From the NCBI GenBank assembly GCA_030386875.1, contig CM059575.1:17012293-17076292 (forward strand): a stretch of DNA of 64,000 nucleotides, in the 5' to 3' direction. The translations under genes and the position numbers were made by a program. Under the pieces are notes generated by a model that searched no databases, was not told the origin of the DNA, and saw only the letters and a list, made by a program, of their open reading frames with translations. This DNA comes from Morinoia aosen. Taxonomy: Eukaryota > Arthropoda > Malacostraca > Amphipoda > Talitridae. Shown here piece by piece: positions 1 to 64,000 of the stretch (the stretch's first letter is position 1; each line of letters starts with the position of its first letter).

Positions 1-443
1 ACATAGAGAGAAATTGTTAATTTATTAGTTTTGTGACGCGCTCAATCCTTACGACCCTATGGAAAAGGAAACTTTATTAATTTTGTAGGGTTTTTGAATT
101 AGAGGTTTCAAGTTTCATCAGAGAAGGTAATTACAACAAGACTAATTCCGGAACTCAGTATCCAAATTCAGTTTGCTATTTCAGAGGAAATACAAAAGTA
201 AATTATCGGAAATAGCGTCTTCTCAATAACTGCTGATATTAGGACTTCTCCAAGTCGAGATTCTTTCATGTCAATAACTGCGCACTGGATTATAATTACA
301 CTGGATGGTAGCATAGATACTGCTTTTTCGTCTCAGTGACTGCATGTTCTTCAGGATTGCAATGAAATCGCAAATCTCTTGAGAAATTGTTTTAAATTCA
401 TTTAAAAGACACGTGAATTTTTCACGTGCAGGTAGCCGGGCAC
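1..443. other. Intronic sequence, no gene seen
   Basis: AT-rich sequence without a supported exon, presumably part of the intron upstream of the first alpha-2/delta exon in the window. I see no RNA gene or clear repeat here before the fold-back element begins. Confidence 0.5.
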
Positions 444-458
444 ACTACGCTTTATTCA

Positions 459-675
459 CTTCAAATTATTAATCCAAGTCAAGTTCAAATTAATCCAATT
501 CAAGTTCAAATTAATTTAAATCAACTTCAATTTAATCCACGTCAAGTTCATCTGAATCCAAATCAAATTCATATCAATCCAATTCAAATTCAAATTAGAC
601 CAAGTCAAGTTCAAATTAATCGAAGTCAAGTTTAAATTAATCCAAATCAAGTTCAAATTTATCTAGCCCCAAGTT
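459..675. repeat. 21-bp minisatellite in the left arm of the fold-back element
   Basis: About ten imperfect copies of a 21-bp unit resembling CAAGTCAAGTTCAAATTAAT. Because 21 is a multiple of three, one frame stays open and reads as heptads of the type N-P-x-Q-x-x-I. I take this as a by-product of the repeat and not a gene. A shorter inverted array of the same unit lies in the right arm (about 2571-2700). Confidence 0.85.
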
Positions 676-1110
676 GAATTAAGAATCGACATAAATTCCT
701 CGTTAATTTGAGCGTTTTTGTATTAAAAATGTATCTGTTGGATGTGATGAGCATGAAAAACGTTTTTCCTTTAAGCAAGGAACACATAAAATTTCTGCAG
801 TGTTAAAACAAGCTGTCGTAAAATGTGCTAAGTATCCTCCAGCATCAGGAGGAAGAGTGCGTTTCAGATCTTTGGGTGGAGTAACAGTTAGAAGTCAATT
901 ATAAAAACTTCGTATTATACTAGACATTAAAGTTGTTTTATAATTCTAAATTAAACAGCGTCCCCCATACGGACTTTTTTCTTTATTATTGAACCTAGAA
1001 CAATGAAATTTGGTGTTCTGATAGGAAATTAAATTTTGAATCGTTTTGCTTGGAGCAAAAGTTCGATTTTCTTGAAAAGAAAATGGGAAATCGAAGAAAA
1101 CGAAATTTTA

Positions 1111-1433
1111 GGGTGTGTTTTCAAAAATCTTCTCCTACAGTTTTTGAGCTACAGTGATGGCTTTGGTATCATTAGATGCGGGAAGACATGGGCTTTTATG
1201 GAAGCTAAAATTCATTCCAAAATTATTTATTTTTCATAAGTTATGACGTCATAAAGCTGCGCATTTTGAAAAAGGACTTTTTTTCCAATTTTTACACTTT
1301 TTCATATTGAAAATAAAAATTTGAGGAAATAAATTTTAACTTCCATAAAAGTCCGTGTCTTTCCGCATCCAATGATCTTAAAATCATCACTGTAGCTCAA
1401 ACACTGTAGGAGGAGAAGCATTTTGAAACCCCA
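1111..1433. repeat. Inverted repeat B inside the fold-back element
   Basis: Arms 1111-1242 and about 1300-1433 are complementary with mismatches. Both carry the string TGAGCTACAGTGATG (as its complement on the right) and ACTTTTATGGAAG-like sequence. The spacer begins with the perfect 14-bp palindrome TTATGACGTCATAA at 1241-1254. Confidence 0.8.
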
Positions 1434-1795
1434 TAAACCTTTGTTTACATTATAAGCAAAACAAAGAAACATAAACAATTCAAATAAATAATTTTTTGAA
1501 ATTTTTGGTTCAAGTTAGACCACTGAAATTATTATAGAGTAATCCAGAGACATAGGAGATGACATAACAACTTCGCGCCGTGAAGAAAGTGCCATGGGGG
1601 AGGTGTAACATGAAAAAATACCACTTCCCCCTCCCCTCCCCCCCATTCTTTAAACCCCCGTAGCGGGCGAACGAGTGACCGTACAAGTCTCATTTTTTCT
1701 TAGGATGTACTTGACCCTTACACTTCTTATAGCGGCCAAAATCCCAGTTTCGCAAGAAATCTCCAAAACATGGGGGTCACAAGGGAGACGCTCTC

Positions 1796-2440
1796 CTTAA
1801 TGGCAGTATGCATCCATTCAAATAATTATGTTCAAATGTACTTTGATGCTACAGATACACATAACATCGAGGATTTATTTACACTCATTTAAAGATTTAC
1901 ATGCCTGAAATTCCACTTTATCACATTTATGAAATCAAATGTGCATGCAATTACAAATGGTTGCCACTGGACGATGTGTAGATTTAACCTTTATAAGAAA
2001 TGAGCAAATGCGATTCACTGAGTACTTATGTACGATACCATTTGATTACAATTTATATGAGTACATTACGACAAAGATACAATCCTGCAATAGCAATAAA
2101 AATTGGGCCATCCCTTCAAATGAACAGGCCTAGGCAAGTATATCATCGCGATCGGTGAAAAAAATTGAAACCTGTTTTTGCAAAAATCGTTTGAACAAGC
2201 AAAAACAGACTTCGTTGCTAAATTTCTTTTAAAGATTAAATCTATATATCATCAAATGGTAATCTTTCGTAGTTGCATGCATACATGACTTTATTTATAT
2301 ATGTGATAAAACGAAATTTCACGCTTATGAATCTCTATATGAGTAATTAAATCCTCGATACTACTATGTGTATGTGCATGTGTAACATAAAATTGTCTTT
2401 GAGCATAAATATTTGAATGGATGCACACTGCCATTAATGT
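1796..2440. repeat. Inverted repeat C inside the fold-back element
   Basis: Arms 1796-2006 and 2215-2440 are complementary with scattered mismatches. Shared blocks include TGCATCCATTCAAATA, ATCGAGGATTTA, TTTATCACAT and GATTTAA. The right arm abuts the outer right arm of the element. Confidence 0.8.
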
Positions 2441-2570
2441 AGAATTGAAAAAAACTTTAATGAATGAATGGTTAATACGAAGTTTTTATAATTGATTTCT
2501 ATATGTTACTCCGCTCAAAGATCTTGATCACACTCTGCCTCCTGATGCTGGATACTTAGCACGTTCAATT

Positions 2571-2715
2571 TGAATTTGACTTGCATTAATTTGAACTTGA
2601 CTCGGATTAATTCGAACCTGACTCGGATTAATTTTAATCTGCTTGGATTAAATTGAACTTATCTTGCATTAAATTGATCTTGACTTGGATTAATTTGAAG
2701 TGAAAAAGGTGTAGT
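2571..2715. repeat. Right-arm minisatellite of the fold-back element
   Basis: Inverted, shorter copy of the 21-bp minisatellite of the left arm, with units like ACTTGGATTAATTTGAA. It ends at the outer inverted terminus. Confidence 0.75.
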
Positions 2716-2729
2716 AAAAAACTAAAAAC

Positions 2730-2872
2730 CCCGGCCAAAACCCCGGCTTAGGGCATTATTTTGCGGGGGCCGGGGTCGGGGCCGGGGTCTGCAAAAATTA
2801 TCGGGGCTTGCCGGGGCCGGGGCCGGGGCCGGGGTCAGCCTAAATGGCCGGGGTTGGCCGGGGCGCACAGGG
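2730..2872 (+). repeat. G-rich CCGGGG repeat, quadruplex-prone
   Basis: Repeated GGGG runs spaced by one to three bases (GCCGGGGCCGGGGCCGGGGT and relatives) on the plus strand, in an otherwise AT-rich context. Four closely spaced G4 runs satisfy the usual G-quadruplex pattern. The low-complexity C and G content is unlike everything nearby. Confidence 0.8.
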
Positions 2873-3205
2873 TCTAATCTCGCAGGATTTCTACACCGCC
2901 CAGCCCTCTCCCTCCACCTCCAACCAGCTACAGCACCACCTCCAAGCAGCCACAGAAATGTTAGATTAAATTAATTTAGGTTAGGTTAAGTTAAGTTAAG
3001 TTAGGTTAAGAGGTTAGGTTAAGTTAGGTTAGGTTGGGTAAGGTTAGGCCAAGTTCAGTTAGTTTAAGGTTAATTTAAAAAAGTTAAAAAATGCCTGTTT
3101 TGCGCGAGATGGAATTGGTGCGAATGGCAACCTCAGTAGCTGCTCGGAGGTGGAGGGAGAGTGGTGGGCGGTGTAGAAATCCTGCGAGCTTGGACCAAGT
3201 GCGGC
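2862..3205. repeat. Inverted repeat with a telomere-like loop
   Basis: Arms 2862-2931 and 3136-3205 are inverted copies: CGCAGGATTTCTACACCGCC on the left is matched by its complement GGCGGTGTAGAAATCCTGCG on the right, and CTCTCCCTCCACCTCC by its complement. The spacer holds the TTAGG-like array. Confidence 0.85.
2976..3052 (+). repeat. Degenerate TTAGG/TTAAG interstitial telomere-like array
   Basis: Roughly a dozen units of TTAGG and the variant TTAAG in tandem. TTAGG is the ancestral arthropod telomere motif, so this is one argument for an arthropod source. The array lies inside the GC-rich inverted repeat and is too short and degenerate to be a telomere. Confidence 0.8.
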
Positions 3206-3235
3206 CGGGGCCGGGGCCCCGGTCGGTCTATAACA

Positions 3236-3897
3236 GCATCACGCGTTATAAAGATGAAATCACTGTGACAGCGATAACCGCGGGAACATCAGCGTACACC
3301 AGTGGGCACCAGCGTTTTGCTGCCATCCCAGTCCCGCGGCAGCGAAACAGGACTGAATTCTACCGCTTGAATTTCCCACCACAATTTTGTACGACAGAAC
3401 CTCCTCAACGCCAGTCCCTTCATCTCTTGCAGGCTGGTTGTCGTTACGTCCCAATCATCTATAGCACCTATTTCTTTTCCAGTATGATATGAGCTATGGG
3501 ACCATCCTTCAGTCTGCGTCACGAGATTCATGGTTTAAAAGTATTCTCAATTCCATACAATCTGCAATGCTCGTTTTGCATTTTCTGTAGACATATTTTT
3601 TAACGCTATCCCTCAATCGCCTTCTCGGGAATTAAACCAACTCGGGAATTGGGCCAACTTTAAAAGTTTCTTGATTAGGCTTTCACGCCTAACTGTGGTA
3701 AATCATGCAGACCCAGTTCCGTTCATTCGTTCCTGATGTCCAAATTGCCTTTACTATTCAGTACACAATTCACTTACAACAGATACACTCGAAGACTTGT
3801 GCTTATTTCTCCGACTCTTGTATGCTCTCTCTGCTATTTCCTATCCCGCTCGACGATATTATAGGATATTGTGTACATTCAAACATACTCTGGGCAG
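3236..3897. other. Intronic sequence before the first placed exon
   Basis: No exon, RNA gene or clear repeat is seen. Short open frames on both strands near 3250-3530 overlap each other and look like chance. Confidence 0.45.
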
Positions 3898-4008
3898 GCT
3901 AACCTGGAAAACATTGGAGAATTCAAGATGGCGCTGGCGGAGATCGAGACAGGGCAGATTGCCAACATCAGCCAGGCCCTTACACGAGCCTTCACGCTGC
4001 TCGCCTCG
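3898..4008 (+). CDS. CACNA2D: Alpha-2/delta exon 1 of window: VWA domain, mid part
   Basis: 37 codons, phase 0 at both ends, between acceptor TGGGCAG and donor GTGAGT. It begins ANLENIGEFKMALAEIETGQ and continues IANISQALTRAFTLLAS. This matches the VWA segment of the family that precedes the AIMLxTDG strand (the QANxxNI...LE.xQIANxSxALxxAF pattern of arthropod alpha-2/delta). The in-frame ATG at 3928 is internal and not a start. The MIDAS DxSxS loop must be on an exon upstream of the window. NIS is a potential N-glycosylation site. Confidence 0.9.
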
Positions 4009-5369
4009 GTGAGTGTACAACGAAGCCTCCACTCAAGTAATGCTTAGTGAGGCAAGGACAACATATTCAAATATTATTATGAATTGAAAGCAAGATATTG
4101 TTGAAAGCATATTGCTGGTTTGGATTTTATGCACACAAGTAAAGCACTTCATACAATTCCTAAATTCACATTTCTACCAGCAATACAACTTTTTCCTCTG
4201 CTATGTGAATTAAAACTGCTAAAAAGACTAAACTTTCAATAGCTTTTACGCGATACTAAGCGGTTGCAATTACTTCAAAGAGAAAACTAGGACATTAACA
4301 CCGCATTAACATCTTCTTGACGAATTGAGTTGCTTGAGATTATTATTATTTATTTTTTTTTTGAATACAAAGTCAGACATTTTTTATATTTTCTAGACTG
4401 ATTAACTCGTAATATTTATGTGAAAAAGTGCAACTGATTTCTTCATGCTCGTCAATCATAATAAATTAGAGGCAGGAAGGAAACTTAAAGTTGAGTAATA
4501 AAATAAATTATGTTCTGCTAAAATGACCCTAAAATTCTGCATTCAATAAACGTGAGTTGGAAATATTTTCTGAATGCAAACTACGAATCATCGTTTGAAC
4601 TCATGGTAGATTTATTTCTGATGTGGCATGTGTACCTGCCAAATACAATTCGCAGGCCTGTAGACTACCTTTATCAAACGAATAAATAAGGCTACGAGGC
4701 AGCCCAGGCACCAATAATTTGATAGTAATACTGTGCTGCTCAGCGTCATCATTTCACTTCATCGCTCCGATTTAACTGTAATGAATCAACAGAATTCTCG
4801 TCAACAGCTGTTTGAATAAAGAGTTTTTGCTGTTGTGTTGTATTCGTTAATTTTATTTTAAAACTTTCCTCACTCTTATGCTATTTAGGAAATTTAGATT
4901 AACTCCTCATCGTTCTTCATCTTCATCAATTTAAGCAATAAATTACGAGCGAAATGAAAGCAAAAGCACTCTTTCATGTGAAATGAAAGACTCATTTTTT
5001 TCTTGGATTTTTGCTTCGTACACGCTCTAAGAGATGCTCAACTAATTGTTTCATCTTGTTTTTTCATGCGATTTACGAACGATCCTTATGTCTTTAATAT
5101 GTATCAGTTAAACATGCAAGATAGCTGATATTGCCTAGGCAGCATTGCAGACCGGACGCATCTTCTTGCATCAATGACGCTGTTCGTCGTGGGTCAAAGA
5201 ACTACTGTGGAAACAGTAGTCTATCTGAATGGTCGATCTCATTACTCTTATCCATTTAACTTTTCATTTGAATCATTTGGAGGAGTGTCTGGTTACTTAT
5301 ATAATTTTCTTGGAATAAAACAGTGATACCTAGCAATCTAATTTAATGCCGTGTTTTTCTTCGTTGCAG
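4009..5369. other. Intron
   Basis: AT-rich intron from donor GTGAGT to acceptor TTCGTTGCAG. I see no other gene or strong repeat in it. Confidence 0.6.
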
Positions 5370-5381
5370 TTCAATAGCAAG
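5370..5381 (+). CDS. CACNA2D: Alpha-2/delta 12-nt microexon (FNSK)
   Basis: Twelve bases TTCAATAGCAAG between a strong acceptor (TTTTTCTTCGTTGCAG) and a strong donor (GTAAGAG), phase 0 on both sides. Joined to its neighbours it gives LLAS-FNSK-HNERGLGAQC, which has the length and look of the FNILSDFNHTGQGSICSQ region of vertebrate alpha-2/delta-3. Far too short to be found by ORF methods. Without it the frame would still be kept, so it could be optional. Confidence 0.7.
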
Positions 5382-8300
5382 GTAAGAGTCCTCTAAGACT
5401 TGAAAGCAAGGAGTTAAGAAATTAATTCCGATAATAACTGAGAACCATCAAAAGCGAGACAAGATTACTGTACCCATAAACTTTTGTTTTGATATTGAAA
5501 ATAAATGGAAAATGATACTACTCTGCACATGAACGGAAATTCATTTCTTAGCTTGCTTTCAAGCTCGGTGAGAATACCCATCGTTCTGACACTTGTGCAC
5601 TTTTCATTAGCTTTGCACACCTGCTGCACCAGAAATATCATATTTCAACGTCTTCTTCGGATACTTTGTCCTGTCCTGAACGTACCACCGTTTCTTGCGA
5701 TTTCTACTCTGCCTTAAATAAGACTTGACAAAGTATTTCAAAACTGCTGCAAATTTACATGACTGTATTTAATAATTGAGATTTTATCCCTATATTTTTT
5801 CATGAATATGTTGTGAAACAAATGAAGGTTTGACCAATAAATATGACCAGCGTTAGGTTTTAATTTCCTGCTGATTGTAGTGGATGGATGGCAACAGAGA
5901 TGCAAATTGATTACTTCCTAAATGTTCCACTGATTTCCCTTTATTCTCTATATTGCACAGAAAATGGTTGAGTGTCGTGAAATGTACATTAGCATGGATT
6001 GAAAAGTTCCAATCATGCCAGAAGTGCAGACTGTTTGACGCTCGTGAAATGAATGCTAAACCGAGAGTATATAATTGTGGTCTACTTATTACCAATTATT
6101 ACGGTGAATTTAAAAGCCTACAGAATACATAAAGAGAGATCGAGGTTTGAAATGAGTCGCTGTGAGATTAATAAGTAATAAAATATGAGTGGAAAACCTG
6201 AAACTACCGAGGATGATCGGTAGCAGACCGGTGGCACAATGCTTTTAACGTGCAAGTTTTTTAATGCTTTTAATGTGCAATGCTTAATGCTTTTAATGTG
6301 CAATCTCACTGTTATAGCACGTTACTCTGCGGAAAACTATACTCAGGTAGCCTTAATTTTGCCCCGTGAACTCAAAATCAGGCTAACATCAGCATTGAAA
6401 TTATTTACTTATTTCGAAATAGAAGTTTCGAAGGTTTTCATTTCGAAATAGAAATAGCTCGAGGCTGGTGGTACGTTATACAATAATTATTTGTGTAAAT
6501 GTGTTTGCTAACACTTTGTGTTTTTGCAGGAAGCCTACTGTAAATATAGCTAATGTTTTAACGATTAGCTAGGCAATTGACGGTTGGGCACCTCTGTAGA
6601 CCTGTTCCAGTGCTCGGAGCCGACCAAGCTAGCTCTTTCTTTTTATTGACCCCATCGTTACTGTGTAGTGGAGGTTATTCCACCAGTGATTAGGAAGAAA
6701 TTATAACGTGCACTTACTTACAGACACACTTCTGTCTTATTCATACTTATTGGCATAAGAGCGTGAACGCTACCTCGTAGCGTATAGTGCATGCATTGTA
6801 CAGCTGTTGGACTGCGCCGCGAGGACTGTAGTCATTTCTTACTTACGCTCTGCCAACACCAGTCCTGTCAATTCTGTGTTTGCTTGCTTCTAGGAAAGCA
6901 TAAGTTGGCGTGGGGTTATTCTAGTGGGCAAAAAGCTACAGTAAGCTAATCAATGGTAGAATTTTTTCTGCTAAATAAAAGGAATATTTCAAAAGGTCCC
7001 TTTTTATTGCATTTAATGACAACCCTTGGTAAAGTAAATAAAGATTGCGCTCTGAAATAAATGTCACAAAAGGTTTCAATTACATTTACAAAACCTGTAT
7101 CCGATTCGTAAATAATCAGAGGAAGCAAGTAAGCTTCAATATGAATTAGTTGAGGCAAGAGTTGCGATAAATATTTAGCTGATATCCCGCCATCAAACGT
7201 CTACCAAAGAACAAAGACAACGTCAAAAATAAAATTACGAACGCCGTTCATTAACAAAATTCACTTGTTGGAATTTTCCGTACAGAAATTATAGGAATTA
7301 TGCGCATATTGAGCCTCACTCAACAACCTATTTACCCTTATTGGTGAACCTTCATTTCTGTGATGTTCCTAGAGTTGTCCTTGAAGGGATCGTAATTAAG
7401 TGATGCCTAAATACTGCAGGAATTGAGGACATTGTTTTCCGTTAGTTAAAACTTACATCACAATTTCGGGTCAAATTATAAAGAATCTTTGTGTGAATTA
7501 ATATTCGTTTGTATATTGACAGTTGTTCAATGATAAGTCTTGTTAGATGGACAGCACAAGTCAAACTTTTCTAACATTATATAAAAAGTATTCTCTTACA
7601 AGAAGAAAAATACTCACGATCTTGCATTTGGTTTACCATTGAATTTGCCCTCTCACATTCCCAGTTTAATGCACGAAGAGTTACGAAAAGACCTGCTCAT
7701 TATTGTTGTGGAGAATTTGTACCACTATTCAGAAGTTATAGTAATTAGCCAAAAGCAGGTAACATTTGCACATAACATATACCTCATATGGAACGTGACA
7801 TCGGCTCCAGTCGCTGTAGACTGTCTTTGGCAGTCACAAACTTATTCCATGATTATTTTACACCGTGCGCTCTTTATTTGATAAATTTATACCAGAGCTC
7901 ACAATGTATGTACACTTGGTATGGTGGAATTACTATGTTATGTACAATGCACACTCTATTTGGCACCGAACATACGGTGCACTCTGGTGTAAACAGAGCG
8001 TAGTACACTCTTTGCACCGCGTCACGATGCTACTACCGATCTTTGTGTTGTAATTTGATACATATTGCACTGCTTTGCACATCGATGAAAATAAGTCTGT
8101 CAAACTGGTTTCAACTCTTGCTCAGCGTACTGGTGGAGTGGCTATAAAAAAGCTACATGCTTTCATGCAAATTTGTTGAATTAAAGAATGTTCGAAAATA
8201 ATTCCGATTTCAGGGGCTGGGTGTTCAGTTACTCTTAATATCATTTGGCAGTTGCTGGTTTTGAATAGCTTATTTTCATCTGCTTAATTTTGCATTTTGC

Positions 8301-10371
8301 ACTCCTAAGATCACAATCTCATTTTACTACGTGTTCATTACTTCTTGTAATGAAACCTTTTATGTCTAACACATTGGTTTTTTGCACTTTTAACTTACCG
8401 TATTTCATTCTGGGTGAAAGCCAAGATTTTTCACTACACACTTGCTGATATATAGACTTGGTTCTGAAGCTCAGGGTGAGTACATATGTGTTACATAGTT
8501 TTGAATGTATTGTCTGTTATATATGTAAATAGAACGTCCCTGGAACAGCTACTACATTCATAAAATGGCATATGATCATAGTGATTTCGCTAATATAGGC
8601 AATTGGAACTAAAAGATTTTCAAAAAAACAACCCTATGTTTTTTTAGTTAGCTATCATGAATGTTATAAATGTGTTGTAGGACGTCGTTATGCTCGTCGA
8701 TCGCACACGAGTTAGGCTAGCAAAATGCAACAGCTTAAAACGATCGCTGTAAGATGGAAATAGAGACAAGATGCCTTATACATTCTTCAACAGTTCTAAT
8801 AATGCGCACACATTCATCGAGGTTCATTTATTTTAAATACCTTTCGTAAAATAAAAATAAAAATCATCGAAATTCTGATTGACATTTTAACACGTCATGC
8901 TAGCCGTTGAATAATCAAACAATCTAGTATTAAACGACCAAGAACGAAGCGGATCGAATACATTCCAGTTACCACCTTCTTTATATGACGCTCTCAGCAT
9001 ATCAGATTTTTATGATCGTTAAGATATGGATACGTAGAACTTCGTGTGTTTTCAATGGATTTGCTATATATGAGCAGAATTGTGGATATTTACGATGGCT
9101 ATGCTATATAAATGAGGTGCTTCTGCATATCTCATTGCCTGAATGCTAGGGAACTATGAGATAACGATTTCCTTCACACGGTTGGTAATTACGTACATAT
9201 CCTACTTATTGGTGGCATTAAAGGTAATTTTATGACCTGCGCATGAACTATAAGTAAATCATATGAAGCTTAAATAGAAAATTTAGGAAATGATAAAATC
9301 GACTGGAAATTGACCAGTTGTGAAGTAATAAAATGAACAGTAAATGAACACGATGGGATGTGATTATAAAGACTTGATATGATGCTGCAAACAGTTCCAC
9401 AATAAAGTTATTAAACGCTCATTGCTACAGTCATGTGCTGATAAAGTACAGGTGATAGTAAATTAATTTGTACCTACTCCCCGTTTTCACATGAAACTAT
9501 GACTCTCTTGTAAAGAGCTCCAGGCTCTTCTGGAAATTTTTTTACATTAAATATGAGACTTAGAAGCAAACGAAAGGTTAAGATTCAGAACACGACAAAC
9601 AAGGCGACATATGAACTTCACCATTCTTTCATTCATTGGGACTCGGTACAGTTCGAGCTCACAATTTGATCTTTATAATTCTTACACTTTAGTTGGAAGG
9701 GAAGGGCTAGTACGATCGGTTGTTGCATTGCTGTGCTCCATCGATCCTATCAATTCACGAAAAACAAATTTTGTTCAAGTCACAAATTTTTCTCACCTTT
9801 GATCCCTTCCACAAAGTGATATTTTAACTCCGTTTAACACTGCTGAAATAGTTGGCTCTCTACCGATACAGTTTTCAAACTATCTATGCATCATTAGGCT
9901 TCGTTTATATCATATACTGTATATGAGAAACAAGTTTAAATTGAATCATTGTCAGATTTTACTTTTGTGGGAGACACGTTAACGCAGGACACTGGCTGAT
10001 AGGCAGCTCTAGGTGATTTATCGAACTTGGAAAACATGGTATTTCATGATTATTGATTTGTAAAACAATTTAACGAATTTCTACTCTACACTTGGTTATT
10101 TTATGTTAGGTTTGTTAAGTAGTAGCATTAAAACCAGGTTTCTAGCTCTTCAGTAACAAAGACTATCACGCTTAGGTTTGTTAAAGACATAAAAACACCA
10201 TTCGCTAAAATACATTCAGGTGTTGAGTGAAATATCCTTTTACACGAAAGCATACACGAGTACATCGTAGCAATATATCACAATACATCGTTACATCAAA
10301 CTATGCAGACCTACTGATGACTCCCTTTGAATCACACGTTTGTGCAAGACGACCCTGCTTTGTGTGCCCAG
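5382..10371. other. Intron, about 5 kb
   Basis: AT-rich, no convincing exon. It holds a small tandem repeat at 6238-6305. A splice-like 10-bp stretch at 6530-6539 has a good acceptor but is not needed by the frame. Confidence 0.55.
6238..6305. repeat. Short tandem repeat, about three units
   Basis: Three copies of a unit of about 23 bp containing AATGCTTTTAATGTGCAA. Confidence 0.75.
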
Positions 10372-10564
10372 CACAACGAGCGCGGTCTGGGCGCCCAGTG
10401 CAACCAAGCGATCATGCTCATCACGGACGGAGCTCCCTATAAGCACTACAAAATATTCGAGGAGTTCAACTGGCCGCAGCGGCAGGTGCGCCTCTTCACC
10501 TACCTCATCGGGCGTGAAATCACGGACATCGGCAACCTGCTCTGGATGGCCTGCGCCAATAAAG
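10372..10564 (+). CDS. CACNA2D: Alpha-2/delta exon: VWA domain, C-terminal core
   Basis: 64 codons plus one base (phase 0 in, phase 1 out). The acceptor after CTGCTTTGTGTGCCCAG was chosen because it is pyrimidine-rich and in phase with the upstream FNSK microexon; the frame stays open further upstream, to a stop near 10318. Conserved blocks in order: HNERGLGAQCNQ, AIMLITDGAP (with the aspartate of TDG that helps coordinate the MIDAS metal), IFEEFNWPQRQVRLFTYLIG and LLWMACANK. These are diagnostic of the alpha-2/delta VWA domain. The donor is GTACGT. Confidence 0.95.
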
Positions 10565-11998
10565 GTACGTTTGGGAATGAAGAGTAAGTGTTCAGGGAGC
10601 GAAGCTTATGTGCTTGGGGAACGAAAGGTACGAGTTTGGAGAACAAAAAATGCGTGTTAAGGTAAACAAAGAGCACTTACGGGCTTAGGGAAGTAAGTGT
10701 CCGCGAGCGATGACTTACTCGAAAATTAGTAAGTAGATAGGAGCCTGGGGAGGATGCGCGCCAGTGCTGGAGACATGCTGTGGTTGTGTGAAGTCAGTTG
10801 CTTGGTAAATATAACAATGACAGACGAGAACAAATTGATAGAACAGAACCCCAAAGATCTATCGCAGCAGCTGAACCAGTTACTGCTCTGCAGAGACGGT
10901 GTGTAGCGCCATGGTGGCTGCGGCAACGCAACTTGTGTAGAGTAGCTCATCTTCCACGATCTCCATGTGCTGAATAGGCAGCTTAAAAAATTCTTGTGGA
11001 ATACAGGTGACTTGTCGTAGCTTATGCAGAACAGGTGATCTGTCACGGCTCGTTATGCAGGCTAGGTGGCCCGGTATGTAGACGTGTAACTCGTGCGAGG
11101 ACGTGGGGAACAATGAATTTTTTTTGTGAATTGTATGTACTCGGGTGTGAGTTGCGATTTTTTCTGCTATTTTTTGGGCTGTTGTTACTTCTACGACTCT
11201 GGCAGGCTGTTTATGTAATTACTCCAATATCTTCGAGATATTGGTATCATTTTTGCGTTGTTTTATCAGTATCTTTGAGTTGCTGATATAATTTCTGCCG
11301 CATTGGGATCTTTTCGTATAATTTAGTAACATCTTGGAGTTATTGGTGTTATTTTTAAAATCTTTGGCGGATGTTGGTGTAATATCTCAATATTTAGTGA
11401 TTGATCGTGTATTTTGACAACAATTGAAGGCTTTCGGAACAATTTATGCTGGTGCACTCTCATCTCCTCAGAAGCACAGAACGCATCATGCTTTCGACGT
11501 TTTCTGAGTGAAAATTAATGTCTGGTTTCTGTTCACGAATACTTATATAGTCACATACACCAGTAGTTTATTTACTCTTGGAAGAATAAAATAAGTAAGT
11601 ATAATAAATTAATCTGAAAAAGCACTTCACTCCTAACTAAAGAATTTATTAGGATCAACATGAAATTAGATGATCTTGTAGCTAATCATTTAATAGATCT
11701 AAATTACTTCACGACACTGAATTGTTATAGATATTGTTATGTGTAAATAAATGCGTTCACTTGGTGCCAGGTGAACCTATCTTATATTATAACTTTTCAT
11801 CCGTCCATAAAATTTCTACTCACAATGAACCATAGCTTAATTTTAGGCATTATCTTCTGGTTATTTCGAAGAATCGAGACAATAAAAATAAAAACAGTTC
11901 GCTCAGTTTGTTCATTCTCAGACAACAGTTCCTGATTTTTAGCCTTCAAAGAGAAGGCAGTGACGTCTATCTCTGAAGCATGACCTCTAAATGATCAG
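10565..11998. other. Intron
   Basis: Contains degenerate internal repeats (AAGTAAGTGT-like units at about 10580-10715; ATCTTTGAGTTGCTGATATAA-like units at about 11215-11400). No other gene is supported. Confidence 0.55.
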
Positions 11999-12135
11999 GG
12001 TACTTCGTGCACGTGTCGACGCTGGCGGAGGTACGGGAGCAGGTGCTGCAGTACATCCCCGTGATCGCCCGCCCGCTGGTCATGTACCGAGACAAGCATC
12101 CGCACATCTGGACCGGCGTCTACGCTGACGTTGCT
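11999..12135 (+). CDS. CACNA2D: Alpha-2/delta exon: end of VWA domain and linker
   Basis: Two bases complete a glycine codon from the previous exon, then 45 codons (phase 1 in, phase 0 out). It reads YFVHVSTLAEVREQVLQYIP, VIARPLVMYRDKHPHIW and TGVYADVA. This matches the ISTLADVQENVMEYLHVLSRP segment of alpha-2/delta-3 and the HPVIWxxVYADV motif of arthropod homologues. The donor is GTGAGT. Confidence 0.95.
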
Positions 12136-13914
12136 GTGAGTCGCAGGGCTGGTGTGGGGCTCAGTCACAACTGCGGCTGTTAGCAGCTCGATCTCTTACG
12201 CTCCTGCTATTGCGATACAAATAAAATGCGCTAACTTCTGCATACCTGAGCTAATTTCTACGGAGGAGTAGCGCGATCGGCCTGACAGTTTGTGTCGATT
12301 ACGATAAATTAGTCACAAAACGGGGGCGAAAAAATTGCATGACTTATCTTCATAGACAATGTGGAGAAATTAGCATTAGAAAGCATAATGACAGCAATGA
12401 CAGGCTGATTCACATCTAGAGTGTCAGGGAAGAACTCCTTATCTTATGAAGAGATTAGCAATAGAAAGCATAATACATATGGGTGCAATGATAGTCTGAT
12501 TCTTAAAATATTAGGAAAGAACTCGCTGAAAAAATAGGAAATGAGAAAACTTCTCGTGCAGATATATTTAGAATACATGTCAAGATCACTGCAAGAGATA
12601 TGGGCTCTCTGTAATGCCTCAATGCTGTGTGTGCCACCTAGGGTACCGCTTTCCATACCGTTCATCTGCACCATGTTTTTATCAAGACAGATCACGCATA
12701 TTTGTGCATAGTTACAGTTTTGCCCATAATATAAACTAAGTCAAGAAACGATCTGAAATATGAGAGTAACCAGGAGGTTGAGTTCAAGTCTCGGAACAAC
12801 GTTGCTACAAAGTTGGTGCAATGACTTCACCGAACATCGAGGTGTCGTACATTTGTAGACGGTCATAGTACGTGTGATCCATTTATAAGAATGAGAATTC
12901 TTACATGATTTCATTGACAGCCTTCGCACCAAAGCTACTAACTACCTCAATCAAACGTAAACGTTCTTTCTGTTACGTTCAAGTTGAAATGGCGGATGGA
13001 TATCAGGACACGATTTTCAACACAACTAGTTGTATCCATTGCAGAATTCCAACTATTATTCTCAAGCCAGAAGAGCACCTACTAATCTGGAACCATGTTG
13101 AATATATGAATATGAGTTTCGCATTAATCTAAGTGACTGAGCTTATTATCGTCAGCTAAGCCCTATCCAAACCTATCCAATGTGCCGACTTCATGTAAAG
13201 CTGAACACGTAATCGCTTGATCAAATGAAAGTATCGAAGATTTTTGTTGAAATGAAACCTATACAAAAACCATTTAATTTGGACTATGATCCGAAGCTGC
13301 AAATAATCGTGCTGCTATTGAGCATTCATGCAATTTTCTTATTTTGAAAACCAGTCGATATTGGAAACACAAGGATATGGAAACTTTTAAAGTAAAGTAT
13401 CAGAGTCATAACATCTACACTCAGAAATTCACTATAGCAGTACTTAAAAGCTCCACCACACCAGTGAATACGTTAGAGCGCAATTTACTTGTCTGACTAA
13501 TAAATTCTCTCTATATGAGCTGTTACCCACAATTCTTCACCACAAAATCAGAGATACATTTCGAAAATCAGAGATACATGTCTCGTGATACATTTCGAAA
13601 AGCTTCCTATAAAAGCAAGTAGTATAAATTATTCAAGCAAACAAGTTGCGCAAGTTAACAAAACTTTTGTTACGTATATTCAGAGTACATCCAATTGGGA
13701 AATATTTGAGCTATTCATTAGTGGACGTAGCATTTTCGTCTTGATGCATAACGTGGAGATCTCAACACATAGGTAGAGCAGCGTAAATTTCTAGTATTTT
13801 CTAGTGTTTCTCTCGCCGTAGAGTTTCTTGAATGTTATTCAAGTTTAGGGCAGTCAATAGGCATAGAAAATTTTTTCACACAGAGTACGTGATAGTTCAT
13901 GATTATTTGATAGC

Positions 13915-14034
13915 TCTTTTTACTTTTACAAACACGTGTTTTTTCGTAACTGGAGACAATTTTCTTTTGACAACGTTTTTTACTTTTGCAAACACCTATT
14001 TTTTCGCAACTGGAGACAATTTCCGTTGCATAGC
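13915..14034. repeat. 60-bp direct duplication
   Basis: Two adjacent copies offset by exactly 60 bp, with TTTTTACTTTTxCAAACAC, TTTTTTCGxAACTGGAGACA and AATTT in the same order, differing at a few bases. Confidence 0.85.
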
Positions 14035-16983
14035 CTCCTAATTACATGGGAAACAATAGTTTCACTTTTTTCTAGTAAATTCGTGAATTTTTCTAGAATT
14101 CGTAGTGATTTATCTACAAAAGATGAACCAAAGAGAATTTTTAACGAGCCGTAATGAAGACAAGTGTAGCCGTTGGTGAGTTTGCAGTCACCGCTTCAGG
14201 TGACGGTGCCCTCCGATGTTGCTACCTGCATGCCCTCTTCTGTGTCGGGCTGGACGCGGCCAGCAGGCGGGAACCAAACAAACTTTCGGCTCTTCACAAT
14301 CCTCCAATAACGTTCATTAAAAAGAAAACTTGCTGCGACTGAGCTTGCCAATTTATTCTATTGCAAAAGTCTTTCCTCTTATTCATTTCATGAAGGTCAG
14401 TGCTGTTTTGCAAGGCTTTTCACTCTCCTTAGACCTCATGCGTTTGGCAAAGCTTGGTTCCCCGCTCTGCTGCGGTTCAGTCCTGACGGAATGAACTAGT
14501 TTTGTTTAGCAAACTTGAAGCATTTACGGTTCCCATTACTTTGCCGTGACTTTTTCTTAGATTAATTTTCTTATTTCACTGAAATGCTCCAGCAACATTT
14601 TTCGAGACTGAAAAAGAATGGGCTCTGTTACGTGTTTTTTGCATAATGTGATAGTTTTTGTTCTTCTATTGGGCCTGTGATATTTTTGCAGTAATTTGTT
14701 GGCTAATAAATTGTTTATTGATGTATGGACAAGAATGCTGGTCCTGTGGGTGTGAGAACTGCCGGTCCAGCACTGGAGCCTCAGTCTTCGAGACGAAAGC
14801 GTTCCTAAATCAAATGAAATTAATTTTTAATTAGAGACATCACTAACGTCAATTCATTTCTACCTCGGTATTGTTCCTCATTCATTGCCTGTTTTTTCAT
14901 TCGAGAAAAAATTCTAGTACCTCGTTCTATACTAGGATTCACATGAGGCTAAGGCTCGAGTGAGTGGAATGGTGGCTACACGGATTAGTGAGATCTAGAG
15001 CAGATACACTGTAATAGAATTAGAGTATAAAATAGTAGCTTGTGAAGTTCAGTGTTCAAAGCCCAAGACCTGATATCTGAAGTACTCGTATGTATTTCAC
15101 TGGTAGTAACTGTTTTTTTGTCCATCAAAATTGACATTATGATTATCTTCAGTCAGCTTTAATTCTTGCCGAGATCAGCTCGGAACGCGTACGCCACTTC
15201 GAAAATTGGAGGCCTTGCTGGAAGCCTTGTGCTGGTGCCAGACAACCATCTCGTGACAGGCGTCTAAATTTAAACGCGCTCAGCCCTGGTACATTTCAAT
15301 GCAATCAAATCTGCAGCCTCAAATGGACAGTTTGAATTTCGTTTTTCGGATGCACAATCGTTCCCTTTCTTAGAATATGATAGCTTCTTATTTACGCGGG
15401 ACTCTTCGCTAATCAGACTCGATGAAATCAATTTCGTTGGAAGATAGTTTTACTTTGTAATAAGGAATTGATTTTAAAATATAATTAAAAAATTACACGT
15501 TTCAAAAAGAAAAAGCAAAGTTTCTGCGCCATTGCATCGATTAATAAGGAATGCATTGGTACTTGCTTGCAAAGTACACACTATACGTTAACACAGGTGG
15601 TGACAGCAAGTGAAGTTTATACCAAAGAGCAGAGTAGTTCGATTCAAATCTTCTTTGACTAAAATATGAAATGAGAAACAAAATGAATCAGACTCACCCA
15701 GGTTATATGTCTGTTCTTTAAATGTCTATGTGTCCCGGGAATGTGTTGCAACTCGTGTGTGTGCCCTGCATAGTCGTTAATTAACATCTGCATTAGAGGG
15801 GGGTGACGTGTAGACCTGCAAGGCTTGTCTCATGTGCGGCTGGCAGCCTGACAAATGCTTAAACATTTTCAGTATGCGAGTCTGTAGCTCAGGGAATTGA
15901 GTGCAAAAAATAAAGTTTCATGCCTTATTTTCAAGTCATATTGTTAAACTTCTCATGAGATTTTGAAAATAAAATTTCTCTGAGAAGCGCAGCGTTTTTA
16001 AAGTAAAATCGCTGCAACTCTGCGATGTTCTCTATGTAGTGCACTCCATCCTTCGTGGTAGCATATAACATTCTGTATTACGCATTTAATTGTCTCCTAA
16101 ACGAAAAAAAAGTTTCGCTCGAGTGGTTTGTCTAAAAGATTTTACTAAAACCAATTAAAAAACTCATGTATAAATTAAAGAGGCATCGCAAACCGACTAT
16201 ATAAAAAGATTTGAATTGAATCGTAATTGCTGCGAACAAAAATTATCGGTCGTAAGTCAGATTACTTCTTTGGGGCCTGAAAACACTCAGAAGGCTTTGA
16301 AACCATTTGATCAGCAGGAGTTGGTATTATTTTTGTCATGCCTCACTGGGAGGAAATTCAAGTAGCATCTCTAATTTTATAAGCCGATAATTATAACGAA
16401 ATATCTTCTACAGTTGTACAAAATTGTTTGATTTTAGCATTCGATCGATTTGTCCAGCTGCCAGACGCACGAAGACAAGCCAAGCGCGATGTGAGAAAGC
16501 GTCAAAATGTCAATTACGAAATACTAATGTTATTTTTACTTACTGTTCATTTTATTTATTTTTTGAGGTAGCAATTAAATTATAGAAGCAACTTTAATTT
16601 CTAATAATATGTTTTATTTGCTGTTACATGATGTATCATAGATATGTGTGTTACAGGAAATATCTTTTGCATTTTGATTACGTTTATGTCCATTGGAAGC
16701 AGCTACGCTTGGCGCAACGCTTGTAAATTTTACGATTACGAAATAAACTGACACATTTCTTCCAAATTCCACCCTGTAGCACGGGGCGCGAGGACACGTG
16801 GTGACGGTAAGAGTGGACCTCCTCCCTTATTTTCTGAGTCGCACTCACTTGAGTTGCTCACATCTGTACACTGAGAGCTCACCCGCACCACAGTTCTTGT
16901 GTATCACATCTCAGCCTCTAGCTGTTGACATCACACTTTATTGTAGAATATATGCGATATCGAGCTGTAACCCACCACCACAT

Positions 16984-17125
16984 CACCAGCACTGCTATAG
17001 TCACCCACAGCCACTTCACCAGCACTGTGATAGTTACCAACCACCACACCACCAGCACTGCTATAGTCACCAATCACCACTTCACCAGCACTCTATAGTT
17101 ACCAACCTCCTCATCACAAGCACTG
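16984..17125. repeat. 33-bp minisatellite
   Basis: Copies of CACCAGCACTGCTATAGTCA start at 16984, 17017, 17050 and 17083, with a decayed one at 17115. The resulting His/Gln-rich open frame is a repeat artefact. Confidence 0.9.
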
Positions 17126-18100
17126 CTTCCCGCAATGAACTTATCCTAAGTATTGTAGCTCAATTCCTGAACCATTTGGAAGTGCTATAATCATTTGACG
17201 ATTCAGTAATTCTATTATTTCTGTCATAGAATTATACATATAGGATAAGTATCTTCTGCACGTCAAATAGTGGGGAAGTTCAGAATTGGAAAAAATATCT
17301 GCAATTCTCTGTCGCAACGGACGACGTAAACTTCATCGTTTTATGACCACCGACTGCAGTGATTACAGAACAAATTTTCCGCTGAATCTCATTGACTTGT
17401 ATCCATTTAAACAGTGGTCTGTGCAGTGTCACTACTAGTATGTACATTATTAGGCCTCATTATGGCAAACAAATTACTTTCACGACCACAATTGTTCAAG
17501 AGAAACATTTCTTGATGACGTCAGGTGCAATGGGGACCATCAGACTGACAGTTCCACAGCTCAAAGTGAAATGCGAAGGCAGTGTTGTCTAGGGTGTGTT
17601 AAGTGTCGTCATGCTTTGGGTTCTGTTGCTAACTCATCACTTGAGGAGAGGAGTAGGCGAGAAACTGGATCGACCTCTTTCAATGGAAAATTAGGCTTAT
17701 TTTTAAATATGTAACTCTCGTTATTTTGGCTCAGGAACTAGACATTGCCATGTCATGTTATGCAGTCGCAAGTTTTGATCAAAAGTTCTGCCAGACCGCG
17801 AATAAGATTACGAGCTTGAAAAAATTTTTCATGTTCTGGAGAACCAACAGCGTACAATGAAATGATTTTATTGTGATATCAAGCTACCTTAGATAAAAGT
17901 GTAAGAGAAAAACTGTTTTAGTTTTCACAACCATTTTTGAGTGCGAAATTAACTAACAATTTTTATTTGTACGTAATGGCATATGTATTTCTAAGACTAC
18001 TCGTTGTTAACATGAATTCATTAGTATATAAGGAACAATAAGTTCAGATAATCGGTATTTCTGAAAAATGAATCGCTAAATAATGCCAATCAATTTACAC

Positions 18101-18300
18101 CTGGTATAGCACGCTGGAATTGGGCAACTGGTGTAACGCGTTGGAATAAGACGGCTGGTACAGCCCGTTGGAATTGGACGTCTATATAGCTCGTTGTAAT
18201 TGTACGTTTGGTATAGTTCTTAGAAATTGGACGACTGGTATAGCCCTTTGGAATTGGTCATCTGGAATAAAAAGTTAGAACTGGTTAACTGGTATGATAT
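18101..18300. repeat. 27-bp minisatellite
   Basis: About seven imperfect units like GGTATAGCCCGTTGGAATTG, with starts at 18103, 18130, 18157, 18183, 18210, 18237 and 18264. Confidence 0.88.
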
Positions 18301-18555
18301 ACTGGATGGTATGATATACTGGTGAGATTAGAAAGGAATACTGGTGGCAGATTATTTATTAGGTATTGTTGTTAATGATCAAAAAAGAAACGAACCATAA
18401 AATTTTCAAAACCAAAACCTGCTGTAAGATACATATATGTCATATTGATTGTTTTTGACGCACCTGATGAAAGTTTCTAAAGCGAGCGACGTTGTGTGTT
18501 GTTGGGCGTAATAACACAACGACGTATCTCAGCCTCACAACGCAACGAATTTGTG

Positions 18556-18578
18556 TTACCCTCGGCCTCCGAGGGTAA
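18556..18578. repeat. Perfect 10-bp hairpin
   Basis: TTACCCTCGG and CCGAGGGTAA are exact complements around a CCT loop. Just upstream, CGTTGTGT and ACACAACG (about 18490-18522) form a second inverted pair. Confidence 0.8.
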
Positions 18579-21500
18579 AGGCAAAACTCAGGAATCTCAT
18601 ATGGATGTAGGCAACGAGTATGGAGTGCCCAACTCGAATATGAATGCGAAGCCGTTATGCAAAAAATAAACGCTATGGTATAAGCACTTAGTTTTTGTGC
18701 AGCGTAAACTCACACTTCACCCTGAGATGAGGGTTATTGGGTATAGAAAAGTATTTATGTTAAGATTTTTTTGCCAGACTTTTTATGTGTACTCCTTCTC
18801 GACTATGACGCAGTCAGCTAAAGAATACCGAACTTGACTCATTTGAAGCACCCAAGAAACCAAACATGAATAAGAAACTGCCGTAACATTTGACTGAACC
18901 CTTACAGTATTTTTCCCCGAGGAGAAATTAGTACATGTAGATTCAATGCCACTCATACTACTTGCAATATTCAATCTCGCTAACATTTGTTGCTGATGAA
19001 ATTCGTCCCACCAACCAGAAACTTAGTCAAAATTCCGTCTGCCATCTATGAGACATCATCCCTATTTACACGCTACATTAAAAAATTGAGCTTTTTTGTT
19101 CGTGCGAGTGTACGTGCATTGAAGTGAAGCACCCACTCAATTATTCACTTGAGCACCACCACTTGAATTCAAACCGGAATTTAAAACTGGTCCACGTCGA
19201 TACAGACTCTGTATCCGCAGTGTGATCCAAACCAAGTCCAAACTCTTCCTCACTTGAATACTCAGAACTTCACACATCGCTCATCATTATCATCAGCTTT
19301 CAACACACCTCAATGGAATGCAACTCTATTTGTCCCCACTCCTGGTGCTTGTGTACCTCGGAATTTTACCCGCGAGCGTAACTAAGTTCCTGATAGTTCA
19401 AAACTGCTCTTTTTGATATAGCTAGAGTAGATCCTGCGCAGCCTGGTTGAAATGAAAACCCAATTTTTCAAATGAGCTCGAGAGATTTAACCGAGTTTCC
19501 CTACGCTTACTTCCTACTGTTCAAGACCATGATCGATCAGCGTCGAATAAAACGTTATGAAGACGTTCTTTTCCTGAGTGGTTGACACTATTTCCTGAAA
19601 GTCCACGAAGTCCTGCTATTACTCTGTGCCATCAGCAACATTTTTCTTTAATTTCGTTAGCACCAACCTTATTTTTTTTCCTCATCGAGTGATATTTTTC
19701 AGAGCTTTTTTTCTCTCTACTGGCGTTCAGCCTTTAGAGTAGTCCCTAGTTTGTCACGAAACATATGAAGGACTAGTCATGTTTCAATTTTGCTTTGCGA
19801 GTGGGAGGGTTCTCTTTTCCTGCGGCCCCGATGGTTGGCTTTTTTCCGCGCCAGTAATCGCTGTACTGCTCAATCTGCTCTGCCTGGCCAATATATGTTA
19901 TTATAATATGATAAATCTCGCATTACAACGATTTTTCTCTGAATTGTTTGGAAAACCATTTGTTAAAGTAGAAATTTTGAACGCCAGTACTCTATAGATG
20001 GTTATCGAATAGCTACAACTTGTCCTAAGAGCTATTATTGTCTTAGATTTGTTCTAAAACTGAGAAAAAGGCCAACGTAGATCAAATACCTAACAACTGG
20101 ATAGAAGATTTATTCTCACATTTCGATAGAAAAATCTATTTAACACATTTAAATTTATACATCAAGCCAGATAGTGATTAAAACAATACAGAAAGAGCTG
20201 GCACGTTTGAAACTAAATGATAAGTTCTTGATGGTCAAATTTCTCGATCAAATTTTAGTCTTCTGAAAGTTGAAGGCCGTTCAGTGCAACCAACTTGTAT
20301 TCATTTAATTGAAATTAACCATGATAATTTTTTGTGTCGTGACGAATTCTTTTGTGAACCACATGAATTAGCCACCACAAACTCTAGAATCGAATTCTTG
20401 AGAGATTTAGGGAGATGAATGAGAAAACCAACAGACCCCAACGTTCCTTCCTTCAACATTGATTAACTTAGGATAAAAATTATGTTATTAGCTGCCAAAT
20501 TGAGATTGTCCGAGGATCTAGACATTTTTGAACTCTCTGCTTTGTAGGATGTAGTCTGTAACTCAACACAAAGGTTATTGAATAGATCATTCCTAAACTT
20601 ATCCGTGTAACATTGTTTGGCCAGGTAATGCAAAATTTTACTTTCATATTTTTTCCCGCACACCGCACAATGTTTTTCTAAATGCTGCTTAATGAATTTA
20701 TAAAAGTAGCAGAATCTGTATCAGAAGTGCCTTAACATAATTACTTTCAATTTGATGCCGAGCACCGAAAGAGTAAAACTCGCAGGTACGTTTGTATACA
20801 CAAGCGAAGTACAGCCATCCTTACGGGACCGTCGAACATGAGAGCTCTCCAACTCAAAGGCCGTCGGATGATGTTTCTTGAGTCCAACTCACGTCTGTCT
20901 TCGTTTGTTCTCTTCTAGAGGCCCTACAATCCCCTCAAAATCCTTACGATCGCCGCTCGACCCGACAAAGTCTTCCTAGTACGTAGCGCAGCAAGCCGAC
21001 CAAACTTGGAAATATCTGAGGACTTCTAGAGAGCTCTGAGCAAGACGCTAATCTTTTCATTTTGCATTGAGTTTGTACTTGGCGATTAACCTTTATAAAT
21101 ATGTTTCAAACGTTGTATCTTGTTTTGCAGTGTACATACGGTGTTTTTTACAGTGCTTAGTTTGCTGTTTAAACTTAATACTGTTGATTAATCTTTCTCG
21201 TCTATGAAAAGAACGTTGCTTCAAGGGATCAAAAACATTCATCTTTAACTTCAAATTCTTTCTGTTGCGCATTTCCGGTTTCCCAAATTTAACACTTTAG
21301 CTGCGAGAAACGTTGCGAGCGTCGTGGTTAATTATTTTAACTAACAATTCACATTCGCCTCAAAATTTATTACCGTCGTTAGAGAAACTCCTAATACTAT
21401 TTGAGAACGTTCATGGATTTCAATTTCTACAGCGATTGTACTTTAAATTGAAAAATAGATGGAAGCAACTGGCTTTTAATTTTTTATTCTAGTAAATGCC

Positions 21501-24500
21501 AAAACCTGGAAAACCTTATCAAAACAAGTGCACTAGCAGCCGGCGGCTTACATAGGTGTCCTTTTCCTTCCACTGTTTTCACGCCTCATTGTTCTTGGAA
21601 GTGACCGGACATCTTCCTCAGCAAAGTCGTGGCTTATTTTTCGGTGTTAACACTAACACGCAACCTTATTGCTCATGAGCGCGTTTTATCAAACTTTGTC
21701 AGTTTTCCATTAACGCACGTGTTCTTCCTATCTTCTTCTTCATATCAGTTTCCATTTACAGGACCCTTGAAAGTCAGGAAAAATTTTAATTAAGAATTGT
21801 TAAGAAATTATCGTTATTGAATGATGAGAGAAAAGACTGATAATTATTCAATCTTGATTGATGAATGAAGCCTAATGAAACTTGAAGAAGTTTGGTGTTT
21901 TAATAAGAGTTCAGCAAATATTGTTTCTTACTGACACAAATTCATAAGATACTGGCTAAAAAATGTATGAATTCTCGTATGGTGGAGGGAGGTAATTACG
22001 CTTGAAATACTTGATTGTCAGTTCGACCAACTGGCACTAGGTACTCTTTCGTTTACCAAAGCCGACGATAGGCTCTTTAATCAAATGAGTTCGAAAACTA
22101 GTGAAAGCTCGGTTAGCCTATTCTTTTCGATGTTACTCAACATCAATTAAAGTGAGCAACATCGTCGGGTGCATCGGCCTATTTACCTTTTCGGGGCCTT
22201 ATGATATCGTTCGTCACAAACGGGTAGACCGGCCTCATAGTATAAGCTTATACGATTGGAAACCTCCTGGATTCGGTTATGTGCATGCCTCAATACCTTT
22301 AATCAGTAAATTGTTTGAATGTTTAGTGCTGCTCACCCTTGCCTTTGAATCTACAATGCTTGTGAATTTGAGATTTTGTGAGTGTGGTGCTTGAAAACTC
22401 ACTCTTCCCCCGCTACTGTTTGTTTTCTTCAAGTCTGTAGGATATTAAACCTTTGCACGTCTTCAAGTTTGAACACAGTTCAACCACCGAGACTGTCAGC
22501 ATGAGATTTTTATCTACTAATGATATTATCGGCACACCAATGCAAGAGACCCTCCACAGGGTCGAAACTAATTTCCTATTTATTTGTTTAAACTCCATAC
22601 CCCAAAACTAGATGTTTATGCACGATTGGCAGAGTATTGTCGTGAGCGCTCCCCCGGTCACGATCAAACACTCTGTTTTTACATTTCGAACTCGTCCTAA
22701 AACAGCACTAAGAATTAAGGGCTTGCTTACCTTCGGTGTTGGAAATAACAGCGTTCCTTGTCTTAGCGTTGTCTCAGTGAAACTGTACTTCGGAGATAGG
22801 AGAAATTTACACTGTTCCTATTCCCAAAGTGTGAGTGGAATAAATAGAGTGAAAGAGAGACCAGAATGAACTTCGGAGCCCATTGCATGAGCAACTCGTT
22901 CGTTGTTAATTGATTCGCCGAGTTCATGAGTGAGTCGCGCACCTTGTCTGCTACATGCGTTTCCTGTGCACTTCTTTCTTGATCAGTTTGTGTTAACATA
23001 GCTTCGTGGCACCTCTTCTCCTGTGTTCATGTTAAGCCAATATAACGCTGTTCGATTTGCCCTTGAGGCAAACTAGCATCTGAAACCATATACTGAGCAT
23101 AATTTTACCGGAAATCCTTTTTCTTTAGTCATTCTTGCTTGCGTTTATTGTTTTCCTTGAAGGATTCCCCGTTTTGCCAGGAGACTATCTCTCCAGCGGC
23201 AGCATGGTACCATAAAGATCCCAAGACCCATCATGTAATAATGGACTTCATCGGATAGTACTGCATTGGGGATTATAGTGCCGCAATATTTATCCCAAAC
23301 ATTACTGCTGATACACGGCGCTGTAGGGGGTTCATCATACTCTGCAATACATTGGCACTCTTTCACCTTTTAAAAATTCGTTTAAATTCATGAACATAAT
23401 GAAATTCCCATTTTACGCGAGTTGAAAAGTTTTCGTTTTTTATTTAACACATTGACCGCAACGTGCACCACCGGTGGCAACGGAGGGGATTTTCGTAAGG
23501 CTGCTGCTCTCGATTTTCATAAATACTTAATTAAAACTAAATGAGGGTGTGATCTAGTCAATGGTTGTTATTTTCAAAAACTGCTCATTAAAATCGACTT
23601 TAAATTTGAGTTGAATATTGAGCTTCAGTTTTCGCAATAGCCGTGAAAGTGTAAAGTATATTATACAGCCTCACATGAAGTTCAGGCGTATCAGGGATGA
23701 AGAAGCCCGAAGTACGGATTGATGCTTCTTCCTCTCCCGTCCAGCTGTAGAAATTAGAGTCTAATGTTTAATAAGCTATTAAGAACGACTCGCTCCCGCC
23801 GTTAACCTAATATTTTGCGTTTCATCGCCATTGAATGAATGCATTGAAATGGTTTAATAATAACAGGAAGCACAATGTTCAGCATAACCAGTGGCTAATT
23901 GATGTATCAGCAGTAAAACTTTTCATAAATGTTTTTTTTTCCTACACATCTAATGCTCAGTGGTTTCAAACTCTAGCACCTCTCTTAAATATTCGTTTAA
24001 TGAACCCCGGTGCAGAAATCATAATAATGCGCAAATACCCACCCTAACTTTACTTTCAAGATGAAGCCCATTATGAGTAACACTTCCCGCTCAACATAAA
24101 CGAAGTGATTATAGTGGTTTCGTAGAGAAGCATTTTTTAAAATTTTCGTTGATTGTTTTTTCCTGAAATTAACCTTTTCCTTCTCCCGTTCCATGCTGCC
24201 ACCCTTCGGACCCTGACCAATTGCAACTGACGAACTGCTGACTTGACCTCCACGGCTGCTGTCCGTGCCGCCTCTCCCGGCAAGCTAACCGACATATCCT
24301 GACGTGTACGTGGAATGTCTCTGCTCGATGCGAACACCTCTCTCTTCGCCAAAATGGTCATCCCGTACTATTTGAGATCTCGAAATGGAAAATTATTCAT
24401 GTTTCTCATCGAGTTCATTTGTTGTCTGCCACAAATTTCTCAAATTTAATTCCAATCAAGTAAATTGAAAATAAAAATACATTTTTTGTCTAGTTTTCTC

Positions 24501-24555
24501 ACATTTTGGTAAATTTTGGCTTGCATCGCGAGGTGGGCATTATCACAAAACGCAG

Positions 24556-24807
24556 GATCCCAAGCAAACTGAGTGGCTTTGGGAGCTTAGAGAGAGAAAA
24601 AGACAATTAGAAAGAACAAAAAAATACAAGGAATTAAAGAAAATAGCTTTGGACTTTTCAAAGTACAAAAACCCTGAGCCCGTGGAAATTAATGGGACAG
24701 TGCTTAACGACCCTGAGAAAGTTGAGAAGTTTCTTCGCTATGGTCTCTTTGAAGCTACAGACGCCGACATTGCCAAGATCAAGGCCGAGGCTGTTCGGTC
24801 CACCAGG
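24556..24807 (+). CDS. CACNA2D: Alpha-2/delta exon: arthropod-type insertion (DPKQTEWLWE)
   Basis: 84 codons, phase 0 at both ends, from acceptor ACAAAACGCAG to donor GTGAGT. Joined to the previous exon it reads VYADVA-DPKQTEWLWELRERK, the VYADVxDPKxTxWLWE signature I know from insect alpha-2/delta proteins and absent from the vertebrate ones. The rest is highly charged: a Lys/Arg/Glu helix-like run at residues 10-30, then KNPEPVEINGTVLNDPEKVE and FLRYGLFEATDADIAKIKAE. The acceptor has a poor pyrimidine tract. The frame is open upstream to a stronger acceptor at 24494, but that one is out of phase with the preceding exon. The exon sits alone in 23 kb. Confidence 0.82.
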
Positions 24808-27800
24808 GTGAGTCACAAAGTTCACCTCGAACATCACTATGCATATCATCACTAAACGAGTACCGTATATGTCACTTAAATTTTCACCTGCACTTAATTT
24901 CTATACGTAGTCCTCGATTCTAGAACTCTGGTATTAGCTCGCCCCGTCTCGATGTTGTGACCTCGTGACCTTCTTCTTCTGACGGCAGAGGAGTTTGTGC
25001 ATCTCAAAAGTTAGCCGCCTCTGTGAAAACAAAGCATCGATATTAAAAGCTCAGTTAGGAAAATTTGTTCTAATCTGCTCATTCCATAAAGTAAATATTT
25101 TAGAAGTTTTGCAGGAGCAAATGCTTGCAAGATCCAAATTTGGGTGAGAACATATAAGCATCTTTGTTTGCCTACCACCCAAATTTATGCAGGGTATCCA
25201 TTTCCATAAAAGCTGCTAACGTCCATATATTTTTTTTCAAATTAAGCCCTATGGCTTGGGAAACATCACCATTGATCGCTCCAGTATGTCAATCGAGTTT
25301 TACGAATGGATTTTCAGCTTTTTGAGCCACACAAGAGCTGGTGAGTGAAGGGTAAGCTCAATACGTAGAACAGAGACCATCCGACTTCTTCTACCCGCCT
25401 TCCCGTTTAAGTTAACATGAGAGAGCTGCCTGCGACCTGTGGAAAATACCGAGGGAAGCAATTTGGAATCGGATCAGACTGTAGCTTTTTCTGATCAGAG
25501 TTTGTTGCCTTACCTCTGCGGAATGAGGAAAACAAGTGCCTTAGTCTGAAAACAAGCTGTAGGGCAATTAAAATTCTCAACTTCAAAAGGATGTTTTTGG
25601 TGTCCCAGCCGTTTATTTCTTACACTTTTTTCAAACCGATATTGCTCCAAATGAAACTGCGTTCTTCGTTAAATACATTTATTTAACTAGTTCCATAATT
25701 TCTCTTAAAATCAATTCAAATTTACTTTACGAATGAGATTTCATAAGTTTGTTAACCATTCATCCACCTACCGTGTTGGTAAGTAACTGACTCTTGTAAA
25801 ATCACGTAAAATTTTACCGGGTGCACAATATTCTGTTTTGTTCATTTAGTGAGCGAAACAATTTCTAATGTTTGCGTTGCTTAATAGAAACACAAAAAGA
25901 TGCATTCAAATTATTAAGGCACTCACACTGAACTACGACATCTTATTTTTCCGTCGGGAAGATATGAATGCAATTCTAGTAGAACGCAGTAACGTACAGT
26001 AACGTTTGATAAGATTTTTAAATTTATTCTCCTCTTAATGCTTAGGTTGAATTAATTAAACAATTGTTTGAAGTTTCTGAGAGTTCTTGGCTTATTTTAA
26101 ACTGGTATTGACAATCTATGATTATTTATGCTTCCTAATGGGAACTTATATAAGAAAATAATTAATGTAAGAGGCAAGCTCAGTAGACCTTTAGTGAACA
26201 AACACTTTTTGTGCTTTTGAATTTTCTTGCGTTGGAGAAATTAATTCGCGCTTAGTTAGTGAGCGTATGGACTAGCCTCTTCTAATATAATAACGATCTT
26301 TCAGCAATAACCATTTTCTTTCAGTGATATATTCGAGCAGAATTATATAATAGATAACTTAATAAATGGGAGACTAGTAAACCGAAGACCACTTATTTAG
26401 TTTTTGCTCTCGTGATTTTCTATATTTTTTGCCAACAATCTGCTTGCGGAACCTCATTGAATTTGCGCTTATTTCCAATCAAATCATAAACGTTATCTCA
26501 TTCCACGGGCTTCGTTCAACTGAATTTTAACTACATTTTCAAATATCTTGTTGAATATTATCTTCCACGAGGTACGCTTCCTAAAAGTGGTCTTCAGGGT
26601 AGCTTACCTCTCACACCACTGCCAGTTAAGATCGGACTGCACTTCATCACTTCTTGATTGCACTGCAGTTATGTTCACATAGAAGAACCATACTGCACTT
26701 CATCACTATTGACTGCACTGTAATCCATTCTGACAGCACTGCACTCCATCACTTATTGACTGCACTGTAATTCACATAGTTAATGACTGCACTGCACTGC
26801 TATTTTTAGACAGCACTGCACTCGTATTTGATGACAGCTTAGCCCCTATGCATCCGCTCTCAATGACAGCAGCAAAGCTCAGCTAAACTTCTATTTCACA
26901 CGCCGTTGTCGTGTTTTACCTTCCCCAGACGTCGACTTCACATGTCTTGTAAACCTACCTTAATTCGACCATAGCGTTTTTTTTTTTTTTTGAGTTGCAT
27001 ATACTGATCATTCCAAGTGTCACTTTCTAGCGTTGTCAAGCTCGCAGAAAAAGGAAATTTATTTTATAGATAAAATGCTTGTTGAAAGAATGTGTAGCTT
27101 TCCTTGAAATACCTCCAAAAAACAGTTTGGTATGAATGCTGATAAAAATAAATTACATAGTGCTGACAGAACAAAAACGTACCAATATCTGCATTCGAGT
27201 CATTGAACTACATGTAAGGCTCCTCATATATTGGATGTCTGAAAAACAGCAACAAGAAAGCTGCTACAGCTCAACTTTACAGACCTTGAAATTCCTTTAG
27301 TCGATCCGTAGAGTTCAAATTGTTTGTCCTAAAAATTAAAGTCTTCTCTGCGCACAATATTCATGAGTATCGTCCTGAGGGGACATGGTACCTTCAACTT
27401 TTGAGAGATCTAATGTTCGAGCTTTGTAAAAATGGACATTTTTTTCAATTGGCATTTTTGACATTTGTTGATATAAATTTTTTTTTGGCAAAAATTGACA
27501 TCACTTTCATGGTTATTTATACGGAACAATTGTTGAGGCAACCGCTTCTTTTCTCCCATTATTTGCATTCAACCGCTTCAGTTCCTAAATTTGAGGTCAT
27601 CTTTTTCTCCCTATACTCGTGTTATAAAAAAATAAGGACTGTGAACTATGTGTTTCATCGCTTGCAATTCAATGGTCTGAACCAGGGCTGAATTAACCGC
27701 GTGACGCTCAAGGACAGCTAGGTCCTTCCACCCAACTTTTCTACCGACCTCCAACCATTCCTGCACTCGTCTTCTAAACCTAATATTAGATTACTTTTCC

Positions 27801-29350
27801 ATAGATTAAGAGTTTACCTTATAAAATGAACAGTTCCTATTTTCAGAAGAATTACCAGACTAAAAGACTCTCTGAAACTAGTATATCAACAACCTCAATG
27901 AACCGTAAACATTGAGTGAGACATGCCTGAGTTTCACGATTTGTTATCGGTTTCTCTGTTGTTTAAATACTCAACACGTTTACTGTTGCTCTAAAGACGT
28001 AACTGTTATGTACACTCAAATATTTAAGCTAAAAAACTGCGTAAAGAAGCAAGTTTTGAGGAGTTTATGAGCATATGAGCCTTAGATTATTAATGAACCT
28101 GAAGCAGATCCTAAAACTGTAAAAGTCACATCATAACACCATCTGTGGTATTCCCACAGAGCAACGCAGTAGACATGTTGAGAACGCATGCATCCTTTTT
28201 AAACTACCGTGTAGCAAGGTTCTACTGAAGTTATCATTCGTCTACTTCCTTTCTTCCATTGTTCCTGTAGCCGTAACTGGATCCTCCCCTCTCCTCTCTA
28301 GCGAAACTATCGCTTCATTTACCGACGAGGCAAATGGACGATCCTGATCGTGAGTTATGACGTTGTGACACTCTTCGTCCGCTGCTCGTCTTGGCTTAAG
28401 CTCTACGAGGTGCCCTTGTACTTTTGCCTGCCTGCATGAGCTGCGGGCAATGATCATGCGTTGCATAGTTTACTGGGCCACGGGGGAATAAGAGTGTGTC
28501 AAACTGGTCTCAAAATTGTCATAGCAGAACGTGCCACTACGCTAAAAAAGAGCGATTGCCTCTGAATGAACTCTGTAATCCAAGAATACTTGGGGTGTGT
28601 AAATAGAATAGCATGCGGTAAACAATGAAATTTTTTTTCTGAATTATAGTATTTAATAATTTAGAACGATCAAATGCAAACGAAAATGTTTAGAATGAAG
28701 GAAAACGCAACCTGAAATGGAGAAAAATAAAAGTCATTTTATTTTAATTTTATTATTTTATACTCATATTACTGTCATCCTCCTTACATTGGTACCTTGC
28801 AGTCGTTTATGAAACTGTCGACATTTGAGTTGAGTTTCCATAGTAGTAATGGTGAAAACCATTTGAACAGCTGAAAGAATGCGCGTTAATTATTATCAAA
28901 TAATTACAATAATAATCACAGTGCAATTGTTATGTGCCCTAACACCGATTAAGAGACATAACGACACAGACACTAGAGAACATGGGATCTGCGGGAGTTC
29001 TTCGCTTAGAGAAAGAGTCAAATGGCGCGTCCGTCATTCGATTCACAACTTCATTTTTTGTCAATTTACATTTGTTCTTGTTTATTGCTGAACATATAAA
29101 AGGCTTGAATTTATTTTCAAGGTAAAGCACTCATTTTGCCACATGTTTTCAAACTCAATTTCATTTTTGTGTTCACTGTTTCCCACATCATATTGGATAT
29201 TTCACATCCAAATCACAACCTGCAGTTGAACTCATCGATATGAAAATGATCTATTCGAAGCATGAATTTTGACACTTCTTGGAAACATGTAATTTTTATG
29301 TTAAAAATAATTCGAGAAAATCAGTAAGCGAATGAGTAACGTTTTTCTAG
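24808..29350. other. Intron, about 4.5 kb
   Basis: No firm exon. Degenerate CACTGCACTTCATCACT repeats lie at 26630-26830 and a T run near 26980. A pyrimidine-rich acceptor followed by 48 open bases and a GTGAGT donor at 28302-28349 is a weak candidate exon. Confidence 0.45.
26630..26830. repeat. Degenerate tandem repeat (GACTGCACTGCA units)
   Basis: Recurring GACTGCACTGTAAT and CTGCACTTCATCACT blocks at irregular spacing of about 35 bp. Confidence 0.7.
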
Positions 29351-29542
29351 AGAAATATGATGCGTTCATCACCTGAGCCTGAAGACACTGACTCAAGCTC
29401 ACTAGATTCAGAAGATTCTAACTCCAAAAGAAGAGTGAAGAGAGGTCTCTTCAACTTGGGGCCTCGCCTGAGGATAGCAGAATTCATCAAGATGGAGCGC
29501 AGGATGACGAAAGAAGCGCATTACCTTCAGCTGTGGCAGCTG
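29351..29542 (+). CDS. Candidate optional alpha-2/delta exon, acidic/serine stretch plus KRRVKR
   Basis: 64 codons from acceptor CGTTTTTCTAG to a possible donor GTGCGT, phase 0 at both ends, so it fits between the DPK exon and the Cache exon. It reads RNMMRSSPEPEDTDSSSLDS, EDSNSKRRVKRGLFNLG, then PRLRIAEFIKMERR and ends LQLWQL. Composition and the long open frame (219 bases to a TAA at 29567) look coding. I do not recognise the sequence in other family members, where this region is poorly conserved. If the internal donor were not used, the protein would stop nine codons later. Alternatives: a terminal exon of an alternative transcript, or part of a separate gene. Confidence 0.42.
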
Positions 29543-29569
29543 GTGCGTCACCAGTTCCTACACAAATAA

Positions 29570-32500
29570 TATCGTCAGTATCCCGTTGGTACGCCAGGTG
29601 CTGTAGGTGCGCTAACGTAACGCAAGATGTATGTAGAGCTTTTGCTTCAACTCGCTGGCCTTACGTAATTGAGAAGCGCGTCTACGTAGTGCAGTTGAAT
29701 GTATGTAGAGTGCTATTTTTGGTGAGATGAAAAACCACGTATACTTTGAATTGTTCTAATCTACAAACTTCGCTGTTTCTCCTTCGGATCATTTGAGCAA
29801 TGAAGTTAGGTGAAGTAACTGACCTTCTCATATGATAAAAATAATTTGTGAATCACAATAAGTGGTAAATCATAAAAATATCTAACGTCATTCTGTATCT
29901 GAATCGATGTTCTCTTCGCGTGAATTCTGCCAGTTTCAACTCTTGAATTTTAAAACAATTCTTTCAAAAACGTACAGCTCTCGGTTGGCCTGTCTCAGAT
30001 GTGTTTATCGTCAAATTTAAGATCGCAAGTGAGTTGAATAGAATAAACACTTGTTGAGCGGTATACGTTTACAGCAAACTAATTTTTGGACTGAACGAGC
30101 GGCAAAGCATTCATTAACAAGTACAGATATTTTTCTCAAGAGTCGTGCAGCTAAAACTTTCATGGTGCGACGTTTGCTTTGAAAATTTTCTATATTGGTT
30201 TAAAATAATGAAAGCAGTTTGATTTGTCTGTTAGAAGCACTTCTTCTAACACGTATCTCAGTTAGACGAAGTGTTGTGGCCGCGCTGCCAAAACAGAGGA
30301 AAAAAAGGTATATTAAACTTAATTTATTTATATTTCCGCTTAATATTAATAATATTCTGCTTAATTATGATCCAACTGTGAAGAGATGTAATGCTGTTTG
30401 TGAATACATCACAATACTAACTTACTTGTTACGCTAGGAGCTATAATTTGTACCACGATTCTACAATGAATGGTTCATTGCTCATCTTCCGGGAAATAGT
30501 TTAGACAATCATTCATCTTTCCACGTGAAGAGTTATTTTCCTTGATGAAATTGCATAAAATGATCATTGTCGAACTAGGATAGTAAAAGTAAAGCTTATG
30601 TATTGCAACACCGAATGATTTTAATAGCTTAAATTGGAGACCTAGTGTTATTAAGTGTTTAGACGTTTAGGTAGCCAGAACGTAATTATCGCTGTAAAAC
30701 TGGAGTGAAATTAGTGCAATTCATATCATAATCTACGACTTCATTGAAAATTACCCTATTTTTCATACTAAATAACGCAAAGACATTCTCCGGCATTCTG
30801 CGGAGTCTGATGAGCGGAGAGGGAGAGGCTGGGACCATAAATTCAGTTTCTCAGCTAAATAACATAGTTATAATGGGAATTTCCTGGCACAAGCTATTCA
30901 GTAGCCAAGTTTTCTCGTCATTCGATAGATTTTACCGGGATAGCAAACTTCCAACTAAATTCAAGCCACTTATATAGTTATTCATATTTTTCGTTACTGC
31001 ATGGTGTTCAAAATCTAGAGGACAGACTTTGACAGACGATATAAATGCCCAAAAGAAAGACTTTTTGAATGAGTAAAAACTCAAACATTCATCGTTTTCG
31101 CGATATCGAATCCAAAGATAGGTAGAGGCAGTTGCTCCCTGTGGTGGGGTAGTCCCCAGGACTGTAGGTGATGAACACTCTTTTGGTGACATGAACTTTA
31201 TTACGGAATCGAAATTACAATATTTCTTCAAAATGTCCGCCGTCTATTTCAACTCCTGTGCCTACACAGAATCAAACTTCTCGGACACGATAAAATACTT
31301 GTGTAACACCTGTAATGAGTACCGCAGTTTCAACTATACGTCCATCAAGATCCGTGTCTGTTAAGCGGTTCCTTTCGCCATATCTAATTTTATTTTAAAT
31401 GCTTTAATTCGTTCTTTTCGAAGAAAGACGACTTTCAATGCGTTGTGCACATGCACCAACTTCGAACCTACTCTTTGCGCGCTTGCATCTGCATCAGACC
31501 TCTACTGCCTGAACCAACGATCTTCCTAGTCCCCGAGTAGAACAACCAAAATGCGCCCGCAACACATGTGCTGGGAAGGCTACATGTAGGAGGCTGTTGA
31601 CGACGACTCGTTTCCTCGTCGGCCATATCAGGTGCAGCAAAGCTCTGCAGAAGTGAACTTTCAACGGACTAACTTTGCAAATGTTACTGGATTTCTCAAG
31701 TAAAGGGACTGAAGAATTTTTTCCGTCAACCGATTGGATCTTCCAGAAAAATAAAACCTCATCCTATTTGCAACGGATGATGTCTGAACGCTGTCATTCG
31801 AAACTACTGATTAGATTATCAACACAACTTCATGATGATCGAAGACTTTCTAAGTTAACAAAAAAACTTCACTCAGATCGAAGTCGCTGTGAAATGTGAA
31901 AATAAAAGCTATTGATGTAGCAAAACTATTGGAACATTTTCTTCAACGGTTCCCCAGACTTGAGAAGAAATGAAAATAGTTCACATATGGTACTTCTTAA
32001 AAATAGCACTTGAAAGCCTTCACCAAGACGAAAGAATTTTCTGAATTTATCGCTCAATTAAAATATTAAATCAATACAAGATGTTAATGATTGTGTTTGA
32101 AGATTTGCGTTCACTGTTCCTTGTGTGAAATTTGCCCAGTTAAATGATAGTGTGAGTAGTGCGGACAAAGTTTTCGTTTTTTCAAGAAATTAATTTTTCA
32201 CGCATCATTAATTCTATGTGTAGTGTCATCCAAATGTCGTTATTTTTTATTCAGGGTAAATAATGTGTAAATAATATAGCAATAAATCCTGTGAACCACT
32301 TCTCATTTATAATACAAACTTGAATAATTCGACGCGTAATCTACACCACAGTTTTAAGCGCATGTTTCCGTGTCACGTTTTGTTTTGTTCCAGGTTTGAC
32401 TTTCTCTGAGTGAATGGTACTTCAAATTTTACGTTACCTATATAATTAAAAACTTATATATGATATGTATATATATATATATATATATACATATCATAAT

Positions 32501-32589
32501 ATATAAAATATATATAATATAATATATAATATATATGTATATACATACATATCATATATAAGTGTTATATGATATATATATCATATATC

Positions 32590-32623
<34 letters not shown>

Positions 32624-35160
32624 AACACTTATGCTACCACCGCCTGATTTTGTGGGCTCTGGTCGTTTATGAGTGAGTTGAAAAATATTCTTATTAAGAT
32701 TGAGTTGAAAAAGCCCCGTGAACTTAAGAAAACAAACTTCAGAAAATTATACGCAAATGAAAAAAAAACAAGAAAAAACATTCGGATGATGAAAATTGAG
32801 GAAGAGAAGCACAATTTTCTTCGGAGACGAATTAATAATCTTACTGAGTAACAGTAACTTTTTACATATCATTTCTAGACTACAGTAACTTCTACTTAAA
32901 AACACTGATTTCGCTGTTAACGTCTTGAGAAATGGTAGTTGTCAACCGAATGAAGCCCAGTTTCCGAATGAACCCCTCCTAATCAAATATGGATTTAGTT
33001 TATCATAGCTTGTCTTCTTTTCGTCCTTTGCTTGTATTTATCGTTTCCTATCTTTGAGTCTGCACCTTCTTTTAGAAGACTTCTTGCATGTGTAAATATA
33101 TAACCGAGATCTACAGCTACGGTGAATGAATTTCGGTTGTGTCGTTTTGTGAGACCTTTGCTTGTTTTCAATAGTTTATTCCTGCTCGTCCTCTTGTGCA
33201 ACTTCTCCTAACGAATTTCGTAATGCATTTGATTCTCGAATGTCTTTGCTAAACTAGAATGGGTGCCTGATAAAAAAATTCCCATTTCACGATTGTGCTT
33301 TGATTAATGTAGCAGTGCGCGGTGGTAGAGTGTTGATTGGCGTTTGATGTGTGCGTCCTGCCGCATCTCAGCCGCATGCTGGTGGGTGCTCTGCTGTACT
33401 GCTACTCCATTCACTAGTTTACTGAGGGTGACTAACGTGTTGCGTAATTTGCGTAATGTGTTGCCTAATTACTGGTCGTTATTTCGTGGCAGTTACAACT
33501 ACCGATCCCAATTGTTGTTCGCGTAAGCGAAACAGTTTCTTGCAGCTAACTTATAAACTGTAAAATGTGTGCGTTAATTATTATGTACTTGATATTTGCT
33601 AATCCCGTATGCTCCCTCAGATGTTGTTCAATGAAGATATTTCTATTTAGTCGTTATCTATTTTCAGAACCTAAGCCCCTATCATCAAATTATCCATTTC
33701 TCTCAAAACAAATTTCTAAAATTATTGGTGAAATATTTTTTCCTCGAAGAAAAATGTTAAAATATTTAACGTAATCATGAGATGAATGCTTACAAACATT
33801 GAGAAGTTGTATCGCGATTATTATTGCCAAAGGAGTTTTGCAATAATTATTGATGGAACTTTATAACGATTAATGTCATCAAAATCTAGCAAAAGCCTTT
33901 GAAAAATTGTCGAATTGTGTAAAATGTATTTTGGTAACTTATGCCCTCATCTTGTTCAGTGCACTGATTTGCACACTATCACCTCCAGGGCGATTCTTGA
34001 GTTGTTGCAAAGATAGTTTTTATTTATTCTCTTATTCTTTTTTAAATGCTTTTATCTCAGATCCTATGAAGGTTTTTTGAGCAGCTCTAAAAGTTGCACT
34101 TTAAATGATAACATTTTTCCTTGCTCTCTTTCTCATTAATCAAATTTATAACACACCTCCAGTCCTTCTTCCTGATCGCACGCAATTTTGATTTCCTCAC
34201 CTTGTAATTACCGGATTTCTTGCTTCAATGTCCTCTTCCCTCGACTGCTGTACATATCACTTTCCTGTGATGCAAGTTGCTTTTCCTGCTCTTGTCTGTC
34301 TTAAAAGACAACTCTCCAGACATCTCTGTTTCCCTTCCCAGCTTTTCCCGTTTTCTCTCTTGTCTCCATCAACCTGCTATGCTTCTTTTACCCACTTAAA
34401 GCCTTGTCTCTCCATCACCCCGGTTTGTCTTTCTCCCATCTACACGTCTTATCTTCTTCCTAATTCCCTGAGCTGCTTCTCTCCTCATCCTAAGTTTTGC
34501 TCTCCTGTGATAGTCATTAACTTGTGATGTGCAGCGTAGGTCACATCTCCTCACTGACGACCATTCTTCGTCATTACGGTAAGGGTGTCTTTACCCGTTG
34601 ATGCCCTACTTCTTCAAGCCTTCCCTTTTACTTTAGAAATGATCTCTTTCAACAACTGCTTTCAATCTGCTTGCTTTCTGACGCAAGTCCTATTTAATTT
34701 TTCAGCGTTCGAAGTTATGACTCTCTTCTTTTCATTATGTGTCCTGTATCTCACCTTCTCCCTGCCCAAAAACTTCTGTTTCTGCTCACGCATATACGAC
34801 TTTCTCTCCCAATATATATTTGACTTTCTTACCCAATGAATTTAACTTTTTCCTCTCTATTGAATGTCCCTCTTCCCTCCCTCATAATGTCACCTTACCC
34901 CATCATACAGCATACCTTCTTCCCCAATTAACAGCTCTATATCGTCACACATCAAACCTTCCCTCCTCCTTAATACCATGCTACCTCATCATATGCCTGA
35001 CCTTCCTCCCCCATACACCACACTACCCTTCCATTCATGGCACCCTCTCCCTTATAATACCATACTACTCCATCATGCACCAAAGGTTCCCTCCTCCATA
35101 ATACCACACTAACTCGCCCCTTCCCTCCTCAAATAAATGATGTCCGCCCTTCTCCTGCAG
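29570..35160. other. Intron, about 5.6 kb
   Basis: AT-rich. It contains a long (TA)n microsatellite at about 32444-32622 and pyrimidine-rich sequence at 34150-35110 that leads into the next acceptor. No other gene is supported. Confidence 0.5.
32444..32622. repeat. AT-rich microsatellite with palindromic TA tracts
   Basis: Long runs of TA with interspersed ATGATATGTATATAT and CATATATAAG blocks that are largely self-complementary. Confidence 0.9.
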
Positions 35161-35247
35161 GGGCGCCACGACCGCCGGGGCAACAAGGCAGGGTACCGTC
35201 TCATGACCACGGTCGCCGTGCCAGTCTTCGACCTCAACCTCACGTCG
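35161..35247 (+). CDS. CACNA2D: Alpha-2/delta exon: start of the Cache-like domain
   Basis: 29 codons, phase 0 at both ends, acceptor CCCTTCTCCTGCAG and donor GTGAGT. GRHDRRGNKAGY leads into RLMTTVAVPVFDLNLTS, matching LMTTVAMPVF of alpha-2/delta-3, the first strand of the extracellular Cache-like fold. NLT is a potential glycosylation site. The exon is GC-rich and stands alone between two long introns. Confidence 0.94.
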
Positions 35248-35766
35248 GTGAGTTGCTTCTGCGCTCTGCAAGTCCGCGAGTTTGTCATAGCAATCCTACG
35301 GTCGACTTACGTTCCGTCAGATGTTTTACTCCGTGCCCATTAATATCAAGTGTGATGGATTTTCGTTGCGGAAGCAAAGTGACCAAAATCGCATTTGTTT
35401 AATGAAGCGTTTGCGACTTGTGCCGAACCAAGTCACAGAAAGGCAAGAAGCACTATTACTACTGCTCAGGAATTTGGACATTTGCCTAGTCGGAAAATGG
35501 GATTTTTCTGATAATTACTCGACGTAAATAATATATAAAGCAGATGTGTTTAACCAGTCGTATAGTCTTTGAATAAAGTTTAGTCTTTCATATGCTTATT
35601 TATACAAATAAAAGCAGGAATGAAAAAAGAAGAAAGTTTTAGTTTCTATCTATCTTTAGCTAAAAAGATAAATCCGAATAATACTTTGTAGTACTATTTT
35701 CCGTTCGATAATTTAACGATGAACGAAATGAAAAACAAAAACGAAACTAATTATATTTTTAAAGAG

Positions 35767-36045
35767 CTAGGAGGAGCAACGTTGAAGAAATACGAGTTCA
35801 TTTGGTTGTTGAGTGTGTTGAGGTCTCTCCAGCTGTGCCACCTTAGTCTGAAGAGTACGTTTGGTCATGCCGATGTACTCCGATGCACAAAGTGCACAAC
35901 AGCGTTTGTGAAGCAAAGACGACTGAGCACAAAGAGGAGGCTTATCCTTAAGGTTCATTAAATAATTAAGGACGCATTGAATGATCTGAACAATAACAAA
36001 TGCTATTGATCCTGTGAGTGACGAGCACATCGTTTCGAGAGACAT
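35767..36045 (-). pseudogene. Relic of a Penelope-like retroelement, GIY-YIG endonuclease part
   Basis: The minus-strand frame contains SSLLHKRCCALCASEYIGMT followed by KRTLQTKVAQLERP. The pattern C-x2-C-x2-x-Y-I/V-G-x-T-x-R-x-L-x-x-R/K is the start of the GIY-YIG nuclease domain that follows the reverse transcriptase in Penelope-like elements. No reverse-transcriptase part is recognisable alongside and the frame is short, so this is a dead fragment. It runs opposite to the host gene. Confidence 0.6.
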
Positions 36046-36562
36046 AAATTTAATTTTTACGAATAAATTCTCAGATAAAGAGCGGACGCGAAGGTTTCAC
36101 TATTATATGGTTTTGATAATACCACAGATGAAGAAGGAAACGCAAATTTTGGTCTAAAAGTTTTTAGCTCTTTTCCATAAAGAGGAAAAATTATTTTTGA
36201 GAAAAATGCATTAAAAACAAGAATTTATTTCTAGTTAATAAATTAACGCAGAACAGACACAAAGGATGTAAACTAATTAATTGATTTATTTAGAGTCAAA
36301 CAAATTTTAACGATGGATTAAATAACACCAACTGATAGTCTGCATGTGCGGGTAGTGAAGAGAAAAACAACCGCTGGCGGGCTTAGGTGCCGTCCGCACT
36401 CATCCACTCCCTTGTGCAAGCAATTATCAAGAGATGTTGGAAAGCTCCACTGCAATTAAGTTTAATAAGGTATAAATTCAATAATTCATTAGAAATCGGG
36501 ATTAATAAAGATTTAACTGCTCCTTCTGTCTCTATGGACATTCTTGCTCTCATGCTGAAATT

Positions 36563-36628
36563 GGCTGGCAGGCGGTCCTTAAATAAGTATAGAGAGGCTG
36601 GCAGGCGGTCCTTAAATAAGTATAGAGA
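36563..36628. repeat. Perfect 33-bp direct duplication
   Basis: Two adjacent identical copies of the unit starting GGCTGGCAGGCGGTCCTTAA, at 36563-36595 and 36596-36628. Identity suggests a recent event. Confidence 0.95.
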
Positions 36629-39600
36629 GATATTGTTTCTGTGAATGAAATCAATAGGCATTTGCTTTATTATCTTACTCAGATCAGCGATGAAAAACAT
36701 ACTGTTTAAAAAAAATGAATTCGCGTTCAGCAGAGTTATCCTCAAAGACTAATAACCTGAGATATTCAAACAATTAGCAGTTATATACTGTGTGAACTAT
36801 AAAATGCTCAAAACAATGATAAATTTCAATCACTTTCTTTTTCATGTAACTGAACATCAGTTTTATGCATCTGAAATAGAGTATTTTATGATTTAGTGTC
36901 ACTGAATTAGGATTTAATGTCATTGAACTCGCAGGAGAACAAATTCATTTATTTATAAATCGTGTATAAGAACTTACAGTAAGTTCTTCAAGGAACATGA
37001 ACAGTATGCTATGAATGACGTCATATACCAAGTAAGTAAGTGATAAACTCAAAAATAGTGAGCTAACAGAAGCTTTAGTATTAAATTACTGCAGTGATTT
37101 ATCACACGTTGTGTGGACCTGAGAAACGGAGACTCAGCTGCACAAGTATTAATGTTAAACCTACTATTTTCCTGGGTGATGCAGGAAATACTATTTCCTA
37201 TTTGGTGGGTTGATGCAGGAAAGTAAATGCTGAATAATTGATGTTCAAGTGTCACGCACGATTTGAGGACTTGGTGAATTGTTCAAAAAACTCCAAAAAA
37301 ATCTGGAATCTTTCATCTAGCATTCCGTAAACCACTCCCTCGCAAACAGTAGTAAAGCAGAGTTTTAGTGTAAGTATAATTACATCAAAATCCTTCAGCA
37401 GTTTGGGGAAAGATAATTAGGAAATTATCATTCAAAAGTAGTGTTTTGCATTAGATGATAATAGGTATTTTCTTATATAGACTTTCCCTTCGAACGATCA
37501 ATTTTACTTGCTAGTCTAAGCTCCCGATCTATTGTAGATAAAATTGAAGTGCATCTAAGTCATACGCAAAATAAATTTTAGATAAGCTTTACTTAGTTAT
37601 TGGCCTCAGCGATCGATATAAAGTCTTCTCTGCCGCATTTGATGTAATTATTTTGATGGTTTTGATGTAGAAGAATTGTGATGAACAATGCAAGAATACT
37701 TTCAAGTTCCGGGACAAGAATTAGTTCCATCATTCACCCATGCGAGAGTTAATTTCATCTATACTACTAATACGAGGACTGGTTTCATTACGTCAGAATA
37801 AGAGGATTGGACTTTACAGAATTTCAATAAGAGAGTCTGAAGGGTTAAACATCCTACCAGCACTAGGCGATGATGTCCGATATGCACAAAGAAATGAAAA
37901 GGCGTCCGATCTGCTAGAAAAATTTGCACATTAAATTGAAGTATTAGCCAAGCCACAATCGGACTAAGAATGCTAGCAATGACTGAGTATGGATTCTAAG
38001 ATAATCCCTCTCAGTCTCTGTTTTCAATTAAATCTTTTGACGCAATTTCTGTTCAAAGAACAAAAACTCAGACACGCTTCAGCTCAATCACTAATCATTT
38101 TTTCCATTCAGAGATTATTCTGCATGACATCTAACAAACTACTTATCTATTGTGAGGCAATACTCCTATGTAAAAGAAACGTTGGTCCCTCTATTTAAGT
38201 AGCAGCCACCATGAGCACTAGACGACTGAAGTAACTGTATCTGCCGGTAATGTGGGACATATTTAGCGTTTTATTAGCAATATTTTCAGTGTGTAATGAA
38301 AATGTTCTCCAAGTGGGATCGGCCAGAGTTATTCAAGAGTTGGAAGATAAATTATGCTGTTAACGGTTGTTTGTATAAGTTTGAATTAGTTTCATAATAA
38401 CAATTTCTTAAGATCAACGTAATATTTGTTGAACGAGTAGCAGATGAGGACATTACGACCAAGCAATTCTTTGGCTGTAGATTACTAAACGTGCGACATT
38501 TTACGTGCAATAAAACACGACATAGGGTAATATACTTCAAAATCCATCACTCAGCAATTTTCTGGAATTATTTTCTCTGTCGTAAGTTGAATGAGATATC
38601 TTACTGCAAGTAAGATGGCTCCTTCAAGAATTAATATACATTGAAACTCGGGTAGGAAAGCAGTATAAGAGAATGTAATATAACCTGGAATCCTAGTATG
38701 CAATATGACACGCAATATCGACGTGCAATGAGCTGTTGAGAAGCTGAGAAGAGCGTCGCACCTCGGTGGCAAGTCTTAGCTATGCCCACCAAGTTTACTG
38801 CTTTTTACGATAACCCTGTGTCACCGAGGAGTACAATTTTTTTAAATTTAAGTGCTAATGAGTTTTCTTGATGAGTTTTCTGAAAAATAAAGAAATTTTT
38901 CCGTAGGTATAATTACCTAGAAATTCTTTAAGAGGTTAGACAATAATACTTAAGAAATTTTCGCTCAAAGGTTTTGTTCTGCACACGCTGTATATAGATT
39001 TTCTCACTAAGGGCTTTCAGCTCATCACTTGCACTTCGAACTATCAATGTTAACTGCAAGTCTAACCCACAGATGTATGCGGCTTGGTGCCTTCAAATCT
39101 ACGAAAGACCTGTGGTTGTGTACAGCAGTCCTATGTTAAGAATGAGCTTGTCATGTGAATTTTTGGTACAAATAGTATGCAATGTATGCTATGGTGGGTA
39201 CTAAGTGCCAGTAAAGTGTTAATGTTGGTTAAATTTCACTTTTTAGAGCCTCCTACTTTCAAACACTTTTATTCAGTAGAATTTATATACAGTAAGAAAT
39301 ATTTCATGAAATTAATCACTATCATTTTATTAATAATATTTTCCTAATTTCGCTAATGACACAACGATTACGACAGTGTGCTCCAGTAGTCAACAGAGGA
39401 AAATGTCACAGAATGGTGGAAGAGCGCTCAATTTCTAAGATAGGGAAAATTGCCAGCTGTACTAATTATAAACTATTAGAACACCGAATGTAGAATGCTT
39501 ACAGGAAAAAAAATTTGTAGAAGTTCTTTTGAATTTTACTACGCGTATTAAAACGCGTATTGGGTTGGGTTATTTTCTTAGGTTTACGGTTATCCTAAAT

Positions 39601-42517
39601 GGTCCCAATTCATGGTTGATTAGAAAATCTGAATGACGAAGATCTTTTAGTGTTTTTGCCTTTTAACTTAATTGGTTCATTTTTAACTCTCTTATGTTTT
39701 TTTTGCGCACTACTTGTAAATGTCAGACATCTTCCAGATCTCTGCTGCCAATGCTCTATTTCTGCTGATGTTCCCTCAGGTTCCAAGTCAGGTTTCCCTT
39801 TAGCCTTGAGTCTTGTTTTTACGAAGTTCATTGCTTTATTTGCTATCAATTTTGTTCGGCTCACGTTTGTGTTCGTGGGGGCATCCAACTAACCGCCCTT
39901 CACTTCCATTCTTCAACTCCTTCAGAACATCACGAAAAAAGTTCTGGAGAGACACAGCGTTTGGGTTTCCAGGACAGAAGAGGTATCCCTCACTTCTCTT
40001 TTACCTTCAGCACTCCACACATAACATTACCAACTCCACACACCTCTCAACACTACATAAATCCTTGATGAAATCACTCCACATTTTCACTTTTTACAAG
40101 TACAATCGTCAAAAATTAATTACCAATAAACAATCAAAACCGATCACTTTTGTACAGTGGCTTTTAGTACACAAACCTCCTGACATGCTTTAAAGTGGCT
40201 AAGGCATCTGGATTTACCTAATCTAAAACAACTTAGATTGAATCTTGAGTAACTGTCGCATGAGATTTATTGCATCTTTCAATTGCTGTAAAATCCATTT
40301 GTCAGTGGTCCGAACGCTAAACCGTGTAAGTTTGATACCCTGACGCTGGCAATACTGCAAGAACTTTATGCTAGTCCCTTAGTGAGTTATTAGTTAAACA
40401 AGATTTTCTTTACTCGTTTTAAACTATGACGATATTAGAAACTTAGCTCCTGTGGCTCGCTTGGATGTAGAAAATATTCCCACTAGTCAGTTCTCTTCAT
40501 AGATTAGTTTTTGGCCTTATTTGTCAGTCCATCAATAAATGAGGTTTCGGTAATAGTTCCTTTAGCTTAGTTTCCCGTGTTATTACACTGAGGTTTCCAC
40601 TCAATGTACCTCTCACACAGGGATACAGATTACACAAAAAAATACAAAATGTTTCGACACCATCACTTCCACAGCGTTCAAAACTCAACACAACACGCAT
40701 TAATTTGGTTTGCCACAGTTATTCCACCGTATTTTCGACGTCCACAGTATTTCGCTCAGAGATGATTTTTGAAACGGTGATTTAGAAATATCTGCGAGTA
40801 GTCACTTCGTCGGACATATAGATCATTTTCGTGATTTAATTTGCGATCGATTTTTAATGTTGATGTCCAAAAATTCTGATAGAAGCAATAGCTTTTTCAG
40901 GGAGATTTACTGAAACGAGCGCGCTCTTGCTTTGATTTTGCATAATTATTGGAGACTGCAACTTGCGCTAAATTTTGACCTTATGCCTCAATAAAATTCA
41001 TTCATAATTTAAGATACCTTTAGATTTGCATCATAGAAAATGTAATTCGTCGTACGTAATTTTCAAGCGTATTTGACTTCTATGCCTCGCAGAGAAGAGT
41101 CGCTAGTTTATCTTAATTGCTTTCTTCAACGTCATTATTCTGTATTTTAATTATTCTAATGTGATGCTTAAATTAAATTCATTTCCAGAGCTGAAATTCT
41201 GAGTGGATCCCTTTCAATTTTTCAATTTCACGTTCCAAAAGACAAAGCTGTAAAATATAACAGCGCAAATCTCGTAATGCTTTTTGTATTTTTCTCTCCT
41301 ACTTTTCACATTCATAAATTTTGATTACAACATTTTTGCTAGTGACCTCAAAATACTGATGAAATAAATGATCAAAATGAATTGGAATTGATGACCTTAC
41401 AGTCGCCGGCAGTCGTGAGAACCCATGATTTGATTTTCTGCCACTTCACGATCGTGAAAAAAATACATTCTCTAAACATGTAACACATTCCAACATGACA
41501 CATGCAAAATTTCCAATTGTAGTGAAACAGTTAACTGTAATTAGACCGCGTATAGAGTATCTCATCATCTGATCTTGCCATTTGAAATACTTTCTTCTAT
41601 AATGTTAGAGAAGTCGAAGAGCTTTTTTTATCTGTTAGCTTTCGCGGCTTTCATGTTTTAGTTGCAATGCTATTGCCTTTTACTCTAGCGTTTTTAATTT
41701 TAAATTGAAACAACTGTCGGCAATTAATCTTAGGTGAATCTTCCTGAGTTCTCATTCGGTGGAAATTAATTTCGCAAATAATGCAAGCAAACGAAAGGCT
41801 CTTCCTCAAAGCAACACTTTCCTCCCTCGAGGTGCCTTCGACAGATCCCTTCGAATGACATACCCCAATAGAAGAGTTAATTCTGCAAGCCTGAAATATG
41901 ATCCCTTGCAAGCCGGTGCAGTCCGTAACTAATTTTTATGCATGACCACTCCTCTAAAATTAGCATTGTGAAGTCATAGTTAACTTGGAATGACCTTAAA
42001 CTTTGGGCAGTGGCAATTATTTCTACTACATTGCAAGTGAACTACCTGACCTGACGTAATAGTGTCGATCTAGATTTCACTTTGGCGATGTCTAGAACAT
42101 TATTTTCTCTTCATTGAGCGACCACAGCTCTGAGTCGTACAGCCATGTCTGATGTAATTTTATTCATGTTTTTTCCCAGTTCTGCGCCATCGCCAAGGAT
42201 GAAAACAATCAAATTCACCAGAGAGAAAGAAAAATTTTGGCCCCTAATGATTTCGTATCCTTCCATTTAAAAATGGACCATCAGTTCAGAAAATAATATA
42301 TTGTCGATCAAACCAGAGTGTTCTAATTCTCCTGGTGGATAAGGTTTCTGCATCAAGTTGTGAGAGGTGCCTGGAGCATGTAGGAGTGTAAAGTCGTGAT
42401 GCTTCTCAGCCACCTCTCCGATGACCATAGACGTGCTCGGTATCTATTAGTATGAGTTTGAGTATGCCAGTACGCCCTCACATTGATGCCTAGCTCCTAG
42501 ATTACTTTGGGCTGCGT

Positions 42518-42550
42518 GCCCACCTGCAGCCTCAGCGTGTGCAGGTGGGC
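42518..42550. repeat. Perfect 11-bp hairpin
   Basis: GCCCACCTGCA at 42518-42528 and TGCAGGTGGGC at 42540-42550 are exact complements around an 11-base loop, in a GC-rich patch. Confidence 0.85.
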
Positions 42551-44745
42551 GGCAGCCGCTCCCTTCCGACAGCAGGAGGGGGCTCGTACCAGGCCTCTTT
42601 CCCTAGTTTTACTTCGTTATTCCATTCATTGATATTAGTCACGAGTGAGCACTTCTAGGTCGTTTCTAGTTGTTCCCTAGTGAGTGAAGACGTCTCGATT
42701 TTGTAGGATTCTGAGCCAATGAAAACACAGAGCATCTGCAGTACCGCTGTAGAAAAAGTTGATATGGTGCTTGACGTTTAAAATTAAAAAAGTTCCCCGT
42801 ACTACAAATTGAATTTTCGCTAATGGTTGTATTGATTGATACTACATTGATGTATGTTATGTTTTTTATGTACAGTAATATTGGAAGATGCTTTGCGTTT
42901 TCGTCACTTTACTTATTCTATACTTGAGTGATTTCAAATTAAATTCTTTGTCGTATTTTGTGACCGTTGTACTAAACGTTATACCGAGTAAGTTCGTTAC
43001 GGTTATTTTTGTTTCAATTGACTGTGATGATGATGATGATGAATTTTATGGATGTCCACTGCGCTGCACCGGGCACCTGCGCCCTCTAGCGTCCCCCCCG
43101 CGTGGTGGGAGGGACGGGGGCTCTTCTCAACTTTCGCTTCACGATCTTAACTTGGAGAGCAGGAGTGCATCTCATCTTGAAAGTCAAGGCAGTGTTTTTG
43201 GCATAGAACTCAGAGTAATCAATAAAAAGATACTTGAAGCCTGGCCATAACGTGTGCTAAGAGAGAGAAGGGAGCGCTTCAATTTCAGATGTTATGAGAC
43301 AGTGTTGAACTAGGTCACCATCATTTTCTTACTTTAAAAAACCGCAACAACCCTTGATGTGATGCTAAGATGAAAATAAACATTAATTTCGGAGCTCAAG
43401 AAAGTTGTGGATCAGATGAGTCAAAGTGTTCTGATCTTGATGACGGCTGTTATCTTGCCAAAATCGGGGTTTGAGCCCAGAAATACATGGATATTTACTG
43501 CGATCTAATTATAGATCATTTAAATAGTATAGGACAGGCAATAGGCTTAGATTAGTTAGGGTTGTCTATTTTATATTTTGGGGAGTGGTGCCCCTCGAGG
43601 GAAATTGTTACGCTACCTCAATTATGTGTGTAGACAGCCCTTAAGACTTTTATCTTTCAAATCCATTTTGCTTCTTCCAGTTTGCATGTTTTCTTCGCTA
43701 TCTTTTTTCCTGTCTTTTCTCAATTTTCATCCTAATTTACTGCTTCTGTGTGCAGGATATGATGCGTGCGAACTCTCTCTGTTCAAAGACTGCTCGTTTC
43801 CTACAATCCATAATATGATAGACAATGCCTTCTCTTTGCTTTCTTGAGATCACCTTCGAGTTAGCTATGGAACCTTAAACTTGCTAATATAATGACTATA
43901 AGCGCCATAATCTGACCTTGGTGACTAAAATAATCTAGAAAAATTTCCTGCAATTACGATTCAAATTCGTTCCCGCCAATCAAACTAGCAATCTGATCTT
44001 ATCCGTCAAACAAATGCAAAATTTTCAAGATACGTTGCAGCAACATATTTCCAATTAATGAGCTGATGATTTTTCTGTGATCTGTTGTGAAACAACATAC
44101 TTTCGTAGTATTGAATATAACAAACAATATGTAAATCTAGGTCAAATCATGAAGCCTTTTATTTTGAATTTCAATGTAAAAGTGTGACTCTCATTGTCAC
44201 TTAAATAAATGATTCGTTCATTAAGAATTTGTTTAGCTGAAATTTGGTTAGCGAAGAAGTAAGAGATGAGAATATTTAGTCGAAAGTGAGTCATCTAGAG
44301 TCAAGTTTCAGAAATAATATAAAATGCAGATCCCGTATTTGCAGAGATGAATCAATGAATTTGGGATTTCGTACAAAAGTATAGGGACAAAAATAGTTAG
44401 ATTTATCACAACGTAATGTAACGATGTAGATTATATTCATCAGGTATCCTGAATCGCGACTAAAGTTTTGTTCTATGGAACTGTGTCCATCGATCACTTA
44501 AATTACTATCATCGAACATCGTGATCATGATTTATGAAGCCATATCTATCGATCTTCGATGTCAGCAATGATGATCACAGCGCACATGTATTTGTCCTGC
44601 AAACTCTTCGCTTTTGGTATACATCATAAGCTCTGACATACAAAGCTTTACTTTTCAAGATCATTTATTTTTCCTTCTTTCTTCTCACGAGCTCCGAATT
44701 TCCTGTTTTGTATCACCACTCTTGAGTTGTGAGCGAAATGATGCA

Positions 44746-44975
44746 GCTCTTCAAGGTCGCCAGCCTTGGCTTACAGAGAACTATCTTGCTATTGAAGGTT
44801 CCCTGTCATGACTTTCAAGAGAACCATATTGCTCTTCAAGGTCTCCAGTCTTGACTTTCAAAAGAACTATCTTGCTCTTCAAGGTCTCCAGTCTTGACTT
44901 TCAAGAGAACCATATTGCTCTTCAAGGTCTCCAGTCTTGACTTGCATAAGAACTATCTTGCTCTTCAAGGTGAAA
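44746..44975. repeat. 43-bp minisatellite
   Basis: Units beginning GCTCTTCAAGGTCTCCAGTC start at about 44746, 44788, 44831, 44874, 44917 and 44960. The inner copies are nearly identical. Confidence 0.92.
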
Positions 44976-45723
44976 AGTTTCGAGTCATAAGTACTTTGAT
45001 GTGCAAACTTAGCCCCCGCCCCCCTACGCCGGCCCCTCCTCTCATGCACCTCCCTGATTTTTGGCTCAAGTCTGTTGGTCAAAGTTCCTCCGTCATGCAC
45101 CTACACAGCGCGTCAGCTGTCGGTCTTAAATCAAACTCAAGCATGAGCCAAATAGGCAGACTCTTCAATCTAAGGCTATTTTTGCCAGTGTGCAAGCACA
45201 GTTGTGTATAATGTGCTTCATCAATCTTTTCATATAGCAAAAATATTGGTAATAATGTTTCCTCCTCTAATATAAAATGCCCTTAAGTTTGTTGCGATTG
45301 CTGTTATCCCCTTGAAATACCAATATTGATATCGAATATTTTTTTGAAAATTTTTTGATTGCCCAAAAATTTTACTAATTGAGACATCTGAAATTTTTTC
45401 GTCTCAAACCGGGCATTGCATCTTCTCTTAATCGAACTTAATAATGACAAGTAACTTAATAATGCCAAGTACATTGTAATAACAAACGGACTTTCATTCA
45501 AGTAATGAGAAATCACCTGCAAAACAGTACATGTTAACATAATTTTCAATTTTTGAGACTACTATTCTTCGTACGATAACGTCGCTGCCAAAACAATCAA
45601 TACTCGCTTGTTCGTGAACGTAAGCTAGCCTGAGCAGGGCATTAGCTAGCGCTCCTCGCCCATCGCCTTATCTCTCTGCCGACATCGCTAACAAATGTTG
45701 GGTTGTGTCTGTCGTTTTCGTAG

Positions 45724-45804
45724 GTAAAAACAGCGAACCTCCTTGGAGTTGCCGGAACTGACGTGCCCATTGATGAAATCGCCAAACTTGCACCTCCATA
45801 CCAG
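45724..45804 (+). CDS. CACNA2D: Alpha-2/delta exon: Cache-like domain
   Basis: 27 codons, phase 0 at both ends, acceptor GTCGTTTTCGTAG and donor GTTAGT. VKTANLLGVAGTDVPIDEIA then KLAPPYQ matches ILLGVVGTDVPVKELLKTIP of alpha-2/delta-3 and ANLLGVAGTDVPIEEI of arthropod homologues. Confidence 0.96.
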
Positions 45805-46692
45805 GTTAGTATCATCCATTCTTTGCCAAATATCAATTCTGATAGACTTATCAGAAGTTGGACAATCCGTAAAATGAAGACGTGTGTCCCTTTATAACTC
45901 ATAAAATCGAGCTGAAATGCTCAGAGTGGTACTGTCATGCACAGGTATAAGGCAGGACAAAGTTTCTATTCTTAAACTAAAATTATTGATAATTATGTTT
46001 AAGGGTGTATTTGGACAACCCCTTCCAGGAAATAAAGTAACACTCCTCACCGGCATAAACAAGTGTTCAGAAATATGCGATAGCGCCACCCAGCCACCCA
46101 CAAAACGATCAAGTATCACAAGCACAGTATAGCATTGGCCGCGCTTTACTTAGATCTTGGTAAATTTGAGCCTAGAAGAATAGTATTTAGCCCCGAGCGA
46201 ATTTTACAGGATTTTGTCGTTCACTACTATGTCATGAAATTCAAGTATTCTAAATCGGAGTTCACATACTTTGTTCATACAGAGGTAGTGAGACTTATAG
46301 ATATAGTTTATACAGGTACGCTTCTGCTATATGTGTTATATAGTTCGGCAACATCTTGTAACATTCTCATGTATGGGCACATGCGAAAGACACTGATGTA
46401 CAAGACCCACTAGCCAAAAAATTCCACTTATTATTTGAGAAAATTTCTAATTTTTATTTTTGTCAGGGAAGTTGCTACGGTCAAAAACCTCAGCTCGAAA
46501 TTACAGAACACGAGCATTTCTGTTCCTTCTAGCTGTGTTTAGCTCCTAGTTTTTTCCTATTCCTTTTATTAGGTCTGTTTTAGGTCTGTATTGTTTATTA
46601 GGTCTGTATACGTGCTAAATAACCTCGTAATAACAAGTTATACAATAATTTAATAGATCCATTTATTATGTGAATCTTCCATATCTCTGTAG
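45805..46692. other. Intron
   Basis: No other feature is supported. Confidence 0.6.
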
Positions 46693-46767
46693 CTCGGAGT
46701 AAACGGCTACTCCTTCATAGTGAACCAGAACGGCCATGTTCTCTATCATCCGGACCTCCGACCAGTG
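46693..46767 (+). CDS. CACNA2D: Alpha-2/delta exon: Cache-like domain
   Basis: 25 codons, phase 0 at both ends, acceptor ATATCTCTGTAG and donor GTATGT. LGVNGYSFIVNQNGHVLYHP followed by DLRPV is the LGVxGYAFxxxxNGYxLxHPDLRP motif of the family, typical of a Cache ligand-pocket strand pair. Confidence 0.96.
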
Positions 46768-48634
46768 GTATGTGTGCGAATCTTTTTTAATTGTTGTTTT
46801 TACTTCGAAAACTGTTTAGTTTCTGTTTACTGCGATTTGAATTAACCTCTCTGAGCAGTATTGAGGTCATTAGTGTATCTGTAGGTATAATTTGACGGTG
46901 GCTTTCCTCAGCAATTGGCAACTGTGGCTTACAGTAGACTTGGTAATTACATCGTGCTAGCCAGGTTTCGTGAAACACAGTAGTGGTCGCCTACAGTGGA
47001 GGGGGGTGATTTGTATTCATAGTGTTCATGTATAGTATTAGCCTGGTTCTGTGAGTTGCAACAGAGTGGTGGTTGCCTGCAATGGAGAGGGGTGATTCAA
47101 ATTCATAGTTCATGCAAAGTGGCAGCCGGACTCAGCAAGTGGCACTCGTGTGGTTGTTGCCTATAGAAAACAGTAATAATTTTGAAGTGATGCGAAGCTC
47201 TGCGAGTGACCTGACTTAAAGCGATAAATGAGAGCCTGTGCCTTTTGTATGTCATTAGCCTGAGCGTAGCGTGATTTTGATGCATAAACACTTTCCCACT
47301 TATAGCTCCTGTTACGTACTGCAACAACGAACGTATCACGATCAGGTGTCCCTATTTCATATCAGGCTTATTCCTATAAACGAAACACAATACAGTAAGA
47401 TAGAAGCAATTTCCTTAGAGCACATATCAATACAACAGACATTTTATTTCTTTTACGTATTTCATACTTTGTCAGTGGTTGAGCATATTCTAATGTCTCA
47501 CTAGTTACTAGTCAAACTGTAATGTCGCTATACTTCAACAACAAGCGTGCATGAACAAAGATTTCAGATCTATTATTCTAATGCATGATTTACTTGCACT
47601 TACTTTTTTGAAATATTTGAAACAAAAGTATTAATTTAATGTCATTTAAATTTGGTGTTCTACAGCTCTACTAAAGCAATGCTGAATATTCACCCCCACA
47701 TCGGATAACTGCATTTTTTAGTTCGATTACTTGAAAAAATTTATAGCCTCATGTCATGCAAAGTAAGTGATCTCAAGATCACTGTTTCATATTTACCACT
47801 TTTCTACTCTAAATCCTTGCTATTTAGCTTATAGTATTTTAAACGTTTTCTTAGGTAAAATGTCTTTTTCATTTTTTACAGTTTTTTTAGTTATCGAGTT
47901 GCTTTGCACTCAATACTCCTTGTCCGAAAGTTTTTGTTGTAACATAGAACATTTACATAGTGAGCCCTACCGCAGATGAAAAGAGAACATTTGATTCCAT
48001 TTTTGTCTAGTTATGCACTTTACGTCCATTTTACCAATTTATCCAACTTCAACTCCTCCTTCGCAGTCGATACTCCACTTAAATATGGTGCTTAGTGACT
48101 GTGTGCTTCTAGTTCTTAAATTTTAAAATATTTCATAGCTAGTTGAGTAAAATTTTAAACATTTAGTCGTAGAACGAGGTGGATCCAGGCTGATAGATAG
48201 TGCATCATTTTCGCTGCAATATCTTCAGGGGATGTTAATCATGTCAATCTGAATGATCTGCTGAACCATGTACATAATTTCACTGTAAGGTCAATCACAT
48301 CAGTGGACGAGTTTTGGGCCACGCATGGAGGGCCAAGTAACAAGCAGACTAACTACCCAGAGGAAAAGTTCAGTATATCAGCTGTTTAAAGAGAATAACA
48401 TGCGTACGAACTCCCATTTTTCAATCAATAATTCACGGCATACTTTTACTTTTTTATAAGCCCACACTGTGGATTGAATTGCATCTTGGAAGCCACTTGG
48501 TCCAGATGAAGCCTCAAATGAAACCCTGGATCCTCCTCTTGTAGTTAGGCTTACCTGCCTTCCATGTCTCTCTCGACTGACCTCGTCACTCGAGCAGACC
48601 GTCGCGCCTCACCCTCTGTCTCCTCTGTCCCCAG
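46768..48634. other. Intron
   Basis: Holds degenerate direct repeats of about 80 bp at 46860-47170 (GTGGTxGCCTxCAxTGGAG blocks). Otherwise nothing is supported. Confidence 0.55.
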
Positions 48635-48655
48635 CACGAAGAGAGCAATGCAGAG
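48635..48655 (+). CDS. CACNA2D: Candidate 21-nt optional microexon (HEESNAE)
   Basis: Seven codons between a very good acceptor (CTGTCTCCTCTGTCCCCAG) and donor GTATTT, phase 0 on both sides. Included, the protein reads RPV-HEESNAE-FQDILKPNYN, resembling the YEEGKK insert at the same place in vertebrate alpha-2/delta-3. Arthropod homologues as I recall them run directly from RPV to F, so it may be alternatively spliced or spurious. A second GTAACG donor at 48690 would break the phase. Confidence 0.42.
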
Positions 48656-50716
48656 GTATTTAGTGACGACCGTGGCCTCTACATAGAGGGTAACGTGCCT
48701 TTCTTGCCGTCATATGGTCTCTGCTCGGTCTCATGCTCTGTTCGGCTGTAGCCTCATCAGTTCTCAGTAATAGCTTTATACCTATTCAAAGAATGAATTG
48801 GGAAAATTTTTCTTTGAGTTTTTACGTACTAAACGATAAGTTCAAGATATACTGTCCATTCTTATTGAAGAGTGATGAACCAATGCCCACAGCTACGAGT
48901 CATAAAGTTCTCTAGACTTCAAGTTCTCGTGTAATATTAGAAGGCTACTCAATGCAAACTTCTACGAACGCATTTGTTGCATAAGGAAAGAAATCTCTAA
49001 GATGTACCGAGAAGTGTTGATACACCAAGACGGTATCACATTATGGCAGTTGTGCTTCATTTGGGGTGTGATATGCTTGGTGAGGCTTTCTAAAGGTTCA
49101 CACAGTTCTCGCATCAGCTGTAATTGCTAAAAATTAATTGCTATTTCATGTGAAAGTTCTGCTTTATTGCCTTTAATTATTTTAAAAAATAAAAATATGT
49201 TTTTATAGACATATGAGTACATGAATATAATTCGAAAATGTACATTATATATTGAGTTCAGATCGTTAATTTTCTCACACATATTTGTACTAACACATGA
49301 GGCCATAAGGGCAGAGCGAGACCGAGCCAGATCCTCAGACGAAAAGAAGGCTGTTGGTTTGACTGCACCTTGCCCTTTGAGTTCTTTAAGTTTTGCCCAA
49401 TAACAGGACTAGAAGGGAAGTTATAACTAAGTTCTTTGTTTTAATTTCTGCAAAGTTTTCTAGTTTCCTGATTTTACATAAATTTATTACCCATTTTTCA
49501 GCCCAGCTCACTCTTCTTCACTCAAATTGTCTTAAAAATTAACGAATCAGAAACTGACTACACTTCCTTCGGCAAAATCTCGGATACTGAAAGTTAACGT
49601 AATTGATTCCAAATAGTGCCAGTGAGAACACAATGCAAGTTGAACTTGAACGTTTAAGAAAAGAAATAAGTTAATTTTGATTACCGCCATTGCAAATTAA
49701 AGTGCAATTACCTCGTACTTCATAGTTTTCTATTCTCCGCTTGTTAGTCCTTCACAATAAGAATGATTCTTGAAGTATTAGTGGTTATCTGTTGCTAAGC
49801 ATTTTGAGCTAATACTGAAAACTTTGAATTTCACACATAAATGTCAAACTGATTCGTTCTGTGGCAATAATTGTTGATGATGACACTCTGCGTCGTGTGG
49901 TAAATAATGAGTTGCCCTATTCCTGCAACTTAATATCCGCTCGAGTGGACACAATTTTGGTATCGTATGAGGCTGCCTCAATCGTGAACAACTGACGCTT
50001 CAACTGCAAATTTTCAACCTCATAAGTTCTGTGCCTTGCCTTAATCAGGATTGCTACTTTTTGCATTTAGATAGTTTTCAGTTGCTGTATGCTACTAATA
50101 GCTTTAGTTTTGGTTACTGTTTGCTTCCCTTCTTTCCTGTATTTCTCTGACCTTGGAACATGGATTGCAAAATTATTTTCCCCGAAATTCGCCCTTTTTG
50201 AACTTTACTGCAGTTTGCTCATACCGCCTTAATGCCTGTCGTGCGGCAATTATGACCAAGGCAGACTCAGTAATATATTTTATGTACTTCAACTAACTTA
50301 TTCTTAATACGCACCCGAGAAACAACATTTGGCATTCTCATTCATCTGTCGCATCTCATTTCGTTGTCGATGCTGAATTTCTGGAATGTATGATGAAATG
50401 CGCAACCGTTCATTTTCTACATGCTCGTGGCTGAATCATTGCTAATTTCGGAGTAGAAGCTAACAATTGTTCGCGTTTTACTACCTCTTTCTGGATTGCT
50501 ATGGTGTTCGTCCTGAGTCACAATTTGCCTGAAACGCTCGTTTTTTCGGCAAAAATTAATCGTAGTCCGCTATATCATCTGTTGGATCTTAGTTCAGTGT
50601 TAAAAATGAGAGCAGAAATCCTGCTAATATCGCAGAGCCATGATTTATCACCCTAGGCGACGATACTTCTGTCCATGAACGGCCACCAGTAAATCGTTGG
50701 GTTGTCTGCCACTCAG
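48656..50716. other. Intron
   Basis: AT-rich, no other feature supported. Confidence 0.6.
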
Positions 50717-50836
50717 TTCCAGGACATCCTGAAGCCGAACTACAACAGCGTCGACTTCACTGAGGTCGAACTGCCTGCCGCCAACGGCAACCTCGAGCTG
50801 GACGAGCCCCGTTACAACCACTCAACTCTCATGAGT
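50717..50836 (+). CDS. CACNA2D: Alpha-2/delta exon: KPNYNSVD motif
   Basis: 40 codons, phase 0 at both ends, acceptor GTCTGCCACTCAG and donor GTAAGT. FQDILKPNYNSVDFTEVELP matches RKPNYSSVDLSEVEW of alpha-2/delta-3. The rest, AANGNLELDEPRYNHSTLMS, is more variable and has the sequon NHS. Confidence 0.96.
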
Positions 50837-51435
50837 GTAAGTCTACCAGGCAGTGTCCCACGTACTTGGACTCTTGTCTAGCACTTTAACGACTTTTGAG
50901 TGGTGAACAGAATTCCCGCGCAAAATGAATCTTAATTTCTATCGCTTCATAATTTGGCTTTCCGTGCTTGCAATGCAACCAATTAAATCATCGTAGTAAT
51001 TCATGTATTGTACTTAAGTGAAAGGAGTCTTCTTGTTAAAATGATCCAGAATTTGCTGTAACAGCGTCGATCAGTATAAATCGATATTTAGTTTAACCTA
51101 ATGACTTATTTTACGTTTATGTTGCGTTCAAATGCTCAATTTGAAATATGCGTATTACGCTGAAACTCTGCCCTGAACCCATACGTATAATGCATCACAT
51201 TAAAAAATATACCTGACAGATTCAATACAGCTATGAATAGTGCATGTCGATGCTCGGATTTAAAAAAATATAGTGTGCTTCATTGTATAGTCTAGGTGAG
51301 GTAGCTCTGCTGCTGCTGCTGATGGAATAAATTCTGGTTCGAAATATACTTACAGGCTTGAAAGGATGCTAGAGTTTAGGGACAAATCTGTGCTGGAATT
51401 ACATGAAATCGAATGAACTTATATCTGTGTCACAG
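50837..51435. other. Intron
   Basis: Contains a short GCT/GCTGCT microsatellite near 51310. No gene. Confidence 0.6.
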
Positions 51436-51507
51436 ATCCGACAGATGATGATCAAGCAAGAGCCGCTCTTCTTCATCCAAGCCGTCAAGCTCCACATGGA
51501 CAACATG
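51436..51507 (+). CDS. CACNA2D: Alpha-2/delta exon
   Basis: 24 codons, phase 0 at both ends, acceptor ATATCTGTGTCACAG and donor GTGAGT. IRQMMIKQEPLFFIQAVKLH then MDNM corresponds to the LRNAMVNRKTGKFSMEVKKT segment of the vertebrate protein by position. A decayed repeat of the last bases and donor (AACAAAGTGAGTCAAACC) follows at about 51531. Confidence 0.9.
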
Positions 51508-52054
51508 GTGAGTCAAACCGTCCACGTGAATAACAAAGTGAGTCAAACCATAAATTTCAGTATACGAATATGGTGAATTTAGCCCTCATGCTCCACATAG
51601 ACAACAAGGAGAGCAGTAGTTTACTTCATCGAGTTGTTAGCATGAGAGGAGTTGTTTTTTTACTCTTCATTGAATTATCTTTTTTTTTTGTTTAATCAAT
51701 TAAATTTCTTTAGGCTGATGTAACGGCTTCCTTTGTCAATTCATCTAAACGCAACAGCAGCTTTTGTAATGAGCTTTTCCTTCCATTGCGCCTGTCATCA
51801 ATAGCTTAGTTGATGTAGCGATACAACATATTCTTGAAAAATTGCCTAAGAAAAGCCGAAACCCCATCATCATTCTTTTAAACGTTTACCTCCTTCATTC
51901 TCACTGTGCTTGTCTCAGGGCAACATTAACTATTTTTGTTTTTGAATGATAGTTAATCACTTAGAGTTTTACTTCATTTAATACGTTGATGCGTAATTTC
52001 TGAAAGTCGCTGCAATTGGTACTCAATAATTGTTGTGGGAACTCCTCTCTCCAG
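51508..52054. other. Intron
   Basis: Holds a decayed duplication of the preceding exon end and donor at its start. No other feature. Confidence 0.6.
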
Positions 52055-52190
52055 AAGCGGGTCGTCACTCGACGCCAGGAATATCACGCCTTCCCCATCG
52101 AAGGCACGCCCTTCAGCCTCGGCATCGCGCTCCCCAACCCTTCTTATGCCTTCAGTGGCGAGATCGAGATCAGCAGGACGGAGGAGGATG
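52055..52190 (+). CDS. CACNA2D: Alpha-2/delta exon: TPFSLGIALP motif
   Basis: 45 codons plus one base (phase 0 in, 1 out), acceptor CTCCTCTCTCCAG and donor GTGAGG. KRVVTRRQEYHAFPIEGTPF then SLGIALPNPSYAFSGEIEIS matches KRVLVMTNDYYYTDIKGTPF and SLGVALSRGHGKYFFRGNV of alpha-2/delta-3. Overlapping frames on both strands are shadows of this GC-rich exon. Confidence 0.96.
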
Positions 52191-52566
52191 GTGAGGATCA
52201 GTGCACCAGGCCACGCTTTAGCTTTCACTCGGTTTATTTAGTTTATTAGTAATCTCTGTTCATTTTCTTTGAATGTTAATAATCCTGAAGTAGTTAACAT
52301 TAGCTTTGAGGCAATCCAAAATCGTATATTTGAACTTATATTTGCTCTTAATAAAAAGTTTGACATACTAGCTAATCGTAAACTCTCACAATCTCTAAAA
52401 AGTATTGTCCAAAATTACGTCATTAATGTGTACTGAGTATTACTGAATTCACTGTGAAATTTTCGTATTTATGCATTAGTAACTGCCGTGGATATATATG
52501 ACATTAAAGAGCATTTCCTCCGCCAAGGTAATTGCCTAAATACTATCTTGTTTTTGTGCTTTCCAG
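52191..52566. other. Short intron
   Basis: GTGAGG to TGCTTTCCAG, nothing else seen. Confidence 0.6.
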
Positions 52567-52612
52567 TGACTCACTATTTCCGGAATGGATCGTGGAACGT
52601 TCATCCGGAATG
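52567..52612 (+). CDS. CACNA2D: Alpha-2/delta exon, 46 nt
   Basis: Phase 1 in, phase 2 out, acceptor GTGCTTTCCAG and donor GTAAGT. With the borrowed base it reads VTHYFRNGSWNVHPE and shares its final tryptophan codon with the next exon, matching the family pattern that ends in HPxW just before YC. NGS is a sequon. Confidence 0.93.
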
Positions 52613-53924
52613 GTAAGTTGATTCACATGGTAACTTTGAATACGACACATTGCTGTTCCCTATCATGTATTAAACTTTAATACTGTTCCTAAAATTCCGA
52701 CTGTATATTTTTCAGACCTGGGGATACTTTTCTGCAAATAAACTACTAAAGAACTGAAGTTTATTGAAATGCTCATGAAACACTTGTACGACTTTGATCA
52801 CTTCAGGTGTAGAATCGAGTTTCTAAACTGACGACGGGACACAAAATTGACTTAAAAGACGGAGTTGCGGAGACCAAATAATTGCGTAGTTGAATTTTGG
52901 GCAACTTATTCACTGGGTTTGGGCTTTGTAGATTTCTGACACTGAACTTATGAAATATCCTACAATTAAATCGCGAAAGTTTTTGTTAATCAAATGTGAA
53001 GCTTTTCTACCCAAACCTTTTCTATCATTTGTAATTCGTAGAAACCTATCCTAACCTAACCTTGACATTAATTCGCTACATACACAACAACAGTTATCGG
53101 ATAACCATTCAGAAGTTGAACTCTTATGACACACTACGTGGGAAATTATTTGGAAAATACTTGATAAAACGCGTTTTAACTAATTTTCATACGTACATTT
53201 ATTTGTATTTCTTCAACTATGTGTAAAAATTTTGAAATTATGGAGACGTGTGATCTACAGAAGAACGACACACTGCGATACTCGTTTTTTAGCTTCAATG
53301 GTTTCGACAGTATCAATTCCTTATCCAGTTTTCTATGCTCAGTCTGACTTCGACCATTAAACAGAAACCTGCTTTTGCAAGCAATTCATAAGACAGGTTT
53401 TTGCTGGTACAGTATACTACTGTTCCCAGGAAATAAATTTACACCGGAATTCTTATTTAATTTTTATCGATTTTTACCCTACCAAGTATCAGAGAAGCAT
53501 TAATGTTGAGAAGTGTTATTTAAGACGCGAGACACTCGATATTCATGACACGAACGTTAAGTGGTTATTTTGTTCTTAATTAGGATATAATCGTAGAAGG
53601 ATGGGCGTTTTCGTGCGAACTGACTGACGGAGGGGCTAGAAAAGTTAGAATTATAAATGAAAATTTATTCATCTTCTATTTGAACAGTCTCTCTCCTATT
53701 TATGAATATATATTTGACACTCTCCAGGTTTGCCCTGACACGATCATCATTTCCCCTAGTAATTAATCAGCTGCTTGTTATCCTAACCGAGAGTTTGCAA
53801 TTACTATGATTTTACATTCCCGATTTAATGTTTCTTTCTTCCCTAAATAACTTTTGAAATTTTAAATGCAAGATGAATTGGCTTCTTATTTCCGACAATA
53901 AGACAGTGGGAAAAAGTGTTGTCA
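52613..53924. other. Intron, proximal part
   Basis: AT-rich. A short CCTATCCTAACCTAACC (telomere-like) stretch lies near 53045. No gene. Confidence 0.55.
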
Positions 53925-54425
53925 TGAGTTTAGGTTTACTACGTGTGTTCTGGCAGTTACCACAAGATTTTGCTAACTATACTGGCCGTGTGCCTCGGCA
54001 GGGTGTACTGCCAGTACAAGTACGAGAAGTTTACGTATACTAAGTGTTTTCTGGCAATTACTACACGACGTTGCTAACTACTGACCGTGTGCCTCGGCAG
54101 GGTGTACTGCCAGTACAAGTACGAGAAGTTTACGTATACTAAGTGTGTTCTGGCAATTACTACACGACGTTGCTAACTACTGACCTTGTGCCTCGGCAGG
54201 GTGTACTGCCAGTACAAGTACGAGAAGTTTACGTATACTAAGTGTGTTCTGGCAATTACTACACGACGTTGCTAACTACTGACCTTGTGCCTCGGCAGGG
54301 TGTACTGCCAGTACAAGTACGAGAAGTTTACGTATACTAAGTGTGTTCTGGCAATTACTACACGACGTTGCTAACTACTGACCGTGTGCCTCGGCAGGGT
54401 GTACTGCCAGTACAAGTACGAGAAG
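53925..54425 (+). repeat. 99-bp tandem array duplicating a 3' splice site and exon start
   Basis: Five acceptors of identical form (TGTGCCTCGGCAG) end at 54001, 54100, 54199, 54298 and 54397, exactly 99 bp apart. Each is followed by GGTGTACTGCCAGTACAAGT and ACGAGAAG, the start of the next alpha-2/delta exon, and preceded by TTGCTAAC, a good branch-point sequence. Only the last copy continues into a full exon. A more diverged unit (about 53925-54001) seems to be the founder. The four earlier copies reach an in-frame TAA within about 25 codons. Confidence 0.95.
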
Positions 54426-54555
54426 CCCTTCGGGGCGCCGTACCTGGAGACGCCAGAGTCGCTCCTCCTCCACTTCCTGAGCAGAGCGCGGATGCAGGGC
54501 TGGAAGTGGCGGTCCACACGGACCATCCCTCCCACCAACCCTGACAAGGATTCCT
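54398..54555 (+). CDS. CACNA2D: Alpha-2/delta exon after the acceptor array
   Basis: One base completes a tryptophan codon, then 52 codons plus one base (phase 2 in, 1 out), donor GTGAGT. It reads VYCQYKYEKPFGAPYLETPE, SLLLHFLSRARMQGWKWRST and RTIPPTNPDKDS. The pattern YCxYxYE...TPEexLLHFLxxxxxxGWKW is that of arthropod alpha-2/delta. The acceptor at 54397 is used because only this copy continues beyond EKYEK-like sequence into open frame. Confidence 0.95.
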
Positions 54556-54739
54556 GTGAGTCTCTCCCGCCGCGCATCAATTACAAATCAGAAAATTTGA
54601 GATGCTTCTAAATAATCTATAATTCGGCTTAGGGATCCTATAAATTCTAGCTTCACTCACAGTAGAATACGTGTGAGAGTGACTGCCTAATTATTGAGTG
54701 TTGAATTCGACTAACTCTCTCGTTTCTAACCCACGGCAG

Positions 54740-54787
54740 CCAAGCAGCAACCCCAAGGGGATGAGGAGAAGAGAAAAAGTTATTTTT
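54740..54787 (+). CDS. CACNA2D: Alpha-2/delta exon, 48 nt (SKQQPQGDEEKRKSYF)
   Basis: Phase 1 at both ends, 48 bases, acceptor AACCCACGGCAG and donor GTGAGT. It adds a hydrophilic 16-residue stretch ending SYF directly before the conserved CDxxLxQSLLFDA block; SYFC is also what I recall from insect homologues, so it is probably constitutive. Skipping it would keep the frame and give DS-CDKTLIQ, closer to the vertebrate QCDKELIQ. Confidence 0.85.
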
Positions 54788-55340
54788 GTGAGTATTGTTG
54801 CGTTATATACCAAAATTTAGTTTGCAGCACAAGGCTTTTCTGTGTTTTTAGATCCAGTTTTCCGCAGTCGAAACGGTTGAGAGTCCAGCCTTTAATCAAT
54901 GTCAAAATTGAAATTATGCTTTCGAAGAGACTCCAACAGAAAGTATTTCGACGTTCAAGAAGCTCATTGAAAGAGACAAGACGTTCTAGCACTTTTTTAC
55001 GTTTTCCTGTAAATTTTTCTGAAATTTTGACATAGAAGGAATGTTATTGCTCTCTTTCAACTTTCTTCAGAGAATTTTTTTATAATGGAAATCTGCAATT
55101 AAAGAAATATTTGCCCCGCGACGCTTTTGCAAATAAAATAAAAAATATTGTGAATTTAATACATGACTAAACTGAAATAACGTTGTAGCTAATTTTACAC
55201 ATCTATTAGACGTTTAAAGCCTATCGAAATGTTGTATCAAATATCTTGAACTCTTATATTAATGTAAATAAAATCTATCACTATATTGACTAGAATTATG
55301 GATTCTGACAATTTATTTCTGTGCATCTCGTTCGTTGCAG
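54788..55340. other. Intron
   Basis: No other feature supported. Confidence 0.6.
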
Positions 55341-55431
55341 GCGATAAGACGCTCATCCAATCGCTGCTCTTTGACGCCAAAGTGACGGACGTGTACAACG
55401 AGTCAGCCAGTGACTCCACTTCCAGTGCAAA
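55341..55431 (+). CDS. CACNA2D: Alpha-2/delta exon: CDKTLIQSLLFDAKVT
   Basis: 91 bases (phase 1 in, 2 out), acceptor CTCGTTCGTTGCAG. With the borrowed base it reads CDKTLIQSLLFDAKVTDVYN then ESASDSTSSA. This matches CDKELIQEVLFDAVVSAPIE of alpha-2/delta-3. The donor is AA|GTGAGC at 55432; read through, an in-frame TGA follows at once, so splicing here is required. NES is a sequon. Confidence 0.95.
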
Positions 55432-57845
55432 GTGAGCGCTAGGATGTAAGCCAAGCGAACAAGCCTTGTGAACCTTCAGTGTTAGTCAGGGGACAATTTT
55501 TCTATGGTCATGGAACAGCTCTTTTCTCAGGGCTGAACACCAATATGCAATGTGGTGGTGAGGAAAGAAATGTTGAAATTGCTAACGAGCGCTCTCGTCA
55601 TGAACCATCTCCATTCGGTCAGGTCCGCACTCGGAAAGCTGAATTTTTTCTCATTATGAAAAGACCATATATGGATTAGAATGGAACGAGATTAATCACA
55701 AGCTGCTCCATTCACCGAGGGTATTATTTACTCTGAATTAATATTTCGCAGAAGCTTTTTCGCGAACTGAGATAAAGCTTTCTTGATAGACGAGCATAAG
55801 TTGCGTGCAGTTCTGAGGGGGGACATGCACTAAAGTAGCAGCGCAAGTAATCCTTGCTGGAGATGAGAAAGTAAGAACGATGCAGTCTCCAGTTCCTGAT
55901 TGCACTAAATATGATGTAATTATCAATCAATTCCAGGCCCCTTGTCTTATTTCCATGGCTTCCAGTACACACGTATAACACAATGATAGCTGGTTCATTT
56001 AAAACTTTAGTGCTAACAGAATGTCAGCTTTGTATACTCGAGTGTAGAAGTAACATTTTCTGTACATATCATCCTCTTATTTGAAGGTATGAAAGTATTC
56101 CCGGGCCCTCCTGAGTCATTCTAACGAATACTGTAATCTTAATCCTTATTTCAAAAAATATTGTAGACCTTAAATGAAAAAAATGTATTAGAGTTAATGT
56201 TAGACGTTGAATACTGAATGACAGTTTGACTTATAACGTAAGGAAGGGCTACTGCAAAAATAATCGATGTGTCATTAGATATTCTAACTGATGAAAATTA
56301 AATTTGAAATTGATTTCGTTGCAGATTAAATTGTGCAGTGTAAATGGGTCAGTATAATGTGAAAAGATTTGCAAAAGATTTCTATATCTCATAGAGAATC
56401 GTACTTTGTGATGCTCTTCCCTTAAATACTACTCTGTGTACCACACACATGGATTAATTAGTAATGGTTACGACGAAAACAAAGCGGCATTCGTTACCAT
56501 CGATAATCAAGTCGGTAAATCTGCCATAGAAGCGTTCGTAACGGCAGTTTTTGATGTGCATGTATTTCACAATTTCCTGCGCCATGTAGCACTATTCTTA
56601 GACCTAACTAGAAAAAATGGTTGGGAATTTTTAGTTCTTAAAATACCCATCTCACTCATGGTCAATGAAAAAGTATAATAAAAATTTCGTTAGTTCGTAA
56701 CTATAAAACAACGATGAACAGAAGAGGCTTGGGATAAGAAAAAATAAGAAGGTCCGAGGAATTTTATATGTATCAATATGAGAGATGCTCAGTGAGGTAC
56801 TTAGGCAGTTAAGAAACACTATTACCGAACGTATTATAGCTCTGTCACTCCTGTTGTTGGTCGTATTATGGCTAAGAGCTACATCACTCTTGCTGCTGGA
56901 AATCTGCAAGCCCCAGTGCCTTGTTAGGATGTTCCCTTCAGGTTACCTCGTCTTGCAGTTCCAAACTCAAATTATACGTGCGCCACAAATGCAGTGTAAT
57001 AGAATCCTTACTGTCTTTCACTTCGCTGAATTGTTCGCGACTTCAGCATTGCTCGTTTAAAATGGATAAGTGTTGCATATTAAAATAAGGTGGTACTCAT
57101 GATACGTTTTCCTGCAGTATGTGTATTGATTGAAATATAGCGTACCTATTTTGGTATGGGTAGAATAAACTCATTAACAGTTTTTCCTGCATAATTCTTT
57201 TTAAAGAGTTTGAGCTAGTATAGTGTCGGCGGAGACGGCGTTCGTTTCCCAGCACAGCTCCGTCTAACCGCTGTGCCGTCAGCGCTTGTGTTTCTGAAAG
57301 TGTAATGAGTATCATCTACTCATATAGTTGAATTTGCATTGATAAAATAAATTTTATGGAGTTCGTGGAATAAATTAACTTTTAATTGAATTTAAATTTA
57401 TTTAAATAACTAAATAATAGTGAAAAGTAAGCATTAAGACAATGAAATGCTTTTATGACATTGAGATTTGAATTATATACGAACTCAAACTTTCGGTGAT
57501 TCTAATACTAGGTTTAACTTCTCATGTAAACAATTAAATGGAGAGGAAGCCACAGGCGATTGCTAAATTATATTTTAGCTTCGCATCACAAAATGAGTTA
57601 GGAAATTAAATCGCTTAATATTTGGTAGACAATTTTCATTCACAGTCCCTTTTATGCTGCATGCATCTTAGGTAACGCTCAATAACTCTCACTGTATTTT
57701 TTATGTATAAGAATGTAGAACGAGACAAAATTACATAATATCACTGCATTCAATTCTTGCGTTAGGAGTTCGGACGACCACAAGTCAGTTGATAATGTAT
57801 ATATAAACACCCACTCATTTATATGTATCACTAATGTTGATATAT

Positions 57846-57882
57846 GAGTGTGTGTGTGTGAGTGCGTGTGTGTGTGAATGTA
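57846..57882. repeat. (GT)n microsatellite
   Basis: Interrupted TG/GT run (GAGTGTGTGTGTGTGAGTGC and onward). Confidence 0.95.
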
Positions 57883-58440
57883 TGTAGATTCCATGTAATA
57901 TGAAAATCATGGATTAGTTTAAAAAAAAATTTTCTTAGGGTGAGGAAGTAACGTTTTTGTTCCAGAAAAATTTAAACTATAATAACGTTCTCTGATGTAG
58001 AAAACAATGAAATTTGAAGAAGAAAAAAAACACAATTACCTCACGAAAAAATAGCACAATTACCTTCCACATAACAACTTCCTAACTATACAAAATTTTC
58101 ACTTGTCAACGTACGAAGGGATACCCGAAAGACACCGAACTCATTTTTTTGTGAATAATTCATTTAATGTAAAAAATTGTTCAATTCTCTTTACAGTACT
58201 CTCCTCTGGCGTTTATACACTATAGTCTTATTTTCCCACCCCTTGTACAAAGCCATTCCTTTTATTCGTCCTTGAGTTTTCTCTTCACCTCAACAAAACA
58301 TTTTTCATTCACGTCGGTTAGCATTCGGCGAAATAAACTGGTCGAACAGAGCAAAGACGGATGGAAGGCGAGATGAGGTACAAAGATCAAACCATTTTTT
58401 ATTGCACTGACCGGATTGTGAGAACACAGTCGCTATTATT

Positions 58441-58640
58441 GCTCTCCGTGGTACAGTGGTTAAGGGATCGAGCTCGTATATTGGAGTCTCGGGTTCGATT
58501 CCCGGCGCTGGCGCGGAGATTTTCCCCGTTGGGTATAAGGGAAAGCTCAAGCACAATACCCCACTCAACCCAGGTGTCGGAAATGGGTACCGGCTTTACG
58601 GGGGAACCGTCATGGTGTCCTATATATATAGGGTTAGTTA
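58441..58640 (+). mobile_element. tRNA-derived SINE
   Basis: The head is tRNA-like, with an A-box-type TGGTACAGTGGTTAAGG at 58449-58465 and a perfect B-box GGTTCGATTCC at 58492-58502, about 43 bp apart. It lacks a clean acceptor stem and is followed by an unrelated body (about 58514-58620) ending in a TATATATATAG tract. This is the structure of a SINE with internal RNA polymerase III promoter. The 3' end is uncertain and no target-site duplication is clear. Confidence 0.8.
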
Positions 58641-61600
58641 TAAGACATTTGAAAACCAATGCTTAGATCATATGTATCAGGCTTGATTGGAAATGAAGCA
58701 TCCCAAAGATGCCGATGTTAACCTTTATTCTGGGGGAAAAACCAGCCGCCAAACTGCTACGAATTCCTTTAAAATTCAGCGAAATAAACTCCACGTCTTT
58801 CCATGCGCCCTCACAACTTCTTCAAAGTTTCTTCAGCGATCTCCTAAAAAGATTGAGTAAATCTTTTCAATATTTTCATCAATTTCCGATAAGAGCGAGA
58901 TTCGTCATCAACAGACATGACATCTTTAGAAATGAGAAAATCGCTTAAGCACTGGATTTTTCTCAATTGTATTACCTTTGTAAGTCATTTTTAAACATTT
59001 CAGGAGTTATTGTGCACGTTTCCCGTGCAAGAAGCGAAACTTTGTAGTCGCACGTTGCTTGCAAGAATCAGCCATTTTAACTACGATCATACGCACCACC
59101 TGTCACTAAGAATTTCACGCAAGCCGAACGTGACCTACATTAGCAACACACCTGTCTTATTGGCTCGCGAATGTTAACTTTATTTTCCTCTGGCAGCAGA
59201 ATGCAGTAATACAAAAATTGTACCTATCACAATGTAATTTCGGGTTCTTTTCGGTACCCCCTCGTACTTGTGAAGGACAAAGACCTAGTTTAATTCACTT
59301 AATCTTGTGTTGACGTAAATGTTTCCAACTCGGTACGTTGGGGGCACTGGTGAACACAATTTTCATGTCATCGTTCATCTATATTTCTCTACCAAATATT
59401 TCTGAAAGTGCACAGTTTAAAGCACTGTCTCTCAAAGTCGATATATTTTTGTTTGTTTCTTTTGTGTGTGTTTTAAAATCATAAATGTGCATTTTTGTTG
59501 AAATATTTCGTAATTTGATTCTAACTTAAAACAATGTAAAATTTATTTAACACATTCCCTATTTAACACATTCCCGAAGTTCAACGCATCCTTGAAGTTT
59601 TCGAAACGTTTTACTAAAGTATGGCTGAGCGTTCGAGAGAACCGTGAACTTGAATCTTGCTTCTTTTTGTTTGCATCCCCATTAACTAACGCACTCTTTA
59701 ATGTCTCCTCATTAGTCCTCTTCAGATGTACATTGAACTCATGTACAGGTGAGACTTCTTCAGCTCTGGTGTTGAGAAAATGCAAAATCTTGTTCGTTTT
59801 CCGTACTGATAATAGAATATTTTAACATTTACGAAAAGATCGCCCCTTTTATTCCTCCTCTGCGAAAAAGTAAGTATTTCCGAACGTACTTAGAGCCCAT
59901 AAGACTCCACAAATATTGTGTTCAGAATGAGAGAATGTTAGAGTTAGAGAAGACCACGGGCGATTTGTGCATTGGAACGTTCTTCAAGATGGCAATAAAA
60001 TCTCATGAATTTGAACTATAGCAGAGAAACCAAATTGAAGTAATTTTGACAGTATTACATATCTGATATTGAAATTATTTTATCTGATTATAGGGGAGCG
60101 ACCACGCCCCCTAGAAGGAGCACCATATTTTTCTGTGTAATCGTAGTAAAAATGTACCATGCAGCCTGAAATCTTTATTATTTATACTTCATGATTGTGT
60201 ACAAGATGGTGTTAGAAATACATATTCATTTAGCTTAGCTCAAAGTAAGGCATTATTAAGCGTTTGTTCGTTTGAGCTTGAAAATGCTCAACAGACTCAT
60301 AAGAGCGCTACTCTGGGAATAGCGCAGAATGAATGACTATAAACCAAGTGTCAGGAGATGAATTTAATTAAAAGTCTCTGTCATTGTGTAAGAGATTGAG
60401 AACACTTATTGATTTTTGTCTAAGAAGAAATAACCTATTGAACTTAGATTGATTTAAAATTTCACATTGCTTGGGATAGAAGCGACCCCTACGAGCGAGA
60501 GAACAAGGACATAATCGTGGGTAACGGAGTACGCGATAAAATGAAGTTTCAATGAGTATAGCTACGAGACCTCGACGTTCTTCAGTCCGCATGCCAGTTG
60601 TCTTACGCTCTCTTGAAGATAAAAAATCCAAGTCGCCCACATCGCAGAGCCGGCGTATAGGAATTATTTCTCCTACGTGAGGTTTGCTCTACACAATAAT
60701 GATTAAAAACCAAGAGGATTTCCACCATCAGATGGTTCAGGATATTGATGCTATGTTTTTGATATTGATGTATGTTTTACTACATAGTTTTTTGTTTTCG
60801 AAGCGCAGACTAACACCATAGGCTCAATTTTGCTCCAATGAGCCTCCACGATCTTGGTACGTAAAGGTAAAAGTTCTTACGACAAAATCTGATGAAGCAG
60901 GCATCGATGGTGACTTCATAAGGTTTTCTTTTAATCCCATTTCATGTTCTTTATGTTAAGATTATTAGTAAAATTTATCGAAGCTGGTGCGCACGTTAGC
61001 TGCAGGGGACTCACATTGCAGGGTTTTGCCCCTTCAACATATTCTCTCATAGGACGATGTACTGCTCCCTCTCCACTATGTACACTCACTCAAGCTGCCT
61101 GGATCCCACTCTCATTCACAGTCTCCTTACTTCACCTAATAGTGTCTTAATAACTGTGTCCTATTTCTAAGTGTTTCATTTTTCACATGTTATGTTTACA
61201 AAAACTATTTCCAATTTTGGTCAGCACTCTTTTTTTTTGATGATCTCAGTCCTCCCATACCCATAGAAATATTCAGACATGTGTCTCTATAATGGTAATT
61301 CTATTTTTCTTTTTGCTTTTTGACTCCCCGATACAGTCTTAAGAGTTGAATCTTTTTCCTTCTGAACCCGGATGCTCACTGACACTTTCACTTTTCATCA
61401 TAAATACCTGTTTTGAGATGGAGATTTTCTCTTTCTCGTTCATTTAATATTCCCTCTTTCTGTGCGATTTTAATTTTCTGCATTTTTGTTCGTACTTGTC
61501 TAGCACCGCGAACACCAGAGTGCATTCATACATATATCATACGACACATACCCAACGCTTCAACTACACTCCAGAGTTTATACAACACATAAATTAACTT

Positions 61601-63974
61601 TCATTTCCTTGTAAAGTCTGTACGACGCACAAGCAATCCCTGACTTACTCTCTAAAGATTATATCTGGCCTAATAAATCTTGTTAGTCCCTTTCCGGCCA
61701 TCTCTGCAAGGAATTTCTGGTTCGAGGAATTCTTGAATGATAATTCCTCTGTGTAAATTATTCTCCTCGGACCATTTTTTTTGTAAGTGTATACGTACGA
61801 ATGAAAGGCAGAATAGTAGCAAACAATTCAACTTACATTGAAATAATTTTTCATAAAATACCGTATAAAAATTCAGGGCTGACGCACTGCACCTTATGAG
61901 GGCTGAAAAAGGAAAATTTACACTTTGCATGAAAAATTTTCAAGGAATTTCCCGAACAGGCAAACGATCTTGATAAATTTCGTTTTTCGAATACCTGGCT
62001 TCCTTTGATCGCTTTTAAACTTCGAATTGTCGTGGGATTGGATTGCAGTAAAATAGTATCAATTACTCAAAACAAAGTATTAATTTCAGGATCATTTAGT
62101 GCAAAAGCCTCACATGCTTGAAGGTCTGCCTATTTATACTGAACACCAAATAAAGACATGGTTGCTGTAAGTGAACCTCACGAAGATCTCTTTATTTGGT
62201 CTAGCACTGCAAAGTTTACTTTGTGGTATAAATGCGCCTATTTCTTAGAAATGACACAGTCTCTCGCACGGCAGCGAACATTATTTGTTTCCCTCTCTTC
62301 CACCATCGTATTCACTTCCTCATCGCCCTTTCATTTCAACAACCTCACCTTTTGCTCTTCTGTTTTTATCCTGTCTCATTATTTGACATCTCTTTCTGAT
62401 TTCTCCATTTCTGAAAAATCATTTTACTCGATGCTAATTTTTTCTTTGTACTGTAACTTTTTAGCTCTCTTCGCTTTGGAATTTTTTTTTTCGAACTATT
62501 ATAAATGAATTTTAACATTTTTTCAGGATAATACCGTCATTATATATTTAGCTTTTAAATTTTTGGCGTGTCGTGAAAACTCTTACCGGCTACGCTCAAC
62601 ATTGTCGCTCATAATTCCATGATTCAGAGTGATGCCGCTGATGGCTTCCACGGCATGTAACCTGTAGCCGAAGCTCAATATTTTATTAGAAGCGAGTACT
62701 GCACATCACAAGGCATACCGTACTAAAGTAGCACTAAGATATTCCATTTCGTATTATTCTACTCGTAAGTGTTCTTCAATAGTTTCCTTCGAGTTAAGAA
62801 AGCCAGCAGCTTTGCAGAATTCTAAAACATTAAGTTTCTCGGACAGCATTGCAAAAACAATTGTGAGTTTTTTTCCGTATTTTCAAGTGAATGGCATACT
62901 AAATTTTACTGTGAAACAAAAAAAAAATAAGAAAACCAATCTTGATGTTCCCATGTTAGGGATACTTATAGGAACGTAAATCATATCTTCAGGTAATGAT
63001 TACCGGTCAGGCTTTTAACGCTTCTGTGTATAGCTTATCATGGTAATCAACAAGCAACTGGCTGTGTGATAATTGTAGTCAATCGGCCAGTGACGGTATG
63101 GTAGTCTACATAATGCTGGCAGTGGACAAATCAGTTTAGGAAGAAATTTTTCTCGTTTACAAATCCAACTAGTGTGCTTTCATACTTGGCTCACTCTCAA
63201 TACATCATCCTCAATCTTTGAAGATTTTATTACATTATCAAGAGAACATTCAATTTTAATCTAAAACCATTCAATCAAGGTAATGAATTGTTCACTCTGC
63301 AAACGCATGAGAAAAGTTTTGTCGCAATTCGTAAATTCACTCAAACGAATGCCAAATTGTCAGCACTTGAAATTTGCGACTTTAGTTTATTGATGAAAAC
63401 GTCATCCTTGGTTTTCATTCAATAATTTGGAAATGAAATCCATAAAGCCCATTCTCAAAAAACTTTAAATCAATGGACACTGTTTTAGTTTTTCTCACAT
63501 TGCTTTACTTGATTTAACTCCAAGTGTAACCATTTACTCTAAGTAAGATTTTCATTTCTCCACATTCTTCTCATTACGTGCCTAGTCATCTAATACTATT
63601 TCACTACATTATTCTTGGTTTTCAAAGTTTATAGGCCTTGCCATCTACTTTCATTCTTGACTTCTGTCGATCTTTAAATAATATCCAAAACTCAACGGCT
63701 CCCGTCTACCACCTACTTCTCGCTATCTCTTATTTCTTGCTTACACTGTAATTCTAAGTGTTTCCTACTATACACTTCTTAACCCACTGCAATGTTTCCT
63801 TCTGTTTCTACAAAGCACACTTTGGTTGTGCCTCCCACCTAACACACTTCATAATCTTCACGTGCGTTATACCCTCGCCATATTTTATCACTGTACTTGC
63901 CAACCCTACATTGTATCATTCACGTTCACTTCCTCTCGACCATTTTGGCTGACATACTTGCCTTTCCACTGCAG

Positions 63975-64000
63975 CCAGGACTACTACAACAGCACCGGCA
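63975..64000 (+). CDS. CACNA2D: Alpha-2/delta exon, truncated by the window end
   Basis: Acceptor CCTTTCCACTGCAG, phase 2 in. The first base completes an Asn codon (AA+C), then QDYYNSTG follows. It fits the variable, glycosylated region (sequon NST) that follows the LLFDAKVT block. The exon continues beyond the window. Confidence 0.75.

Follow-up and report, generated by a model that had tools for sequence, protein, structure and literature searches.

Tandem copies of a predicted intron-exon boundary

The window analyzed here, a stretch of 64,000 nucleotides from contig CM059575.1 of the Morinoia aosen assembly GCA_030386875.1 (positions 17,012,293 to 17,076,292, forward strand), contains a five-copy tandem array that runs up to and into an exon of a predicted alpha-2/delta gene (Table 1). 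With a period of 99, 5.0 copies, 96% matches, and a score of 896, the array at 53927-54425 is the top-scoring of the 32 rows that TRF returns for the window. In each unit, about 71 nt from the end of the intron precede the first 28 nt of the exon, the boundary between the two being predicted from sequence and reading frame, and a branch-site-like TTGCTAAC ends 22 to 24 nt ahead of the exon start. The first-pass annotation had described five tandem copies of an acceptor plus exon start, and TRF and the comparison of units confirm both the copies and their coordinates; its statement that only the last copy (54398) leads into the full exon holds as well.

The 28 exonic bases show no difference among the five copies. 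Units 2 to 5 differ pairwise at 0 to 2 of 99 bases, with units 3 and 4 identical in all 99 compared columns, and the intronic tail of unit 1 shows nine substitutions and a 2-base gap relative to unit 5. Of the 103 aligned columns, only the first 58 contain differences between units 1 and 5 (nominal P = 0.0022, for a cut that was picked post hoc), and relative to units 3 and 4, unit 1 shows one further difference, at -14. Copy-specific variants are found in the tail of unit 1, in unit 2 at -53, and in units 3 and 4 at -14. Compared base by base, the five acceptors are the same from -13 to +28, position -14 is G in some and T in others, and at -17 unit 1 carries G in place of A, so that the earlier description of all five as equally good applies from -13 to +28 but not at these two positions. 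As read from the sequence, the duplication joint has two bases (AG) in common.

A genome-wide DNA search, in which the best candidates only were scored, places the array at one position in the genome. The real exon with its flank is likewise found at one place, the four 36-base partial matches to it being the decoys, and no second copy or haplotype of the locus that would allow a comparison of copy number was found in the assembly. The window holds a second multi-copy array at 44746-44971, with a 43-bp unit, 5.3 copies, and 84% matches (TRF).

Table 1. Positions of the array, its units, and neighboring exons in the window
Position	Strand	Feature	Basis
50717..50836	+	Upstream exon, starts FQDILKPNYNSVDFTEVEL..., part of the alpha-2/delta match	Sequence
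52567..52612	+	Upstream exon, 46 nt, ends CCG GAA TG, then GTAAGT; donor pairing with the array	Sequence; in frame into array exon
53927..54425	+	Five-copy array, 99-bp unit	TRF, unit comparison
53927..54029	+	Unit 1: diverged intron tail; TTGCTAAC 53970-53977; decoy acceptor, predicted exon start 54002	Sequence, unit comparison
54030..54128	+	Unit 2: TTGCTAAC 54071-54078; decoy acceptor, predicted exon start 54101	Sequence, unit comparison
54129..54227	+	Unit 3: TTGCTAAC 54170-54177; decoy acceptor, predicted exon start 54200	Sequence, unit comparison
54228..54326	+	Unit 4: TTGCTAAC 54269-54276; decoy acceptor, predicted exon start 54299	Sequence, unit comparison
54327..54397	+	Unit 5 intron tail: TTGCTAAC 54368-54375; presumed real acceptor CTCGGCAG	Sequence, unit comparison
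54398..54555	+	Full exon, 158 nt, predicted start 54398, entered after two codon bases; donor GTGAGT at 54556; reads VYCQYKYEKPFGAPYLETPESLLLHFLSRARMQGWKWRSTRTIPPTNPDKDS	Sequence, frame

Host gene and reading frame

On the similarity of its encoded protein, the host gene is predicted to encode a voltage-gated calcium channel alpha-2/delta subunit. When exon pieces are joined and the array exon is included, 13 of the 17 sequences listed as matches are solved alpha-2/delta-1 chains (best E = 0.00037); the match covers query residues 3 to 98 of 180, that is, the part upstream of the array exon. A Cache-domain match of the exon pieces is weak and falls below the cut-off, and the array exon searched alone gives no relevant match; we place it in the alpha-2/delta gene because the joined frame is open and because of its position. 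A PF08473 match marks an exon that shares contig and strand with the array and lies about 25 kb farther downstream, and when a paralogous alpha-2/delta exon was sought by PF08473 search, a single match was obtained, in the array's own gene region. Five exons of the gene, with approximate ends, were tested for boundary-spanning repeats, and the array exon is the only one to carry them, none being found in the other four.

The donor at 52612/52613 reads ATG, then GTAAGT. If the donor at 52612 were joined to acceptor 1, 2, 3, or 4, the frame would run through nine normal and 15 foreign codons (24 in all) into a TAA that lies inside the TTGCTAAC of the next unit, in agreement with the early stop that had been proposed for these acceptors.

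Tandem arrays and exon edges across the genome

Tandem arrays are common in the sampled parts of the M. aosen genome. Across 200 kb, taken as 20 stretches of 10 kb with one each on contigs C1 to C20, we find 10 arrays with a period of 50 to 200 and at least three copies, which account for 1.6% of bases, and arrays with a period of at least 20 and at least two copies cover 10.5% of bases in the same 200 kb. At L007:1623-2082, for instance, a 92-bp unit is present in 5.0 copies (97%).

The edges of exons were surveyed in 60 exons (10 ion-channel and 50 kinase) hand-picked from two lists of matches (79 and 135 entries) and chosen before their sequence was seen, with contig C27 left out; the last 40 were added once the first 20 had given two TRF hits, and some of the 60 share a gene. 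Automated self-comparison finds a direct repeat across the edge of the match in 9 of the 60 exons (L036, L046, L047, L060, L062, L078, L083, L091, and L092). The same self-comparison gives 117 hits in 600 random windows (Fisher P = 0.49 versus 9/60), although this control is uneven, three of its 20 source loci giving 70 of the 117 hits. The frequency with which tandem arrays cross an exon edge in this sample is close to that of random positions. A tenth exon, L038, was found by TRF, run in this survey on the exons alone, so that the resulting figure of 10/60 includes one exon without a matching control. Repeats lying wholly within the match occur in 1 of 60 exons versus 64 of 600 random windows (P = 0.021).

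The layout of the window array recurs at L060, which we take from its motif to be a HIPK-like kinase (it was fetched by Pfam family) and where the fetched piece holds three decoy acceptors, with an exon-start copy that is long after the first two and short after the third. L083 is also an acceptor-side example, with one upstream copy that has lost its AG. The donor side is repeated in L036, L038, L047, L062, L078, L091, L092, and L046, the last being the weakest example, with little exon inside the repeat. In L036, presumably a sodium-channel-like exon (again from its motif, and fetched by Pfam family), a 28-bp unit is present in 10.9 copies and GGTGGGT occurs ten times including the exon's own donor, and in L078 the donor motif (ATGGTGAG or ATGGTAAG) occurs seven times including its own within a 42-bp unit. 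The donor of L038 is repeated in a 37-bp unit with 2.9 copies, one of which has AT for GT. The decoy site is kept in L036, L060, L062, and L078, and it is lost in L083, in L091, in this one copy in L038, and in one of two copies in L047.

Array differences between genomic copies

We observe differences within arrays for two exons that are present in the assembly more than once. L060 has a second copy, L094, which lies 77 kb away in the opposite orientation and carries an identical 278-nt exon; the fetched pieces of both hold three decoy acceptors, and the units in between differ. L094 starts within a further exon-start copy at a point where L060 has unrelated sequence, and this partial edge copy suggests that the array of L094 is probably longer than that of L060 by one unit or more. 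A comparison of L078 with its copy L093 over 710 bases gives three differences, none of them outside the array. Both pairs may be either haplotypes or gene duplicates. Exon matches whose scores are equal or nearly so also come in pairs on one contig, for example at C7:21.59/22.28 Mb, C2:33.43/37.47 Mb, and C17:41.80/44.49 Mb, of which the C17 pair aligns with 707 of 710 bases in agreement; such pairs appear as from unmerged haplotypes or recent duplications.

Origin of the array and choice of acceptor

We interpret the array as probably a minisatellite that straddles a 3' splice junction by chance, with the last acceptor most likely the one in use. Objects of this kind are known from amphioxus as mirages, that is, minisatellite-like duplications of intron-exon boundaries, in genes that include the globins BflGb6 and BflGb9, Adh3, troponin C, and PGBD5; in BflGb6 the mirage consists of the intron 3' end and exon start in units of 150 to 160 bp, present six or three times depending on the haplotype (PMC3087553, PMC3902484). 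Amphioxus mirages homogenize inside and diverge at the edge (PMC3087553), and the M. aosen array likewise consists of tandem intron-exon boundary copies that are nearly uniform in units 2 to 5 and diverged in the tail of unit 1, a combination that would fit repeat turnover as described there. Unlike them, the M. aosen array belongs to an arthropod and to a predicted alpha-2/delta gene, and its unit measures 99 bp. In the literature that we searched by title and start of abstract, we found no report of mirages in an arthropod, which is not proof of absence. In human segmental duplications, variable tandem repeats that cross exon-intron boundaries have been compared between paralogs and can form novel introns (PMC2812944); the M. 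aosen array crosses such a boundary too, but a single locus was found, and there is no sign of a novel intron.

The array would have begun with a tandem duplication in which exon sequence ending GAGAAG was joined to intron sequence starting TTTA, with AG common to both, and subsequent unequal exchange, conversion, or slippage would have multiplied and homogenized the copies, so that divergence persists only at the outer edge of unit 1. From the resulting row of acceptors the spliceosome most likely takes the last, at 54398. Exon-side recognition would favor this site because each decoy is followed by no more than 28 nt of exon, and its use would give an overlong exon of 257 to 554 nt instead of 158. 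In beta-globin constructs with duplicated 3' splice sites, where the upstream site is followed by 14, 55, or 205 nt of exon, the distal site is reported to be used exclusively, and very inefficiently (PMC5389562). Like the array, the constructs place identical acceptors one after another, with a short stretch of exon behind the first; they differ from it in that they carry two copies and were spliced in nuclear extract, whereas M. aosen has five natural copies. For amphioxus mirages, RT-PCR suggests undisturbed splicing (PMC3087553), and a second account reports no aberrant mRNAs (PMC3902484). We infer the use of 54398 from the distal-site splicing in beta-globin, the amphioxus mirages, and the 28 nt of exon per decoy, and by the same analogies the splicing machinery most likely ignores the decoys. 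A Drosophila study, according to which a donor and an acceptor suffice to define an intron (PMC2891723), counts against this reading. Occasional use of a decoy would add the 15 foreign codons and the stop, and such mRNA would probably be destroyed.

Alternative explanations

The first-pass annotation had left three readings side by side, namely, neutral expansion, a competition device that lowers productive splicing, and an assembly artifact, and neutral expansion is the best supported of them, given that arrays are common, that their frequency at the sampled exon edges is close to random, and that the kinase acceptor arrays differ between copies. Under the second reading, the four decoys would hold U2AF and U2 and divert some transcripts into stop-containing mRNA, with array length acting as a dial on alpha-2/delta output. 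We consider this unlikely, even though each decoy is intact between -13 and +28 and is followed by an in-frame TAA, and even though a duplicated 3' splice site has been reported to bind a second U2AF35 more often and the beta-globin duplicates to splice very inefficiently (PMC5389562). The unchanged acceptor and exon-start half of unit 1, next to its diverged upstream half, points the same way and is also compatible with selection acting on the first acceptor. Homogenization, however, explains the identity of the decoys, sampled exon edges are crossed at close to the random rate (9/60 versus 117/600), some decoys have decayed, as at L038, L083, and L091, and amphioxus mirages are said to make no aberrant mRNA (PMC3902484). 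The fold of the RNA adds nothing to the case, since no unusually stable structure was seen: the array is not more stable than shuffled sequence (z = 0.66), and nine pieces folded against shuffled sequence give z between -0.26 and 1.38, leaving a structural switch or a device of competing RNA structures without support from folds. A candidate fold that pairs the unit 1 intron arm with the 28-nt exon start was rejected (z = -0.21 for tail 1 plus the real exon).

That the true copy number is lower, or even single, and the array an artifact of assembly is very improbable in our view. The assembly has other oddities, such as bacterial-type genes on C27 and same-scoring exon pairs on several contigs, and one amphioxus mirage was misassembled in a draft (PMC3087553), but the array is just 499 bp long, its copies carry private variants, and the genome is full of similar arrays, some of them at other exon edges. 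Just as little credence is due to the idea of a nascent gene structure, in which the repeats would be a step toward a new intron or a longer exon, as has been suggested for the globins of amphioxus. A model of intron gain from mirage repeats has been proposed (PMC3087553) and tandem duplication is a described route to new introns (PMC3443670; PMC2891723, the latter on intron gain through duplication of coding sequence in Drosophila), yet in the present frame every retained unit would bring in an in-frame stop.

Relevance of duplicated splice junctions

As a chance minisatellite across a splice junction, the array is a known kind of object, and the locus itself is ordinary; the part worth following is the density of junction duplications, as seen in a limited sample. 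The 10 of 60 examined exons with a tandem-copied junction are natural experiments in the choice between near-identical splice sites, and tandem-copied junctions are raw material for intron gain. A more far-reaching proposal, which we regard as unlikely, is that junction duplications, at about one sampled exon in six, make splice-site choice depend on exon-side context and not on the sites themselves, with array length a heritable, fast-changing dimmer of productive splicing in many genes, including alpha-2/delta.

Additional observations

Positions 468-663 and 2567-2699 of the window apparently contain one 21-bp minisatellite unit in inverted orientation, about 1 to 2 kb apart, and apparently the same inverted pair is present in L016 at 3167-3349 and 4122-4304. 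These inverted pairs resemble a mobile element between inverted repeat arrays.

On contig C27, a stretch at about 55.4-72.9 Mb contains all listed ABC-transporter (19) and MFS (10) matches, on long open frames; for ABC transporters 19 of 573 first-look candidates were scored, for MFS 9 of 344. This stretch looks like bacterial sequence taken into the assembly.

Eight units of TTAGG, which we take to be the arthropod-type telomere repeat, give 15,049 overlapping matches in the genome versus none for the reversed control, and some of these matches lie less than 20 kb from a contig start. A perfect TTAGG array is also found inside a 57-Mb contig, at C1:29645296-29645520.
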